A stretch of 64,000 bases of DNA, taken from Actinomycetota bacterium (GTDB lineage Bacteria > Actinomycetota > Geothermincolia > Geothermincolales > RBG-13-55-18). Under the pieces are notes generated by a model that searched no databases, was not told where the DNA came from, and saw only the letters and a list, made by a program, of their open reading frames with translations. Every line of letters begins with the position of its first letter. Position 1 is the first letter of the stretch. Shown here in pieces: positions 1 to 64,000 of this stretch. Location of the stretch: NCBI GenBank assembly GCA_014360645.1, contig JACIXD010000014.1:1-64000 (forward strand). Direction: 5' to 3'. Made by a program: the position numbers and the translations under genes.

Positions 1-1681
1 CGGAGAGGATGCCGTCGAAGAAGTCGCTCTTTTCCAGGATGGACGTCCGCTCCCCCAGGGCGTAGTCCACCACCGCGTCCACGGAGGCGAGGTTGGGGCC
101 GGCGGGGTTGTTGTAGAGGAAGCGGTAGGTGTTGTCTCCCCGCACGTTGAGCACGCCGGAGTCGGTGTGTCCCGCGAGGACGAAGGTACGACGCGCTCTT
201 CCGGAGGGGGGAAGGTTCGTCGTCCATTCCACCCCCGAATATCCCCGGGGAATGAAGGTGTAGACCTGGTGGCTGTAGGGTGGTGGATATCCCGCGGGGG
301 AGGTCCAGATCCACCCCGTATCGTTGATGTCGGTGTAGTGCGGCGTCATGCCGGAGGCGTCGTCCCAGGCGACGCCCTCCCAGAGGGTGTAATATCCTTC
401 GCTGGTCCCCGCGGGAGGCGGCAGCACCCGGCTCTCCTCGCTATAGGTATAGTTGGTCTTGAACTTGTACCCGGAGGTGATGGATCCCGTGAGCTGTACG
501 GGGGCATCCGCCCCGGTGTTCGCGTCCTTGTGCGGGCGTACGAGCATGAACTCCGCCGGCACTGTGTTTCCCGAGGGGTTGCTCACCTCCACGTCTAGGT
601 AGAAGAAGGGCGCGCCGGAGAGCTTCGCCTCGCCCGGGTAGAAGGGAGCCCTGACGGTGACCGTGGCACGGAAGGGCAGCCCGGGATCCCGGCAGGTATA
701 GGAGACCCCGGTGAGGGTGAGCTCCTGGTCGATGACCGAGAAGACCGGGTAGCGGTCGGTGAAGGGGAGGCACCGGATATCTCCCTGGGAGTCGCGGAAG
801 GCCAGCACCAGCTCCGAGAGGTCCTCCGTCCAGGTCCCCAGGGGCGACTGGCGCCAGGCCAGGAGCTGGGGCACAGGGTTGACCATGAAGCGGGACCCGA
901 AGCGACCGAGGACGACCTCGTGCAGGTCCTGCCCCGCGCCGTTGACGAAGCGCAGCGGCCTGGCGGACCAGTTGCGGGACTCCATCACGTTTATCTCCGC
1001 GGCCGTTTTCCCCGCCGCGATGAGCCTGATGTTGCAGATGGTGGCCTCTTTCTTGGAGGCCCTGAAGCGCAGGTCCAGGGTGCCGCCCGGGGCGGAGACG
1101 TTCTGCACCGTCACCTGGTAGGCGGTGTTCAGCCCCACCTTGGAGGCGATGTCCAGGTTGTTCAGGCCGGTCAGGGGAGTGGCGGAGCCGTTGGCGTAAA
1201 CGCTGAAGACGCGCTGCCCCGGACCGTAGACGGGCTCGAAGAAGCTGAACTCGATGTTGTACGAGGTGCGCGAGAGGCCGCTCAGGGCGTAGTGGAAATC
1301 CGTGCCGTAGCGTTCTCCCTGAAACTTGTACGGTTGCTTGCTCAGGTTGTCCGTGCCCTTGATATCTCGCCCTGCATGGGAGATGGATGAGGACTTGCCC
1401 TGAAGCTCGACGATTATGCGGCCCTCGACGGGCTCGGCATGGGCGCGGTCCACGGCAAACATGGACAATAACGGAACGAGGAGCAGCAGCGCGCCGGCGA
1501 AGGCGAGCGGCCTAGCGACGCACGGCGGAAAAGCGGCATGTCCCCTTATCCTGCTCCACCCCCCTCCACGGGGTCGTATCCCATCCCGCAGCTTCCCCCC
1601 TTCCAGCCCTTGGGTCCGAAGCTGAAATACATGGGCCTTTCGGCCACCACCGCGCGGCAATAGATCGGCACGCCTTCTCAT
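1..1681 (-). CDS. Secreted malectin-domain protein, C-terminus beyond the left edge
   Basis: The frame is open to the left edge, so about the first 500-560 residues are visible. A hydrophobic signal-like segment (GALLLLVPLLSM, then AHA, near 1440-1500) precedes a malectin-type carbohydrate-binding domain (about 1020-1340) with the strands YNIEFSFFEP, QRVFSVYANG, NNLDI and LDLRFRA. The part at 40-960 is beta-rich and faintly recalls the N-terminal domain of GH116 glucosidases; that is a guess. The start is unresolved. In-frame ATGs at 1681 and 1813 overlap the stop of the upstream open frame as ATGA, but they lie inside a 132-bp tandem repeat and put the signal segment about 57 residues or more in. 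An ATG at 1539 would give a normal signal peptide (MPLFRRASLG) but is one base out of frame, so an indel is possible. Confidence 0.6.
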   Translation of the reverse strand, partial: MRRRADLLPRGGGRKAHVFQLRTQGLEGGKLRDGIRPRGGGWSRIRGHAAFPPCVARPLAFAGALLLLVPLLSMFAVDRAHAEPVEGRIIVELQGKSSSISHAGRDIKGTDNLSKQPYKFQGERYGTDFHYALSGLSRTSYNIEFSFFEPVYGPGQRVFSVYANGSATPLTGLNNLDIASKVGLNTAYQVTVQNVSAPGGTLDLRFRASKKEATICNIRLIAAGKTAAEINVMESRNWSARPLRFVNGAGQDLHEVVLGRFGSRFMVNPVPQLLAWRQSPLGTWTEDLSELVLAFRDSQGDIRCLPFTDRYPVFSVIDQELTLTGVSYTCRDPGLPFRATVTVRAPFYPGEAKLSGAPFFYLDVEVSNPSGNTVPAEFMLVRPHKDANTGADAPVQLTGSITSGYKFKTNYTYSEESRVLPPPAGTSEGYYTLWEGVAWDDASGMTPHYTDINDTGWIWTSPAGYPPPYSHQVYTFIPRGYSGVEWTTNLPPSGRARRTFVLAGHTDSGVLNVRGDNTYRFLYNNPAGPNLASVDAVVDYALGERTSILEKSDFFDGILS

Positions 1682-1948
1682 CTCGCTCCACCCCCCTCCA
1701 CGGGGTCGTATCCCATCCCGCAGCTTCCCCCCTTCCAGCCCTTGGGTCCGAAGCTGAAATACAGGGGCCTCTCGGCCACCACCGCGCGGCAATAGATCGG
1801 CACGCCTTCTCATCTCGCTCCACCCCCCTCCACGGGGTCGTATCCCATCCCGCAGCTTCCCCCCTTCCAGCCCTTGGGTCCGAAGCTGAAATACATGGGC
1901 CTTTCGGCCACCACCGCGCGGTCGGAAACCACGCGCATGGAGACGTCC
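1553..1948. repeat. 132-bp tandem direct repeat, three copies
   Basis: Copies begin at 1553, 1685 and 1817, each starting gctccacccccct. Copies one and two end catctc or an equivalent boundary, and the third merges into the protease gene after about 100 bp. I see two substitutions between the first two copies. On the minus strand one frame repeats the last 44 codons of the protease (VVAERPMYFSF to VEGGGAR then stop), while a second frame stays open and leads into the malectin-domain gene. The length is a multiple of three, so both frames survive duplication. Real tandem duplication or a local assembly artefact are both possible. Confidence 0.9.
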
Positions 1949-4176
1949 TTGTCGGGGCCCACCGCGAGGTTGACGTTGACGGTGACCCGGGAGCGCGCCG
2001 GCACCAGCCATTCCTCCACCACGTTGTCCCCCTGCCCCGCCCCCAGCATGTACTCCACGGTGACCAGGGCGTCCTCGTCCCCGGGGTTGGCCAGGGTGAG
2101 CCACTCCTCGAAACCGGCGCGGGTGGTGCCCTCGGCGAAGTACCAGGTGGTGCCGGGGCTGGGGGCGCCCATGACGTTATGGCCGCCGGGTATGGCGCCG
2201 CGGAAGCTGAAATACATGGGCCTTTCGGCCACCACCGCGCGGTCGGAAACCACGCGCATGGAGACGTCCTTGTCGGGGCCCACCGCGAGGTTGACGTTGA
2301 CGGTGACCCGGGAGCGCGCCGGCACCAGCCATTCCTCCACCACGTTGTCCCCCTGCCCCGCCCCCAGCATGTACTCCACGGTGACCAGGGCGTCCTCGTC
2401 CCCGGGGTTGGCCAGGGTGAGCCACTCCTCGAAACCGGCGCGGGTGGTGCCCTCGGCGAAGTACCAGGTGGTGCCGGGATGGCGGGCTCCCAGGGTCGCC
2501 GACCCGCCCTCCATGCTTCCCTTGTAGCTGTAATACATAGCCCGCTCCGCCACGATGGGCTGCGGGCTTGACGCCGTCGCCGCCACGTCCTTCTCCGGAT
2601 CCACCTGGGAGTTCACGTTGAGGGAGAACCTGCTGGCGGCGGGGATGTCGTAGGTGACGGACCGGGTCTCACCCCCGGGCATGAGGAAGGTGAACTCAAC
2701 CGGCGCTACCTCCTCCCCGGCGTTGAGTACGCACAGCCATTCCTCGAAGCCTTCGCGGGTGGTGCCCTCGGCGAAATACCAGGTGTTGACCCCCAGGGAG
2801 GCCAGCGCCGCCTCCACGTCCAGCAGTCCGTGCCCGTAATATTCGTCCCACCCGGGTTCCCCCAGATCCGAGGCGGAGGAGGTGAGGAGGTGGGTGACCT
2901 CACCCGGCGTGAGCTTGGGATCGAGGGAGAGGAGCAGGGCTGCGGCGGCGCTCACCTGCGCCGACGCCATGCTGGTGCCCTCTCCCCATACCAGCGCGAA
3001 ACCGGACTGGTGGTTCCCGGCTATGCGGTACGCTTCCTGTGGTATGCCGTCTCCGTGGCCGTCGCCGTTGTCGTCACGCGTGAGGTCCCCGCCCGGCGCC
3101 ACCAGGTCCAGCCCCTCGCCGTAGTTGGAGTAATGGGCGCGCAGGTCGCGGCAGTCCGTCGCCCCCACGGCGATGACGTACTGCCCCTCGTCGGCCGGAC
3201 AGTCCATGCCGCCGGGGTATCCGGGGTCCGAGCCCTCGTTGCCGGAGGCCGCCACGCAGAGGACGCCCCTCTCCCAGGCATACCTCACCGCTTCGCTCAC
3301 GGCCTTGCTGTGGCGTGGGGACGCGACGCTCAGGTTGATGACGCTGGCGCCGTTGTCCGCCGCGTAGTAGATCCCGGAGGCCACGGCGGAGGCGGTGCCC
3401 GACCCCGCGGCGCCCAGCACCCGCACCGGCATGATGGAGCAGGAATAGGCCATGCCCGCCGCGCGGAACGCGTTGTTGTACGCGGATGCTATGATCGCGG
3501 CCACGTGGGTGCCGTGTCCGTATTCGTCGTCCGGGTAGGCGTCGTTGGCGACGAAATCGTATCCGGGCACGAAGGAGGTGGCGGCAAAATCGGGGGCACG
3601 GCGGAAGGTGCCGGAATCGCGGTAGGCCACCCCTGAATCGACCACCGCCACCACCACCGACGGGTCACCTCCGGCGGCGATGTCCCAAGCCCCGGGCATT
3701 TTTATCTTCTGCAGGTTCCACTGCAGGGGGTAATCGGGATCGTTGGGGCTCTCGGCGGCGCGAAACGGCAGGTCGGGCTCCGCCCAGTCGATGCTGGGAA
3801 GGGCTTCCAGTACCGTGAGGTCCGTCTCCCTGGGCGCGCGCATGAGCAGCATGCCCCCCGGCAGCCCCCTCACGAAGCGCAGCCCGCGGGACAGGGCCTC
3901 CCGGGCCGCCTCCGCCAGCTTTCCCGTCCGCGGGCGCAGGATGACCTCTCCCTCGACCCGAACGCCCTCGCCTCCGGGCGTGGAAGCCGCCGCGGGAGCG
4001 GGCGCGGCGACGAGGGAGGCGGCGAGCGCGAGGAGGAGAGCAGAGAGGGCGGCCAGGAGAGGCCACCGGCGCGCGGGATTCTCCGTAAGGGCGCGCCGTT
4101 GAAAGCCGGCGGCGCGCGAAGCGCCTAGACGATCCCCGATGAAACGCAACATCGCAGCGATCACCCCCATCGCCAT
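1810..4176 (-). CDS. Secreted subtilisin-like serine protease (S8) with C-terminal WYFAEG repeats
   Basis: This is a 788-residue exported endopeptidase. An N-terminal signal/membrane segment (about 38-65) is followed by a propeptide-like region and an S8 catalytic domain (about 150-455). The catalytic triad is visible: D180 in VVDSG, H221 in HGTHV and S402 in GTSMAS, with N313 in SGNEG as the oxyanion residue. The C-terminal third holds three repeats of about 107 residues, each opening TWYFAEGTTR-GFEEWL and closing near VAERPMYFSF. Such repeats are probably surface or carbohydrate-interaction modules; their function is not established. The last two repeats are almost identical in DNA. The gene ends in GGGAR and its TGA overlaps an ATG of the downstream frame. 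Family assignment is firm; the substrate is unknown. Confidence 0.93.
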   Translation of the reverse strand: MAMGVIAAMLRFIGDRLGASRAAGFQRRALTENPARRWPLLAALSALLLALAASLVAAPAPAAASTPGGEGVRVEGEVILRPRTGKLAEAAREALSRGLRFVRGLPGGMLLMRAPRETDLTVLEALPSIDWAEPDLPFRAAESPNDPDYPLQWNLQKIKMPGAWDIAAGGDPSVVVAVVDSGVAYRDSGTFRRAPDFAATSFVPGYDFVANDAYPDDEYGHGTHVAAIIASAYNNAFRAAGMAYSCSIMPVRVLGAAGSGTASAVASGIYYAADNGASVINLSVASPRHSKAVSEAVRYAWERGVLCVAASGNEGSDPGYPGGMDCPADEGQYVIAVGATDCRDLRAHYSNYGEGLDLVAPGGDLTRDDNGDGHGDGIPQEAYRIAGNHQSGFALVWGEGTSMASAQVSAAAALLLSLDPKLTPGEVTHLLTSSASDLGEPGWDEYYGHGLLDVEAALASLGVNTWYFAEGTTREGFEEWLCVLNAGEEVAPVEFTFLMPGGETRSVTYDIPAASRFSLNVNSQVDPEKDVAATASSPQPIVAERAMYYSYKGSMEGGSATLGARHPGTTWYFAEGTTRAGFEEWLTLANPGDEDALVTVEYMLGAGQGDNVVEEWLVPARSRVTVNVNLAVGPDKDVSMRVVSDRAVVAERPMYFSFRGAIPGGHNVMGAPSPGTTWYFAEGTTRAGFEEWLTLANPGDEDALVTVEYMLGAGQGDNVVEEWLVPARSRVTVNVNLAVGPDKDVSMRVVSDRAVVAERPMYFSFGPKGWKGGSCGMGYDPVEGGGAR
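1883..2478. repeat. 275-bp perfect direct repeat inside the protease gene, period 321 bp
   Basis: Positions 1883-2157 and 2204-2478 match base for base by eye and encode most of WYFAEG repeats two and three. The first WYFAEG repeat (about 2520-2790) is much more diverged. Perfect identity at synonymous sites indicates a recent duplication or gene conversion. Confidence 0.9.
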
Positions 4177-4562
4177 GGAGCCCCTGCCTCCGTCTGCGCG
4201 CCTTGTCCGTGGAGCCCCAGTGCCTCTGTCCCGTTCAACTCCCGCGCCGGGCCCTCAGGCCGAACCATGGTGCGCCGCGGGCCGCGACCTTTGCGGCGGG
4301 TCATCCGACGCTACGCTCCCGTTCCGTGCTCCGGTCCCGAGGTCCATTCTGTGTTCCCGTATGTCCCGGCGTACAGCCAAGATTATACGAAAGCGGCGAC
4401 AATCACTCGAGTCTCCCTCTTCGACGCATACTCTTCCCCATGACGTTCCCCGCCTACCCCCATATACAGCGCAGGCGCTCTCCATGATCGTTCCCGCTCC
4501 GTCGCCGCCGTCCGCCCTGGCGTTCCCCATACCGGTCCCGCGGGCCTGCGCGACCCAGGCGG
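4177..4562. other. Gene-free stretch upstream of the protease
   Basis: No coding frame here looks real. On the minus strand a TATAAT hexamer lies at 4387-4382, about 205 bases before the protease ATG, but I see no convincing -35 partner at the right distance. Confidence 0.4.
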
Positions 4563-5717
4563 TCAGCTTCGGCGTCCTTCGAGGTATTCCCCCAGCCGGC
4601 GCACTCCCTCCGCCAGGTTCTCCAGGCGGTTGGCGTAGCTGAAGCGGATGAACCCCTCCGCGCCGCTGCCGAAGTCGATGCCCGGGGTAACCGCCACGTG
4701 CGCCTTCTCCAGCAGCTCTAGGGCGAAGGAGTAGGAATCGTCGGTGAAGGCCCGGGCGTTGGCGAGGATGTAGAAAGCGCCGTGGGGCTCAACCGCCACC
4801 CCGAAGCCCAGCTCCCTCAGCCTGGGAAGGAGGAAGCGGCGCCGCTCGTCGTAGGTGCGCACCATGGCCGCCACCTCCTCCCCCGCCTCGGTGAGGGCGG
4901 CGATACCTCCCCTCTGCACGAAGGCGTTGGCGGAGATGAACAGGTTCTGCTGCATCTTCTGTATGGGGCGCACGTACTCCTCTGGCGCGATGAGATATCC
5001 GAGCCTCCACCCCGTCATGGCGTAGAGCTTGGAGAAGCCGTTGATGACGAAGGCGCGGTCGGTGAACTCGAGGACGGAATGTTCCCTGCGCTCGTAGACC
5101 AGGCCGTGGTAGATCTCGTCGCTGACCACGTAGAGCCCCCGGCCGGACAGCGCGGCGATCTCCTCCATCACCTCGGGTTCCAGCAGATTCCCCGTGGGGT
5201 TGGAGGGGGAGTTGATGATCACCGCTCGGGTGCGCTCGCACAGGCGCCCCTCGATGTCACGCGGGCGGTACTGGAATCCCTCCTCCTCGAAGACCGGCAC
5301 CTCCACCGGGACCCCGTCCACGAACTCCACGATGTTGGGGTAGCAGGCATAACAGGGGTTGGAGAGGATGACCTCGTCTCCCGGGTCCAGGAGGGCGGCG
5401 AAGAGCAGCAGCATGGCTGGGGAGCTGCCGCTGGTGACGATGATGCGCTCGGGATCCACCTCCACGGCGTACTTTTCCCGGTAGTGGGCGGAGATGGCCT
5501 CCCGCAGCTCGTGCAGGCCCAGGCTGTGGGTGTAATGGGTCTCTCCCTCCAGCATGGCACGCCACGCCGCCTCCTTCACGCAGCGCGGCGTGTCGAAGTC
5601 GGGCTCGCCCACCTCCATGTGGATGATGTCGTGGCCCTCCCGCCCCATCTGGATGGCCTTCTCCAGCACCTCCATGACGATGAAGGGCGGTATGCGCTCT
5701 CCTCGCCTTGCCGGCAT
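4563..5717 (-). CDS. PLP-dependent class I/II aminotransferase
   Basis: The 384-residue protein is a fold-type I aminotransferase of the aspartate/alanine group. The PLP-binding lysine is K230 in NGFSKLYAMTGWRLGY; NPTG (173-176), SDEIYHGL (199-206) and a late RFSYAN carboxylate-binding arginine are present. The amino-acid substrate cannot be read from sequence. The open frame reaches back to 6227, but the ATG at 5717 is chosen because GAGGAGGT lies five bases upstream and the longer part is low-complexity with no homology I recognise. It stands alone on the minus strand. Confidence 0.92.
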   Translation of the reverse strand: MPARRGERIPPFIVMEVLEKAIQMGREGHDIIHMEVGEPDFDTPRCVKEAAWRAMLEGETHYTHSLGLHELREAISAHYREKYAVEVDPERIIVTSGSSPAMLLLFAALLDPGDEVILSNPCYACYPNIVEFVDGVPVEVPVFEEEGFQYRPRDIEGRLCERTRAVIINSPSNPTGNLLEPEVMEEIAALSGRGLYVVSDEIYHGLVYERREHSVLEFTDRAFVINGFSKLYAMTGWRLGYLIAPEEYVRPIQKMQQNLFISANAFVQRGGIAALTEAGEEVAAMVRTYDERRRFLLPRLRELGFGVAVEPHGAFYILANARAFTDDSYSFALELLEKAHVAVTPGIDFGSGAEGFIRFSYANRLENLAEGVRRLGEYLEGRRS

Positions 5718-6292
5718 GATCGACCTCCTCGCGGCCCCGCAGTCCGGCCACAGCCCCGGGCGTGACGGCGATGCGCACCTGCCTCCCGCCGACGGGTAGA
5801 GACTATTATAGGGGATTATGCGGGATCCGGGGGGAGGATGGGCGGGAAAGGAGAGGCAGGAGACGTGAAAATGAGAGGTAAGGCAAGAAACGGATAAAGA
5901 GAGAGGCAAAAAAGGAGATATAAAGGAAAAAGAAAGAGGATTCCCTTCCGGGACGCGAAAGGGCAGATCGGGACGGGGAAGATGAAAGGGGCGGGAAAGG
6001 GTCGGAAAAGAAGGGGAGGGCGCGAGCGGAAAACCGATCCCAGGCTTGCAGGAGGACTCGCACGTCTCGGATGCGCTGCCGAAGAAGGGGAGTGCGCGAG
6101 AGAAAAGCCGATCCCGGGGCGGGGGCGTCTCGGCGGCCGGCGGCACGGCATGCGGCGCTGGGGAGCGAGAGGAAGCCGAGCGGCGGAGGACGGACCGCGA
6201 GGCCGGCGATGGCCTTGGAGCCCTCAAGGGGATATGATTATCGCGGAGGAGATGAAGGCGTACCGCCCGCGGCGGGCCTGGAAGGAGATGCC
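5718..6292. other. Divergent intergenic region with a polypurine tract
   Basis: Between the aminotransferase and the translin gene, 5821-6035 is strongly purine-rich on the plus strand (runs such as aaaggaaaaagaaagagga) and locally less GC-rich. Open frames crossing it have no recognisable protein content. No clear promoter hexamers were found. Confidence 0.5.
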
Positions 6293-6937
6293 ATGGACTG
6301 GGAAGCGCTGCGCAGCCGCATCAAGGCCGATTTCGATGCCAAGAACGCCACCAGGGAGGAGGTGCTCAAGGCCTGCCGCTCCTTGGTACAGACCTCGAGC
6401 TACATCATCCGCTCCGTGCACCGCGGGGAGAGGGAGCAGGTCCTGGACCTCATCGCTCAGGCGGAGGAGCTTTCGGCAGGCATCACCCACATGACCCGCG
6501 ACCACCCCGAGGTCTACACCGCGGGTTTCGTGCACGATGCCCAGAAGGAATACGCGGAGGCGCGCGCCACCTATGCCCTGATCATGGGAGAACCCCTGCC
6601 CGGGCCCGAGGAGTTGGGCGTGGAATACCCGGCCTACCTCAACGGCCTGGGGGAGGCGGTGGGCGAGTTGCGCCGCTCCATCCTGGACCTCATCCGCGAG
6701 GGGCACCTGGAGAGGGGCGACGAGCTGCTGTCCTACATGGACGACATCTACTACCTCCTGGTCTCCTTCGACTACCCCGACGCCATCACCGGCGGGCTGC
6801 GCCGCACCACGGATATGGCCAGGTCGATAATGGAGCGAACGCGCGGCGACCTCACCACCGCTTTGAGGCAGAGCAAGCTGAAGGAGGCCATCGCCCGGCT
6901 CGAGGATAACATCACCCGGGTCGCCGGTGAGGGCTGA
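6293..6937 (+). CDS. Translin-family protein
   Basis: A 214-residue, almost entirely alpha-helical protein that I match to the translin fold: SSYIIRSVHRGE near residue 35, GFVHDAQKEYAEA near 75, LGVEYPAYLNGLGEAVGELRR near 105, and FDYPDAITGGLRRTTDMAR near 155. Translin and its partner TRAX are nucleic-acid binding proteins, and TRAX supplies an RNase centre. Whether this bacterial homologue is a nuclease is not known. ATG 6293 has AAGGAG six bases upstream; an earlier in-frame ATG at 6209 is less likely. It is a single gene with no partner next to it. Bacterial translins are uncommon, so the domain call should be tested by structure prediction. Confidence 0.8.
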   Translation: MDWEALRSRIKADFDAKNATREEVLKACRSLVQTSSYIIRSVHRGEREQVLDLIAQAEELSAGITHMTRDHPEVYTAGFVHDAQKEYAEARATYALIMGEPLPGPEELGVEYPAYLNGLGEAVGELRRSILDLIREGHLERGDELLSYMDDIYYLLVSFDYPDAITGGLRRTTDMARSIMERTRGDLTTALRQSKLKEAIARLEDNITRVAGEG

Positions 6938-7175
6938 AAAATGAGGCCGGATCGGCGTTATCCCGTTCCGCCGGGGCTCCTTACGCCTAATCGCTCAGCG
7001 ACGCAGCGAGATAGACCACCACCATAAAGACCTGGACGGCGTCGTCCGGTATATGTGCCTCGTCATACCGCCCCGAGAACGGGATTTGTTCTTGGCTTGC
7101 AGCGCTGCCCCTCCCTCGCCTCGCCGTCCGCGAGGAAAGATCCGCTCGGCGGGTCGGCGTAGAGGGCGTTGACGA

Positions 7176-7205
7176 TTTACAAATATATATACTTTTTAGT
7201 AACAT
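7176..7205 (+). promoter_or_regulatory. Candidate sigma70-type promoter
   Basis: TTTACA (7176-7181) and TAACAT (7200-7205) are separated by 18 bases in the most AT-rich pocket of the area. It points toward the lipase gene, 360 bases downstream, leaving a long leader that contains the direct repeats and the palindrome. Confidence 0.4.
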
Positions 7206-7254
7206 ACCAATGAGTAAACATGGCTGTATCGGGGCGCTCCCGGCCATGGCGGTC

Positions 7255-7419
7255 GGTGAACCGCGGGGGATGGAGAGCACGTTCTGATCGCCCCTCTAAA
7301 AAGGGAGTGTCGGGTCCCGGTACTCGACGGACCGCGGGGGTGACGAAAAAAAGGGAATTATTCCCAACCAGGCCTGGTCTACGAAGTCGTGTTAGTCGAC
7401 GAACCGCGGGGGTGACGAA
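7255..7419. repeat. Direct repeats spaced 71-72 bp
   Basis: A core of AACCGCGGGGG or GACCGCGGGGG occurs at 7259, 7330 and 7402. The second and third copies match over 23 bases (7325-7347 and 7397-7419, one mismatch: CGACGRACCGCGGGGGTGAC then GAA). A weaker relative, CCGCTGGGGG, lies at 7470. The sequences between copies are unrelated. No cas genes are near. Confidence 0.6.
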
Positions 7420-7521
7420 GGGAGTCGGTACCGGAGAGAAAGCGATTGCCGATATCAAGACCCCAATCTCCGCTGGGGGGATCTGCTGGCGAGATGCGAG
7501 TAAGCATTCTCTTGTGGGGGG

Positions 7522-7538
7522 CTGTCCGTAACGGACAG
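7522..7538. promoter_or_regulatory. Perfect 17-bp palindrome, candidate operator
   Basis: CTGTCCGT, a single A, then ACGGACAG. It lies 27 bases before the lipase ATG and just ahead of its ribosome site. Size and symmetry suit a dimeric repressor such as a TetR-type protein; no such regulator is next to it. Confidence 0.5.
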
Positions 7539-7564
7539 ACAAGACGTCGGAAGGGGGAGATACG

Positions 7565-8902
7565 ATGAGAAGATGCAGACACCCGTTTCTCACGCTGCTG
7601 GTCGCGCTCCTGCTCGTCCTCGCGACCTGGGCGCCGGCGGCCTTCGCCGCCGAGCCGCAGCCGCAGGATCTCTACACCGCGCGCACTCAGGACGGAGTGG
7701 ACCTGGTCCTCAAGCGCTACCGCCCGGGATCCCAGGACGGGCATAACGCCGGGGCTCAGCCGCTCATCCTCATGCCGGGCATACTCTGCAACCATAATTT
7801 CTTCGACGTGCACGTACCGGAGGGGGGCCCTTACGGCACCGCGCTTCCCGAGGAGCTCGCCCCCTGGGCGCAGGGAGACCGTTACCTCCAGACCGACCCC
7901 ATGAAATACTACAGCCTGGCCTATTACCTGTGGTCGCAGGGTTACGACGTGTGGCTGGCCAACTACAGGGGCGAAGGCAGGGACCCCGTGAGGAGCGGAG
8001 GGGCGGCCGGGTATGCCATAGACGAGCTCGCCGTCTTCGACATGCCCGCGGTGATAGAGAAGGTGTATGAGGTCACTGGAAAACACCCGGTTTGGATCGG
8101 GCACAGTATGGGCTCCACCATGGCCTACATGTACCTGCAGGGCGCTCGTTTCGGTTGGGGCCTCAACCCCAACGTGGTATCCGATGCCGAGCTCGCAAGG
8201 GAGCGCAACGGCATCAAGGAGGGCAGGCAGACCTTGAAGGGGCTGGTGGACCTGGACGGGCCCGTGGTCCCGGGAGGCTGCATACCGGGTCTGCTGAGGC
8301 CGCTTCTGTACGGAGCGCTGGCCTTGCCCATCTATCTGGACCTCCGCCCGCTGACCGCCAACCTGGGAGGTCTCGCGGCCGACCCCCTCATGGGCCTGGA
8401 GTCCCTGCTGCGCGGCCTGTGGGGGATGATCGGTTATCCGGACATGGGGCTGCTCAACCTCCTGCTGCTCATCAACCCGGAGAACATGGACAGCGGCGTA
8501 TCGCGCTATTTCTTCCAGCACGGCCTTGACGGGGTGAGCACGCGCGTGGTGGCGCAGTTCGCGGACGCCATTGAGATCGGCAGGTTGAGGGAGGATTACC
8601 GCAACGGGCTCTTCAACTCCTTCCGCGTCTTTCCCACCGCGCCCCATGCCTGGGACGGCTATTATTACTACTCCGACCCGGCGAACCTGAGGAAGATAAG
8701 CCTTCCCTCCCTGGTGATCGCGGATTCCACGGACGATATCACCAGGCCGGGGGACGTCAGGGGTTTTTATGAGGCGAAGGGCAGGAACGGGAAGGACGCG
8801 TTTTATGAGGTCCCCGACACCGCCCACGTGGACCTGGTGATCGGCCTCAACGCGCCCACCGAGCTCTTCCCAAGGATCGGTGATTGGTTGAAAGGTCTCT
8901 AG
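7565..8902 (+). CDS. Secreted alpha/beta-hydrolase, acid-lipase-like
   Basis: A 445-residue exported hydrolase. Residues 1-29 form a Sec signal peptide ending AFAAE. The alpha/beta-hydrolase domain has LMPGILCNH (oxyanion region, 69-77), WLANYRGEGRDP, nucleophile S181 in IGHSMGST, an acidic residue in IADSTDD (about 387-391) and H421 in DTAHVD. The pattern resembles eukaryotic gastric/lysosomal acid lipases and related bacterial lipases, so ester or lipid substrates are likely. GGGGGAG precedes the ATG. It appears to be monocistronic. Confidence 0.88.
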   Translation: MRRCRHPFLTLLVALLLVLATWAPAAFAAEPQPQDLYTARTQDGVDLVLKRYRPGSQDGHNAGAQPLILMPGILCNHNFFDVHVPEGGPYGTALPEELAPWAQGDRYLQTDPMKYYSLAYYLWSQGYDVWLANYRGEGRDPVRSGGAAGYAIDELAVFDMPAVIEKVYEVTGKHPVWIGHSMGSTMAYMYLQGARFGWGLNPNVVSDAELARERNGIKEGRQTLKGLVDLDGPVVPGGCIPGLLRPLLYGALALPIYLDLRPLTANLGGLAADPLMGLESLLRGLWGMIGYPDMGLLNLLLLINPENMDSGVSRYFFQHGLDGVSTRVVAQFADAIEIGRLREDYRNGLFNSFRVFPTAPHAWDGYYYYSDPANLRKISLPSLVIADSTDDITRPGDVRGFYEAKGRNGKDAFYEVPDTAHVDLVIGLNAPTELFPRIGDWLKGL

Positions 8903-9019
8903 GACGAGGAGATATGACCCGAGTGCGGGCATGAGAAAGGCACGTCTTTACGGAGGGTTACCGGAAAAAGAGGAAGGAGCGGGGCCTGCAGGATGACCGG
9001 AAAGCTACGGAAGCAACGC

Positions 9020-9042
9020 GGGCCCGGCTCCTTCCGGGGCCC
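9020..9042. terminator. GC-rich hairpin between convergent genes
   Basis: GGGCCCGG, loop CTCCTT, CCGGGGCCC with one bulged base. It lies between the lipase and the facing DtxR-type gene and may act for both. There is no T run. Confidence 0.4.
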
Positions 9043-9193
9043 AACTCCTCCCGGGGCTTATTCTTATCCGGCGGGCTAGAGCCGGGACGGTAGAACGACA
9101 CCCGCCCCCCGGAGGCCTGCGAAGGATGAGGGCCGCCGCCCTCGTGCGGCGGCTTTCCCCCGCCGGGGTCCGCGGGGGCGGCGCGGGAACGAA

Positions 9194-9874
9194 TCAGCCG
9201 CCCCCCAGCTTTTTCACGTAGATGGAGTTGGCGAGGTGCCAGCCCACGGTGCGGCGGCTCTTGCCCACCAGGGCCTGCAGGGGGCCTTTGAAGGGGTCTT
9301 TGGCCTCCACCTTTATCTTCACCCCGGGCTTGATCCCCAGGGAGGCCATGAACTGCAGCAGCTCCGGCTCGTCGTCCCTGACGCTTATCACCTCCGCCCT
9401 CTCGCCGGGCTCCAGGGAATAGAGGGTGGTGTCCTCGACCCTCACGTCCTCGGGCTTGGAGGGGATGGGGTAGCCGTGGGGGCAGACCTTGGGGCGGTTG
9501 AGGGCCACGAAGAGCCGCCGCTCCACCTCCTCGGAGATGTTGTTCTCGAAGAGGAGCGCTTCCTCGTGGGCCTCGTGCCACTCGAAGCCGAGCATGTCGG
9601 TGAGAAACCTCTCCACGATGCGGTGCCGGCGGATGGCCTTTACCGAGGCCTTTTGGCCCTCGGGGGTCAGGGTTATGCCGTGGTAGGGCACGTAATTGAT
9701 GAGGCCCTTCTCGGCCAGGCGCTTGAGGGTGTCGGTGACCGTGGAGGGGGCGACGTTCATGGCCTCGGCGAGGGCCGAGGTGGAGACAGGACTGGAAACA
9801 TTCTCCAGGCGAAAGATGTGCTTGAGGTATTCACTGAAGGAATCCTTGCCCGGCTGGCCTCTGCCCGTTCTCAT
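9194..9874 (-). CDS. DtxR/MntR-family metal-dependent repressor
   Basis: A 226-residue regulator with an N-terminal winged helix (about 12-75; STSALAEAMNVAPSTVTDTL), a DtxR dimerisation/metal domain (about 76-145; RHRIVERFL, CPHGYPIP) and a C-terminal FeoA/SH3-like domain (about 152-226). Aligning by eye to DtxR, ancillary-site residues H84, E88 and H103 are kept. At the primary site the Cys and His positions appear as L107 and N111, with E110 kept, which is unusual and could alter metal choice. GGAGGCGGG before ATG 9874 fixes the start rather than the longer frame from 9976. Its promoter carries an embedded inverted repeat, suggesting autoregulation. No metal transporter is adjacent. Confidence 0.9.
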   Translation of the reverse strand: MRTGRGQPGKDSFSEYLKHIFRLENVSSPVSTSALAEAMNVAPSTVTDTLKRLAEKGLINYVPYHGITLTPEGQKASVKAIRRHRIVERFLTDMLGFEWHEAHEEALLFENNISEEVERRLFVALNRPKVCPHGYPIPSKPEDVRVEDTTLYSLEPGERAEVISVRDDEPELLQFMASLGIKPGVKIKVEAKDPFKGPLQALVGKSRRTVGWHLANSIYVKKLGGG

Positions 9875-9913
9875 CCCGCCTCCGACAGACCCTTGATGTT
9901 TTAGGTTTTCCAA

Positions 9914-9942
9914 ATTATAATTTCGGCGTCCCGAATTTTCAA
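9914..9942 (-). promoter_or_regulatory. Promoter of the DtxR-type gene with embedded operator
   Basis: Reading the minus strand, TTGAAA (9942-9937), 17 bases, then TATAAT (9919-9914). The spacer holds TTCGG-CGTC-CCGAA with further partial symmetry outward (AATTTCGG / CCGAATTT). A repressor bound there would block RNA polymerase. Confidence 0.75.
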
Positions 9943-10104
9943 GCCGCCATGGAGTGAAAAACGGGCCGGCATTCACGGTGATCGGGAGGTCGGGGGAAAG
10001 GGATATTCGGCGGTTCTGCGTTGCCGGGGTACCGGCGACCGCCTTTCAGATAGACGGAGCAGCCATACCGTAACGCAAGGAGGACGCATGGGAAGGAGTG
10101 AGAT

Positions 10105-12213
<2,109 letters not shown>

Positions 12214-12235
12214 ATACGGATATGCAGGCGAGCAG

Positions 12236-12260
12236 GGGGGCCGGGCCCAGCCCGGCCCCC
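12236..12260 (+). terminator. Strong hairpin after hppA
   Basis: An 11-bp perfect stem, GGGGGCCGGGC with GCCCGGCCCCC, encloses a CCA loop and is followed by only two T residues. It lies 23 bases after the stop codon. Confidence 0.65.
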
Positions 12261-12278
12261 TTCCGCGCGGGCGGGGCG

Positions 12279-12309
12279 TTGTGTGCCCCGGGGTCGGGAG
12301 GGATATAAT
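12279..12309 (+). promoter_or_regulatory. Candidate promoter for the small Cys protein
   Basis: TTGTGT (12279-12284), a 19-base spacer and a perfect TATAAT (12304-12309), 38 bases before the next ATG and just after the hppA terminator. The spacer is slightly long. Confidence 0.5.
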
Positions 12310-12346
12310 ACTACCGTTCGTTCAGGAAGTAAGGGGAGAGGAGCGG

Positions 12347-12559
12347 ATGTCTCTGGAAGGATATGTCGCATACCGGCGCAGGGAGTTCTGCAGGGACGTG
12401 CGCTGCCCGGTGCAGATGGAGCTGGATGCCCTCGAGGAAGGATCGGAGGGCTACGAGGAGAAGAGGCTCGTCTGCAGGGATGACTGCAGGTTCACCGCTT
12501 ACCGTTTCCATCACTGGCTGATGGACAGGGGCTACATCATCGTCCGTCCCGAAGGATAG
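12347..12559 (+). CDS. Small four-cysteine protein of unknown function
   Basis: A 70-residue charged protein that I do not recognise. It has two cysteine pairs, FCRDVRCP (15-20) and VCRDDCRF (43-47), spaced as for a small metal site. AGGGGAGAGGAGCGG precedes ATG 12347, which is preferred over an upstream in-frame ATG at 12281 that would sit before the promoter -10. It has its own promoter and is followed 90 bases later by the LsrF-like gene, so the two may be co-transcribed. Confidence 0.65.
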
Positions 12560-12648
12560 GCCTTTCGGGGGCAGGGAGGTCAGGCGGGGATGGGTCCGCC
12601 GCGGGCGGGACCACGGCCGCCGACATTTCACAGCGAGGAGGTCTTGAG

Positions 12649-13539
12649 ATGCCGGACGCAGGTGGGATACTCGAGGCGCGGGACGTCCGCGAGATGGGAG
12701 CGGAACCGGCCGTGACCGCAAGGGCCAAGCATATAAAGGGATGCGAGCACATGGACTGGGGCATGAGGAACCGCCTCTCCCGCCTCATCCAGGAGGACGG
12801 CCACTGCTTCTTCATGCCCATAGACCACGGCTATTTCCAGGGGCCGACGCGCTGCCTGGAGCGGCCGGGAGAGACCGTCTGCGACCTGCTCGAGTACTGC
12901 GACGCCCTCTTCGTGACCCGCGGGGTGCTGCGGAGCTGCATAGACCCAGACAGCGACATCCCCATCATCCTCCGCGTCTCGGGGGGCACCAGCGTGGTGG
13001 GCGCGGACCTGGCGGACGAGATCGTCACCACCTCCATCGACGACATCGTCAGGCTGAACGTGTGCGCGGTGGGGGTCTCGGTGTTCGTCGGCACCCCCTA
13101 CGAAAAGCAGACCCTGGGCAATCTCAGCGCCCTGGTCAACGAATGCGAGAGGTACGGCATCCCGGTGATGGCGGTGACCGCGGTGGGCAAGGAGCTCGAG
13201 AAGAGGGACGCGCGCTACCTGAGCCTCTGCTGCCGCATCGCGGCCGAGCTCGGAGCCCGGGTGGTGAAGACCTACTGGTGCGAGGACTTCGAGAAGGTCA
13301 CCAACGGCTGTCCCGTGCCGGTGGTGATGGCGGGCGGGCCGAAGTGCGAGAGCGAGCTCGAGGTCTTCGAGTTCGTCTACGACGGCATGCAGAAGGGCGC
13401 CATCGGCGTGAACCTGGGCAGGAACGTGTGGCAGAACCCTGCGCCCGCCGCCATGGCCAGGGCCCTGCACGCGGTGATCCATCAGGGGGCGACGCCGCGG
13501 GAGGCGGCCGACATCTACCGGGAAGCGAGCGGGCGCTGA
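12649..13539 (+). CDS. LsrF/DhnA-type class I aldolase family protein
   Basis: A 296-residue TIM-barrel protein. It follows E. coli LsrF (autoinducer-2 thiolase) closely: FFMPIDHGYFQGPT (54-67), LFVTRGVLRS, DDIVRLNVCAV, PVMAVTAVGK, and the Schiff-base lysine K207 in VVKTYW, then PVPVVMAGG. Archaeal-type aldolases and ADH synthases share this fold. No lsr transport or kinase genes are present, so an AI-2 role is not supported and the substrate is open. The next gene, 17 bases on, is a Zn dehydrogenase; a two-step sugar or phospho-sugar pathway is a reasonable inference. Confidence 0.82.
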   Translation: MPDAGGILEARDVREMGAEPAVTARAKHIKGCEHMDWGMRNRLSRLIQEDGHCFFMPIDHGYFQGPTRCLERPGETVCDLLEYCDALFVTRGVLRSCIDPDSDIPIILRVSGGTSVVGADLADEIVTTSIDDIVRLNVCAVGVSVFVGTPYEKQTLGNLSALVNECERYGIPVMAVTAVGKELEKRDARYLSLCCRIAAELGARVVKTYWCEDFEKVTNGCPVPVVMAGGPKCESELEVFEFVYDGMQKGAIGVNLGRNVWQNPAPAAMARALHAVIHQGATPREAADIYREASGR

Positions 13540-13556
13540 GGAGAGGTGGCCGGACC

Positions 13557-14585
13557 TTGCGCGTAGCCGTATACCACAACAACCGCGACATCAGGATCGA
13601 GGAGATGCCGGTGCCGGAGATCGGGCCGCGGGAGATGCTGGTGAAGGTCATGGCCAGCGGCATCTGCGGCAGCGACGTCATGGAATGGTACCGCATCAAG
13701 AAGGCCCCCCTGGTCCTGGGGCACGAGATCGCCGGGGAGATCGCGAAGACCGGGGAAGAGGTGGACCGCTACCGCGTGGGACAGCGGGTATTCGTCTCGC
13801 ATCACATACCGTGCAACACCTGCAGGTACTGCCTGAACGGAAACCACACCGCGTGCGAGACCCTGCACACCACCAATTTCTTCCCCGGTGGGTTCGCCGA
13901 ATACCTGCGCGTGCCGGAGCTCAACGTGGACCGCGGCGTCTTCCCCCTCCCAGACGGCATGACCTACGAACAGGGCACCTTCATCGAGCCGCTGGCCTGC
14001 GTGGTGCGCGGCCAGAGGGTCGCCGGGCTGGAGGCGGGCCAGAGCGTGGCCGTCCTGGGGAGCGGCATCTCGGGGCTGCTGCACATCGCCCTGGCCGGGG
14101 CGCTGGGGGCGGGGCGGATAATCGCCACCGACATAAGCCCCTACCGCCTGGAGGCGGCGAGACGCTTCGGGGCGGACGCGGCGGTACCCGCCTCAGAGGA
14201 CGTGCCGGCGCGGATTCGGGAGCACAACGACGGGAGGCCGGTGGACGTGGCCATCGTGTGCGCCGGAGAACTCTCCGCTTACCGGCAGGCCCTGGAGTCT
14301 CTCGACCGGGGCGGCAGGCTGCTCTGCTTCGCGCCCACCCGGCCCGGCGTCGACCTGCCGGTGCCCGTGAACGACTTCTGGCGCAACGGCATCGCCATCG
14401 TGCCCTCCTACGGAGGGAGCCCCAGGGACATCATGGTGGCCATGGAGCTCATCAGGGCGCGCCGGGTTCCGGTGGAGGAGATGATCACCCACCGCCTCCC
14501 CCTGGAAGAGGCGCAGGAGGGATTCAGGCTGGTGGCGGAGGCCGCGGAGTCCATCAAGGTGGTGCTCCTCCCGCACGCCTCCTGA
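13557..14585 (+). CDS. Zinc-dependent medium-chain dehydrogenase
   Basis: A 342-residue MDR-family alcohol/polyol dehydrogenase. Catalytic zinc ligands are C37 (GICGSD) and H56-E57 (LGHE). The structural zinc uses C86, C89, C92 and C100. The NAD(P) fold is AVLGSGISGLLH with a following acidic residue in ATDIS, favouring NAD. The start is TTG at 13557, with GGAGAGGTGG upstream; no in-frame ATG or GTG fits. It resembles sorbitol and threonine dehydrogenases, but the substrate is not identifiable. It is probably co-transcribed with the LsrF-like aldolase. Confidence 0.85.
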   Translation: MRVAVYHNNRDIRIEEMPVPEIGPREMLVKVMASGICGSDVMEWYRIKKAPLVLGHEIAGEIAKTGEEVDRYRVGQRVFVSHHIPCNTCRYCLNGNHTACETLHTTNFFPGGFAEYLRVPELNVDRGVFPLPDGMTYEQGTFIEPLACVVRGQRVAGLEAGQSVAVLGSGISGLLHIALAGALGAGRIIATDISPYRLEAARRFGADAAVPASEDVPARIREHNDGRPVDVAIVCAGELSAYRQALESLDRGGRLLCFAPTRPGVDLPVPVNDFWRNGIAIVPSYGGSPRDIMVAMELIRARRVPVEEMITHRLPLEEAQEGFRLVAEAAESIKVVLLPHAS

Positions 14586-14954
14586 GCATCTTTCCCGGAG
14601 AGTCTTCAACCCTGGGAGGTCGCGGTCTCGCAAAGGCAAGCGCCCCATGATCTGCCGGTGCGCCCCTGATGGGAATGACGTCACCATGATCTATGCTGGA
14701 ATATAATACCATCAGATGTACACCGTGCCCCGCACCGCTCAATTCACTTATATCGCCCGTTTTTCGTGTTGCAGGCTCCAAGCTCCTGACGGCGGCCCCG
14801 TATCGGGTTCCTGCGGGCAAGCGTGCCCTTTCCACGGGCGAGGCCTGGATCGATGCATGCCTGAACGCGGCAACCCGAACCCGCTCTTCCTTGACGGCCC
14901 CCGCTAAATGTGTTACGGATATTTGCCGAATGTTTGCCAGGAGGCGGGGACGGC
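14586..14954. other. Intergenic region before topoisomerase
   Basis: No gene is supported. A TATAAT at 14702-14707 on the plus strand is a candidate -10 for the topoisomerase gene, 250 bases downstream, but no good -35 is seen at 16-18 bases. Confidence 0.4.
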
Positions 14955-17009
14955 ATGGCATTGAAACTGATCATCACGGAGAAGAACACCACCGCCAGGC
15001 GCATATCGTCCATCCTCTCGGACGGCAAGGCGCGCGCCCTGGACCGTTCGCGCAACCCCGTGTATTCCTTCGAGATGAACGGCGACGAGGTGCACTGCAT
15101 GGGCCTCAAGGGACACATCCTAAAGGTGGACTTCCCGGAGCAGTACCAGCAGTGGCAGGATGTGGAACCCCGCGAGCTCATCCACGCCGACATCGTCAAG
15201 GTCCCCACCAACAAGGCCCTCATCAAGGCCATGCTCGCCGAGGCCCGGAAAGCCGACGAGGTGATCATCGCCACCGACTTCGACCGCGAGGGCGAGCTCA
15301 TAGGGGTGGACGCCATCAACAAGATCAGGGAGATACGCCCGGACATACCGGTGAGGCGGGCCCGCTTCTCCGCCCTCACCCCCGTGGAGATCAAGCGCGT
15401 GTTCGCGCGCCTGGAGGACCCCTACTACGACCTCGCCGCGGCGGGGGAGGCGCGCCAGGACATCGACCTCATCTGGGGGGCGAGCCTCACCCGCTTCATC
15501 AGCCTCGCCTCCACACGTCTTGGCAAGCATTTCCTCTCCGTGGGCCGGGTGCAGAGCCCCACCCTGGCGCTCATCGTGGACCGCGAGAAGGAGCGCAGGG
15601 AGTTCGTTTCCACTCCCTTCTGGACGCTGAAGATCACCTGCCTGAAGGACGGGGAGATCTTCCAGGCCACCCACGCCGCCGAGCGCTTCCAGAGCCAGGA
15701 GGAGGCGGAGGAAGCCCTCTCTCGCCTGGAAGATAATGCCAAGGTGATGGAGGTCAAGTCCAGCGAGAGGCAGGTCAAGCCGCCCATCCCCTTCAACACC
15801 ACGGGGCTGCTCACCGCCGCCGCATCCCTGGGCTTCTCCGCCGCCAAGGCCATGAGCGTGGCCGAGAACCTCTATATGAACGGCTACATCAGCTACCCCC
15901 GCGTGGACAACACCGTCTATCCCCCTTCCTTGGACCTGCGGGGCATCCTGGGGGAGCTGGCGCGCAGCCCCGAGTTCGGGGAGCTGGCGGGATCGCTCCT
16001 GGCGAGGGGTGACCTCAAGCCCACGCGGGGCAGGAAGCAGACCACCGACCATCCGCCCATCCATCCCACCGCGGCCGCGGCGCGGAGCGACCTCTCCCCC
16101 CAGGAGTGGAAGATATACGAGCTGGTGGCGCGCCGCTTCATGGCCACCCTGGCGGGAGACGCGGTGGTGCGTTCAGTGCGCGCCGACCTCGCCTGCGGAC
16201 CCGAGCCTTTCCTCGCCCGCGGCAGCCGCACCGTGGACGAGGGGTGGTACCGCTACTATCCCTACGGGCGCAAAAAGGAGGCGATGCTGCCCCACCTGGA
16301 GGAGGGAGAGGTCCTGTCCCTCCAGGGGCCGCCGGAGCTGAAGCGGGGCGAGACGCAGCCCCCGCCGCGCTACAGCCAGGGCAAGCTCATCGAGAAGATG
16401 GAGGAACTGGGCCTGGGCACCAAGTCCACCCGCCACTCCATCATCGAGAGCCTCTACCAGAGGGGCTATATCTACGGAGACCCCATCACCCCCACCGAGA
16501 CGGGCGTGGCGGTCACCGAGGCCTTGCGCAGATTCGCCGGGGTCATCTCCTCGCCCGAGATGACCGCCGCCCTGGAGCGGGACATGGACGCCATAGCCGA
16601 GGGGGTGGAGACCCAGCAGGAGGTGGTGGACAAGTCCCGCGACATCCTGGCCGGCGTGATGCACCTCCTGGAGAACAGCCGGGACGAGGTGGCGGCGGAG
16701 ATCCGCAACGGCATCAAGGAGGACCGCATCCTGGGGACCTGTCCCTCCTGCGGGTCCAATCTGCGCATAGTGAAGGCCAAGAAGAGCAAGAAGAGGTTCG
16801 TGGGCTGTAGCGGATATCCCGATTGCACCACCACCTATCCCCTGCCCCAGACGGGGACCATCATGCCCACGGGGGAGATCTGCCCGGATTGCGGCTCCCC
16901 CAAGGTCCGCGCCGTGAACAAGGGGCGCAAGCCATGGACCTTCTGCCTCGACCCCTCCTGCCCCAGCAAGAAGGAGGCGAGGGGCGGCGAGGAGGCGGAG
17001 GGGAAATAG
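14955..17009 (+). CDS. DNA topoisomerase IA, archaeal-type
   Basis: A 684-residue type IA topoisomerase. The TOPRIM domain has the metal triad in TDFDREGE (107-114) and E10 in TEKNT. The active-site tyrosine is Y314 in ISYPRVDN, the form seen in archaeal TopA and topoisomerase III rather than the bacterial TopA MRTDS form. HPPIHPT and GLGTKSTRHSIIESL follow. The C-terminus carries two four-cysteine zinc fingers (CPSCGSN to CSGYPDC; CPDCGSP to DPSC). ATG 14955 has GGAGG ten bases upstream; the frame from 14910 adds 15 unlikely residues. It relaxes negatively supercoiled DNA. A standard bacterial topA may exist elsewhere. Confidence 0.9.
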   Translation: MALKLIITEKNTTARRISSILSDGKARALDRSRNPVYSFEMNGDEVHCMGLKGHILKVDFPEQYQQWQDVEPRELIHADIVKVPTNKALIKAMLAEARKADEVIIATDFDREGELIGVDAINKIREIRPDIPVRRARFSALTPVEIKRVFARLEDPYYDLAAAGEARQDIDLIWGASLTRFISLASTRLGKHFLSVGRVQSPTLALIVDREKERREFVSTPFWTLKITCLKDGEIFQATHAAERFQSQEEAEEALSRLEDNAKVMEVKSSERQVKPPIPFNTTGLLTAAASLGFSAAKAMSVAENLYMNGYISYPRVDNTVYPPSLDLRGILGELARSPEFGELAGSLLARGDLKPTRGRKQTTDHPPIHPTAAAARSDLSPQEWKIYELVARRFMATLAGDAVVRSVRADLACGPEPFLARGSRTVDEGWYRYYPYGRKKEAMLPHLEEGEVLSLQGPPELKRGETQPPPRYSQGKLIEKMEELGLGTKSTRHSIIESLYQRGYIYGDPITPTETGVAVTEALRRFAGVISSPEMTAALERDMDAIAEGVETQQEVVDKSRDILAGVMHLLENSRDEVAAEIRNGIKEDRILGTCPSCGSNLRIVKAKKSKKRFVGCSGYPDCTTTYPLPQTGTIMPTGEICPDCGSPKVRAVNKGRKPWTFCLDPSCPSKKEARGGEEAEGK

Positions 17010-17266
17010 GGTCACCCGGCGCGGGCCGCGAGGATATCCCGTCCCCGGTCACCCTCTCCGCGGATGCCTGGCGATCCAGGATGTGCTGCCGCCCGCCCCC
17101 CCATGCCCCATCCCTCCGGACCCGCGCGGGAGACGGCAATCCGTCCTCCGTTCGCGGACGCCGCGAGAGCTCCGTCCTCGACCAAGGCGGCGGGGGCGCG
17201 ATTTGCGCGCGCGCGAGGGCTTGTAGGAAAATAGCCTAAACGTGCGCGGCGAGCAGAGGAGGTCCT

Positions 17267-18211
17267 ATGCGCAAGGTAACGGTGATCGGGGCGGGTCAGG
17301 TGGGATCCACCACCGCCATGCGCGTGGCGGAACAGGGGATCGCCGACGTGGCCCTCATCGACATCTACGGAGACCTGGCGCGGGGCAAGGCGCTGGACAT
17401 CGCGCAGTCGCTGCCCCTCACCGCCTCCTCCTCCCGGGTGCGGGGCGGGAGCGATTACGCCCTCGCGGAGGGGAGCGAGGTGGTGGTGATTACGGCGGGG
17501 TTTCCGCGTGCCCCCGGCATGTCCCGCTCCGACCTGCTGGAGAAGAACGCGGCGGTGGTGCGGGATGTGGTGGAGGGGGTAAAGGAGGCGGCGCCGGGGG
17601 CGGTGCTGATCATGGTCACCAACCCCCTGGACGAGATGACCCGCCTGGCCTGGCTGCTGACGGGCTGGGAGAGGGAAAGGGTCATGGGCATGGCGGGGCT
17701 GCTGGACGGGTCGCGTCTCGCCTGCTTCGCCGCCGAGGAGCTGGGCGTGCCGCCGGGACAGGTCCAGCCGGTGGTGCTGGGAAGCCACGGCGATGCCATG
17801 CTCCCTCTGCCGCGCCTCACCTCCGTGGCCGGGGTGCCCCTGAGCGAGCTCCTTTCCCCCGAGAAGCTGGAGGAGCTGAACGCCAGGACCAGGGAGGGTG
17901 GCGCGGAGATCGTCTCCCTGCTCAAGCAGGGCAGCGCCTATTACGCCCCCTCGGCCTGCGTGGCTCGCATGGTGAGGGCGGTGCTTATGGACGAGGACAT
18001 GCAGGTGGTGGCGAGCGTGAGGCTGGAGGGGGAATACGGGCTCGCGGACGTGTTCCTGGGCGTCCCGGTGGTCCTGGGATGGGGGGGATGGAAGAGGGTC
18101 GTGGAGCTTCCCCTCCTGCCGCAGGAGCGCGGGGAGCTGGAGGCCTGCGCGGCCACCCTGCGGGAGAGAGCGGTGGAGCTGGATGGCTGGCTGGCGGGAA
18201 ATAGCTCCTGA
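17267..18211 (+). CDS. mdh: Malate dehydrogenase (LDH-like family)
   Basis: A 314-residue NAD-dependent enzyme interconverting malate and oxaloacetate. GAGQVG (8-13) and the NAD-specific acidic turn LIDIYGD are present. R81 and R87 in GFPRAPGMSR bind the dicarboxylate and mark malate rather than lactate preference; the catalytic histidine is H174 in GSHGDAM. GAGGAGG precedes the ATG. The 3' end overlaps the fumarase alpha gene by 29 bases, so the pair is translated from one message and catalyses adjacent TCA-cycle steps. Confidence 0.94.
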   Translation: MRKVTVIGAGQVGSTTAMRVAEQGIADVALIDIYGDLARGKALDIAQSLPLTASSSRVRGGSDYALAEGSEVVVITAGFPRAPGMSRSDLLEKNAAVVRDVVEGVKEAAPGAVLIMVTNPLDEMTRLAWLLTGWERERVMGMAGLLDGSRLACFAAEELGVPPGQVQPVVLGSHGDAMLPLPRLTSVAGVPLSELLSPEKLEELNARTREGGAEIVSLLKQGSAYYAPSACVARMVRAVLMDEDMQVVASVRLEGEYGLADVFLGVPVVLGWGGWKRVVELPLLPQERGELEACAATLRERAVELDGWLAGNSS

Positions 18212-19043
18212 AACCATATCCGCGGCGGTGGAGGAGCTGGCGGTGCGCGCCAGCCTGGACCTCTCGTCCGACGTGGAGCGGGCCTTGATGCGCGCCGCGG
18301 AGGCGGAGTCGAAGCCGCTGGCGCGCTACGCCCTGGAGATGCTGGTGGAGAACGCGCGCATCGCGCGGGAGGAGAGGCTCCCCCTCTGCCAGGACACCGG
18401 CATGTTTCATCTCTTCGTGGAGCTGGGGGAAGGGGTGTCCCTTCCCTGCGGATACCGCGAGGCGGCCGATGCCGGCCTGCGCGCCGCCACCTTCCGTATA
18501 CCGCTGCGCTCCTCCCTGGTGAATGACCCGCTCTTCGGGCGCGCCAACCGTGGTGACAACACCCCCGTCCAGGTGCACGTGGAGGAAGGCGGGGCGCGGG
18601 GGAAAGCGCGCCTCACCCTCATGGCCAAGGGCGGGGGGAGCGAGAACGCCACCCGCCTCTGCATGCTGCTGCCGGGAGAGGGTCCGGAAGGGGTGAAGAG
18701 GGCGGCGCTCGAAGCGGTGCGGCTCAAGGGCGCCCAGGCCTGTCCCCCCGTGGTGGTGGGGGTGGGGGTGGGCGCCGACGCCTCGGGAGCGGTGGAGCTG
18801 GCGCTGAAGAGCCTGCTGCGGCCCCTGGGAACGCGCCATCCCCGGGAGGAGCTCGCGGATCTGGAGGAGAGCCTGCTCGCCGCGGTGAACTCCCTGGGCA
18901 TAGGGGCGGCGGGCCTGGGCGGGGACACCACCGCCCTGGACGTGCACGTGGAGGAGGCGCCCGCCCATATCGCCTGCCTGCCCGTGGGGGTGGTGATCTG
19001 CTGCCACAGTCTGCGGCGCAGCTCGGTGGAGATCGAGGTCTGA
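18183..19043 (+). CDS. Class I fumarate hydratase, alpha subunit
   Basis: A 286-residue iron-sulfur subunit of the two-subunit fumarase/tartrate dehydratase family. Cluster-ligand candidates are C69 in LPLCQDTGM, C186 in QACPPVV and a cysteine near 272-273 in CCHSLRR. NRGDNTPVQVHVE and MAKGGGSENAT are typical. It overlaps mdh, which favours fumarate as substrate over tartrate. The matching beta subunit is not directly downstream: an MFS gene lies between (19165-20874) and the beta gene is at 20878. Confidence 0.92.
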   Translation: MAGWREIAPETISAAVEELAVRASLDLSSDVERALMRAAEAESKPLARYALEMLVENARIAREERLPLCQDTGMFHLFVELGEGVSLPCGYREAADAGLRAATFRIPLRSSLVNDPLFGRANRGDNTPVQVHVEEGGARGKARLTLMAKGGGSENATRLCMLLPGEGPEGVKRAALEAVRLKGAQACPPVVVGVGVGADASGAVELALKSLLRPLGTRHPREELADLEESLLAAVNSLGIGAAGLGGDTTALDVHVEEAPAHIACLPVGVVICCHSLRRSSVEIEV

Positions 19044-19164
19044 GGGGTGCACGGCGGAGGGAGGCCGGGGGCGTATCCGGGACGCGGAGCGGGATCCCGG
19101 GGGTCCGTCCGCGGCGCGGAGCCCGGCGGTAGCCGGCCATGAGATGTATCCGGAGAGGTCCGAG

Positions 19165-20874
19165 ATGAGGCTTGATGACCGGGAGACAAAAAGGGAATGC
19201 CTCGAAGGAGAGGCCGGGGTCTCTGCCTTCCAGCGCACCCAAGACAACCTGCGGATAAAGCCTTCCGCCTACCGCGACCTCCTGCGCAACCGCGACTTCC
19301 TGCGTCTGTGGGCGGGGCAGATGGTCTCCGCCATCGGCGACTGGGTGATCGTAGCGGTGCTCTTCGCCTTCGTGGACCAGATATCGGGGGGGAAGAGCTA
19401 CGCCATCAGCATCATGATGCTGTGCAAGTTCCTGCCCGCGGTGCTTCTGGGGTTCCTGGCGGGCATCGCCATCGACCGCCTGGACCGCAAACGCACCCTC
19501 ATCATGTGCGACCTCAGCCGCGCCCTGCTCGTCCTGGTCCTGCCCTTCGCCACCAACCTGCCCCTCATCTGCGTGCTGGTCTTCGTCATCGAGACCTTCA
19601 CCATCGTCTACGGCCCCGCCAAGGACGCCTCCATCCCCGACCTGGTGGAGCCGGAGCAGCTCACCAACGCCAACTCCCTCAATATGCTCACCCTCTACGC
19701 CTCCATGGCCTTCGGCACCGCCATCGCCGGGAGCATCATCGGCCTCTTCGCCTGGCTGGCCAGGGTCAACCCGGAGTTCATGGGCAGGTACGTGGATCCC
19801 AACAAAGCCGCCTTCGTCATCGATTCCCTCACCTTTCTCGTCTCCGCCTGGCTCATCTACCACATCGGCTTCAAGCGCCCCTCCCGCGAGGAGAGGGTGC
19901 GCATGTCCACCGACCAGGTGCGGAGCGATTTCCGGGAGGGCCTCCACTACCTGCGCCACAACCCGCTCACCCGCATCGTGCTCATCCTCACCCTCACCTG
20001 CTTTTTGGGGGGAGGCACCATATACGTGCTCACCGTGGGCTTCGTGAAGTACGTGCTGGGCGGCAGCAACTCACGCTTCATGTACATCCTCACCACCCTC
20101 CTCTTCGGGATGATGGGGGGGTCCATGCTGGCCGGCGCGCTCAAGGACGTCGTGCGCAAGGAGAGGCTGCTGGGCCTGGCCATCTCCGGGTTCGGGCTGG
20201 GGGTGGTGGTGTTCTCGCTGCTAACCGTGGCCTGGCTGTCGTTCGTGGTGGTCTTTCTGGGCGGCACCTGCATGGGCTATGCCATCGTGGGCATGGTCAC
20301 TCTGCTGCACGAGAACCTGGAGGAGGAGTTCCGGGGCCGAGCCTTCGCCACCATACAGGTGATCATGCGCGCCTCCATATTCCTCTCCATCATGCTCGCC
20401 GGTCCCCTCGCCGACCTCATCACGGGCCTGGGGCGCAGGCTGGGACTGAACCCGGTGTCGCTGTGGATCGTGAGGGTGGGCGGCTCCTACAGCGGTCCCA
20501 TCGACGGCAGGGAGGCCGACTTCCGCTTCCTGCTCAACGGGCCCCAGATCATCCTCTTCGTCGGGGGTATGGTCATCCTCGGGGCGGGGCTTTTCGGCCA
20601 CCGCGCCTTCCACCGCTACTTCGGCTGGGAACTGCATGACAAGATATTCCAGCGCCGCCGGGTGCCCGAGCCGTTGCCCTGCGTGGAGGCGGAAGAGGGC
20701 GGATCGCCGGGCGGCGCGGACGGAGGCGCGGTGGAGAGGATAAACGGCGGCGCGGGCGGCGGGACGCGGGAGTACGCGGCCGCGGGAAGCGGTGACGGCA
20801 CGACGGGGTCGGAGAGGGGCGGCCAGCCCGGCGGGACGGAGGCGGCCGCGGGATCGCGAGCTGTGGAGGAGTGA
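19165..20874 (+). CDS. MFS transporter, EntS-like (MFS_3)
   Basis: A 569-residue polytopic membrane protein with about twelve hydrophobic segments and the A-type loop DRLDRKRTL. It resembles the enterobactin-exporter/MFS_3 branch, so an export role is likely, but the substrate is unknown. A hydrophilic Gly/Glu-rich tail of about 75 residues follows the last helix. GGAGAGG six bases before ATG 19165 decides the start; an ATG at 19144 lacks a ribosome site. The gene sits inside the fumarase operon, three bases before the beta-subunit gene, so it is probably co-transcribed; dicarboxylate transport is possible but unsupported by sequence. Confidence 0.85.
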   Translation: MRLDDRETKRECLEGEAGVSAFQRTQDNLRIKPSAYRDLLRNRDFLRLWAGQMVSAIGDWVIVAVLFAFVDQISGGKSYAISIMMLCKFLPAVLLGFLAGIAIDRLDRKRTLIMCDLSRALLVLVLPFATNLPLICVLVFVIETFTIVYGPAKDASIPDLVEPEQLTNANSLNMLTLYASMAFGTAIAGSIIGLFAWLARVNPEFMGRYVDPNKAAFVIDSLTFLVSAWLIYHIGFKRPSREERVRMSTDQVRSDFREGLHYLRHNPLTRIVLILTLTCFLGGGTIYVLTVGFVKYVLGGSNSRFMYILTTLLFGMMGGSMLAGALKDVVRKERLLGLAISGFGLGVVVFSLLTVAWLSFVVVFLGGTCMGYAIVGMVTLLHENLEEEFRGRAFATIQVIMRASIFLSIMLAGPLADLITGLGRRLGLNPVSLWIVRVGGSYSGPIDGREADFRFLLNGPQIILFVGGMVILGAGLFGHRAFHRYFGWELHDKIFQRRRVPEPLPCVEAEEGGSPGGADGGAVERINGGAGGGTREYAAAGSGDGTTGSERGGQPGGTEAAAGSRAVEE

Positions 20875-20877
20875 ACG

Positions 20878-21456
20878 ATGGCGGGCACTGGGGGTAGAGC
20901 GGGCGGCGGGGCGCGAGGCGAGAAAAGGCTGCCGCTGCCCCTGGAGCGCGAGGCGCGCGAGGCGTTGCGGGCGGGGGACCGCATTCTGTTGAGCGGCAGG
21001 ATGATCACCGCCCGCGACCAGGCGCACCGCAGGCTGGTGGAGATGCTGGAGAGAGGGGAGCCGCTGCCGGTCCGCCTCGCGGGGGAGACGGTCTATTACG
21101 CGGGCCCCAGTCCCGCTCCGGAGGGCAGGGCCTCGGGCTCCGTGGGGCCCACCACGGCCGCGCGCATGGATCCCTTTACCCCCCGCCTGGCGGCGGAGGG
21201 CCTGGCGGCATGCATAGGGAAGGGGCCGCGCTCCGCCGAGACGCGGCGTGCGCTGCGGGAGAGCGGAGTGCTCTACCTGGTGGGGGTGGGAGGGGCGGCG
21301 GCCCTGCTGGGGTCCAGGGTGCGGGCCATCCGGGTGGCGGCTTTCCCGGAACTGGGCCCCGAGGCGGTCTACGAGCTGGAGGTGGAGGATTTCCCGGTCA
21401 TCGTGGGCTACGACCTGGTCGGCGGGGACGTCTTCTCGCACCTGGAGAACATCTAG
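20878..21456 (+). CDS. Class I fumarate hydratase, beta subunit
   Basis: A 192-residue protein matching the C-terminal swivel domain of class I fumarases (TtdB/FumA-C). Recognisable blocks are LRAGDRILLSGRMITARDQAH (split over 30-50), LPVRLAGETVYYAGP, GSVGPTTAARMDPF, GKGPRS, VGVGGAAALL and VEDFPVIVGYDLVGGD. It completes the enzyme with the alpha subunit at 18183-19043. The first 15 residues are Gly-rich and unlike the family. GGAGG lies upstream of the ATG. Confidence 0.92.
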   Translation: MAGTGGRAGGGARGEKRLPLPLEREAREALRAGDRILLSGRMITARDQAHRRLVEMLERGEPLPVRLAGETVYYAGPSPAPEGRASGSVGPTTAARMDPFTPRLAAEGLAACIGKGPRSAETRRALRESGVLYLVGVGGAAALLGSRVRAIRVAAFPELGPEAVYELEVEDFPVIVGYDLVGGDVFSHLENI

Positions 21457-21547
21457 AAACAAGCCCTTATAAGCCAAGCGGCTACATGGTGTAAGATATG
21501 GGTCTGAGTGGATATCGACACGAAGGCGCGCGAGGGAAGAGGAGGCC

Positions 21548-22207
21548 ATGACGAGCAGGACTGAGGCGGCAAGGGGAGGCGGCAGGAGGAGCCTCTTCAT
21601 CACCTTCGAGGGAGTGGAGGGATCCGGAAAGACCACCCAGATGAACATGCTCCATGCGCATCTGCTGCGCATGAAGGTGGACGTGGTGGCCACGCACGAG
21701 CCGGGCGGCACGCGCATCGGCGAGGAGATCAGGCGCATCCTCCTGGACCCCTCCTTCAAGGAGATGCATCCCATGACGGAGACCGTCCTCTACGCCGCGG
21801 ACCGCGCCCAGCACTTCTACGAGGTGATAAAGCCGGCCCTGGACCAGGGAAAGGTGGTGCTGTGCGACCGCTACATCGACTCCACCCTCGCCTACCAGGG
21901 CGTGGCGCGGAGGGTGGGGATGGAGGGGGTGCAGAACCTCAACGAGTGGGTGACCGACGACCACTATCCCGACGTCACCTTTCTCCTGGAGATACCCTTC
22001 CGCGTGGGGCTGAAGCGCCTCATGGAGCGCAAGCGGGTCCTGGACCGCATCGAGAGCGAGGCCCAGGCCTTCCACGAGCAGGTTCAGGAGGCCTACAGGA
22101 CCCTGGCCAAGTTCTTTCCCCAACGTTTCGTGGTCCTCAACGGCGTGGACAAGCCGGAGAACATCCACCACCAGGTCATGCAGGTGGTTACGCCGCTGCT
22201 CTCCTGA
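21548..22207 (+). CDS. tmk: Thymidylate kinase
   Basis: A 219-residue dTMP kinase. It has the P-loop GVEGSGKTT (22-30), THEPGGTRIGEEIR, the DRYIDSTLAYQG nucleotide motif and a C-terminal lid region with RKRVLDRIE. The N-terminus has an extra charged stretch of about 14 residues before the first strand. It opens the tmk-holB-yaaT cluster, an arrangement familiar from Firmicutes. Confidence 0.95.
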   Translation: MTSRTEAARGGGRRSLFITFEGVEGSGKTTQMNMLHAHLLRMKVDVVATHEPGGTRIGEEIRRILLDPSFKEMHPMTETVLYAADRAQHFYEVIKPALDQGKVVLCDRYIDSTLAYQGVARRVGMEGVQNLNEWVTDDHYPDVTFLLEIPFRVGLKRLMERKRVLDRIESEAQAFHEQVQEAYRTLAKFFPQRFVVLNGVDKPENIHHQVMQVVTPLLS

Positions 22208-22296
22208 GATCCGACGCGCCTCCCCACGTCCGGAGGAAAAGTCCCTCTTTCTCGCGGCGCGCCGGCGGGAATGGCCGCCGCTTTCGGGAGGTGAGG

Positions 22297-23439
22297 ATGG
22301 AGCTGGTGTCCTGCGACGGGTGGGAGGCGGTATTCGGGCAGGGCCGGGCCGTCGCCATACTGCGCGGCATGCTGGAGCGCGGCGAGGTACCCCACGCCTT
22401 GCTCTTCACCGGACCGCGCGGGGTGGGCAAGCGCACCACGGCCCTGCTCTTCTCCGCCGCGCTGCTCTGCCCCTCGGGCACCCCCGATGCTTGCCCCTCC
22501 TGCCTGAGGGTGGCCAGGGGCACGCACCCCGACCTGCACCTGGTGGAGCCCGAGGGCGCCCAGATCCTCATCGAGCAGGTGCGGGACCTGGAACGGGAGC
22601 TGAGCCTTAAGCCCCAGGAGGCGCGGCGCAAGGTGGCGGTCATCGACGAGGCCGCCAGCATGAACGAGAGCGCCGCCAACGCCTTCCTGAAGACCCTGGA
22701 GGAGCCGCCGCCCGGTACCTGCATCATCCTGGTGACCGCGGCGGCGGAGGGCCTGCTCCCCACCATCGCCTCCCGCTGCCAGGAGGTGCGTTTCTCGCCC
22801 CTGGGAAGGCGCGAGGTGGAGGAATACCTCCGGCGGGAGATGGGGATGTCCTCGGAGGAGGCGGAAAGGCTGGCGCGGCTCAGCGGCGGCATCTTCGGGC
22901 GGGCGCTGCTCTGGGCGCGCCGGCCCGAGCTGTCCGTGTTCCGGGAGCGGGGAGTGGAGGCGGCGGCGGCGGTGGGCAGGTCGGCCCTGTCCGCCCTGCT
23001 GGAGCGGGTAAGGGAGGTACAGAAAGAGGCTGCGCGCGTGGAGGCGCCCGTGCGGGAGGAGGCAAGGGAGGCTTACCGCAAGGCCCTCGACCGGCGGGTC
23101 GCGGAGAGGATGGAGAAGAGGTGGCAGGAGGCCCTGAAGCGGGAGAACGCCCGCATGCGGCGGCAGGCCATCTTCGACTTCCTAGATGGCATGGCCTCCT
23201 TTTACCGGGATATAATGCTCATTGGCGTCGCCGGCGTGGCGGAGGGAGCGCCCGGCGGCGCGCCCCTGGTGAACCTGGAGTGGAGGGAGGACCTGGAGAA
23301 CGAGGTCTTACTCACGGGCCCTGGGGAGGCGGCCAGGCGCCTGCGGGCCCTGGGCAGGGCGAAGAAGGCTCTGGAGGCCAACGTGGACCAGGGGCTGGTG
23401 ATGGACTGGTTGATGCTGGAGATAAAGGGCGCGCGCTGA
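22297..23439 (+). CDS. holB: DNA polymerase III delta' subunit
   Basis: A 380-residue clamp-loader AAA+ protein. It carries GPRGVGKRT (39-47, Walker A), VIDEAASMNESAANAFLKTLEEPP (Walker B and following, split), TIASRCQEVRF (sensor/SRC motif) and three of the four usual zinc cysteines (C58, C66, C69). The intact P-loop is more DnaX-like, but length and position after tmk favour delta'. ATG 22297 with GGGAGGTGAGG upstream is chosen; the longer open frame runs over tmk. The C-terminal third is rich in Arg and Glu. Confidence 0.88.
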   Translation: MELVSCDGWEAVFGQGRAVAILRGMLERGEVPHALLFTGPRGVGKRTTALLFSAALLCPSGTPDACPSCLRVARGTHPDLHLVEPEGAQILIEQVRDLERELSLKPQEARRKVAVIDEAASMNESAANAFLKTLEEPPPGTCIILVTAAAEGLLPTIASRCQEVRFSPLGRREVEEYLRREMGMSSEEAERLARLSGGIFGRALLWARRPELSVFRERGVEAAAAVGRSALSALLERVREVQKEAARVEAPVREEAREAYRKALDRRVAERMEKRWQEALKRENARMRRQAIFDFLDGMASFYRDIMLIGVAGVAEGAPGGAPLVNLEWREDLENEVLLTGPGEAARRLRALGRAKKALEANVDQGLVMDWLMLEIKGAR

Positions 23440-23464
23440 GCGCGATCGTCCGGGAGGAGAGTAT

Positions 23465-24343
23465 ATGGCAATGGTGGTTGGAGTGTCCGTCAGGAAAGGG
23501 GCGAAGCCGTCCTATTTCGACCCCGACCGGCTATCCTTGCGCGTGGGAGACGAGGTGATCGTACCCGCCGCCAAGGGCGTGGAGCTGGGGAGGGTGGTCG
23601 CCCCTCCCATAGAGATCCCGGACGAGGCGGTGCGCGGCGAGCTCAAGAAGGTCATCAGGCGGGCCACGGACCGGGACCGGCAGCAGGCGCAGCGCAACCA
23701 GATCAGGCGCGAGAGGGCCCTGCGCAAGTGCCAGGAGCTCATCGTCAAGCACCAGCTGGCCATGAAGCTCATAGACATAGACTATGCCTTCGACGGGTCC
23801 TCCATCACCTTCTATTTCACCGCCGACGGCAGGGTGGACTTCCGCAACCTGGTGCGCGACCTGGCCTCGGCCCTGAAGACGCGCATCGAGCTGCGCCAGA
23901 TCGGGGTGCGCGACGAGGCCCGGATGGTGGGCGGGCTGGGGCCGTGCGGACTGACGCTTTGCTGCGCGTCCTTTCTGGAGGAGTTCCACCCCATCTCCAT
24001 CCGCATGGCCAAGGAGCAGCACCTGCCCCTGAACCCCGCCAAGATCTCGGGGGTGTGCGGGCGTCTGATGTGCTGCCTGCGCTACGAGCAGGACTGCTAC
24101 CGGCGCTTCCTGCACTGGGTCCCCGACATCGGCGAGAAGGTGGAGACGGAGCGGGGGGAAGGCACGGTGATCGCCCACGACGTCATGCACGAGAGGGTCA
24201 CGGTGGAGCTGGAGAGCGGCGAGAAGGTGGTCCTGCCCGCCTCCTGGTTCGGCCCCGAGCCGGGGGAGGCGGAGGAAGAGCCGGAGGAGGGCGAGGACGA
24301 GATGGTGGAGGACGTGGACCTGGAGCTGGAGGAAGGCTTCTGA
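23465..24343 (+). CDS. yaaT: PSP1-domain protein YaaT/RicT
   Basis: A 292-residue cytosolic protein of the YaaT (RicT) family. It has the PSP1 core (about 60-150) with DRDRQQAQRNQIRRERALRKC, then the cysteine motifs GLGPCGLTLCCASF and GVCGRLMCCLRYEQDC that hold Fe-S clusters in B. subtilis RicT. In Firmicutes it acts with RicA and RicF on RNase Y function; no partners are seen here. The C-terminal 30 residues are almost all acidic. It is 25 bases after holB. Confidence 0.92.
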   Translation: MAMVVGVSVRKGAKPSYFDPDRLSLRVGDEVIVPAAKGVELGRVVAPPIEIPDEAVRGELKKVIRRATDRDRQQAQRNQIRRERALRKCQELIVKHQLAMKLIDIDYAFDGSSITFYFTADGRVDFRNLVRDLASALKTRIELRQIGVRDEARMVGGLGPCGLTLCCASFLEEFHPISIRMAKEQHLPLNPAKISGVCGRLMCCLRYEQDCYRRFLHWVPDIGEKVETERGEGTVIAHDVMHERVTVELESGEKVVLPASWFGPEPGEAEEEPEEGEDEMVEDVDLELEEGF

Positions 24344-24394
24344 CCGCGCCGCCGCCTCGCGGCCGCCCCCGAACACAAGGCCCTTGCGTCGTCA

Positions 24395-24424
24395 TCGACA
24401 GCGTCCCCGGCCTTGTGCTATATA
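24395..24424 (+). promoter_or_regulatory. Promoter of the oxidoreductase operon
   Basis: TCGACA (24395-24400), an 18-base spacer, then TATATA (24419-24424), 61 bases before the first ATG. Each hexamer differs from consensus at one position. Confidence 0.6.
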
Positions 24425-24485
24425 TTGATACTGTCTTTGAGGAGAGGCCGGAGCGCCTTAAGCAAGGTAAGCGGACAGGCATATT

Positions 24486-25088
24486 ATGGTAGAGGTGCGT
24501 TTTCACAGCCTGGGAGGGCAGGGAGCGGTGACCCTCATCAACATGCTCGCTCGGGCGGGAGACCTGGTGGGCAAGTACGTGCAGGCCTTCCCCTTCTTCG
24601 GGGCGGAGCGCAGGGGCGCCCCCGTGAAGTGCTTCCTGCGCATGGACGAGAAGCCCATCCACCTGCGCAGCCAGATCTACCGGCCCGACTACCTGGTGGT
24701 CATGAGCCCCGCCGTGCTCGAGCTGGCGCTGAAGGAAGGCACCAAGGAGAGCACCGTGCTCCTGGTCAACATGGAGCGGGAGGAGGCGGAGGAAAAGCTG
24801 GCCGGACTGCCCTTCGCCGCCTTCGCGGTGGACGGCACCTCCATCGCCATCGAACTGGGCATGGAGGTGGAGGGGCTGCCGGTCACCAACATCGCCTTCC
24901 TGGGCGCGGTATCCTACGTCACCGAGCTGGTGCCCCTGGAGGCGGTGACCGAGGTGATCAAGGAGAACACCCCGCCGGCGCGGCTGGAGGCGAGCATGGA
25001 GGCGGCCCGGCGCGGGTTCACCTCCGTGGTGGAGATAAAGAAGGCCGAGGCGGGGGCGCGCAGGTCCGCCCGGGGCGCCGCGCGCTGA
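24486..25088 (+). CDS. 2-oxoacid:ferredoxin oxidoreductase, gamma subunit
   Basis: A 200-residue subunit of a pyruvate- or branched-chain 2-oxoacid:ferredoxin oxidoreductase. Family marks are VRFHSLGGQGAVT at the N-terminus, PFFGAERRGAPV, and LPVTNIAFLGA. It is first in a G-D-A-B operon as in archaea and Thermotoga, and works in the cytoplasm with the three following products to make acyl-CoA, CO2 and reduced ferredoxin. The 2-oxoacid is not determined by sequence. Confidence 0.9.
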   Translation: MVEVRFHSLGGQGAVTLINMLARAGDLVGKYVQAFPFFGAERRGAPVKCFLRMDEKPIHLRSQIYRPDYLVVMSPAVLELALKEGTKESTVLLVNMEREEAEEKLAGLPFAAFAVDGTSIAIELGMEVEGLPVTNIAFLGAVSYVTELVPLEAVTEVIKENTPPARLEASMEAARRGFTSVVEIKKAEAGARRSARGAAR

Positions 25089-25126
25089 GGGAGAACGAAG
25101 CCTGTGCCGCGGGAGGCGGTATAAGG

Positions 25127-25411
25127 ATGCCCAAGAGGAAGAAAAAGGAAGCGGAGGACATAGGCTTCATCACCACCCTCTCTGTCCCCGCCGTGGGCAG
25201 CGTGGGCATGACGGGGAGCTGGCGCATCTTCCTCCCGGTGATAGACGGGGAGAGGTGCAACAAATGCCTGCTCTGCTGGATATATTGCCCCGAGGCCTGC
25301 ATCAGCAAGGATATACGTATCGACTACGATTACTGCAAGGGATGCGGCATCTGCGCGGAGGAGTGTCCGCGCGGCGCCATCGCCATGGTCAAAGAGGAAA
25401 AGAGATCATGA
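25127..25411 (+). CDS. 2-oxoacid:ferredoxin oxidoreductase, delta (ferredoxin) subunit
   Basis: A 94-residue two-[4Fe-4S] ferredoxin subunit. The cluster cysteines are C44, C47, C50 and C54, then C70, C73, C76 and C80, with one extra cysteine at C58. It passes electrons from the TPP subunit to free ferredoxin. The N-terminus MPKRKKKEAED is lysine-rich. Its TGA overlaps the next ATG by four bases (ATGA). Confidence 0.93.
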   Translation: MPKRKKKEAEDIGFITTLSVPAVGSVGMTGSWRIFLPVIDGERCNKCLLCWIYCPEACISKDIRIDYDYCKGCGICAEECPRGAIAMVKEEKRS

Positions 25412-26628
25412 AGCTGGTGGAGACGGGGAACCACGTGGCCGCCTGGGGGGCGCGCCTGGCGCGGGTGGAGGTGGTCTCCGCCTACCCCATCACCCCCCAG
25501 ACCCAGGTCATCGAGGAGATCTCGCGCTTCATCGACGAGGGGGAGATGGAGTGTGAGTACATCCCGGTGGAAAGCGAGCACAGCGCCATGGCGGCCCTCA
25601 TCGCCTCTGCGGCCATGGGGGTACGGTCCTTTTCCGCCACCTCCGCCCACGGCCTCGCCTACATGCACGAGCTGCTGCACTGGGCGGCGGGGATCCGCCT
25701 TCCCATGGTCATGGTGAACGTCAACCGCGCCCTCGGCCCGGGTTGGAACATCTGGTGCGACCACCAGGACACCCTCTCGGCCAGGGACACGGGCTGGATA
25801 CAGCTCCATTGCGCCTCCCACCAGGAGATATTGGACACCGTCATCCAGGCATACCGCATCTCGGAGGACCCCGAGGTCAACCTGCCGGTGATGGTCTGTT
25901 ACGACGCCATATTCCTCTCCCACAACTACATGCAGGTGGAGATTCCGGACCAGGAGGCGGTGGACCGCTTCCTGCCGCCGTTCCGTTCGCTGTGGAGGCT
26001 GGACCTAGAGCATCCCCTCACCCACGGGTCGGTCATCTACCCCGACGATTACGAGGAAGTGCGCTACTCCATGTTCCAGGGACTGGAAAACGCCCGTGGG
26101 GTCATCCGGGCGGCGGCGGAGGAATACCGGGAAAAGGTGGGAGGGTACCACGGCGGGCTCGTGGACGCCTACCGTATGGAGGACGCCGAGCATGCCTTGG
26201 TGGCTATGGGCAGCGCGGCCTCCGAGGCCAGGGTGGCGGTGGACATGCTGCGTGAGGCGGGGCGCCGTTTCGGGCTGGTGCGCGTCCGTTCCTACCGGCC
26301 CTTCCCCGTGGAGGAGATGGTGGAGCTGCTCTCCCCCCTGCGCACGGCCTTGGTCCTGGACCGCAGCATCTCCTTCGGCATGGAGGGACCGCTCTTCTCG
26401 GAGGTCAAAGCCTCCGTATACGGCCGCGGGGAGGTGGCGGTGTACGACATCGTTACCGGCCTGGGGGGAAGGGACATCACCTACGAGTTCATCGCCGAGA
26501 ACGCCACCGCCGCGGCGGATGGCCGGCTGGAGCCCAGGACCGCCTGGCCGTCGGTGCGCATCAACGAACATCACCTGGTGAGCAAGCGGGGTCTGGAGGG
26601 ACTCTGGGGAAGGAGGGCTGCACGTTGA
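25408..26628 (+). CDS. 2-oxoacid:ferredoxin oxidoreductase, alpha subunit
   Basis: A 406-residue subunit with the pyrimidine-binding fold of the family: SAYPITPQTQVIEEI (29-43), PVESEHSAMAALI, GVRSFSATSAHGLAYM and NVNRALGPGWNIW, then DxQD near the active site. ATG 25408 is coupled to the delta stop. The frame stays open upstream to 25255 but that would overlap the ferredoxin gene. Confidence 0.93.
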   Translation: MKLVETGNHVAAWGARLARVEVVSAYPITPQTQVIEEISRFIDEGEMECEYIPVESEHSAMAALIASAAMGVRSFSATSAHGLAYMHELLHWAAGIRLPMVMVNVNRALGPGWNIWCDHQDTLSARDTGWIQLHCASHQEILDTVIQAYRISEDPEVNLPVMVCYDAIFLSHNYMQVEIPDQEAVDRFLPPFRSLWRLDLEHPLTHGSVIYPDDYEEVRYSMFQGLENARGVIRAAAEEYREKVGGYHGGLVDAYRMEDAEHALVAMGSAASEARVAVDMLREAGRRFGLVRVRSYRPFPVEEMVELLSPLRTALVLDRSISFGMEGPLFSEVKASVYGRGEVAVYDIVTGLGGRDITYEFIAENATAAADGRLEPRTAWPSVRINEHHLVSKRGLEGLWGRRAAR

Positions 26629-27587
26629 GGCTGAGGGACTTCCCGGAGGAGGAGCTCTTCCTGCAGGGCAGCGCCGCCTGCCACGGCTGCCCGGGGAGCG
26701 CCGCCATCCGCGTGGCCTTCAAGGCCCTGGGGCGCAACACCGTACTCGCGGTCATCGCCTCCTGCACCTCGGTCTTCCAGAGCCCCTTCCCGGTATCGGC
26801 GCTGGGTCTCCCCACCCTGAACATGGCCTTCGCCACCGGGGGCGCCACCGCCTCCGGACTCTCCGCGGCCGCCGACCGCCTGGTGGCGAAGGGGGTCCTG
26901 GAGGAGAAGCCGACCATCCTGGTGTGGGCGGGGGACGGTGGCACCTACGATATAGGCATCCAGGCCCTCTCGGGGGCGGCGGAGCGCAACACCGATTTCA
27001 TCTACGTCTGCTACAACAACGAGGCCTACTCCAACACCGGGACGCAGCGCAGCGGCGCCACCCCCTACGCCGCCTGGACCACCAATACCACGCGGGGCAA
27101 GGAGGAGTGGCGCAAGGACGTGGCCCAGATCATGGTGGCGCACGGCATCCCCTACGTGGCCACCGCCTCCCTGGCCTACCCCACGGACATGTTCCGCAAG
27201 TTCGCGCGCGCCAAGGAGATCAAGGGCACGCGATACATCGAGATACAGGCCCCCTGCCCGCCGGGGTGGAAGTTCCCCTCCAGCCATACCGTCAAGGTAG
27301 CGCGGCTGGCAGTGCAGACGGGGATGTGGATGCTCTACGAACATGAGAACGGCAGGACCGCCTACACCGCGGGCACCCAGCGCATCATCCAGGGCCAGTC
27401 GAAGCTGCTGCCGGTGGAGGAGTACCTCCAGGCTCAGGGTCGTTTCCGGCACCTCTTCCACCCCCAGCGGGACGAGGAACGCATCGGAGAGATCCAGAGG
27501 CGCATCAGCCACGTCTTCGAGACCCTGCAGTTCACCCACAAGATGAAGGAACACATCATGGACATCGAGCTCGCCCCTCCCCATTAG
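26625..27587 (+). CDS. 2-oxoacid:ferredoxin oxidoreductase, beta (TPP-binding) subunit
   Basis: A 320-residue TPP subunit. CHGCPGS near the N-terminus begins the cluster/substrate loop; the TPP motif runs from WAGDGGTYDIG to CYNNEAYSNTGTQ, and SGATPYAAWTT is typical. Its start is TTG at 26625, overlapping the alpha TGA (TTGA). It is the last gene of the operon and is followed at once by a short hairpin. Confidence 0.94.
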   Translation: MRLRDFPEEELFLQGSAACHGCPGSAAIRVAFKALGRNTVLAVIASCTSVFQSPFPVSALGLPTLNMAFATGGATASGLSAAADRLVAKGVLEEKPTILVWAGDGGTYDIGIQALSGAAERNTDFIYVCYNNEAYSNTGTQRSGATPYAAWTTNTTRGKEEWRKDVAQIMVAHGIPYVATASLAYPTDMFRKFARAKEIKGTRYIEIQAPCPPGWKFPSSHTVKVARLAVQTGMWMLYEHENGRTAYTAGTQRIIQGQSKLLPVEEYLQAQGRFRHLFHPQRDEERIGEIQRRISHVFETLQFTHKMKEHIMDIELAPPH

Positions 27588-27603
27588 GGACAGGGGTTGT
27601 CCC
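27587..27603 (+). terminator. Short hairpin at the end of the oxidoreductase operon
   Basis: GGGACA pairs with TGTCCC across a five-base loop, starting on the last base of the stop codon. There is no T run, so the assignment is weak. Confidence 0.35.
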
Positions 27604-27787
27604 TCCTTCAGCGGGTTATCTCCATATCCGGAGATCGGGACTCGGCGGGGGCGGCGGTATTCTTCAGGCGTGGCATCACCGGGGCGTCGGTATGTTAAAG
27701 CCTGGGAGTGATGCCCGTGACCCGGGGGAGCTGCCGACCCAAGGGCGTTCTCCGTCGTTCGGGTCTTCAATCGGCGCGCGCAGGCGC

Positions 27788-27793
27788 TATAAT
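27788..27793 (+). promoter_or_regulatory. -10 element upstream of tRNA-Thr
   Basis: A perfect TATAAT lies 22 bases before the tRNA. CTTCAA at 27765-27770 is at the right distance (17 bases) but is a poor -35. Confidence 0.5.
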
Positions 27794-27814
27794 ACTTCCT
27801 GTAACCGGTGTAGT

Positions 27815-27890
27815 GCCGACGTAGCTCAGCAGGTAGAGCAGCTCACTCGTAATGAGCAGGTCAGGAGTTCGAGTCTCCTCGTCGGCTCCA
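27815..27890 (+). tRNA. tRNA-Thr (anticodon CGT)
   Basis: The cloverleaf folds completely. Acceptor arms are GCCGACG (27815-27821) and CGTCGGC (27880-27886); the D-arm is GCTC..GAGC; the anticodon arm GCTCA/TGAGC holds loop CTCGTAA with anticodon CGT reading ACG; the T-arm is AGGAG-TTCGAGT-CTCCT. The discriminator is T and CCA is encoded (27888-27890). Confidence 0.97.
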
Positions 27891-27900
27891 TCCGAGCGTC

Positions 27901-27923
27901 GGCCGGAGGCATGGCCTCCGGCC
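27901..27923 (+). terminator. Hairpin after tRNA-Thr
   Basis: A 10-bp perfect stem, GGCCGGAGGC with GCCTCCGGCC, encloses an ATG loop 10 bases after the tRNA and is followed by GTTCCC. Confidence 0.65.
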
Positions 27924-28129
27924 GTTCCCGCCTCCCGGGGCCGTCCCTGGCCCGAGGGCCGCGGACGGACGCGGCGCGGAGGGGCGGGGGAAGAGGAAGG
28001 CGGAAGAGGAAGCAAGGCGAGGATGCGCTGGCCCGGCCCGGCCGCGGCTGGGAGCCGGGCACCGGGCGGGGGCGGACCCCCGGCGGCTTTCCGCGGTGGC
28101 GCGGATCTCACGCGGAGGTGCAGACGGGC

Positions 28130-29299
28130 ATGGAATACCGGGATTTCGGAGGCGATGGCTGGCGGGCCTCCATCCTCGGTCTCGGGTGCATGCGGCTCCC
28201 CACCCGTGACGGCGTCCCCATCAGCCCCGACATCGTGGAGGACGAGGCGGTGCGCCTGATCCGCTCCGCGGTGGAAGGCGGGGTGAACTATTTCGATACC
28301 GCCTATACCTACCACGGGGGCAGGAGCGAGGAGGTGCTGGGGAAGGCCCTGCGGGGCGGATACCGCGAAAAGGTCCGCGTGGCCACGAAATCTCCCGTGT
28401 GGATGATCGAGGAACCGGATCACTTCGACCGCTATCTCGAGGAGCAGCTCACGCGGCTGGATTGCGGCCCCGTGGATTATTACCTCTTCCACGGCCTGAA
28501 CGCGGCGCGCTGGGAGAGACTGCTCGAGCTCGGCCTACTGCGCAGAGCGGAGGCGGCGGCGGATGACGGCAGGATAAGGCATATCGGTTTCTCCTTCCAC
28601 GACGTCTATGATTCTTTCCGGAGGATCGTCGACGGATACGACGGGTGGTCGATGTGCCAGATCCAGTACAACTACATGGATGTACGCAACCAGGCCGGCA
28701 GGAGGGGGCTGGAATACGCCGCTTCGCGGGGCATCCCCGTGGTGGTCATGGAGCCTCTGCTGGGCGGGAACCTGGCACGGCCCCCGCGGGAGATAGAGGA
28801 GATGTTCGAGGCCTCCGGCGAAGCCCGCACCCCCGCGGAATGGGCCCTGCAGTGGCTTTGGGACCATCCGGAGGTCAAGGTGGTCTTGAGCGGCATGAGC
28901 GATATGCGGCAGCTGGAGGAGAACCTACGCGCCGCGGGGCTGGCGGGGTCGCGCCCCCTGACGGAAGGGGACCTAGAGGTCATCGCCGCGGTGCGCGAGC
29001 GCCTGGAGTCCAGGGCGGCGGTGCCCTGCACGCGCTGCGGTTACTGCCTGCCCTGCCCGCAGGGGGTGAACATCCCGGAGATGTTCGGTCTCTACAACCA
29101 CGGGGCCATGTACGACGACCTTATCACCAGCCGCTTCCGCTATTTCCGTTTCTTCACCGCGTCGGAACGCGCGGGATCATGCTCCGGCTGCCGGGAGTGC
29201 GAGGAGAGGTGCCCTCAGTCCCTGAGGGTGAGCGAGCTCATGCCCCTGGTGCACGCCGTGCTGGGGGAGGGCAGGCCCTATCCCCCGGGGGACGGTTAG
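28130..29299 (+). CDS. Aldo/keto reductase with C-terminal ferredoxin domain
   Basis: A 389-residue oxidoreductase. The AKR barrel (1-285) has the tetrad D56 (YFDTAYTY), Y61, K87 (VATKSP) and H121 (FHGL). The C-terminal part binds two iron-sulfur clusters with C300, C303, C306, C310 and C351, C354, C357, C361. This architecture is common in anaerobes and suggests ferredoxin-linked rather than simple NADPH chemistry; the substrate is unknown. ATG 28130 is chosen over the longer open frame from 27692, which would run through the tRNA; GGAGGTG lies 11 bases upstream. Confidence 0.88.
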   Translation: MEYRDFGGDGWRASILGLGCMRLPTRDGVPISPDIVEDEAVRLIRSAVEGGVNYFDTAYTYHGGRSEEVLGKALRGGYREKVRVATKSPVWMIEEPDHFDRYLEEQLTRLDCGPVDYYLFHGLNAARWERLLELGLLRRAEAAADDGRIRHIGFSFHDVYDSFRRIVDGYDGWSMCQIQYNYMDVRNQAGRRGLEYAASRGIPVVVMEPLLGGNLARPPREIEEMFEASGEARTPAEWALQWLWDHPEVKVVLSGMSDMRQLEENLRAAGLAGSRPLTEGDLEVIAAVRERLESRAAVPCTRCGYCLPCPQGVNIPEMFGLYNHGAMYDDLITSRFRYFRFFTASERAGSCSGCRECEERCPQSLRVSELMPLVHAVLGEGRPYPPGDG

Positions 29300-29635
29300 G
29301 GAACACCGGCGCAGGGCGCGCCCCGTTTCAGCGGATTGCCGTGCCCGCATGTCGGGGATCATGCCCACCGGTCAGGCAACCCCTTCGCGACCCGCGGCCC
29401 TTTATACCGGCGCGCCGAGCTCTCTTCCCTCGCAAGGGAGGACGGATTCCGTTCCCGGGTCATGACGGGAAGGGACGGACGTTTCCGGGCCGCCTCCGCT
29501 ACGCCGGGAAGCGGTGGAAGGCTGCCGGCGGGACGGAGCCGCTCGCGCGGGGGCAACCCGTTCGCTCGCGACGCCTTGAGGCGGCACCGGACCCGCCCAC
29601 CTCTCCAACGCGAGTCCCGGGATGCCGGAAGGGTC
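29300..29635. other. Intergenic region between convergent genes
   Basis: Nothing convincing is seen: no gene, no clear hairpin with a T run and no promoter. Open frames here are overlapping shadows. Confidence 0.4.
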
Positions 29636-30724
29636 TCAGGCGGTGAGGGTGAAGACCGCCGTGGAGGGGTGGGGGAACTCCCATTCCACCTTCGCCCTCT
29701 CTCCTTCCAGCAGCTCGTAGAGGGCGGAGAGATGCCCCGCCAGCACGTATTCGTTGAAGGGGTTCTCCACCGAGATCCTGAGCATCTTTTCCCCATTCTC
29801 GAGCACGGTGGGGTTGCCCTGTCCGTACAGCGCGATGGTATCGAGCGCCTCCTCCATGAACGCCTTCCTGTCCTTTTCGGCAGGGCGGGCATCTCCCGAG
29901 GATCTGAGAGTGCCGATATGGGTCAGGGAGAAGTTCCGCTGGGCCTCCACGATCACCGGGACGATGTCTTCTCCCAGCTCCCTGACGAGTTCGCGCAGCA
30001 CCACATTGGTGGTGTAGATCTCGAGGAAGACCACGCGGATTCCCCTCCTGGTGTCCGTAACCGTGCCCCGGTCGGGATCCCAATCCAGGACCGAGAGCCT
30101 GTGCGGCGCGCCGCAGGAGGGGCAGAGTTCGAAGGCGCGTCCTCCGCCCGTGGGGGCGGGGGTGGAATAGGCGAGGCGCTCGCATATCTCCGGGTGTTCC
30201 CCCGTGGGCTCCACGACGATGACGTCGTCGGCGCCCCTTTTCTCCCAGTGGTGGTCGTAGGGCACCTCGAAGAGGCTCTCCAGGGCGCCGGTCACGATGG
30301 CCGCCATGAGGTCGCGGTTGAAGGGGTTGCGGATGATCGCCTGGGACGGCCCCCTGGGGTCGTTACGGACGGTTCTCGAGTATGCCTGTCCGCACCAGGA
30401 GGCGAGGCGGTTGAAATAGAGGATGACCCCCCGGTAGAGGCCGGGAACATGCCGGATGGCCCAGCGGATGCGCGCCAGGTTCATGTCTATGACGTCCTTG
30501 GAGGCACGGCGTTGCGCCTCGAAGACCACGTGGCCTATAGTAGCCCCGATGGCCTCCTCTATGGCCTTGAAGATCTCGCTCAGGAAATCCGCCTCGATGA
30601 TGAGGGTGCGGTAATCCTCCCGGAAGCGGCTGGTTATGGTGCCGTTGTCGTGCCACTCCAGGGACCTTGCCAGCCAATAGGCGAACCCGCATTGCCTGCA
30701 TCTCCGGATCCTCATCTTCTCCAT
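29636..30724 (-). CDS. Unrecognised protein with a duplicated zinc-knuckle domain
   Basis: A 362-residue soluble protein that I cannot assign. It is two diverged copies of one domain, about 9-172 and 201-362. Each copy has, in order, a CxxCG knuckle (C9/C12; C201/C204), GTIT or GTVT (28-31; 220-223), FEAQR or VEAQR (68-72; 259-263) and NPFN (133-136; 321-324). An extra Cys pair (C111, C181) occurs in or after the first copy. There is no signal peptide or membrane helix. The first ATG sits one base after GGGAGG; ATG 30715 (fourth codon) has better spacing and may be the true start. It faces away from the adjacent two-component genes. A ligand-binding sensor role is only a guess. Confidence 0.7.
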   Translation of the reverse strand: MEKMRIRRCRQCGFAYWLARSLEWHDNGTITSRFREDYRTLIIEADFLSEIFKAIEEAIGATIGHVVFEAQRRASKDVIDMNLARIRWAIRHVPGLYRGVILYFNRLASWCGQAYSRTVRNDPRGPSQAIIRNPFNRDLMAAIVTGALESLFEVPYDHHWEKRGADDVIVVEPTGEHPEICERLAYSTPAPTGGGRAFELCPSCGAPHRLSVLDWDPDRGTVTDTRRGIRVVFLEIYTTNVVLRELVRELGEDIVPVIVEAQRNFSLTHIGTLRSSGDARPAEKDRKAFMEEALDTIALYGQGNPTVLENGEKMLRISVENPFNEYVLAGHLSALYELLEGERAKVEWEFPHPSTAVFTLTA

Positions 30725-31075
30725 ACCTCCCTTCCCGAGGTCATCCCCCGTGATCCCTTGCGTCGCGATGTCCCGTAAGTGTTATCGTAAAAGATGCGGG
30801 CATACATGATACTGCGATCACGGGGCCGCGGTTCGTGACGGCGCCGGGCCTCCATGGGGCTCATGCGGCCTCTCCCGCGCCGCAGGGCGGGGTGGAGGCT
30901 AAAGAAAATCCCCCTCCTGCCGACGCAATCTTATGATGCCGCGACCCGGGACAGGCCCCGGGGGCATGGCAACCGCCCCCGGAAAGCCGTCCCGCAGCAC
31001 CCGGCTGGCGGGATGGATCCCGGGCCGGGCCGGAGGGCGGACCAGGTCTTCGACAGCGCCGGAAGGAGCTTACAT
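30725..31075. other. Divergent intergenic region
   Basis: This separates the duplicated-domain protein from the sensor kinase and should hold promoters for both. No consensus pair stands out. The open frame upstream of the kinase (from 30854) has no recognisable protein content. Confidence 0.4.
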
Positions 31076-32698
31076 ATGGTATGGGGAGAGGAGAAAGGCA
31101 GGCCTGATATCCTGGTGGTCGACGACGAGCCCGACGTCGCCAGGATCATCGCCCTGAACCTCGAGTTCGAGGGCTACGGGGTGCGCATAGCCCACGACGG
31201 GAAGGCGGCCCTGGAGGAGGTGGCGCGGCGACCCCCGGACTGTATCCTCCTGGACATCATGATGCCGGTGATGGACGGCTGGGAGGTCCTCCGCGCCCTC
31301 AAGGGCGACGAGGCCACGGCGGACATCCCGGTGGTGGTGGTGACCGCCCGCCATTCCGACGTGGACCGCATCAGGGGATACAGCGGCGGTGCTGTGGAAT
31401 ATATTACCAAGCCATTCGACCCCGACACCCTCAGGGAATACGTGGCCAGGGTCCTGGAGTCGCGGCACGGGAAGGTGGAGGAGGAGATCAGGCGCGACCG
31501 CATCAAGGGACTGCAGGTCTCCACCCTCTACCGCATCACCGAGACCCTCATCTCCACCCTGGAGATCGACGACATCCTGGGTTTCATCACCGGCGAGCTG
31601 CTCCGACTCTTCGACCTCCACCTCTGCTGCATCGGGCTCCTGGAAGGCGAGGAGGGTTCCCTGCGCATCGCCTCCGCGTGCGCGGCCTCTGGCCTCGACG
31701 GCCACGGGCCCGCGAAGATAGAGCTGGCGCCCGGGTACCTGCGGGATCTGCTCGGCGGGGGAGACGACGAGGTCGCCGGACCCATCCGCGTGGATGCGGA
31801 GGAGCTGGCGGCGGAGCACGAGGTGGGCCTGCTGGGGGAGCTCGAGGCGGTCTTCCTGCTGCCCCTCAGGGTGAAGGGAAGGCTCACCGGGGTGGTGTTG
31901 CTGGGCCGGCGGGGAGAGATGCTCTTCAGCGAGGAGGAGCGGGAGCTGCTGGCGGCCATCGGCAACCAGGCCGCCATGGCCATAGAGAACGCGCGCCTCT
32001 ACGATGACCTGCGCTATGACGAGGAGGTGCAGCGGCAGCTGCTGCAGAAGGTGATCACGGCGCAGGAGGACGAACGGCGCAGGGTGGCGGTGGAGCTCCA
32101 TGACGGCGTGATCCAGAACCTGGTGAGCGCCCTCTACCGCCTGCGTCTCTGCGAGGTGCGCATGCGGGAGACGGATTCCGAGGCAGCCCTCGCCTTGCGG
32201 GAGGCAGAGGAGATCATGGACGGCAGCATCGCCGAGATGCGGAGGATCGTCGCAGGCCTGCGTCCCTTCGTCCTCGACGACCTGGGGCTCGCGGTGGCGC
32301 TGGAGAAGCACGTGGGCCAGGCACGGGAGAAAGCGCCCTGCGAAATACTTTTGGACCTGGTGCCGGAGGAGATCCCGCCCCTTCCGAAGGAGGCGGAGAC
32401 GGCGCTCTTCCGCATCGCGCAGGAGGCCATAAGCAACGCCATCAAGCACTCGCGCTGCACGCGGGCCAGGGTGGCGCTGCGCGTAGAGGGAGGCGAGGTC
32501 GTGTTGGAGGTTGCGGACGACGGCGTGGGCTTCAACGCCTCCGGTACGCAGCGCCGCCACGCGGCCGGTTTCGGGCTGGTGGGGATGAGGGAACGCGCCG
32601 AGTCCCTGGGGGGTTCGCTGCGGATAAGTTCGGTCAGGGGCGGGGGCACGTCCGTGGTCGCCAGGCTGCCCGTGCACGGTATGGACGGGGAGGTGTGA
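31076..32698 (+). CDS. REC-GAF-histidine kinase (NarL/LiaS-type)
   Basis: A 540-residue cytoplasmic sensor kinase with no transmembrane segment. An N-terminal receiver domain (about 11-125) has acceptor D60 (ILLDIMMP) and K112 (YITKPF). A GAF-like domain spans about 150-310. A HisKA_3 domain has the phospho-acceptor H342 in VELHDGVIQN, and the HATPase_c domain has EAISNAIKHS and DDGVGF. So the kinase is itself fed by another phosphotransfer step. AAGGAG lies seven bases before ATG 31076. It is one base from the LuxR-type regulator, its likely partner. Confidence 0.9.
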   Translation: MVWGEEKGRPDILVVDDEPDVARIIALNLEFEGYGVRIAHDGKAALEEVARRPPDCILLDIMMPVMDGWEVLRALKGDEATADIPVVVVTARHSDVDRIRGYSGGAVEYITKPFDPDTLREYVARVLESRHGKVEEEIRRDRIKGLQVSTLYRITETLISTLEIDDILGFITGELLRLFDLHLCCIGLLEGEEGSLRIASACAASGLDGHGPAKIELAPGYLRDLLGGGDDEVAGPIRVDAEELAAEHEVGLLGELEAVFLLPLRVKGRLTGVVLLGRRGEMLFSEEERELLAAIGNQAAMAIENARLYDDLRYDEEVQRQLLQKVITAQEDERRRVAVELHDGVIQNLVSALYRLRLCEVRMRETDSEAALALREAEEIMDGSIAEMRRIVAGLRPFVLDDLGLAVALEKHVGQAREKAPCEILLDLVPEEIPPLPKEAETALFRIAQEAISNAIKHSRCTRARVALRVEGGEVVLEVADDGVGFNASGTQRRHAAGFGLVGMRERAESLGGSLRISSVRGGGTSVVARLPVHGMDGEV

Positions 32699-32699
32699 G

Positions 32700-33347
32700 T
32701 TGGGAAACAGGACCATCAAGGTGTTGGTGGTGGACGACCACCGCCTGGTACGGGAGGGCCTGGTGAACCTCCTGCGCGTGAACCCGGAGATAGAGATCGT
32801 GGCCGAGGCGGAGAACGGGGACGAGGCGGTGGCCAAGGCCCGATCCTTGCGGCCGGACGTGGTGCTCATGGACGTGAGCATGCCGGGGATGAACGGCATC
32901 ACCGCCACCAGGCTGGTGAAGAAGGAATGCCCGGAGGCGGCGGTGATCATACTCACCATGCTGGATCAGGAGGCCTACGTCTACGAGGCGGTGAAGGCGG
33001 GAGCCACGGGATACCTGCTCAAGAACGCGGGCCTCGACGAGCTGGTCAGGGCCATCAAGGAGGTGCACCGGGGCGGCGCCACCCTCCACCCCGACGCCCA
33101 GGCCAGGCTGCTCAAGGAATACGTGGCCTTGGCGCGGCGCAACCGCGAGACCTACGGCCTGAGCGGACGCGAGCTGGAGGTGCTCCAGCTCCTGGCGGAC
33201 GGCAAGTCCAACCGAGAGATCGCCGAGGAGCTCTTCATCAGCGCCCAGACGGTCAAGACCCACATCGCCCACATCTTCGACAAGCTCGGGGTGAGCGACC
33301 GCACCGAGGCGGTGGCCGCCGCCCTGCGCCGCGGCCTGGTGACCTGA
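32700..33347 (+). CDS. NarL/FixJ-type response regulator
   Basis: A 215-residue DNA-binding response regulator. The receiver domain has DDH at 12-14, acceptor D58 (VLMDVSMPG) and K108-like (YLLKNAG). The LuxR-type helix-turn-helix spans about 150-212, with LSGRELEVLQLLADG and NREIAEELFISAQTVKTH. The start is TTG at 32700, one base after the kinase stop, with GGGGAGGTG upstream. It should be phosphorylated by the preceding HisKA_3 kinase; targets are unknown, but the surface locus beyond 34602 is nearby. Confidence 0.92.
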   Translation: MGNRTIKVLVVDDHRLVREGLVNLLRVNPEIEIVAEAENGDEAVAKARSLRPDVVLMDVSMPGMNGITATRLVKKECPEAAVIILTMLDQEAYVYEAVKAGATGYLLKNAGLDELVRAIKEVHRGGATLHPDAQARLLKEYVALARRNRETYGLSGRELEVLQLLADGKSNREIAEELFISAQTVKTHIAHIFDKLGVSDRTEAVAAALRRGLVT

Positions 33348-33392
33348 TCCGAGGGCCGCACGCGGCGCCCGCCGGCGCGAGGCCGCGGGCGG

Positions 33393-33415
33393 GGTCCCGC
33401 CGGGGTGACGGGACC
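33393..33415. terminator. Hairpin between convergent genes
   Basis: GGTCCCG and CGGGACC form a 7-bp stem with a nine-base loop between the response regulator and the facing duplicated-domain gene. There is no T run. Confidence 0.4.
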
Positions 33416-33435
33416 GCCGCCCCTCGCCGCGTCCG

Positions 33436-34362
33436 TCAGCGCAGGAGCCTGCGGCGCTTCTCCGCTGCGGATCCGTCCCTGTGCGGCGCGGGCTGGTAGC
33501 TGCGCACCTTGTATTTCTCGCGCGGCTGCGTGCCCGTTAGGAGATCCGACGGCGAAGGCTCCCCCACCTCCTCGAGCCTTTCCTCTTCCTGCAGCACGTA
33601 GGTGGCGATGAGCTTCATGGGGGTGTCCTTGAGGAAGCGGCACATGGCGCTCCACCCGCTCTCGCACTTCCCGGTCTCCTCGTACAGCTCGTCCAGGAGG
33701 TCGGAGAAGAGGATGGTGAGCTGCCTGCCTTTGAACTCCGCCTCGTACAGGGCACGGTCCTCGGGGGTGAACTCCTCGAAAGGCCTGTCCAGGAGGGCGA
33801 TTATCGCTTCAGGCACCTTTATCCCCCGCTCCTCCAGCTTGCGCTCGAGTTTCCTGGTGAAGAAACTCCTGCGCGCCCCCTGCGCCGCGGGGGGCTCTTC
33901 CCCGCCGGCGGGATCGGGAGGGGCGCCTCGAGACGGTGCCCCATCCGTTTTAGGCCCGGGGCGATGTCCAGGGATGACGGTGGCGGTCCCCGCGGGCTCC
34001 ACTCGCGGGTTTCCCGGCGCGCCTGCTCCGGCGGTCGCCCCCGCCATCTCCCCCTCGAGCACGAAGGCGGCGCAGGCCTTGATGGGGCTGTCTGGCAGCA
34101 GGTGGTACATGCCCCGCCAGCTGTGGCGGGAGCTCTCCGGCGACGCCTCGTACGCGCGCTGCAGCAGTCTGGCGAAGAGCCGGAGGAGCCCCTTCGCCTT
34201 TATCTGTCCCTCGTAGAGCCCGCGGTCCCCGGGGGTGAACTCCCGGAAGGGTTTGTCCAGGAGGTCCAGGAGGTAGGAGGGCACCGCGACCCCCTCGCCG
34301 GCGAGCAGGCGCTCCAGCTGCCGGGTGAAAAAGCTGCGTCCGGCCTCCCCTTCGACGGCCAT
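33436..34362 (-). CDS. Unrecognised protein with two tandem SFFTR domains
   Basis: A 308-residue soluble protein of no family that I recognise. Two homologous, probably all-helical domains of about 95 residues (9-104 and 165-261) are joined by a proline/glycine-rich linker. Shared positions are RSFFTR-LER, VP, LLD-PF-EFTP-DR-LYE, a late conserved W (SWRGMYHLL; GWSAMCRFL) and SPIKACAAFVL versus TPMKLIATYVL. The C-terminal 45 residues are basic and look disordered. ATG 34362 has GGAGAG seven bases upstream. It converges on the two-component genes and lies just downstream of the surface locus on the same strand. Confidence 0.7.
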   Translation of the reverse strand: MAVEGEAGRSFFTRQLERLLAGEGVAVPSYLLDLLDKPFREFTPGDRGLYEGQIKAKGLLRLFARLLQRAYEASPESSRHSWRGMYHLLPDSPIKACAAFVLEGEMAGATAGAGAPGNPRVEPAGTATVIPGHRPGPKTDGAPSRGAPPDPAGGEEPPAAQGARRSFFTRKLERKLEERGIKVPEAIIALLDRPFEEFTPEDRALYEAEFKGRQLTILFSDLLDELYEETGKCESGWSAMCRFLKDTPMKLIATYVLQEEERLEEVGEPSPSDLLTGTQPREKYKVRSYQPAPHRDGSAAEKRRRLLR

Positions 34363-34601
34363 GCAGGACTCTCCCCCGTGCGAAACCGTCCCTCGCAAGA
34401 CCGCCCCACCCGCCGGGCACGCTGCGCCGTGCCGGCGCCGCGTGCCCGATATATTGTCTCGGACGCCGGGCCGCGGAAGTTGAGCCTCATGCCCGGGAAA
34501 CATGGGAGACCATGGGCGGTCCCGGTTCCCCGTCAGCGGATCGCCGGTCGCGGCGCTTGCATCCACCGTGCGGTCACGGCGTTCCCCGGCCGGCCCCCTC
34601 C

Positions 34602-37600
34602 CTAGAGGGAGATGACGGTGTACACGATGGTGGTGAAGTAGCCTCCCGGCTCGTCCTCCCACAGCACCTCGAGGCGGTAGTCGAGGTCGAGGGCCGTTCC
34701 CTCCGTCCCCGTTGGGGGTTGCGTGCCGGTGACCGCCACGGCCACGGTGGAGAAGTCCCTCCAGTTCCCGGTGGCATGGTCGGAGAAGGAAAGGCGCCCG
34801 ATGGGGATGGTATGCTCTCCGTCGGTGAAATCCGAGGTGGCGTGCACCAGCACCTGCCAGTTGACGTTGGACCTCACGCGGAGACGCACGGCGTAGGGCT
34901 CGCCGTCCCCGATGATATAGGTGCCGGTGATGGGGTCCACGTCCATGAAGCGCATCTCGCCGTGCTGGCTGGGCTCGCCGTCCAGGTCGTACAGGCCTTC
35001 GATGGCCAGGGAGACGGTGGGGACCAGCGACTCGTAGGTCACGTACGCCTTCACGGAGAAGCAGCAGGTGGAGGTGCTGGAGGCGTTGCAGGTGTAGGCG
35101 GAGCCGTCCGTGGTGACCTGCGAGGCCTCGTAGAGGCGGCTGGAGGAGTTGGCCTCGCCGGTGTTGGCCATGGTTAGGCTGGAGGAACCGCTGCCGTTGA
35201 TGTCCAGCACGTGGGTATAGCCGGTCACGGCTCTGGAGACGATGAAGCTCTCCAACCAGGCGCTGCGCCCCGTCTTGTTCGTCTCCGGCATCCGGGTGCG
35301 GAAGCGGAAGACCCCGGCGGCGGAGCGGGCGTTGTTGCTCTGACCCACCCAGAACTGCACCGTCCTGGCCTGGGTGAGGGAGCTCTCACGCGCGAAGCGG
35401 TAGGTGAAGAAGAGCTCCACCCCGAAGGCGCCACCCCCCGCGCCGGAGTACCAGGTGGAGACGGAGACCGCGCTGCCGTTCGCGAGAGCGCCGGCCTGGG
35501 AGGACAAGTCGTAGATGATGCGGTGTTCGCCGATGTTCTCCGCGCTGGCGGTGAGGGAATAGGAGAGCTGCGGCACGGCGTTTCCGGCGATGCTCCCGGA
35601 GACGCCCTGGCTGATGCTGGCGGAGACGTTTCCGCGCACCTGGGCCCATACCCTCTCCACGCTCACCCCGGATTCGGGAAGGTACACGTTGCGGGTGAAG
35701 GTCACCGGGACGGTGCTCGCGTTGTTCGCGCCCAGGTAATAGCCGATGGTCTTCACCTGTTCCGCGGAGGCTCCGTCGAAGGCGTAGGTGACCACCAGTT
35801 CCCCGCCCAGGACGTGGAACCTCTGCCCGCCGGCGGTGAGGTTGAGGGTCTGGGCGGTGTTGAGGGCGAACCCGGCCGGCTGAAAGTAGAAGAGGACGTC
35901 CATGGAGTCGCGCAGGGCCATCTCCACGTAGGCGCTCCCGGTGTTGGGTCCCCCGTCTATGTTGGCGTACAGGTAGGAGTCAGTGGCCGCGCCGTTGAAG
36001 GCCTGGCCCTTGATCTCGAACCACTGTGAGCGTATGTTCACTCCCGCCTCGGGGGCCGCCGCCGTGTAGGCATAGGAGGCGGTGGACCCGGCGGCGAGGC
36101 TGCCGGTGCGAGAGGCCAGGGGATAGCGGACGGTCTTCTGCATCACCGCGGAGGACGAGGCGCATTCATAGGTGATCACCGCCTTCAGGGAATGTCCCTG
36201 GGAGTTGGCCCCGCTGACGGTGACCGAGGGGTTGAGCTCAAGGCTGGCCCCCACCCCGGAGAAGAGGCGGGTGATGTTGGCCTTGACCCAGATGATCCCC
36301 GATTCCCCGGTCTGGGTGAAGCCGACGTCGGGGATGCAAGGAAAGGCCCGGCCGTTCACCGAGCATTCCACGGAGGTGACGTTGGCGGCGACGTCGGAGG
36401 GCGCCTGGGCCCGGAACTCCAGCCAGGCCTGCCTCACCACCACGCCGTCCTCCGGGAAATAGACCGTGGTGGAGCCGGGTTGCCAGGCCGTGCCCGCGGC
36501 GAGGTTGGCGGCGTCCAGGCGCTGCCCCAGGCAGTACTCCACCGTCTTTATCTCCGACTGGGGCTGGGATGCGGGGCCGGCGAGCTCGATCTCGTAGGTG
36601 ACCACCGCCCGGCCGGTCCAGGCGGCGTTGGAGTCGCTGGAGTAGGCGGCGGTGTAGGTGGCGGAGTCCGCGCTTATCTGCGCCGCCTCGTAGAGGCGAC
36701 TGGAGGAGCTGGCCTCGCCAGTGCTGGCCATGGTCACGCTGGAGGGTCCGGTTCCGTTTATGTTCACGGCGTGCGCGTAGGGCGCGGTGGCGGAGGAGAC
36801 GATAAAACAGACCAGGTAGGCGCTGCGGGAGGTTCGGGTCCCGGATTCCGGCATGAGGGTGGAGAAGGACTGGGCGCTGGAGGCGGAGAGGCCATCGGCG
36901 CTCTGGCCGGTGAGGAAGGAGACGCTCCTGAGCTCGAAGTCCGAGGAGCTGTTGTAGCTGTAGGTGATGAAGGCCTCGATGCCGCAGGGCCCTCCCGCGG
37001 CCGTCGAGTACCAGGTGTCGGCGCGCAGGACCGCACCGTTCGTCAGGCGGGGCGCCTGGGCGGCCATGTCGTAGATGATGCGGTGCTCCCCGATGTTCTC
37101 CTGCCCGGCGGTTATGGCGTAGCTGCGCTGTCCGGCGCTGGCGCCCGCCACGTAGCCGAGCACGCGGTGGGTGATGGTGCCGGAGGTGTTGGCGCGCAGG
37201 TGCAGCCACAGGCCACGCGCGCGGATGCCGTTCTCCGGCAGGTAGATGTTGCAGCTGTAGGAGGCCGCGGTGGTGTTTCCGCCCGCCGTCTGTCCCATGA
37301 AGTAGGACACCGTCTTGAGCTGCTCCGTGGACGCGGGGTCGTACTCGTAGGTTATCGCCAGCTCCCCGCCCAGGACGTAGAAGGCCTGCCCTCCCGCGGT
37401 GAGGTTGAGGGTCTGGGCCGCGTTGGGAGTGAAGCCGGAGGGCTGCATGAGGAAACGGATGTCCATGGTGTCCCGCTCCGCCATCTCCACGTAGGCGGCG
37501 GGGGTGGAGGGGCCGCCCCCGATGCTGGCGGTGAGGTAGGAGTCGGTTGCGCTGTTGGCGTTGTGCGCCTGGCCGGTGACCTCGAACCACTGCGAGCGCA

Positions 37601-38237
37601 CCGTCACCCCGCTCTCGGGGATATAGGCGTTGTAGTTGACGGAATAGGTGCTGTTCGCCGCGAGGGCCGCGGTGTTCGAGGCGAGGGGGTAGCGCACCGT
37701 CTTTAGCTGCACCGGGCTCAGGTCGTCATAGGTATAGGTGATGTACAGCTTCAGGGAGTGCCCCTGCGACGTGGCCCCGTTTATGGTCACCGCCGGGGTG
37801 GCGGAGAAGGGGTTGGAGAAAGAGGAGAAGGCCGCGGTGACGTCGGCGCTCACCCACAGGATGCAGGACTCCCCGCTCTGGGTGGTGAAGCGCCCGCTGA
37901 CCGGCGAGTATTCCTGCCCGTTGAGGAGCACGCTTATGGAGCTCACGTCGGAGGGCGGGGTGGCCGGCGCCTGCACGTGCAGGTCCAGCCAGGCGCGGAA
38001 CACGCTCACCCCCGCCTCGGGGAGCCATACCTGAGTGGTTCCCGGCGACCAGGCGGCCCCCGCCGCCAAGGGGTTGGGGTCGAAGCGCTGCCCCAGGGCG
38101 TATTCCACCGTCTTCACCCGGGTTCCGGGGGAGGCGCGGGCCACGGGTGAGGGGAGTAAGACAAGGGCGCCCACCGCCGCCAGGGCCATGAGAGCCGCGG
38201 CGAAGAGAACGGAGGTCCTCCTCGCTCTCCCTTTCAT
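34602..38237 (-). CDS. Large modular surface protein with WxL-like C-terminal domain
   Basis: A 1211-residue exported protein. A signal peptide (about 1-35) is followed by eight beta-rich modules of about 130 residues starting near 40, 177, 306, 435, 562, 699, 827 and 955, each opening with a KTV-Y-type strand (VKTVEYALGQ, LKTVRYPLAS and so on). Modules 1-4 and 5-8 pair in order, so a four-module block was duplicated. The last 125 residues (about 1085-1211) match the whole mature part of the small protein at 39444-39950, including NVNWQVLV. There is no LPxTG or membrane anchor. It starts one base after the DUF916-like gene stop, so the two are co-translated. I infer a cell-wall-attached adhesin or coat; no function is proven. 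Confidence 0.82.
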   Translation of the reverse strand: MKGRARRTSVLFAAALMALAAVGALVLLPSPVARASPGTRVKTVEYALGQRFDPNPLAAGAAWSPGTTQVWLPEAGVSVFRAWLDLHVQAPATPPSDVSSISVLLNGQEYSPVSGRFTTQSGESCILWVSADVTAAFSSFSNPFSATPAVTINGATSQGHSLKLYITYTYDDLSPVQLKTVRYPLASNTAALAANSTYSVNYNAYIPESGVTVRSQWFEVTGQAHNANSATDSYLTASIGGGPSTPAAYVEMAERDTMDIRFLMQPSGFTPNAAQTLNLTAGGQAFYVLGGELAITYEYDPASTEQLKTVSYFMGQTAGGNTTAASYSCNIYLPENGIRARGLWLHLRANTSGTITHRVLGYVAGASAGQRSYAITAGQENIGEHRIIYDMAAQAPRLTNGAVLRADTWYSTAAGGPCGIEAFITYSYNSSSDFELRSVSFLTGQSADGLSASSAQSFSTLMPESGTRTSRSAYLVCFIVSSATAPYAHAVNINGTGPSSVTMASTGEASSSSRLYEAAQISADSATYTAAYSSDSNAAWTGRAVVTYEIELAGPASQPQSEIKTVEYCLGQRLDAANLAAGTAWQPGSTTVYFPEDGVVVRQAWLEFRAQAPSDVAANVTSVECSVNGRAFPCIPDVGFTQTGESGIIWVKANITRLFSGVGASLELNPSVTVSGANSQGHSLKAVITYECASSSAVMQKTVRYPLASRTGSLAAGSTASYAYTAAAPEAGVNIRSQWFEIKGQAFNGAATDSYLYANIDGGPNTGSAYVEMALRDSMDVLFYFQPAGFALNTAQTLNLTAGGQRFHVLGGELVVTYAFDGASAEQVKTIGYYLGANNASTVPVTFTRNVYLPESGVSVERVWAQVRGNVSASISQGVSGSIAGNAVPQLSYSLTASAENIGEHRIIYDLSSQAGALANGSAVSVSTWYSGAGGGAFGVELFFTYRFARESSLTQARTVQFWVGQSNNARSAAGVFRFRTRMPETNKTGRSAWLESFIVSRAVTGYTHVLDINGSGSSSLTMANTGEANSSSRLYEASQVTTDGSAYTCNASSTSTCCFSVKAYVTYESLVPTVSLAIEGLYDLDGEPSQHGEMRFMDVDPITGTYIIGDGEPYAVRLRVRSNVNWQVLVHATSDFTDGEHTIPIGRLSFSDHATGNWRDFSTVAVAVTGTQPPTGTEGTALDLDYRLEVLWEDEPGGYFTTIVYTVISL

Positions 38238-38238
38238 C

Positions 38239-39213
38239 TCAATCCGCGCCCTTCCCGTCCGGGCGGCGGCGCCGGTGACGCCGCCAGTAAAGGGCTGAGA
38301 AGAAGGCCAGCGCCGCCGCTACGAGGATGACGATGAGCAGCCAGGGCACCACCCACACCGTCTGTTCCCGCACCAGCACGCGGTCGGGGGGATAATGTAC
38401 CTCCGCCCGCACCCTGTACCTCCCGAACCACGCCCCCTTTATCTCGTAGGCTATCTGGCGTTGGGTCCTGGCCAGGGCGGTGCTCTCCCCGTGGTCCTCG
38501 CTGTGTTTGAGGGCGGAGATCCCGCCGGTGACGTCGGTGAAGGCGTGGTAGTGCAGATAGGTGTTGCCGAGGTTCTCGAAGGTGGTGGTGATCCGCAGGT
38601 CGGTGCGGAAAAGCACCCACGTCCCTTTTTCCACCTCCAGGGAGACGATGGCGCCCTCCTGCCTTATCTCGCTGGGGTTCACCGCCACCGTGGTAAGCAG
38701 GGGGACGCCGATCCTACCCACTGTGACCAGTCCCTCCAGGCTCGCCTCCTCCGGGTGATGGGCCTCGAAGACGGCCAGGGAGGCATATCCGCCCACGGTG
38801 GCGTCGGCGGGCACGCTGAGCCTGACGGTGACCTCGCGGGCTCCCCCCGGCTCGAGGGTGAAATCGCTTTCGCTGAAGCTCACCCAGGAGGCGATGGAGT
38901 AGTCCAGGGTGCCGCCGGGGAAGAACGCGATCTGGTTCTCGGGGCTGATGGAGTAGTCCTCCACGTAAGCCAGCACCCTCGTGGGGACGGCGCCCTGGTT
39001 GTAGATCTTCACCGTCTGGGATTGCTCCGCACCCGGCCGGATGTTGAACTCCAGCTTGGAGGGGACGGCGGCGATGTCCACTCCCTGTCCGCGGGAGGCG
39101 TCGGGGAACGCAGCCGCCAGCGCCCCCGCCAGAAGGAGGAACGCGAGCGCGAGCGCGCGGCGAGAGGGGACGCGGCGGCCCGCCGTCGCCGCTTCACCGG
39201 CCTTCCCTTTCAT
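38239..39213 (-). CDS. DUF916-like membrane-anchored surface protein
   Basis: A 324-residue protein with an N-terminal signal peptide (about 18-43) and a C-terminal helix (WLLIVILVAAALAFFSALYW, about 290-312) ending in a basic RRHRRRR tail, so the body faces outside. The Ig-like domain with KLEFNIRPG, QTVKIYNQGAVPTRV and REVTVRLSVPADA resembles the DUF916 / WxL-interacting proteins of gram-positive WxL gene clusters. It lies directly before the modular protein and after a WxL-like protein, the gene set expected for such clusters. GGAGGGGAAGGGG precedes ATG 39213. Confidence 0.78.
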   Translation of the reverse strand: MKGKAGEAATAGRRVPSRRALALAFLLLAGALAAAFPDASRGQGVDIAAVPSKLEFNIRPGAEQSQTVKIYNQGAVPTRVLAYVEDYSISPENQIAFFPGGTLDYSIASWVSFSESDFTLEPGGAREVTVRLSVPADATVGGYASLAVFEAHHPEEASLEGLVTVGRIGVPLLTTVAVNPSEIRQEGAIVSLEVEKGTWVLFRTDLRITTTFENLGNTYLHYHAFTDVTGGISALKHSEDHGESTALARTQRQIAYEIKGAWFGRYRVRAEVHYPPDRVLVREQTVWVVPWLLIVILVAAALAFFSALYWRRHRRRRPDGKGAD

Positions 39214-39443
39214 CCCCTTCCCCTCCTTTTTTTCGTGCCATGCCCACGGGATGGCGCCGGGGAGCTCGCTCTCTCGCGGAGTTCTTCCCCCCGCCACCTT
39301 TTTCCATATCGATGATACACCCGGTCTTTCAGCATATGCATCGTCATGCCGGTCCGGATGGTAAAGGGGCGGGGTGTCCCCCGCCCCTCGCTCCGGATGG
39401 ATGCTCTGGATCTTCCAGGTCTTTACCGCCTCGTGGCGTTTTC

Positions 39444-39950
39444 CTAGGGCGTGACCGCGGTGTAGGTGATAGTGGCGCTGTAGCCGTCGGCCACGTCGTC
39501 GTCCCAGTCCACGGTCAGCTGGTAGTCAACGGCCGTGGATACCCCGGCCCCTCCCGTCTTCGTGCCCGTCCTCACCTGGGCGTCGCTAGTGGTCATGGCG
39601 GTGTAAGAACCGCCGCCGTAGCGCCACCCCAGGCGGGAGAGAGGGACGGTGTTGCTGCCGCTTGCGAAGTCGCCGCTGCCCCGCACGTTCAACGTCCAGT
39701 TGGTGTTGCACCTCACCCACGGGTTTACCGCGCCGGTGGCGGTGTAGGGGCTGTTTATGGGATCGACGTCGCCGAAATCATAGGTCGTTTCCGGAACGTT
39801 GAGCTGGATGGCGGCCTTGACGTTGAAGGTCACCGTGTGGGTGTCCTGCTCCGACGCCGCGCTGACCACCCCTCCTCCCAGGACGATGAACATGCCCAGG
39901 AGCGATAGCGTGAGGACGCCGGCGATCGCCCTTTTCGTAGCCTTTGCCAT
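39444..39950 (-). CDS. Small WxL-like secreted surface protein
   Basis: A 168-residue exported protein with a signal peptide (about 1-33, ending VSAAS). The mature part is a single beta-rich domain with FGDVDPINSPYT, then CNTNWTLNVRGSGDF, which carries one W-x-L motif, and a C-terminal ATITYTAV strand where classic WxL proteins have a second one. Its sequence matches the C-terminal domain of the 1211-residue protein. AGGAGG eight bases upstream fixes ATG 39950 rather than the GTG nine bases earlier. I infer that it is a small wall-bound subunit of the same surface complex. Confidence 0.75.
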   Translation of the reverse strand: MAKATKRAIAGVLTLSLLGMFIVLGGGVVSAASEQDTHTVTFNVKAAIQLNVPETTYDFGDVDPINSPYTATGAVNPWVRCNTNWTLNVRGSGDFASGSNTVPLSRLGWRYGGGSYTAMTTSDAQVRTGTKTGGAGVSTAVDYQLTVDWDDDVADGYSATITYTAVTP

Positions 39951-40600
39951 TCTTTTCACCTCCTCCTGTGACCGACTTCCGATATTTGTTTATCTGCGTC
40001 TGCTGTTTTGCGTCTCCGGTTTATATATCGCCGTCCCGCGCTCCGGCATCATGTTCAATCTGCCGGAGGGTGGAAAGGCGGGATTAACGGCGTTTTTCGG
40101 GGGATGAACGGGAAGTGTTGCGCGCGCGGGGGAGAGGCACCGGTGGCGACGAGTGGAGATTGCGGCCTGAGCGGCATTTTCAGCGCTCGCCCGCTCCCTC
40201 TGCCGGGGCCGCCGGGGCGGGAAACGGAGGTCGTCCCGGGCTGCCATCGGTTTCTTGCCGGCCGAGGCGCCGGCCGTAACGGCCCCGCGGCGGGGGAAGG
40301 TGTTCCTGGCTCGCCGCTAAGGATATCCTCACCGCGTGAAGAGGAACCGCAGGGGTCGCGACGGACGCAACGGCCCGGCCGCGGCGGCAGGGGTTGCAAA
40401 CCGCATGCATCGAACCGCCCCGCATGGGGGACGGGAGCGTCGGGGATCAGGAGGGGCCGGGATGGGGATGAGGTGCCCGCGCTTCTCGCATGACGGAAAA
40501 TCGGTGGTGACGCGAAGCTGTTTTCGGGCGCCGCCGCCGGAGCAGCCCTTCAGGGGGCGGACGGGCCGCGGTCGGCGGGGGCTCCCCGCCGGATATGCCC
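39951..40600. other. Gene-free region upstream of the WxL-like gene
   Basis: About 650 bases hold no gene that I can support. The part nearest the WxL-like gene (39985-40040) is less GC-rich and contains tttatatatcg, a possible promoter area on the minus strand, but no hexamer pair is convincing. No riboswitch motif was recognised. Confidence 0.4.
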
Positions 40601-40843
40601 TCAACGGGCGACCACGGTGATGGTGGCGCCGTCGCGGAGGGCGATCACCGGCACGTTGCTCTGCACCTCTCCGTCCGGGCATATGCGGATGCAGGGGCGG
40701 ATGGAAAACCCCACGGTGCTCGATCCCGACCCCCCGGCATGCGCCGCCCCCGCGGGAAAGGCCAGCACCGCCGCCGTAAGCACGAGCAGCGCCAGCAGGG
40801 ACAGGGCAACGGGTCCTGCGCCCCTTCTCTTCATGCCCACCAT
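40601..40843 (-). CDS. Small secreted protein of unknown function
   Basis: An 80-residue protein. Residues 1-36 form a signal peptide (LALLVLTAAVLAFPAGAAHA), leaving a mature part of about 44 residues with one close Cys pair (FSIRPCIRICPDG) and a C-terminal strand DGATITVVAR. GGGAGG five bases before ATG 40843 supports the start; a second ATG lies three codons on. The end DGATITVV is loosely like the WxL-type domains nearby. It is the outermost gene of the surface cluster. Confidence 0.6.
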   Translation of the reverse strand: MVGMKRRGAGPVALSLLALLVLTAAVLAFPAGAAHAGGSGSSTVGFSIRPCIRICPDGEVQSNVPVIALRDGATITVVAR

Positions 40844-41231
40844 CGACGCCTCCCGTCTTCAACGCCTCCGGCCTCTGTTCTCAGTAACGGAGCCGGGCGG
40901 ACGGCGGAGCATAGCCCTTGTGAGTGATTTGTGGTTGCCCCCGGTACTAGTCGTGCCCATTCTACCGGGATGGTACGCTGGTGTCGAGTGTGCACGGGCG
41001 GCTCGCAAGGCGCGAAGGGGTCTTCCCGGAGAGGGCGGGCAACGCGCGCGTCACCGCACGGTCGCTCTGGTCCGTGCTAGTATATTAACTCGCGGCGTCC
41101 TCACGGGTCCCGGGAAGCGCCGGCGGGGATGAGGCGCCGCTTTCGCGATGCGCCGGTGGAGCCCTGGAAAGGCGGGCGGAGAGGTGCGCGACCGCGCCGA
41201 CGCCCGGTCGGACGACAGGGGGGGTAAAGGG

Positions 41232-42011
41232 ATGCGGCCCGTGCTCTTTCACATCGCCTCCCACCCCGTGTATTCCTACGGGGTGATGCTCTTCCTCGCC
41301 TTCCTGGCGGGGATCGCGGTGGCGCGCCGCGAGCTGGCAAGGCGCGGACTGGACGGCTCCGCCGCCTATATCCTGGGAGCGGTGGCCGCGGTCAGCGGGG
41401 TGCTGGGTGCGCGGCTCTTCTACGTCCTCGGCCACCTGGATGAGTTCTCGGGGGACTGGGGCGGAGTGATAGACCTCAACATGCGCGGCCTGGTCTATTA
41501 CGGGGGTCTCGCTCTGGCCGTGCCTGCATGCCTGCTGGCGGTCAGGCGCCTCGGCCTGCCCGCGGGCGAGGCGGCCGACGCCGTGGGGCTGGCGCTCCCG
41601 CTGTCCCTGGCCATCGCCAGGGTGGGCTGCTTTCTCAACGGATGCTGCGGGGGCAAGCCCTCGGGTCTCCCCTGGGCGGTGACCTTTCCGGGCACGGCGA
41701 CCCCCGTGCATCCCACCCAGCTCTACGAGATGCTCATGGACCTGGCCCTCTTCGGTCTCTTGCTGTGGGCGAGAAAGAGGCTGCGGCGCGGATGGGACCT
41801 CTTCCTCCTCTCCCTGGCGGGGTACGGACTGGTCCGTTTCCTCAACGAGTTCTTCCGCGTACACGCGGACGCGCGGGCGCGCCTCTTCTTCCAGCTCCTC
41901 AGCCTGGCCCTGGTGTCGGGAGCGTCCCTGGCGGCGTTCCTGCGTGAGAGGGATGCGCGAGAAAGGGAGGCGGTCTCCGTTCAGGGCGGTGAGGCGGGGG
42001 ACGGCGCCTGA
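41232..42011 (+). CDS. lgt: Prolipoprotein diacylglyceryl transferase
   Basis: A 259-residue integral membrane enzyme that attaches diacylglycerol to the lipobox cysteine of lipoproteins. There are about seven hydrophobic segments; family motifs are GLVYYGGL (the GG-L block), LSLAIARVGCFLNGCCGG (signature region with R, G and N) and HPTQLYEM, with RFLNEFFR near the end. ATG 41232 is chosen over the longer frame from 41148, whose first 28 residues are charged and unlike Lgt. It converges on a lipoprotein gene, a likely client. Confidence 0.92.
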   Translation: MRPVLFHIASHPVYSYGVMLFLAFLAGIAVARRELARRGLDGSAAYILGAVAAVSGVLGARLFYVLGHLDEFSGDWGGVIDLNMRGLVYYGGLALAVPACLLAVRRLGLPAGEAADAVGLALPLSLAIARVGCFLNGCCGGKPSGLPWAVTFPGTATPVHPTQLYEMLMDLALFGLLLWARKRLRRGWDLFLLSLAGYGLVRFLNEFFRVHADARARLFFQLLSLALVSGASLAAFLRERDAREREAVSVQGGEAGDGA

Positions 42012-42038
42012 GATACGTGCCCGCCGTCCCCGGGGCCT

Positions 42039-42185
42039 TCAGCGCCTCACCTTTCCGGAGCCGCCGCAGACCGGGCAGGCGACTTCCTCGTTCACCTTCC
42101 CGCCCCCGCCGCAGTCGGGGCAGGCTTTAGTCTTGGCTATCCTGCCGGTCCCGCCGCACGAACCGCACGGCACGGGGGCGCCCCC
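42039..42185 (-). other. In-frame continuation of the zinc-knuckle lipoprotein after TGA
   Basis: Directly after the TGA the same frame reads GGAPVPCGSCGGTG, then ACPDCGGGG and ACPVCGGSG, ending KVRR and TGA. These repeats are clearly the same array. A foldable hairpin lies 42150-42176 on the coding strand (CCCG-UG-CCG / CGG-CGGG, loop UGCGGUUCGUG). Confidence 0.7.
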
Positions 42186-42824
42186 TCACGTGGGACAGAG
42201 GCCGCTTCCCCCGCATTCCGGACACGTCTCGTAGGCGGTGACCGTCCCCGTACCGCCGCAACGCCCGCAGGCAGCCGGCCTCGTCACCCTGCCGCTGCCG
42301 CCGCAGTTCGGGCAGGCCACGAAGGCCGAGCCCTCGCTGATGGAGAGGGTTACGGCGGACCCGTTCGGAGCCCTGGCGCCGGGAGCCGGATCCGCGGCGC
42401 ATACGCTTCCCGCCGCCGCCTCCTCGCTGTAGACGCGGCTCACCTCCACCTGGAATCCAAGCTCCCGCAGCTGGGCCACGGCGTCCGCTTCCGGCATGCC
42501 CACCACCGCGGGAACCTCGACCGTCTCTGGTCCGCGGCTCAGGATCAGGGTCACCGCGGAGCCCCGCCTGACCTCCGTTCCGCTGTCCGGCTCGCTGGCG
42601 GCCACCCTTCCCCGCGGGACGCCGTCGGAAAAACTCTCCACGGCCTCGCCGGCCTCGAGGCCGGCCTCGTGGAGCAAAGCCTGCGCTTCCGCGGGGTCAA
42701 GGCCTGCGAGGTCCGGGACCACCGTCTTCGCCTCGCCGCACGAGATCCAGCAGATGGCCAGGAAGAGCAGGGGCAAGAGCACCAGCCACCCTGATGCCCT
42801 CGTTCCGAAAGGCTTATGCGCCAT
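42186..42824 (-). CDS. Lipoprotein with PASTA-like and zinc-knuckle repeats, interrupted by TGA
   Basis: A 212-residue product up to the first stop. A signal peptide ends in a lipobox-like WISC (about 26-29). Two PASTA-like domains (about 35-98 and 102-166; VPDLAGLDPAEAQALL, VPAVVGMPEADAV) are followed by DnaJ-type CxxCGGxG knuckles: CPNCGGSG, CGRCGGTG, CPECGGSG. The frame then reads LCPT and TGA, and continues without break for 48 codons with three more knuckles to a TGA at 42041-42039. The TGA sits where the next CPxC-GG motif needs its second cysteine. A nonsense mutation, a sequence error or selenocysteine are all possible. Confidence 0.75.
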   Translation of the reverse strand: MAHKPFGTRASGWLVLLPLLFLAICWISCGEAKTVVPDLAGLDPAEAQALLHEAGLEAGEAVESFSDGVPRGRVAASEPDSGTEVRRGSAVTLILSRGPETVEVPAVVGMPEADAVAQLRELGFQVEVSRVYSEEAAAGSVCAADPAPGARAPNGSAVTLSISEGSAFVACPNCGGSGRVTRPAACGRCGGTGTVTAYETCPECGGSGLCPT

Positions 42825-43273
42825 GGTTCATCACCGCCTTCTCCCCATCGCGGAACATCTTCGCCTGCGCCCACTGCTCCACTCGGGTGAAAACGCCCCC
42901 CGCAACATATTATAGACGGTTTCGGCCCCGACCAAACGCGCTCAAAGTGAGTGGAAAGCGGTTCCAAAGAGGGTGAAGGGGTACAAGAACAGATCCGGTC
43001 CCGCTCAAACTCTTTCAGGGAGCGGCCACGGGCACTTGAGACGGGTGGGAGCAGCGGAAAAGAGCGAGGAGACGTCCTCGCCCCTCTCCCGTCGAGTTCC
43101 CGACCGCCCCCGCCTGTCCGCGATCCGAGACATCGCGGGGGAGGGAGGGTTCCCCACGGAAGCCGGAGGCCGGTGCGGGGCGGCGTCCTCTCTCGTGCCG
43201 GAGGGAACCGGGTATGTGCCGCAGGACCCTCCCCGGGTGTCGAGGAAGGTTGAAGGCCGAAACGGCCGCCCCC
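42825..43273. other. Gene-free region between lipoprotein and MarR genes
   Basis: No gene is supported in this stretch. A cataatattata-like segment at 42905-42917 on the minus strand may belong to the lipoprotein promoter, but a -35 is not clear. Confidence 0.35.
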
Positions 43274-43302
43274 TTGACACCTTCAGCCTTGATCCCTATC
43301 AT
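43274..43302 (+). promoter_or_regulatory. Promoter of the marR-like gene
   Basis: A perfect TTGACA (43274-43279), a 17-base spacer and TATCAT (43297-43302), the best promoter in the window, 55 bases before the ATG. Confidence 0.85.
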
Positions 43303-43316
43303 ACGATATTATTTGC

Positions 43317-43337
43317 TTATGCTAAAATTTAGCTTAA
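43317..43337. promoter_or_regulatory. MarR-type operator
   Basis: A 21-bp inverted repeat: TTA-T-GCTAAA, central A, TTTAGC-T-TAA, with only one mismatched pair. It lies between the -10 and the start codon, as for an autoregulating MarR dimer. Confidence 0.75.
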
Positions 43338-43356
43338 CCAAGAGAATCGGGAAGCG

Positions 43357-43815
43357 ATGAGCGGACAAGAAGATCTGGACACCTACGCTCGCAAGCTGCT
43401 GGAGGCGCTCATGCGCGCCTTCCATAGCTTCCGCGACGAACGCAGGTGGAGGGTTTCAGAGGACCTCTCCTTTCACCAGGTCATGCTGCTGCTCTTCATC
43501 GCCGAGAGAGGAGTGGTGACGGCGGGAGAGGTGGCGAGGAACCTGTGCGTAACCCAGGGGGTGATCACCCGCATGGCCGATCGCCTGCTCGAGAAGGGCC
43601 TCATATCGCGTTCGCGGGATCGGGAGGACCGCCGCGTGGTGCGTCTTTCCCTCACGCCGAAGGGGAGGCGACTGGCGGAGCGCGTGGAGAAAAAGCGCAT
43701 AGAGGACATGAAGGCCGTGTTGAGCAACCTTTCCGACGCGGAGAGGGAGAGCTTGCTCGCCGTGTTCAGAAAGATCGGTGACCACCTGGAGAGGGTACGC
43801 GGCGGCGAGGGGTGA
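43357..43815 (+). CDS. MarR-family transcriptional regulator
   Basis: A 152-residue winged-helix repressor. The DNA-binding part spans about 38-105 with TAGEVARNLCVTQGVITRMADRLLEKGLI and the wing RDREDRRVVRLSLTPKG (split). The terminal helices form the dimer interface. A near-perfect palindrome between its promoter and start codon points to autoregulation. The next gene on the strand is an RND exporter, so it probably controls export of a hydrophobic compound; the ligand is unknown. Confidence 0.93.
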   Translation: MSGQEDLDTYARKLLEALMRAFHSFRDERRWRVSEDLSFHQVMLLLFIAERGVVTAGEVARNLCVTQGVITRMADRLLEKGLISRSRDREDRRVVRLSLTPKGRRLAERVEKKRIEDMKAVLSNLSDAERESLLAVFRKIGDHLERVRGGEG

Positions 43816-44135
43816 GAGGTCCGTGGGCCCCGGCCCACGCGCACGCCGCCACGCCGGAGACAGAGGAGGCGGCCGGGCATCGGGGGCCGTGCCCGGCGGT
43901 GGCCGGAGGAGCGGGCCGGCGCATGGAGCGGGCCGGCGACCGGCAGACGGGAGAGAACGAGAATGGCGGAGAGCGGAGGACGATAAAAAAAACGATCATG
44001 ACATCTGCTCAGGAACACGTTGAATGTAGGTGTTTTAGGCCCATAACTCAACCTCATGTTGTGCCGGCGCCATCCCTTCCTGAGCTAACGGACTAATCGT
44101 AAAGGAAAAAGAGAGCGGGAGGTATGGGTGACGAG
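43816..44135. other. Leader between the marR-like and exporter genes
   Basis: No gene is seen. TTGAAT (44020-44025) and ATAACT (44043-44048), 17 bases apart, are a weak promoter pair for the exporter. CAAC-CTCAT-GTTG follows at 44049-44061. No copy of the 21-bp MarR palindrome is present here. Confidence 0.4.
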
Positions 44136-46523
44136 ATGATGGAGAAGATCTTTCGCGGGCTCGCGTCGCAGAGCGAGAAAAGGCCGGTTCCGGTCATCCT
44201 GGCGGTGCTGGCGGTCACCGCGCTGGCGGTGTTGGGATTCAGGTTCCTGAAGTCGGAATATGGCTACAAGAGCATGTTGCCCAAGGACCTGGAATCGGTG
44301 AAGGTGCTGGAGAAGGCCGAGGACCTCTTCGGGGGGACCAGCGAGGAACAGATCCTGTTGGAGGGGGAGGTGCTGACCGGTAGTGTGCTGCGCAGGGTAG
44401 CGGGATACCCCGCGTTCATGCAGGACCAGGCCGACGTATGGGGGAGCTTCGTCATCGAGGTTAACACCCCCCTCGACGGCATGAGCTATTTTCCTGGCCC
44501 CGAGGAGTTGCCCGGTGAGGAGTCCCTTCTGGACAGGGTCGAATCCCTGGGCGACGAGGAGCTGGTGGAGCAGGTGCGCAGAAACATGGAGTACTCCGCC
44601 GAGCGTGCCCGCAGGCTGGGGATGTCCGGGGGCGGGCCCAACGGCATCTCCCGCGGCGGCGAGGCCCTGCTCATCACGGCCAAGATCAACCCGGACCTAA
44701 ACACCTCCCGGCAGATAAAGGGCGTGGGCCCCTTCGAGGAGCGCACGCGGGAATACTTCTCCGACCTTGCGGGCGTGAGCCTTTACGAGAGCGGCAGCGC
44801 CACCCAGAACCGCGATTCCAATCAGCAGACCATGAAGGAGACGCGGCTGCTCTTCGGGCTGGCCCTGGTCTTCATCGTCCTGGTGCTCTTCCTTACCTTC
44901 CGCCGGGTGTCCGACGTGCTGCTCACCCTGGGGGTGATCATGGTCACCATCATCTGGGTGATGGGCCTCTCGGGGTGGTTGGGCTTCCCCTTCACCTTTC
45001 AGAGCACGGCCATCATGCCGCTTCTCCTGGGGGTGGACATAGCCTACGCCATACACGTGATGTCGCGATACTACGAGGAGCGCAGGGCGGGTAAGGACCC
45101 CCACGCCTCCTCGGTGACCGCGGTGGTCACCACGGGGGTGGCGGTGTTCCTCACCGCCGTGACCACCGCCTTCGGGTTCGCCTCCTTCGCCATCTCCGAC
45201 ATGCCGCCCATCGTGCAGTTCGGGGTGCTCTGCGTGGCGGGCGTGCTCTTCAGCTTCCTCCTCTCCGTCACCCTCCTGCCGGCCGCCATCGTGCTGCGCG
45301 ACCGCGGGGCGAAAGCGCAGGCGCGGTGGGAGAGGAGGGAGAGCGGGCGCAGGAGGAGAAGCGGCGAGACTTGGCTTGACCGTTCCCTGGCCCGGGTGGC
45401 GGTGCTCTCGGAGCATCACCGCCTCACGGTGGGGGTGGTCACCGTGCTCATCCTGGCCGGCTGCCTGGCCCTCGGCTTTCGCGTCTCCACCGAGGCCGAC
45501 CTCTCCAAGATGATGAAGGGGGACACCCCCTCCATGCAGGCCTCGCAGAAGATACAGGAATATTTCGGCGGCCAGAGCGTGGCCTACGCCCTGGTGGAAG
45601 GAGATATCCTCGAGCCCGAGAACCTGCGCTCCATGCTGCGCTTCGAGGACGAGATATCCGCCGCCGGCCTGGACGTGAACGGCGAGCCCCTTATTTCGCG
45701 CGACAAGGTGATGAGCATCGCCGACGTAGCCCGCAATCTCAACCAGGGCGAGATCCCGGCGAGCAAGGAGGAGGTCGTCTCCTCGCTCATCAAAATCAGG
45801 GGCAACGGGGGCGGGGGAGGTGCCCGTCTCATCAGCGAGGACGGGAGAACGGCTATGATCAGCGTGCGTGTGGCCCGCGGCGCCGAGAGCGACATGGAGC
45901 GCATCGCCCGCGTCATGCGCGACGTAGGGGCGCGGGTGACCGCCGAAAACCCCGCGATAAGCATGGGCTACAGCGGCATGCCCGTGCTCATGAGCGACCT
46001 CCTGAGCAACATCCTTCCCACCCAGCTCAAGACCAGCGGGCTGGCGCTGCTGCTCTGCGCCTTGGTGGTGATGATCGTCTTCAAGTCCGTCTTCTTCGGG
46101 CTCGCAGCCACCAGCGTGGTCTTTCTGGGCATCGCCATGGAGATCGGGGCGCTGGTGCTCCTGGGATGGTCCCTGGATTTCATGACCGTGATGATCTCCT
46201 CCTTGGTCATCGGAGCGGGGATCGACTTCGGCATCCACTTCACCCACCGCTTCCGTGAGGAGTGGTGCGATGGAGGGGTGGAGATCGACGAGGCCATACG
46301 CCGCACTGTGCTGCACGTGGGCAAGGCCCTGCTGGCCGCGGCGGTGACCACCGCCGGCGCCTTCGCCATCATCGCCGCCAGCGGCGTCGCTCCCCTGCGC
46401 CGCTTCGGCGGCATCACCGCCCTCTCTCTGACCTTCGCCCTCCTCGCCTCCCTCCTGGTCCTGCCCTCCATCCTCGCGTGGTGGGCGGGGAGGATGGAGC
46501 GCAAGCGAGGTGCCTGCAGGTGA
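44136..46523 (+). CDS. RND-superfamily exporter (HAE3/MMPL type)
   Basis: A 795-residue membrane protein with two repeats, each with one helix, a large outer loop and a bundle of five helices (first block about 20-40 and 235-395; second about 425-445 and 630-790). The polar helix residues typical of RND pumps occur in LLLGVDIAYAIHVMSRY and VIGAGIDFGIHFTHRF. It belongs to the HAE3 group that moves lipids or hydrophobic molecules, energised by the ion gradient. ATG 44136 with GGTGA upstream is preferred to ATG 44124, which touches the Shine-Dalgarno. It probably answers to the upstream MarR protein. Confidence 0.88.
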   Translation: MMEKIFRGLASQSEKRPVPVILAVLAVTALAVLGFRFLKSEYGYKSMLPKDLESVKVLEKAEDLFGGTSEEQILLEGEVLTGSVLRRVAGYPAFMQDQADVWGSFVIEVNTPLDGMSYFPGPEELPGEESLLDRVESLGDEELVEQVRRNMEYSAERARRLGMSGGGPNGISRGGEALLITAKINPDLNTSRQIKGVGPFEERTREYFSDLAGVSLYESGSATQNRDSNQQTMKETRLLFGLALVFIVLVLFLTFRRVSDVLLTLGVIMVTIIWVMGLSGWLGFPFTFQSTAIMPLLLGVDIAYAIHVMSRYYEERRAGKDPHASSVTAVVTTGVAVFLTAVTTAFGFASFAISDMPPIVQFGVLCVAGVLFSFLLSVTLLPAAIVLRDRGAKAQARWERRESGRRRRSGETWLDRSLARVAVLSEHHRLTVGVVTVLILAGCLALGFRVSTEADLSKMMKGDTPSMQASQKIQEYFGGQSVAYALVEGDILEPENLRSMLRFEDEISAAGLDVNGEPLISRDKVMSIADVARNLNQGEIPASKEEVVSSLIKIRGNGGGGGARLISEDGRTAMISVRVARGAESDMERIARVMRDVGARVTAENPAISMGYSGMPVLMSDLLSNILPTQLKTSGLALLLCALVVMIVFKSVFFGLAATSVVFLGIAMEIGALVLLGWSLDFMTVMISSLVIGAGIDFGIHFTHRFREEWCDGGVEIDEAIRRTVLHVGKALLAAAVTTAGAFAIIAASGVAPLRRFGGITALSLTFALLASLLVLPSILAWWAGRMERKRGACR

Positions 46524-46763
46524 ACTTAGCGGGCGCATATGTCCGAACTGCCGGCGGCGAGGGGGCACATTCCCTCCTCGCCGCCTGCGCGAAAGGGGCG
46601 GTATGGGTCTTCGCGCCACGGGGAATCCTGGCGCCGCGGCACGAAGCACTGTATCCCGCGAATAGGTCTGCGGCGGGCATGGAGGAGATGGATGATATAC
46701 TGGAGTGGCGGTGCTCACCTGGCCGGGTGAAGGACTTACGTTGCGACAGAGATGGGGAGAGTC

Positions 46764-47933
46764 ATGGACGTGAACATCGATTACGGTAAGAGGCTGACCA
46801 GGATCAGGGAGGAGATGGCCTCGAGGGGGATCGATCTCCTTCTGGCCACCAGGGGAAAGAGCGTCACCTTCATCGGGGGCGCCTTCATCCCCTGGCGGAG
46901 CGTGGCCCTGGTGTCCAGGGACGGCTACGTGGGATTGAACACCCTGCTCATGGACGCCGCGAGGGTTAAGGACGATTCCTGGCTGGAGAACGTCACCGGC
47001 TGCGGTCCCATCCCTGGGTTCGAGCTCTGGGACGTAACCGTGCGCCAGATAAGGGAACATGGCTGGGAGAAAGCGGTCATCGGGGTGGAACTCGGGCATT
47101 CGCCGCGCATGATAGCGGGATACCTGTTCGCCACGGAGTACGATTTCCTCCGGGAAAATCTCCCCGAGGCCAGCTTCGTGAACGCCCTCGAGCTGATGGA
47201 CCGGGTGACCTACGTCAAGGATCCGGAGGAGATAAAGCTCTTACGCCAGGCGGCGGCCATCGCCGACGCCGCCCAGGCGAGGGTCAGGGAGTCGCTGCAG
47301 GTGGGGATGACGGAACAGGAGATCGCGGGCATCGGGGAGCTGGCCATGCGCGAACTGGGGAGCGAGTTTCACTGGCCGGTGACTGGCTCCTCGGAGATCG
47401 CATCCGGCTATCGTACCTGGTATCCCCTGGGGGGATGCACGCCTCCCACCGACAAGATACTCCAGCCCAACGAGAACCTGCTGGTGGACATGCATCCCAC
47501 CTATAGGCGCTACTATTCCGACCTCTCGCATAACTATATCCTGGGGAGGCCTTCCAGCGAGCAGAGGAAGCTGGCCGAAGCCTACCTGGAAACGGCGGAG
47601 CTGCTCATAAGCTCGCTGAAGGCGGGCGTCACCGTGGGGCAGGTGTGGCAGAAGGTGTACGATCGGGTCTCATCCCTCGGTTACGCGGAACACACCCTTC
47701 CCGCCTTCGGGCACGGCATAGGGGTCATCGGACACGAATGGTATCCCGCTATCATCAACAGCGACGAGTTCCGCGACGTGGTGTTGGAGCAGGACGTGGT
47801 CGAGGTGGCCGCCCTGGTGATGAACGTGCCGGGGGTGGGCGGCATGAGGCTGGAGTGCGTGGTGAGGGTGACCCCGGATGGGGGGGAGATGCTCAACACC
47901 ACGCCTCTCGAGCTCACGGTGCTGGAGGCGTGA
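46764..47933 (+). CDS. M24-family metallopeptidase, Xaa-Pro dipeptidase-like
   Basis: A 389-residue cytosolic protein with the creatinase N-domain (1-140) and pita-bread catalytic domain (about 155-385). Metal-ligand candidates are the first Asp in LLVDMHPTYRRYYSDLS (and the second Asp there), His in FGHGIGV, and Glu in VEVAALVM and MRLECVV. The first and fourth ligands lie in non-standard contexts (DMHP rather than D-x-G; EVAALV rather than EPG), so a non-peptidase hydrolase role is possible. GGGGAGAG before ATG 46764 decides the start over ATG 46752. Confidence 0.85.
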   Translation: MDVNIDYGKRLTRIREEMASRGIDLLLATRGKSVTFIGGAFIPWRSVALVSRDGYVGLNTLLMDAARVKDDSWLENVTGCGPIPGFELWDVTVRQIREHGWEKAVIGVELGHSPRMIAGYLFATEYDFLRENLPEASFVNALELMDRVTYVKDPEEIKLLRQAAAIADAAQARVRESLQVGMTEQEIAGIGELAMRELGSEFHWPVTGSSEIASGYRTWYPLGGCTPPTDKILQPNENLLVDMHPTYRRYYSDLSHNYILGRPSSEQRKLAEAYLETAELLISSLKAGVTVGQVWQKVYDRVSSLGYAEHTLPAFGHGIGVIGHEWYPAIINSDEFRDVVLEQDVVEVAALVMNVPGVGGMRLECVVRVTPDGGEMLNTTPLELTVLEA

Positions 47934-48116
47934 GTCTTCCCGGCCCGCGGGATGGCAGCACGGTAGGTGAGAGGAAGCGCCGCCGGGACAGCCGAGATGT
48001 TCCGTAAGCGCGAGGGCTCAGCGCCCATGGGACGGCGACGGCGTCTCCCGCCTTCCTCGCGCCGGCGCGATCGCCACGGTTTGAGCGCGTAACGACGATG
48101 CCTTACGGCACACAGT

Positions 48117-48144
48117 GGGCTGGGTCCGTGTGAAGCCCGGCCCC
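48117..48144. terminator. Hairpin between convergent genes
   Basis: GGGCTGGGT pairs with AGCCCGGCCC (one G-U pair) around a loop of about eight bases. It is placed to end both the M24 gene and the facing acyl-CoA dehydrogenase gene. Confidence 0.5.
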
Positions 48145-48153
48145 TTCGTTATC

Positions 48154-49296
48154 TCACAGCCCGAGGGAACGGGAGATTATCTCCTTCATGATCTCGTCCG
48201 TGCCGCCTCCGATGGGGCCTAGGCGCATGTCCCGCCAGGCGCGGGCGATGGGGTACTCCTCGGTGTAGCCGTACCCGCCGTGTATCTGGATGGCGCGGTC
48301 CGCCACCCTCACCGCCATGGATTGGGTGTAGAGCTTGGCCATGGCCACCTCCTTCACCGGCTCCTTGCCCTCGATATAGAGCTTGAGGACGTGATAGGTG
48401 AAGGCCCTTCCCAGCTCGATCTCGGTGGCCATGTCCGCGAGCATGTGAGCGATGGCCTGGAATTTGCCGATGGGCTTGCCGAATGCCTGGCGCTCCTTGG
48501 CGTACTGGACGGAGATGTCTAAGAGCAGTTGGGCGCCCGCCACCGCTCCCAGGGACATGATCAGCCGCTCCCAGACAAAGTTTGCCATGATCTGGAAGAA
48601 GCCGCGGTTCTCCTCGCCCAGCAGGGCGTCGGCGGGCACACGCACGTCGATGAAGGAGAGCTCCCCGGTGTCCGAGGCCTTCCAGCCCAGTTTCTTTATC
48701 TTCTTCGAGGTCTCGAAGCCCGGGGTGCCGCGGTCGATGATGAACTGCGAGATGCCGGCATAGCCCTTGTCGCGGTCGGTCTTCACCGCCGCCACCACCC
48801 AGTCGCAGCGCACCCCGTTGGTGATGAAGGTCTTGGAGCCGTTGATGATCCAGTCCGAGCCGTCCCGCACCGCGTAGGTCTTTATGCCGGCCACGTCGGA
48901 GCCCGCCTCCGGCTCGGTGATGCCCAAGGCGCCGATGGTCTCGCCCTTGATGCCCGGGATGAGGTACCTCTCCTTCTGCTCCGGGGTTCCGAAGCGGTTG
49001 ATCTGGGGCATGGCGATGCCGATATGGGCGCCGATCCCCGAGGCCACCCCCGCGGAGCCGCAACGGGTCATCTCCTCGTGCAGCACCGCCTCGGCCAGTC
49101 GGTCGTCGTCCCCGCCGTATTCCTCCGGGTAGGACATGCCCAGGAAGCCCAGCTCCCCCATGCGCCTGAATACCTCGCGAGGGAACTCCTCCGCCTCCTC
49201 CCACTCGTCGGCGTGGGGAGCGAGCTCGTTCTCGACGAATTCCCTTACCGTCTTGCGGAAATCCTCGTGCACCGGCTGGAAGATGTCGTAACTCAT
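48154..49296 (-). CDS. Acyl-CoA dehydrogenase
   Basis: A 380-residue FAD enzyme catalysing alpha-beta oxidation of an acyl-CoA. It has ALGITEPEAGSDVAGIKT (FAD/substrate loop), KTFITNG, QAFGKPIGKFQAI, QIHGGYGYTEEYP with the likely catalytic glutamate, and the RDMRLGPIGGGTDEI end. Chain-length preference is unknown. GGGAGGAAAGGG precedes ATG 49296; the frame from 49551 is longer but not family-like. With the thiolase at 55464 it suggests fatty- or amino-acid beta-oxidation. Confidence 0.93.
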   Translation of the reverse strand: MSYDIFQPVHEDFRKTVREFVENELAPHADEWEEAEEFPREVFRRMGELGFLGMSYPEEYGGDDDRLAEAVLHEEMTRCGSAGVASGIGAHIGIAMPQINRFGTPEQKERYLIPGIKGETIGALGITEPEAGSDVAGIKTYAVRDGSDWIINGSKTFITNGVRCDWVVAAVKTDRDKGYAGISQFIIDRGTPGFETSKKIKKLGWKASDTGELSFIDVRVPADALLGEENRGFFQIMANFVWERLIMSLGAVAGAQLLLDISVQYAKERQAFGKPIGKFQAIAHMLADMATEIELGRAFTYHVLKLYIEGKEPVKEVAMAKLYTQSMAVRVADRAIQIHGGYGYTEEYPIARAWRDMRLGPIGGGTDEIMKEIISRSLGL

Positions 49297-49748
49297 CCCT
49301 TTCCTCCCTGTCTGGACGGGCGGACCGGGAAGCCCGCCTCGATGCCCGGAACGCGGGGAGATTATATCACAACCCCGGCGGGCTCGAGGCTCTCCCCCGT
49401 CCTCCGGAGCACGACCTCCTCGCCTCCCACCGAGTCCGGAGAGCGCAAGCGCCGCTCGTGCCTCCATGCGGCGGAAGCGCTCTCCCATCTCGTGCGCCCG
49501 GGGGACGGGGCCCGGGAACGGGGCTCTTCTGCGCGACCGGCGGCATGCCATCGCGGACCTCTCCTCCGTGCGCCCGGGAGTGAGAGATGAAGCGGTTGAG
49601 GAGGAGGGAAAGGATAAATAACCATCGATATCAAGGCGACAGAGCGGCGATCATGTACGCCGCGAAGGCGTGAAGGGGGAAGGAAAGGAAAAATGACCGC
49701 CGATATTGTAGAATTAATGATAAAATCGGGGGGACTAAGGAGGTGCCC
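49297..49748. other. Divergent intergenic region
   Basis: No gene is supported in about 450 bases. TGATAAAAT at 49718-49726 is an extended -10 sequence for the response regulator gene downstream; a matching -35 is not clear. Confidence 0.45.
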
Positions 49749-50183
49749 ATGTACCGCGTTCTCGTGGTGGACGACGATCCCATGGTGACGAGGCTGGTGC
49801 GCATCAACCTCGAGCTGGAGCAGTTCGAGGTGGAGGAGGCCTGGGACGGCAGGACCGCGATGAAGATGATGCGGGAGAACCCCCCCGACCTCCTGGTCCT
49901 GGATATCATGATGCCCCAGATGGACGGATGGGAGATCCTCAAGCTCATGCGCGAGGACAAGGGGCTCAAGGACCTCCCGGTGGTGGTGCTCACGGCCAAG
50001 GTCCAGGACGAGGACATGGCGAGGGGATGGAGGATGGGCGCGGACGGCTATATCGTGAAGCCCTTCAACCCCGTGAACCTCGCCGACGCCCTGCGCAAGG
50101 TCCTCGAGGCGACCCCGGAGGAACGGCTGGCCAGGAGGCAGGAAGAGGTGGAGCGCCTCAAGGACGTCTTTCTCGAGGACTGA
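49749..50183 (+). CDS. Single-domain response regulator
   Basis: A 144-residue receiver protein with DDD at 8-10, phospho-acceptor D52 (LVLDIMMP), TA near 82 and K in YIVKPFNP. After the receiver fold only a short charged helix (EERLARRQEEVERLKD) remains; there is no DNA-binding domain. It probably passes phosphate to another protein or acts allosterically; it is similar to the receiver domain fused to the kinase at 31076. AAGGAGG five bases before ATG 49749 fixes the start. Confidence 0.92.
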   Translation: MYRVLVVDDDPMVTRLVRINLELEQFEVEEAWDGRTAMKMMRENPPDLLVLDIMMPQMDGWEILKLMREDKGLKDLPVVVLTAKVQDEDMARGWRMGADGYIVKPFNPVNLADALRKVLEATPEERLARRQEEVERLKDVFLED

Positions 50184-50698
50184 GAAGCCCCGTTCCGCCC
50201 GGATAACCCGTAGTGCCACCCCCTTACCCCTATATCTCGGCCGAGCCGGCGTCGAAAAGGTCGGCGACTGTCGCTTCCGGGCTTCTTGCCGAGCCCGCTC
50301 GGGACGACCCGCTCCCTCGAGACATGGGGCCGAAGACGTCATCCTCCCTTTCCGCGCGGCCCGGAAGAGCGCGGATGCCGACATTTCCGGCGGCGTCGCC
50401 GGACCTGCGAAGGAACCCCTCTCCCATGGAAAAGGAAAAGACGCCTGACGCGCACCCGGACACCGCGAGGCCCCCATGGCTCTCCCACGGGTTTTGCGGC
50501 CCCTTCCCGGCCCGATGGAGGCGCTTTCCCGGCACACGCCGCCCCTCCCCGCGGGGGCGGACGGCCGGAGCTGGGGGGTCGCGGTCCGGCATACGGAGCG
50601 GGAAGCATAGGTGACGCATATATTGATGTGTTAAAGGGAATAACCGGGTTGGACCGTGGAGGCGGCCGCCGCCGCGACGAGGTCGCATGGAGGTGAAG
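50184..50698. other. Gene-free region
   Basis: About 515 bases with no gene that I can support. An AT-rich pocket, acgcatatattgatgtgtta (50609-50628), is the likely promoter area for the dehydrogenase but lacks a clean hexamer pair. Confidence 0.4.
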
Positions 50699-51682
50699 AT
50701 GGCCAAGATAGTGGTGCTCGCGCCCATTCCCGAGGAGATGGTCAAGGCCATGGTCTCCCAGAACGCCACGGGGGTGGAGGTAGAGGTTGCGGTGTACGAC
50801 GGGGAACCGGGTGAGGGACTGGAGGAGGCGGTCAGGGGAGCGGACATCATCATCGGCGACTTCACTTTCCGCCTTCCCGTCGACGCGCGCACGGCGGAGG
50901 CGGCGCGCGGCTGCCGCCTCATCCAGCAGCCCAGCATCGGGTACCAGCACATAGACCTGGAGGCCACGCGGCAGGCGGGCATCCCGGTGGCCAACGTGGG
51001 GGCGGCCAACGCCGTCGGGGTTGCGGAACAGGCGATGATGTTCATGCTCTGCCTGCTCAAGCGCGCGCTCTATTTCCACGCCAAAACGGCGCGGGGGGAG
51101 TGGGGGCAGCCGGACATCTTCACCCTAGGCATGTACGAGCTCCACGGCAAGACCCTGGGCATCGTGGGCATGGGGCATATCGGGCGCGAGGTGGCGGCGC
51201 GCGCCCGCGCCTTCGGGTGCCGCATCGTCTATCACGACCTCGTCCCCCTTTCGCCCGAGGAGGAGAGGGAGCTGGGCGTCGAGGGCATGGAGCTCGAGGA
51301 GCTGCTGCGCGTCTCCGACATCGTCTCCCTGCACGTCCCCCTCACCCCGCAGACCAGACATATGATCGATGCCGAGAGGCTCTCCCTCATGAAGCCGGAG
51401 GCCCACCTGCTCAACCTGGCGCGGGGTGAGGTGGTGGACGAGGAGGCGCTGGCCGCGGCCCTGGCGGAAGGAAGGCTGGCGGGCGCGGGCATCGACGTCT
51501 TCGCCCGCGAGCCCGTGGACCCTGCGAACCCCCTGCTGTCCTCGGACCGCGTCATCCTCTCCCCCCACATCGCGGGGGGGACTAACGAGAGCCGGGTGAG
51601 GATGCTCCAGGTAACCATGGAAAACATTGCCAGGGTGCTCTCGGGCGAGAAGCCCCTCTACGTGGTGAACGGGGTGGAGTAG
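50699..51682 (+). CDS. D-2-hydroxyacid dehydrogenase family protein
   Basis: A 327-residue NAD(P)-dependent enzyme of the phosphoglycerate/D-lactate dehydrogenase family. The Rossmann motif is GIVGMGHIGREVA; catalytic Arg lies in NLARGEVVDE, Glu in FAREPVD and His in LSPHIAGGT. There is no ACT domain, so biosynthetic serine formation is less likely. ATG 50699 has GGAGG five bases upstream and is preferred to ATG 50687. It is followed 96 bases later by a TPP enzyme; the two could act on the same 2-keto/2-hydroxy acid, but this is inference. Confidence 0.88.
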   Translation: MAKIVVLAPIPEEMVKAMVSQNATGVEVEVAVYDGEPGEGLEEAVRGADIIIGDFTFRLPVDARTAEAARGCRLIQQPSIGYQHIDLEATRQAGIPVANVGAANAVGVAEQAMMFMLCLLKRALYFHAKTARGEWGQPDIFTLGMYELHGKTLGIVGMGHIGREVAARARAFGCRIVYHDLVPLSPEEERELGVEGMELEELLRVSDIVSLHVPLTPQTRHMIDAERLSLMKPEAHLLNLARGEVVDEEALAAALAEGRLAGAGIDVFAREPVDPANPLLSSDRVILSPHIAGGTNESRVRMLQVTMENIARVLSGEKPLYVVNGVE

Positions 51683-51778
51683 CGCGGGCGCTGCGGCCGG
51701 GGCGAGAGGAGCGAGGGAAGCGGCAGAAGGGTTGGGAAGAGGAGAAGAAGGCTGGGGGAAGAGGAGAAAGGGAAGGGG

Positions 51779-53452
51779 ATGAACTGCGCGCAGGTGCTCA
51801 TCGAGGGGATCAAGGCCATGGGGGCGAAGAGGATCTACGGGGTGATCGGGACCTCCAACCTCTCTTTCGTCGATGCCCTCTACGACCACCGGAAGGAGCT
51901 GAGGTACGTCTCCTGCCGCCACGAGCAGGTGGCGGCGAGCATGGCGGACGCCGAGGGCCGGTTGACCGGCATCCCCGGGGTGGCCCTGACCCATTCCGGT
52001 CCGGGCACCTTCAACGCCCTCATCTCCGTGGGCAACGCCTACAAGGACTGCAGCCCCATGATCCTCCTCAGCGGGGCGGTGAAGAGGAAGCTCAAGGGCT
52101 CTGACGGCATGCTGGAGGCGGACCACATGAGCGTCTTCGCCCCCATGTGCAAGGGGGTCTTCCGCATCGAGGACGCCGGGCAGGCCGCGGCGGTCTTCTC
52201 CAGGGCCTACACCCTGGCGGTATCGGGGGCGCGGGGCCCGGTGCTCATCGAGGTGCCCGAGGACGTGTGGGGGGAGGAGGGGGGGATGGGGTCGCCGCGC
52301 TTCCGCCTCGCCCCAGACTACCGCCCGCCCCTGCACGTGGAGGACGTATGGCGGGCCCTGGAGCTGTTCAAGGGCGCCCGCCGTCCCCTGCTGCTCTCCG
52401 GGGGCGGGGTGGCCTACGCGCGCTGCTCCGAGCTGTTGGTGCGCCTGGCGGAAGCCCTGCAGGCTCCGGTGATCACCACCGGCAACGGCCGGGGCACCAT
52501 CCCCGAGGACCACCCCCTCTGCCTGGGGCGCGCCGGCTTCGGGGGAGGCAACACCGTAGCCGACACCGCGCTCTCGGAGGCCGAGGTGGTGCTGGGGCTC
52601 GGGTGCACCCTCTCCGACATGACCACCTACGAATACACCCTGCCGGTGAAGGGCGAGGTCATCCTGGTGAACATCGACCTCGAGGCCATGCTCACCAGCC
52701 GGTTCCGCGCACGGTACATGATCGAGGCGGATGTGCGCGACTTCCTGGCCGAGGCGCTGGGAGCGGTGAAGGAATACCGCCCGCCTTCCCGGGACGAGTG
52801 GTGGGGCTTGCTGGAGCCGGTGCGGCAGGAGTGGAGAAAAGCCGTGGAGGCGGCCGTCACCTCGGACAGGGTGCCGCTCTCGCCCGGAAGGGTGGTGCAC
52901 GAGCTCTCGCGCCTCCTGCCCCCGGGCCACGTGGTGACCGTGGGCGGAGGGACCCACAGCGTCTACGCTATGGACTTCCTCCCCTGCCGGGAGCCGTTGA
53001 GCTATCTCTCCGCCGTGAACTTCGGGGCCATGGGCTTCGGGTTTCCGGCGGCGCTGGCCGCCAAGCTGGTGTATCCGGAAAAGGAAGTGGTGGCCATCCT
53101 GGGGGACGGCGACTTCATGATGACCCTGCAGGACCTGGAGACCGCCTGCCGTGAGGGCATCGCGGTGCGCGTGCTGGTCATCAACGACAACATGTACCGG
53201 GTGCTGAACCTGAGGCAGCGCCTGCAGTGCGCGGGACGCATCCTGGGGACCTGCCACGGAAACCCGGACTTCGCCGCCCTGGCGCGCACCTTCGGGGCGG
53301 CGGGATGGAGGCTGGAGAGACCGGAGGAGATCGTCCCCGTGCTCCGGGAGGCCCTCTCTGCCCCGGGACCGGCGGTGGTGGACGCGATCATCGACCCCGA
53401 TGACCTGCCCCCCATGAACATCGAGGCCACCCTGCGCATGGGTATGGGATAG
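51779..53452 (+). CDS. TPP-dependent decarboxylase/synthase, acetolactate synthase-like
   Basis: A 557-residue enzyme with three domains: pyrimidine-binding (1-165) with catalytic E49 in CRHEQVAASMADAE, a central domain (about 185-320) and a TPP-binding domain (about 370-550) with ILGDGDFMMTLQDLETA and NDNMYRVLN. It resembles acetolactate synthase, glyoxylate carboligase and sulfopyruvate/benzoylformate-type enzymes. No small regulatory subunit is adjacent, so the exact reaction is open. A purine-rich leader precedes the ATG. Confidence 0.85.
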   Translation: MNCAQVLIEGIKAMGAKRIYGVIGTSNLSFVDALYDHRKELRYVSCRHEQVAASMADAEGRLTGIPGVALTHSGPGTFNALISVGNAYKDCSPMILLSGAVKRKLKGSDGMLEADHMSVFAPMCKGVFRIEDAGQAAAVFSRAYTLAVSGARGPVLIEVPEDVWGEEGGMGSPRFRLAPDYRPPLHVEDVWRALELFKGARRPLLLSGGGVAYARCSELLVRLAEALQAPVITTGNGRGTIPEDHPLCLGRAGFGGGNTVADTALSEAEVVLGLGCTLSDMTTYEYTLPVKGEVILVNIDLEAMLTSRFRARYMIEADVRDFLAEALGAVKEYRPPSRDEWWGLLEPVRQEWRKAVEAAVTSDRVPLSPGRVVHELSRLLPPGHVVTVGGGTHSVYAMDFLPCREPLSYLSAVNFGAMGFGFPAALAAKLVYPEKEVVAILGDGDFMMTLQDLETACREGIAVRVLVINDNMYRVLNLRQRLQCAGRILGTCHGNPDFAALARTFGAAGWRLERPEEIVPVLREALSAPGPAVVDAIIDPDDLPPMNIEATLRMGMG

Positions 53453-53822
53453 GGGACGTGGTCGGGTCCGCGGGATTGAACGTTTTATCATGGAATGATC
53501 GCCAAGTGAACGGGCGGGGTCTTACCGCTTGATTCCCATACATTGGAGCAGAATCGGGATCTCTGACCCGACCTTCCGGCCTTCCTCCGGGGTCAGGGCG
53601 TGGCGCCCTACGCGTCGTGGCCTCCGGTACGACCCTCCACCTCCGATCAGAAATATATGGGCCGTTCCACGATGACCGGCTCATCCGAGGCTGCATCGGT
53701 CGACAACTGGACGGTAAGGGCGGGCCTTTGCGTGGAGGGCCGGTTCGTTGTTGCGGTGGAAGGGCGTCGGCGGACGATATAACATAGCATCATGAACATG
53801 GCGAGGTGGAGGGGGTGAGGTG
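53453..53822. other. Intergenic region containing a gene remnant
   Basis: No intact gene. On the minus strand 53647-53725 keeps the end of a WYFAEG repeat. A plus-strand TATAAC at 53778-53783 may be the -10 for the YjbQ gene, without a clear -35. Confidence 0.45.
53647..53725 (-). pseudogene. Fragment of a WYFAEG-repeat protein
   Basis: The minus strand reads ALTVQLSTDAASDEPVIVE and then RPIYF followed by TGA. This matches the closing strand of the protease repeats (DVSMRVVSDRAVVAERPMYF). Upstream the frame loses similarity and no start or TWYFAEG opening is visible. It appears to be the last piece of a lost or truncated secreted protein. Confidence 0.5.
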
Positions 53823-54227
53823 ATGGCCGCGGCCGTTTTCGAGGTCTCCACGTCCTCGCGCGCCCAGATGATGGACATCACCGCGAAGGTGCGCGAGGCG
53901 GTGAGGCGCGCGGGCATAAACGAGGGGATATGCGTGGTGTACGTCCCCCATACCACCGCCGGAGTCACGGTGAACGAGAACGCCGACCCGGCGGTGGCGA
54001 CCGATATCCTGGAGCACCTGGAGAAGCTGGTGCCCCGGGGCGGTTACCGGCACCGCGAGGGCAACGCCGATTCCCATATCAAGGCGAGCATGATGGGTTT
54101 CTCGCAAATAATTCCGGTGGAGTCCGGGGACCTCGCCCTGGGCACCTGGCAGGGGGTGTTCCTGTGCGAGTTCGACGGACCGCGCCGCAGGCGCGTGCGG
54201 GTGGAGGTGATCCCCGTTGTGCGCTGA
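53823..54227 (+). CDS. YjbQ/UPF0047 family protein
   Basis: A 134-residue protein of the YjbQ family, annotated elsewhere as secondary thiamine-phosphate synthase; its true role is uncertain. Family residues are [17 protein letters not shown] (47-63), [16 protein letters not shown] (about 78-93) and [16 protein letters not shown]. The histidines of these blocks form a metal site. ATG 53823 is chosen over the GTG three bases earlier. Its end overlaps the next gene by 11 bases. Confidence 0.93.
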
Positions 54228-55059
54228 CCTCCTCACCTTCACCAGCGACTTCGGCCTCGCGGAGGAATGGGTGGGAGTGGTCAAGGGGGTCATCCTCTCC
54301 ATAAACCCCGCCGCGGTCATCGTGGACATCGCCCACGACATCCCCCCCTTCGACATCGGGAAGGGCGCCTTCCTGCTCGCGGCGGCCCTCCCCCACATGC
54401 CGTTGGGGGTGCACCTGGCGGTGGTGGACCCCGGGGTGGGCACGCGCCGCCTGGCGGTGGCCCTGCAAGCGGCCAGGGGGGACATGCTGGTGGGGCCGGA
54501 CAACGGCCTCCTGATCCCCGCCGCGGAGAATTTGGGCGGCGTGACCGCGGCCTATTTCCTGGACAACCAGGAGTTCTTCCGCTCCCCCGTCCATCCCACC
54601 TTCCACGCGCGCGATATCTTCGCTCCCGTGGCGGCGCATCTCTCCCTGGGCGCCGACCCCAGGGACATGGGGTCCCCCATGGACCCCTGCGACCTCGTCC
54701 CGGCGCCCTGGGGGCGCGCCCGGGAGGGGGAGGGAGCGGTGTACGCCACGGTGGTGGACATCGACCGCTTCGGGTCCCTGCGCCTGAACGCCTACCCGGA
54801 ACAGGTCCGCTCGCTGGGATGCCGTGAGGGAGAGCGGGTGCTGCTGGGCCTGGGCGAGGAGGAAATGGAGGCGGTGTTCGCCGCGACCTTCGGGGAGGTG
54901 GAGGCGGGGGAGGTCCTCCTCTACGAGGATTCTTCCGGGGTGATGGCGGCGGGGGTCAACGGGGGCAGCCTCGCCTCCCGCACCCGAGCCCGCCCCGGGG
55001 ACGTGGTCGTGATCTACGCGTACGTGGAAACGCCCGAGGACCCCGGACAGATAGAATGA
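54217..55059 (+). CDS. SAM hydroxide adenosyltransferase (DUF62)
   Basis: A 280-residue enzyme that hydrolyses S-adenosylmethionine to adenosine and methionine. The N-domain has [46 protein letters not shown] and FHARDIFAP (about 5-150); the C-domain follows with [11 protein letters not shown] and NGGS. The start is TTG at 54217 inside the YjbQ gene, with GGAGGTG upstream; the pair is translationally coupled. Confidence 0.93.
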
Positions 55060-55204
55060 TCCTGCGGCCGGCCGCCTCATGCTCCGTAAGAGCCTCGGGG
55101 AGCGCACGTGTCCCCACCGGATGCCTTGCGCCGCGCCGCGACTGTCGCTAATGTAGTAGAGGCGTTTTTCGACGCGATGTCATTCCGACGTTGAGGAGGT
55201 CTCC

Positions 55205-55402
55205 ATGTCCCAGGAATGCAAGAATCACCGGGCCAATCTGGAGAAGTGCAACTGCACCTACGAGCCCTGTTCCCGCAAGGGTTACTGTTGCGAATGCCTG
55301 CACTACCACCGCCGCAACGGCGAGCTGCCGGCATGCTTTTTCCCGCCGGAGGTGGAGCGCACCTACGACCGCTCCGTCCGGCGCTTCATGGCCTGCCGCT
55401 GA
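55205..55402 (+). CDS. Small cysteine-rich DUF6485-type protein
   Basis: A 65-residue protein with eight cysteines: C5, C15, C17, C22, C28, C29, C31 and C44 (and C64 near the end), arranged as [21 protein letters not shown] and then ELPACFFP. I recognise this as the DUF6485 type, a small probable metal-binding protein of anaerobes with no known function. GAGGAGG lies before the ATG. It stands alone before the thiolase. Confidence 0.82.
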
Positions 55403-55463
55403 GAGGGGCTTGGCCGCGTAGCAATCCCGGTTCGCTGCAGCAGACGAAGGCAAGGAGGGAGAG

Positions 55464-56639
55464 ATGGAAGAAGCTTACATCGCCAGCGCGTGCCGCACCG
55501 CCATCGGGAGGTTCGGAGGAAGCCTCAGGGGCGTCAAGACGGGCGAGCTGGTCCGCATCGTGGTGGATGAGGCGGTGAGGAGGGCGGGGATCTCCCCGCA
55601 GGAAGTGGACGAGGTCATCTTCGGACAGGTGGTGCCGCGCACCGACGAGAACTGCCTCGCCGCCAGGCTGGGAGCCCTCAGGGCGGGGTTGCCCTACACC
55701 GTTCCTGCGGCGGGGGTGATCAGGGGCTGCGGTTCGGGCATGCAGGCCCTCATCGACGCCGTGCGCGCCATCCGCGTGGGTGATTCCCGCGTGGTGGTGG
55801 CGGGGGGCGCCGAGAACATGAGTTCCATCCATTATTACAGCAACGACATGCGCTGGGGAAAGCGCATGCGCAACGGAGAGTTCGTCGACGGGCTGTGGGA
55901 GGTGCTGCATGACCCCTATAACGGCCTGATCATGGGGCTCACGGCGGAGAACATCGCGGAGCGCTTCGGGATCACCCGGGAGGAGCAGGACGCCTATGCC
56001 CTGGAGAGCCAGCGCCGCGCCCTGGCCGCCATCGCGGCGGGCAAGTTCAGGGAGGAGATCGTGCCCGTGGAGGTGAAGACCCGCAAGGGAGTGGAGGTCT
56101 TCGATACCGACGAGCATCCCACCGAGACCACCCTGGAGAAGCTGGCCTCCCTGCCCCCCGCCTTCAAGAAGGAGGGCACGGTCACCGCCGGCAACGCCTC
56201 CGGCATCAACGACGCCGCCGCCGCCCTGGTGCTCATATCCGGCGCGAGGGCGGAGGAGCTGGGGGTCAAGCCCCTGGCCAGGGTGCTCTCCTACGCCTAC
56301 GTGGGGGTGGACCCGGACATCATGGGGGTGGGGCCGGTTTACGCCATACCCAGGGCGCTGGAGAAGGCGGGCCTCAAGATGGAGGACATAGGGGCCATCG
56401 AGCTCAACGAGGCCTTTGCCTCCCAGGCCTACTACTGCATCCGGGAGCTGGGACTGAACCCGGAGATAACCAACATCTACGGGAGCGGCATCGCCCTGGG
56501 GCACCCGGTGGGGTGCACGGGCGCGCGTATCGTGGTCACGCTGCTCACCGCCATGAAGGAGCTCGACGCCCGCTACGGCCTGGCCTCGCTGTGCATCGGC
56601 GGCGGGCAGGGGATCGCCATGGTCGTCGAGCGCGCGTGA
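55464..56639 (+). CDS. Acetyl-CoA acetyltransferase (thiolase)
   Basis: A 391-residue thiolase. Nucleophile C89 lies in [11 protein letters not shown]347 in [12 protein letters not shown] and C377 in [16 protein letters not shown] is also present. It makes or cleaves acetoacetyl-CoA or longer 3-ketoacyl-CoA. It is monocistronic and ends in two hairpins. Together with the acyl-CoA dehydrogenase at 48154 it supports acyl-CoA turnover. Confidence 0.95.
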
Positions 56640-56651
56640 CGGCGCGGACGT

Positions 56652-56677
56652 GCCGCCCCGTCGGGGGATGGGGCGGC
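56652..56677 (+). terminator. Hairpin after thiolase
   Basis: GCCGCCCC pairs with GGGGCGGC around a ten-base loop, 12 bases after the stop codon. No T run follows. Confidence 0.45.
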
Positions 56678-56685
56678 GGTGCGCC

Positions 56686-56720
56686 GGCGGCTCCCGGGAC
56701 GAGAAAAAAAGGGAGCCGCC
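56686..56720 (+). terminator. Second hairpin after thiolase
   Basis: GGCGGCTCCC and GGGAGCCGCC form a perfect 10-bp stem with a 15-base loop rich in A. It separates the thiolase from the B12 promoter. Confidence 0.5.
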
Positions 56721-56744
56721 CCGCCATGATCGTGAGTCGGCCGT

Positions 56745-56773
56745 TTGACCGCCCGCGGACGCGGTGTTAACAT
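56745..56773 (+). promoter_or_regulatory. Promoter of the B12 operon
   Basis: TTGACC (56745-56750), a 17-base spacer and TAACAT (56768-56773), immediately before the riboswitch. Confidence 0.75.
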
Positions 56774-56787
56774 TTCACTGCCCGTTC

Positions 56788-56962
56788 CTTGAAAGCGTCA
56801 TACGCATGCCTGACGGGTCCCGCGAGGGCCAAGAGGGAAGCCGGTGGGAGTCCGGCACGGTAGCGCCGCTGTGACTGGGGAGCGAAGCCCCGCTTATCCA
56901 CTGACGATACGTTGGGAAGGAGGGGCGGAACGAGGATCCAGGAGTCAGAAGACCTGCCCGGA
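56788..56962 (+). ncRNA. Cobalamin riboswitch
   Basis: The class I cobalamin aptamer is clear: GGGAAGCCGGTG (near 56834), ACGGTAGCGCCGCTGTGA (near 56858), CCACTGACGATACGTTGGGA (near 56897) and the B12-box-like GTCAGAAGACCTGCC (56944-56958). It binds adenosylcobalamin-type ligands and lowers expression of the genes that follow. The terminator at 57016-57047 is the likely expression platform. Confidence 0.95.
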
Positions 56963-57015
56963 AGGCGCCAGTAAGCTCTCCGCCTCAGGGAGAAACCTGG
57001 CGAGACGGGAAATAC

Positions 57016-57047
57016 GCCCCGCTCTTGGCGAGAGAGCGGGGCTTTTT
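57016..57047 (+). terminator. Intrinsic terminator of the B12 riboswitch
   Basis: A 10-bp perfect stem, GCCCCGCTCT with AGAGCGGGGC, a seven-base loop and five T residues (57043-57047). Placed between the aptamer and cobU, it would end transcription when B12 is bound. Confidence 0.92.
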
Positions 57048-57126
57048 GTGCGGTAAAGGTCGGGAGGAAAGAGGAGGGAGAAGAGGTGAGGCCGGGAGGG
57101 CCGCGAGGGAAGAGGAAAGGGGACGC

Positions 57127-57702
57127 ATGGCGGAAAAGCGCATGACCCTGGTGCTGGGGGGAGCGCGCAGCGGCAAGAGCGCCTTCGCCCAGAGGCTGGC
57201 CGCGGCGTCCGGCTCGAGGGTGTGCTTCCTGGCCACGGCGGAGGCGGGCGACGCGGAGATGGAGAAGCGCATTAGGAGGCACCGCGAGGCGCGCCCGGAG
57301 GAGTGGCTCACCCTGGAGCTGGGGGGAGGGACGGAGCTCCGCGAGCTCCCGCCGCGAGGAGCCCTGGTGCTCATGGACTGTTTCACGGTCTACCTCTCCA
57401 ACCTCATGGCGCGCCGAGGCCTCGACTGGCCGCCCGAGGAGGAGGAGCGCATGGACGAGGAGGAGGTCCTGCGCCGCATGGAGGAGGTGGAGGGGGAGGC
57501 CCTGGAGCTGGTGGAGCGCCTGCGGGACGCGGCCTCCGGGCTGGTATTGGTCTCCAACGAGGTGGGGATGGGCGTGGTGCCTCCCTACCGGCTGGGACGG
57601 GTTTTCCGCGACCTGGCGGGGAGGCTCAACCAGCGCCTGGCGGAGCGCGCGGACGAGGTCTTCCTGGTGGTGGCGGGCCTACCTCTTCGCCTGAAGGCGT
57701 GA
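57127..57702 (+). CDS. cobU: Adenosylcobinamide kinase/guanylyltransferase
   Basis: A 191-residue bifunctional enzyme that phosphorylates adenosylcobinamide and adds GMP. It has the P-loop GGARSGKS (11-18), MDCFTVYLSNLM, SNEVGMGVVPPYRLGRVFRDLAG (split over 150-172) and LNQRLAERADEVFLVVAGLP. ATG 57127 lies after a purine-rich leader (GAGGAAAGGGG). First gene of the B12 operon. Confidence 0.94.
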   Translation: MAEKRMTLVLGGARSGKSAFAQRLAAASGSRVCFLATAEAGDAEMEKRIRRHREARPEEWLTLELGGGTELRELPPRGALVLMDCFTVYLSNLMARRGLDWPPEEEERMDEEEVLRRMEEVEGEALELVERLRDAASGLVLVSNEVGMGVVPPYRLGRVFRDLAGRLNQRLAERADEVFLVVAGLPLRLKA

Positions 57703-57780
57703 GGGCGGAGTCGGGGGAGATAGATGACCGGTATCGGGTAAGTGACCGGCTTCGTGAAAGAAGGGAATGAGAGGAAGGAT

Positions 57781-58902
57781 ATGGGAAGACTTAAGGAGAC
57801 CTTGAACAGGATCGGAGAACCGGACGCGGAGGCGATGCGCGCGGCGTCGGAGCGTCAGGACCGGCTGACCAAGCCCGCCGGCGCCCTGGGTATGCTGGAG
57901 GAGATATCCATCAAGGTGGCGGGCATCATGGGAGAGGCGATGCCGCGCCCCGGGCGCAAGGTAGTGCTGGTCATGGCCGCCGACCACGGGGTCACCGCGC
58001 AGGGGGTGAGCCTCTACCCCCGCGACGTCACCGCCCAGATGCTGCACAATTTCCTCGCCGGGGGAGCGGCCATCAACGTGCTCGCCCGCCACGTGGGGGC
58101 GGAGGTGCGGGTGGTGGACGTGGGAGTCGCGGCGGACGTGGAGGCGGAGGGCCTCACGGTGCGCAAGGTGAGGCACGGCACCGCCGACCTCTCCCGCGGC
58201 CCGGCGATGTCCCGGGAGGAGGCGGTTGCCTGCGTGGAGGCCGGTATAGATATTGCAGAGGAGGAGCTGGCGGCGGGGGCCTCTTTTCTGGCTACCGGGG
58301 ACATGGGCATAGGGAACACCACCGCCGCCAGCGCCATCACCGCCGCGGTGACGGGCATGGATCCGCGCGAGGTGACCGGCCGGGGCACCGGGCTGGACGA
58401 CGAAGGCCTGGAGCGCAAGGTGGAGGTGATCAGGAGGGCCTTGGAATTGAACCGCCCCGACCCCTCCGACGCCCTGGACGTGCTGGCCAAGGTGGGGGGC
58501 CTGGAGATAGGAGCCATCGCCGGCGTTATGCTCGCCGCCGCCGCCGCCCGGAGGCCCGTGCTGGTGGACGGCTTCATCTCCGGAGCCGGAGCGCTCATTG
58601 CGGCGGGGCTGCACCCCCTGGCGACGCGCTTCATGCTCGCCTCTCACCTCTCGGTGGAGCGGGGACACGCCGTCATCCTCGAGCGCCTTGGCCTGCATCC
58701 CATCATCAGGGCGAACATGCGCCTGGGGGAGGGCACGGGAGCCGCGCTGGGCCTCACCCTGGTGGAGGCGGCGTTGAAGATACTCTCCGAGATGGCCACC
58801 TTCGAAGAGGCCGGCGTAAATGGGGTCAGCCCCGGACATGGGACATCACCGCTCGAAGAGGCGGTCGAACCGCACCGGAGGCGGAGCGAGGACCACCGGT
58901 AA
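57781..58902 (+). CDS. cobT: Nicotinate-nucleotide--dimethylbenzimidazole phosphoribosyltransferase
   Basis: A 373-residue enzyme that activates the lower-ligand base to its ribotide. Family marks are RQDRLTKPAGALGMLEEI, MAADHGVTAQGVS, GGAAINVLARH, GDMGIGNTTAASAI, TGRGTGLDD and ERLGLHPII...RLGEGTGAAL, with glutamates in ATFEEAGV near the C-terminus. AGAGGAAGGAT before ATG 57781 is preferred to the in-frame ATG at 57742. The C-terminal 30 residues are charged and probably disordered. Confidence 0.94.
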   Translation: MGRLKETLNRIGEPDAEAMRAASERQDRLTKPAGALGMLEEISIKVAGIMGEAMPRPGRKVVLVMAADHGVTAQGVSLYPRDVTAQMLHNFLAGGAAINVLARHVGAEVRVVDVGVAADVEAEGLTVRKVRHGTADLSRGPAMSREEAVACVEAGIDIAEEELAAGASFLATGDMGIGNTTAASAITAAVTGMDPREVTGRGTGLDDEGLERKVEVIRRALELNRPDPSDALDVLAKVGGLEIGAIAGVMLAAAAARRPVLVDGFISGAGALIAAGLHPLATRFMLASHLSVERGHAVILERLGLHPIIRANMRLGEGTGAALGLTLVEAALKILSEMATFEEAGVNGVSPGHGTSPLEEAVEPHRRRSEDHR

Positions 58903-59145
58903 AGACCTGGCGATGCGTGAACCGAACCCCGTGTTGACCGCGCGGCAGAGACGCGAGGGGGGAGGGAGAACGTGGTCAGCAGCGGAGAAAGCGAGGCGGG
59001 ATCGGCTCCAGCCTGCCGAATCCGCGGCATAAAAGCCGAGCGGAGATCGCAATGGACCGGATGGAACACATGAGGTGTAATGAGTAAAAGAGATGGCCTC
59101 GGCCACGGTGATGGAGGAAGCGGACGCCGCGGGAGGCGGTGGGGC

Positions 59146-59940
59146 ATGGGAGCCCTGAGCGACGCCTTCCGCTTCCTCACCGCGCTGCCCCTCCCTCAAC
59201 GCCGGGGAGACGAAGGAACGCTGGCGGCGTCGCTGTCGTATTTTCCCTTGGTGGGAGCGGTTATCGGAGGCGCCCTGGTGCTCACGGACTGGGCGTGCGG
59301 CCTGGCCTTCCCCCGCGCGACCCATTTCCTCTCCGCCGCCCTGGTGCTGGCGGTCTATGCCTTCCTCACGGGCGGGTTACACCACGACGGCCTCATGGAC
59401 GTCGCCGACGCTTTCTGGGGGAGGAGGTCGCGGGAGGAGAGGCTGCGCATCATGAAGGACGCGCGAGCAGGGGCCCTTGGCGTGACCGCCGTGGTGCTCT
59501 TTCTGCTGGTGGAGCTGGCCGCGCTATACGCCCTTCCCGCGCACGTGGATGCTTCCCCGGGGCGCCTGCGCTGGGCAGCGCTCCTGTCTTTCCCGGTGTT
59601 GGGGAGGTGGATGATGTGCTACCTCTGCGTGCGTTTTCCCTACGCGCGCGAGGAGGGCACGGGCGCGGTCTTCGTCAAGGAGGCCGCATATTCCAGCCTG
59701 GCGCCAGCGAGTGCGCTCACCCTGGCCGTGCTGGCGGGATGTTTCGTTTTTTTGGCCTGCGTTCCCATGCTCATCGCGGCGCTCTCCATCCTCGCCCTTG
59801 CCTTCGCCGAGGCGTCGGGAGGGTATTTCATGCGCGCCCTGGGGGGGGTCACCGGTGACTGCGTGGGGGCGGCGGCCATGTTCTGCGAGGCGCTCGTACT
59901 GCTGTTGCTGGCCAGCCGCCTACCGGAACTGCTCCTCTGA
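59146..59940 (+). CDS. cobS: Adenosylcobinamide-GDP ribazoletransferase (cobalamin synthase)
   Basis: A 264-residue membrane protein joining adenosylcobinamide-GDP to alpha-ribazole. It starts in the family way (ALSDAFRFLTALPLP), has LTGGLHHDGLMDVADAFWG, RIMKDARAGALGV, a middle part with several helices and ALGGVTGDCVGAA. ATG 59146 is chosen for this N-terminus; the frame from 59080 adds 22 Gly-rich residues. Confidence 0.92.
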   Translation: MGALSDAFRFLTALPLPQRRGDEGTLAASLSYFPLVGAVIGGALVLTDWACGLAFPRATHFLSAALVLAVYAFLTGGLHHDGLMDVADAFWGRRSREERLRIMKDARAGALGVTAVVLFLLVELAALYALPAHVDASPGRLRWAALLSFPVLGRWMMCYLCVRFPYAREEGTGAVFVKEAAYSSLAPASALTLAVLAGCFVFLACVPMLIAALSILALAFAEASGGYFMRALGGVTGDCVGAAAMFCEALVLLLLASRLPELLL

Positions 59941-60150
59941 ACGGGGAAGCCCCGGACAGGGGACATTTTTTCTCTGCGGGGGCTGTCACGGGTCCGGAAG
60001 CGTAAGCGCAAGCAAGACCCTCGCATCGCGGAGATCGCGGTGGGGGGGGCAGAAGCGGCCTGAACAGGAGAAAGAGGGACATGGTGCGCGGAAGAAGGTG
60101 CGTAGCGCAACGCCGGCCTCGCCCGGCGGCTACGGAAAGGTGAGGTGGTG

Positions 60151-61128
60151 ATGGGGCGCGCGGAAGAGCTCGAGCGCGGAAGATCTCGGCGCATCGCCGC
60201 CGCCTTCGCCCTGGACGCCCTCCTGGGGGATCCCGAGGGATACCCCCACCCCGTGCGCGTCATGGGCGCCTGGGTGGAAAGGCTGGAGCGTCGCCTGGGT
60301 CCCCGCGGCGCGGATGACCGCGGGGCACGCCTGCGCGGCTGTTTGCTGGCGGCCCTGGTGGCGGGCGGGAGCTGGGCGGCGGGACGTGCCTTGCTGGCGG
60401 GGCCCTGGCCGGGGGCAACGGAGACGCTGCTCCTGTACACCGCGTTTGCATGGAAGGACCTGGAAAGAAGCGCCCTGAAGGTAGCGGAGGCGCTGGAGAG
60501 GGGAGAGGTGGAGGCGGCGAGGTCCCGCCTGCGCGCGCTGGTGGGGAGGGACACGGAGGCGCTGGACGAGGGCGGGATCTGCCGGGCGGCGGTGGAGTCG
60601 GTGGCGGAGAACTACTGCGACGGGGTCCTCGCGCCGCTGCTCTGGGCGGCCGTGGGGGGAGCGCCGGCGGCGCTGGCCTTCAAGGCGGTGTCCACCATGG
60701 ATTCCATGCTCGGCCACAAGGACGAGCGCCACCTCCACCTGGGATGGTGCCCGGCGCGCCTGGACGACCTGGCCGTACTCGTCCCCGCCAGGATCTCCCT
60801 TCCCCTCATCTGGCTGTCCGCCCTGGCCTGCGGCCTTGACGCCGGGGCGGCCTGGAGGATAGGGATCAGGGACCGCAGGCGGCACGCCAGCCCCAACAGC
60901 GCCTACCCCGAGGCGGCCTTCGCCGGGGCCCTGGGGCTGGAGCTTGGGGGCGAGGTGGCCTACCGCGGAGAGACGTACCGGTATCCGACCATCGGCGAGG
61001 GGTCCAGGGAGGCCACTCCGGCGCACCTGCGGGAGGCGTTGAGGCTGCTGCGGGCGGCCTCGCTGCTGGGGCTGTGCCTGGCAATGGCGCTGGCATGGTG
61101 GAAGGAGAGAGGAGGGGGAGGAGCGTGA
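60151..61128 (+). CDS. cbiB: Adenosylcobinamide-phosphate synthase
   Basis: A 325-residue membrane protein attaching aminopropanol phosphate to adenosylcobyric acid. Marks are ALDALLGDPEGYPHPVRVMG (split), the signature VGRDTEALDEGGICRAAVESVAEN (split), DGVLAPLLWA, FKAVSTMDSMLGHK and RRHASPNSAYPEAA. ATG 60151 is chosen over two GTGs just upstream. Its TGA overlaps the GTG start of the next gene (GTGA). Confidence 0.94.
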   Translation: MGRAEELERGRSRRIAAAFALDALLGDPEGYPHPVRVMGAWVERLERRLGPRGADDRGARLRGCLLAALVAGGSWAAGRALLAGPWPGATETLLLYTAFAWKDLERSALKVAEALERGEVEAARSRLRALVGRDTEALDEGGICRAAVESVAENYCDGVLAPLLWAAVGGAPAALAFKAVSTMDSMLGHKDERHLHLGWCPARLDDLAVLVPARISLPLIWLSALACGLDAGAAWRIGIRDRRRHASPNSAYPEAAFAGALGLELGGEVAYRGETYRYPTIGEGSREATPAHLREALRLLRAASLLGLCLAMALAWWKERGGGGA

Positions 61129-62300
61129 GGGAGGGATTTCCCGCCCATGGCGGCGACCTGGAGTGGGCCGCGGAGCGCTACGGCCTCGACCCCCGGGATT
61201 TCCTGGACTTCAGCTCCAACCTGAACCCGCTGGGCCCTCCGGAGCGGGCCCTGGAGGCGGCGCGCGCCGCCCTGCGGGAGGTCGGCCGCTACCCCGAGCC
61301 GGACGCGGACAGGCTGAAGGCGGCCTTGGCCCGCTTCCTGGACCTTGACCGGAGGCTGCTCGTGCTGGGCAACGGGTCGAGCGAGCTCATCCACCACCTC
61401 TCACGTTGCGTGCTCTCGGAGGCGTTCCCCGCCGCCGGAGAGGTCGGACCGGGGGGCGGGGGAGCGGGGCGGCCGCCGGGTAGGGCGAGGGTGACGGTGG
61501 CGGTCCCCGCCTTCGGGGAATACGAGCGGGCGGCGCGCATCGCAGGCGCGGAGCCGTCCTTTCACGCGCTGCTGCCCGGTGACGGCTTTTCCCTGCGGCC
61601 GGAAACCCTTGCGGAGGAGGCAGCCCGCTCGCGGCTCACCTTCTTCTGTAACCCGGCCAGCCCCACGGGCAGGCTCTACCGCAGGAAGGAACTTCTGCCC
61701 GTCCTCGAGGCCTGCCGCGCTGCAGGAGGCATCCTGGTGGTGGACGAGAGCTTCATGTCCTTCTGTCCTCCGGGAGAGGCGGAGGAAGCCACCCTCCTCG
61801 AACACGCGGGGGAGGAGGGGCTTGCGGTGCTCTCCACCCTCACCAAGGTCTTCGCCCTGGCGGGACTGCGCGGCCCCGGATGGCTGGCGGGCCCCGAGGC
61901 CCTGATCTCGTACCTCGAGGAGAGGGCGGTGCCCTGGCGGGTCAACGTGGCGGCGGAGGCCGCGGCCATGGCCTCGCTGGAGGACGAGGGCTTCCTGGCG
62001 GAGACGCGCGCCGCGGTGGCGAGCTGGAGGGAGGAGCTGGCGGAAGGGCTCGCGGCCGCCGGCCTGTTCCACGTCTTCCCCTCGCGCACCAACTTCATCC
62101 TCCTGCGCCTCACCGGTGCGGAGGAGCGGGCGCGCGAGCTGGTGGACGCGCTGGGAAGGAGGGGGATACTGGTGCGCGACTGCGGGAACTTCCGGGGGCT
62201 GGGAGAGGGCTTTCTGCGGGTGGCGGTAAAGAGGCCGGAGGAGAACCGCCGCCTCCTGCGGGCGTTGGAGGAGGCGGCGGGGGAGCTGAAGATCCCCTGA
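61125..62300 (+). CDS. cobD: L-threonine-O-3-phosphate decarboxylase / HisC-like aminotransferase
   Basis: A 391-residue PLP enzyme of the CobD/histidinol-phosphate aminotransferase group. It begins FPAHGGDLEWAAERYG as CobD proteins do; PLP lysine K241 lies in TLTKVFALAGLRG, with CNPASPTG and VVDESFMSF. Context decides the call: it makes aminopropanol phosphate for CbiB. The start is GTG at 61125, with GGAGG just upstream and a 4-bp overlap with cbiB; the frame from 61074 is less likely. A Gly-rich insertion (about 106-120) is unusual. Confidence 0.86.
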   Translation: MREGFPAHGGDLEWAAERYGLDPRDFLDFSSNLNPLGPPERALEAARAALREVGRYPEPDADRLKAALARFLDLDRRLLVLGNGSSELIHHLSRCVLSEAFPAAGEVGPGGGGAGRPPGRARVTVAVPAFGEYERAARIAGAEPSFHALLPGDGFSLRPETLAEEAARSRLTFFCNPASPTGRLYRRKELLPVLEACRAAGGILVVDESFMSFCPPGEAEEATLLEHAGEEGLAVLSTLTKVFALAGLRGPGWLAGPEALISYLEERAVPWRVNVAAEAAAMASLEDEGFLAETRAAVASWREELAEGLAAAGLFHVFPSRTNFILLRLTGAEERARELVDALGRRGILVRDCGNFRGLGEGFLRVAVKRPEENRRLLRALEEAAGELKIP

Positions 62301-62505
62301 GGGCGCCTTTCGCGGATAGACCTTCCGCCGTCCGCGCCGGCAGGGAGGCCGGGCGACCGCTCCGAAGGCCTGCCTCGCCGGAGCGCAGGAGACGCTTTTT
62401 GTGAGCGCGGCCACGGGAGGGAGCGGCTCCCGCGCGGTAACGGGAAAGCGGCGGAGGAGAAGGAAAGAAAAGGAAAGGAAAGAAGGAAGACGGGAAGGAG
62501 GAGCG

Positions 62506-63435
62506 ATGCTGCGCAAAAGATCACTGCTGACGGTCCTGGCGTTGTGTATCCTGGCCGCGTCCCTGCTGTCGGGGTGTGGAGGATCGGAGAAAAAGGGGGA
62601 GGAGAGGAGCCCCGGCGTCTTCACCGACGACCTGGGGCGGGAGGTGACCCTGGAGGAAGCTCCCTCGCGTATAGTCTCCGTATCGCCAGCCTGCACCGAG
62701 ATCCTCTTCGCCCTCGGGCTGGGCGACAAGGTGGTCGGGGTCACAGAATACTGCGACTATCCCGAGGAGGCGCTGGAGAAGGAGAAGATCGGCACCTTTA
62801 CCACCCCCAGCCTCGAAGCCATCGTGGCCCTGAATCCGGACCTGGTGCTGGCCACTGGCGGCGTGCAGGCGGAGGTGCTGGGGCGCATGGAGGAGCTGGG
62901 ACTCACCGTCTATGCCGTCAACCCCACCACCTTCGACGAGACCCTGGCCACCATCCTGGAGGTGGGCGAGATCACCGGCACCACGCGGCGCGCCGAAGAG
63001 ATCGTCACCGACATGAACCAGAGAGCGGTGGAGGTGGCCCGGCGGGTGAACGAGATGGAGGCCCGAGGCAAGGCTAGGCCCCGCGCCTTCTTCGAGATCT
63101 ACTATGAGAACAACGTGTGGACGGTGGGGAAGGGGAGCATCATCTCCAACCTCATCCGCCTGGCGGGGGGAGAGAACATCGGGGACATGGAGTCAGGCGA
63201 CTACTACGAGTTCAGCGTGGAGGCGCTCATGTCCCAGAACCCGCAGGTCTACCTGGTGGGAAGCGGGTCCATGTTCGAACCCGGAGACATCACCTCCCGC
63301 CCGGGTTGGGACCGCATGGACGCGGTGCGGGACGGCAGGGTCTATGTCATCGAGGAGAACCTGCTCTACCGCACGGGGCCGCGGCTCATCGACGGCCTCG
63401 AGGCCATTCACGCGGCCCTCTACCCGGAGGATTGA
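62506..63435 (+). CDS. btuF: Corrinoid ABC transporter substrate-binding lipoprotein
   Basis: A 309-residue lipoprotein with lipobox LLSGC (C24) and a class III periplasmic-binding fold: VFTDDLGREVTLEEAPSRIVS, SPACTEILFALGLGDKVVGVTEYCDYP, LVLATGG and VYVIEENLLYRTGPRLIDGL. Iron-siderophore binders share the fold, but the B12 operon context favours corrinoids. AAGGAGGAG lies before ATG 62506. The BtuC-type permease follows. Confidence 0.88.
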   Translation: MLRKRSLLTVLALCILAASLLSGCGGSEKKGEERSPGVFTDDLGREVTLEEAPSRIVSVSPACTEILFALGLGDKVVGVTEYCDYPEEALEKEKIGTFTTPSLEAIVALNPDLVLATGGVQAEVLGRMEELGLTVYAVNPTTFDETLATILEVGEITGTTRRAEEIVTDMNQRAVEVARRVNEMEARGKARPRAFFEIYYENNVWTVGKGSIISNLIRLAGGENIGDMESGDYYEFSVEALMSQNPQVYLVGSGSMFEPGDITSRPGWDRMDAVRDGRVYVIEENLLYRTGPRLIDGLEAIHAALYPED

Positions 63436-63499
63436 GCGCGCCGCGCGGCGGTGATGCGCGAAGGGCCCGGCATGGCGGCAAGGTGAAAGCGGGAAGGAC

Positions 63500-64000
63500 G
63501 TGGAAGAGGTAGCGGGGGTGACGGGAAGGCTGGCCGCGCTGCGCCGCCGCCGCGTGGCGGTGCTTACCTGTCTGGCGCTGGCCATGCTGGCGGCAGTGAT
63601 CGTGGCCGTGGCCCTGGGTGCGGTGTACGTCCCCCTCGCCACCTCCTTCCGCATCGTGCTCTCCCGCCTGCCGTTGCTGGGCAGGATGGTGGAGGCCACC
63701 TGGACGCCCACCCAGGAGACCATCATCGTCTCGGTGCGCCTGCCGCGCGTGCTGCTGGCCCTGCTGGTGGGCATGGGACTGGCCTTGGCCGGAGCAATCT
63801 TCCAGGGCCTTTTCCGCAACCCCATGGCCGATCCCAGCATCATCGGGTCCTCCCAGGGGGCGGCGCTGGGGGCCACCGTAGCCTTCTTCTTCGGCATCAA
63901 GGCGGGGCTGGGAGGCCTCACCTCCGTCCCCCTCTTCGCCTTCGCGGGGTCGCTGCTGGCGGTGCTGGCGGTCTACGCCATCGCCAGGGTGGGAGGCCGC
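63500..64000 (+). CDS. btuC: FecCD-family ABC permease (BtuC-like), truncated by the window
   Basis: The first 167 codons of a FecCD-type permease, running off the right edge. VRLPRVLLALLVGMGLALAG, QGLFRNPMADPSIIGSSQGAALGA (split) and several membrane helices are typical. The likely start is GTG 63500; GTG 63518 is an alternative. With btuF it forms a corrinoid importer; the ATPase should lie beyond the edge. Confidence 0.9.
   Translation, partial: MEEVAGVTGRLAALRRRRVAVLTCLALAMLAAVIVAVALGAVYVPLATSFRIVLSRLPLLGRMVEATWTPTQETIIVSVRLPRVLLALLVGMGLALAGAIFQGLFRNPMADPSIIGSSQGAALGATVAFFFGIKAGLGGLTSVPLFAFAGSLLAVLAVYAIARVGGR

Follow-up and report, generated by a model that had tools for sequence, protein, structure and literature searches.

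An in-frame UGA in a predicted surface lipoprotein of Candidatus Geothermincolia points to a new selenoprotein family

Results

A gene with an internal TGA beside an lgt paralog

We analyzed positions 1 to 64,000 of contig JACIXD010000014.1 (assembly GCA_014360645.1), a stretch of 64,000 nucleotides that we call the window, from an Actinomycetota bacterium whose genome (G000) is 3.38 Mb and 98% complete. On the minus strand, a gene begins at ATG 42824, runs through an internal TGA at 42188–42186, and closes with a terminal TGA at 42041–42039. Standard gene calling terminates this gene at the UGA; translation of 42824..42039 with UGA read as selenocysteine (Sec, U) gives a protein of 261 residues. 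The internal TGA recorded in a first-pass annotation of this DNA is real in the given sequence and belongs to the minus strand. The features of the locus are the following.

41148..42011, plus strand: lgt paralog (prolipoprotein diacylglyceryl transferase; Pfam PF01790, E 2e-47)
42039..42824, minus strand: whole gene, including the terminal TGA, for a predicted PASTA/DnaJ-like zinc-knuckle lipoprotein (translated with TGA as U; same layout in ten homologs)
42738..42824, minus strand: predicted signal peptide and lipobox-like cysteine C29 (from the sequence and the N-terminal alignment)
42336..42728, minus strand: two PASTA domains, about residues 33–98 and 102–163 (Pfam PF03793, AlphaFold2, fold search with a homolog)
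42042..42314, minus strand: DnaJ-like cysteine-rich domain of six CxxCGGxG knuckles, four in most relatives (weak PF00684 match; 1EXK profile match)
42186..42197, minus strand: C-P-T-U motif (CxxU) in the linker of knuckles 3 and 4, or 2 and 3 in four-knuckle homologs (no variation at C210 or residue 213 among the aligned sequences)
42186..42188, minus strand: in-frame UGA, residue 213, predicted Sec (TGA in 10 of 10 uninterrupted homologs; frame kept on both sides)
42152..42175, minus strand: candidate bacterial SECIS of two overlapping hairpins (RNAalifold and pair counts; hairpin scan with controls; frozen CCG-TGC codons)
42174–42170 paired with 42163–42159, minus strand: stem conserved between families, loop CGUGCG (RNAalifold, pair counts)
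42164–42160, minus strand: loop GGUUC of the stronger stem-loop of the window (hairpin scan)

The PASTA assignment is firm, with PF03793 matching two stretches of the window protein (E 8e-34; 116 bits against a cut-off of 23.2) and AlphaFold2 modeling these domains at a pLDDT of about 90. For the cysteine-rich part, PF00684 (DnaJ Cys-rich) scored 23, below its gathering cut-off of 32.7, and the profile of the family matched the E. coli DnaJ Cys-rich domain 1EXK at E 2e-6. No J domain was found in the window protein, which therefore does not belong to DnaJ (Hsp40) proper. The zinc domain of a four-knuckle homolog, that of Candidatus Solincola tengchongensis, was modeled confidently by AlphaFold2 (mean pLDDT 86.5, blocks mostly 82–92), with the CxxU in or beside a short pair of strands. 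When this homolog was compared with known folds using Foldseek, the matches were the PASTA regions of PrkC/PknB kinases and of PBP2x; only PASTA structures were returned and none matched the zinc domain. PADLOC hits to PD-T4-6 were set aside as being due to the PASTA domains only. At the N terminus, the window protein has the lipobox-like site WISC (pattern [LVI][ASTVI][GAS]C), and most relatives carry canonical lipoboxes such as LSGC, LTGC, or FSGC, both judged by eye in the N-terminal alignment. The protein is annotated here as a predicted membrane-anchored surface lipoprotein.

Lgt is the enzyme that lipidates lipoproteins. Of the genomes in which the gene is intact, seven have an lgt paralog next to it, as does one genome with a decayed copy; the two genes lie tail to tail in the genus of the window organism, and the remaining cases that were examined are head to head. 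This neighbor fits the predicted lipid anchor of the protein, without proving a link. Nearly all genomes of the family have at least two lgt genes, about 50% identical to each other (41148–42011 (+) in the window; loci L208–L222), and the copy beside the selenoprotein gene is the one present in all these genomes. The flank also contains a gene for a MarR-family regulator (43357–43815 (+)) followed by one for an MMPL-family transporter (44124–46523 (+)), and a similar MarR/MMPL pair was recognized by eye in the related genome G014 (L128).

The TGA is conserved and the reading frame is constrained on both of its sides

A search of all 31 genomes of the class Ca. Geothermincolia (Actinomycetota) yielded ten uninterrupted homologs from six genera and two families (one, in G003, ends at a contig edge and another, in G008, contains a masked stretch). 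TGA occupies the same codon in all ten, among them that of Ca. Solincola tengchongensis, which settles the comparison of this codon in relatives that the first-pass annotation had proposed. The other homologs are 38 to 60% identical to the window protein, the most distant being that of G145 (38% over the full protein). Database records of seven of the ten genomes, from separate isolates and studies, contain the same TGA; they do not count as additional cases.

Over all homolog pairs, the 27 codons that precede the UGA had an amino acid identity of 0.63, the 15 codons that follow it 0.64, and the 15 codons past the terminal stop 0.07. Nucleotide differences were biased to third positions upstream and downstream of the UGA alike and were evenly spread past the terminal stop. 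Since the constraint is the same across the UGA and is lost after the terminal stop, the frame is translated through the UGA, and the terminal stop is its end. The internal TGA is not merely the usual stop codon of these organisms, because the gene ends in TAA in G145 and in TAG in G008.

No form with cysteine at the Sec position was found in the 31 genomes of the class or in 396 genomes of the phylum. Outside the class, a contig scan with two conserved peptides, which diverged forms could escape, gave no Cys form among its translated matches, and these look like ordinary DnaJ-type proteins.

The CxxU motif lies in a linker between canonical zinc knuckles

The frame around the TGA reads ...CPNCGGSG-CGRCGGTG-CPECGGSG-LCPT[TGA]GGAPVP-CGSCGGTG-CPDCGGGG-CPVCGGSG... 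(spacers shortened). The first-pass annotation had counted seven knuckles and taken the TGA to replace exactly a zinc-knuckle cysteine in the fourth. By spacing, there are six canonical CxxCGGxG knuckles, separated by spacers of 7 residues except for one of 11, LCPTUGGAPVP, and CPT-TGA-GG is an additional, shorter motif inside this long spacer that does not have the trailing GxG. The TGA therefore falls in an extra CxxU motif of the linker and not in a knuckle. The annotation was right that the frame goes on past the TGA through three more knuckles to the terminal TGA at 42041–42039. In the four-knuckle homologs, which have the number of knuckles found in DnaJ, the CxxU is in the linker of knuckles 2 and 3.

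Because the CxxU occupies a linker between canonical knuckles, the Sec is probably not a zinc ligand but one half of a C-x-x-U pair. This position suggests a redox site instead of a metal ligand, and selenoproteins are known to use CxxU as a redox motif (PMC13188914).

A covarying hairpin follows the UGA

RNAalifold analysis of the ten sequences gave a stem of 6 bp with a 6-nt loop, CGUGC(A/G). The stem begins 10 to 11 nt past the UGA, and its loop lies 16 nt past the UGA, or 13 nt in two sequences with a 3-nt deletion. Double-sided changes were present in four of the six pairs, a number reached by 0 of 500 shuffles; three of these pairs owe their double changes to G145 (GUG...CAC to ACG...CGU) and one to G008. 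Shifting the stem partner by 1 to 3 columns abolished the pairing or the covariation. The Pro-CCG and Cys-TGC codons under the hairpin loop are frozen in all ten sequences; several conserved Cys codons elsewhere in the domain are split about 5:5 between TGC and TGT.

A second hairpin, CCGUGC/GUGCGG, overlaps the first, and the sequences of the window and some of its relatives fold more strongly into it. It is the hairpin with GGUU in its loop that the first-pass annotation had pointed out, and it does exist (loop GGUUC, 21 nt past the UGA, dG about −17). It shows no covariation across the ten sequences, though it is paired in 98% of cells. The published model of the bacterial SECIS (PMC13188914) has a G-U near the 5' side of its loop, and so do both hairpins. 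All ten sequences passed the hairpin scan used as a bacterial SECIS finder, with the best loop 16 to 21 nt past the UGA, but so did 83% of the controls at the energy limit, these controls being other positions in the same GC-rich genes. Since so many control positions pass, hairpin energy alone proves little, and we dropped the bSECIS energy thresholds as proof.

The host genomes decode selenocysteine

The sel genes, whose absence the first-pass annotation had named as a reason to abandon selenocysteine, were all found. In G000, selA, selB, and selD are clustered on contig C8, and a tRNA-SeC with anticodon TCA is present. The selD gene carries an in-frame TGA of its own, within SGUAAK, followed by a GGUCC-GGA-GGACC hairpin. 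Between selD and selA (L015, about 11480–12070, minus strand) lies a small gene recognized by eye as similar to YedF/TusA-type genes of selenium metabolism. TGA is also a normal stop codon in this genome, where it ends selA, selB, selD, lgt, and the selenoprotein gene itself. Intact homologs occur only in genomes that have selA; this co-occurrence is weak evidence, because selA is present in 27 of the 31 genomes of the class.

The gene is intact, decayed, or missing among relatives

Within the family of the window organism, the gene is intact in nine genomes and decayed in one (G009), where the TGA has been lost together with several cysteines. It was not found in five others (G001, G002, G006, G007, and G013), and their lgt neighborhoods hold no remnant of it. 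G015, from another family of the same order, has a decayed, frameshifted copy that retains the TGA (L110). Because the protein family is confined to one class and has been lost or has decayed in several relatives, its role is dispensable.

Two related architectures came to light. G015 holds, beside its decayed Sec-form copy, a PASTA and DnaJ-like knuckle protein on the reverse strand of G015:C27 (L111) in which all knuckles are of the Cys type and the CxxU is missing. G016, which lacks selA, encodes a fusion of a PP2C-like phosphatase (recognized by eye) and PASTA domains to all-Cys DnaJ-like knuckles, again with no CxxU (L113, G016:C70, about 1–2000). The G016 fusion is possibly a relative of the same surface module.

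Discussion

The overall explanation that we favor, with a probability of about 0.9, is that this gene represents a new selenoprotein family in which the UGA is read as Sec 213 of an exported PASTA/DnaJ-like zinc protein. Comparison of the homologs shows that translation continues through the UGA and that this codon is specifically retained, in genomes capable of Sec decoding. The selenocysteine reading of the first-pass annotation thus gains strong support at the level of sequence from four sides, namely the Sec machinery, the TGA in ten homologs, the frame kept on both sides, and the covarying hairpin.

Other accounts of the TGA fare poorly. The same annotation had thought a nonsense mutation or base error the simpler option, in which case the gene would be a pseudogene or misread and the downstream frame a relic. 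G009 and G015 do contain decayed copies that are frameshifted or have lost cysteines, but the TGA recurs in ten genomes that were assembled separately, other species among them, and the coding constraint downstream matches that upstream; the decayed copy in G009, unlike the intact ones, loses cysteines along with the TGA. These observations refute an accident and leave its probability practically negligible. If instead the UGA stood for Trp, Cys, Gly, or Arg with no Sec involved, whether by reassignment of the code or by leaky readthrough, the evident translation of the frame beyond it would fit. Reassignment is rejected because TGA serves as a normal stop in the same genome; moreover, the Sec machinery is complete, and no intact homolog has the plain sense codon that would be expected if an ordinary residue sufficed, so that this account is very improbable. 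We give equally little weight to termination at the TGA as the source of the main, short product, with the distal part made as a minor product of readthrough or re-initiation. Sec insertion is often inefficient, and a GTG lies within a few codons of the TGA in eight of the ten sequences. The two other homologs, however, have GAA or ACG where this GTG stands, the distal knuckles are as well conserved as the proximal ones, and any stop codon would do if there were no recoding, yet only TGA is seen.

A different question is what an inserted Sec would do. It could bind zinc or a soft metal and have no redox function, since the domain is full of zinc knuckles and CPTU-GG resembles one. Against this, the knuckles are already even in number (six or four) without the CxxU, the motif lacks the trailing GxG and sits in the linker in all homologs, and CxxU is usual for redox sites; we consider a role as metal ligand unlikely. 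Given Sec, redox cycling of the CxxU outside the cytoplasm is somewhat favored.

Sec decoding at this UGA being strongly supported, we propose the following sequence of events. Decoding would follow the standard bacterial route, in which the hairpin immediately 3' of the UGA directs SelB with its Sec-tRNA(Sec) to this codon, and residue 213 would be Sec. After export, the protein may be lipid-anchored by Lgt at the outer face of the membrane, as its lipobox suggests, and the two PASTA domains, which are evident in the protein, may position it at the cell wall. The DnaJ-like zinc domain would then be a rigid scaffold that carries the C-x-x-U pair on a linker, and this pair would cycle between thiol/selenol and selenenylsulfide, reducing disulfides, peroxides, or other oxidized groups outside the cell. 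The more specific proposal of an obligate selenoprotein family with no Cys form, acting as a selenium-based oxidoreductase of the surface (or as a redox or metal sensor coupled to the cell wall) with its CxxU on a DnaJ-type zinc linker and a fold unrelated to thioredoxin, is tentative and falls a little short of even odds.

The family shares elements with several known systems. Like the DnaJ Cys-rich domain (PF00684, 1EXK), the window protein has repeated CxxCxGxG knuckles, and the profile matches are weak but consistent. In contrast to DnaJ, it has no J domain, is predicted to be a secreted PASTA lipoprotein, and bears an extra CxxU with UGA-encoded Sec in its central linker; the linker of knuckles 2 and 3 is a longer hairpin in DnaJ and is short in this family. 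Repeated CxxCxGxG knuckles are also common to the J-domain-less DnaJ-like zinc-finger proteins ZnJ2/BSD2, PSA2, and LQY1. Thiol-disulfide oxidoreductase activity has been reported for the DnaJ Cys-rich domain (cited in PMC5818400), algal ZnJ2 is a chaperone without this activity (PMC5818400), and the lumenal plant DnaJ-like zinc protein PSA2 is a proposed disulfide isomerase (PMC4806229). With PASTA proteins such as the PknB/PrkC kinases and PBP2x, the window protein shares its two PASTA domains (E about 1e-29 to a PASTA kinase model), but it has neither a kinase nor a transpeptidase domain, and a lipid anchor is predicted in place of the transmembrane kinase arrangement.

The CxxU, the UGA-encoded Sec, and the downstream hairpin are shared with the CxxU selenoproteins GrdA, AhpD-like, SELENOW-like, thiol peroxidase Prx-SUH, and UshA-like family 2 (PMC13188914), none of which is listed there with a PASTA or DnaJ-like zinc domain. 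For almost every selenoenzyme, Cys homologs exist and are the commoner form (PMC13188914), whereas no Cys form of this family was found. A 2026 review catalogs about 119 prokaryotic selenoprotein families or subfamilies (PMC13188914), and its descriptions, by which we made the comparison, include no mention of PASTA, DnaJ, or lipoprotein. None of the selenoprotein models in NCBIfam (June 2026) matches the four members scanned, and a literature search, with subscription journals mostly outside its coverage, returned nothing relevant on selenoproteins with PASTA or DnaJ. As judged from sequence, the family is almost certainly read with Sec, is absent from the current catalog of about 119, and is unusual in its scaffold and its place.

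The finding would extend the bacterial selenoproteome by one family, from a class of uncultivated Actinomycetota about which little is known. Its Sec would have an unusual place, in a domain of zinc knuckles that belongs to a lipoprotein predicted to sit at the cell surface. When such genes are called by standard methods, they end at the UGA, and half of the conserved domain is lost. In GC-rich genomes, the customary energy criteria fail to discriminate, and the family makes a clean set on which to test SECIS finders there. Since no Cys form was found, it is also well suited to the question of why Sec is kept.
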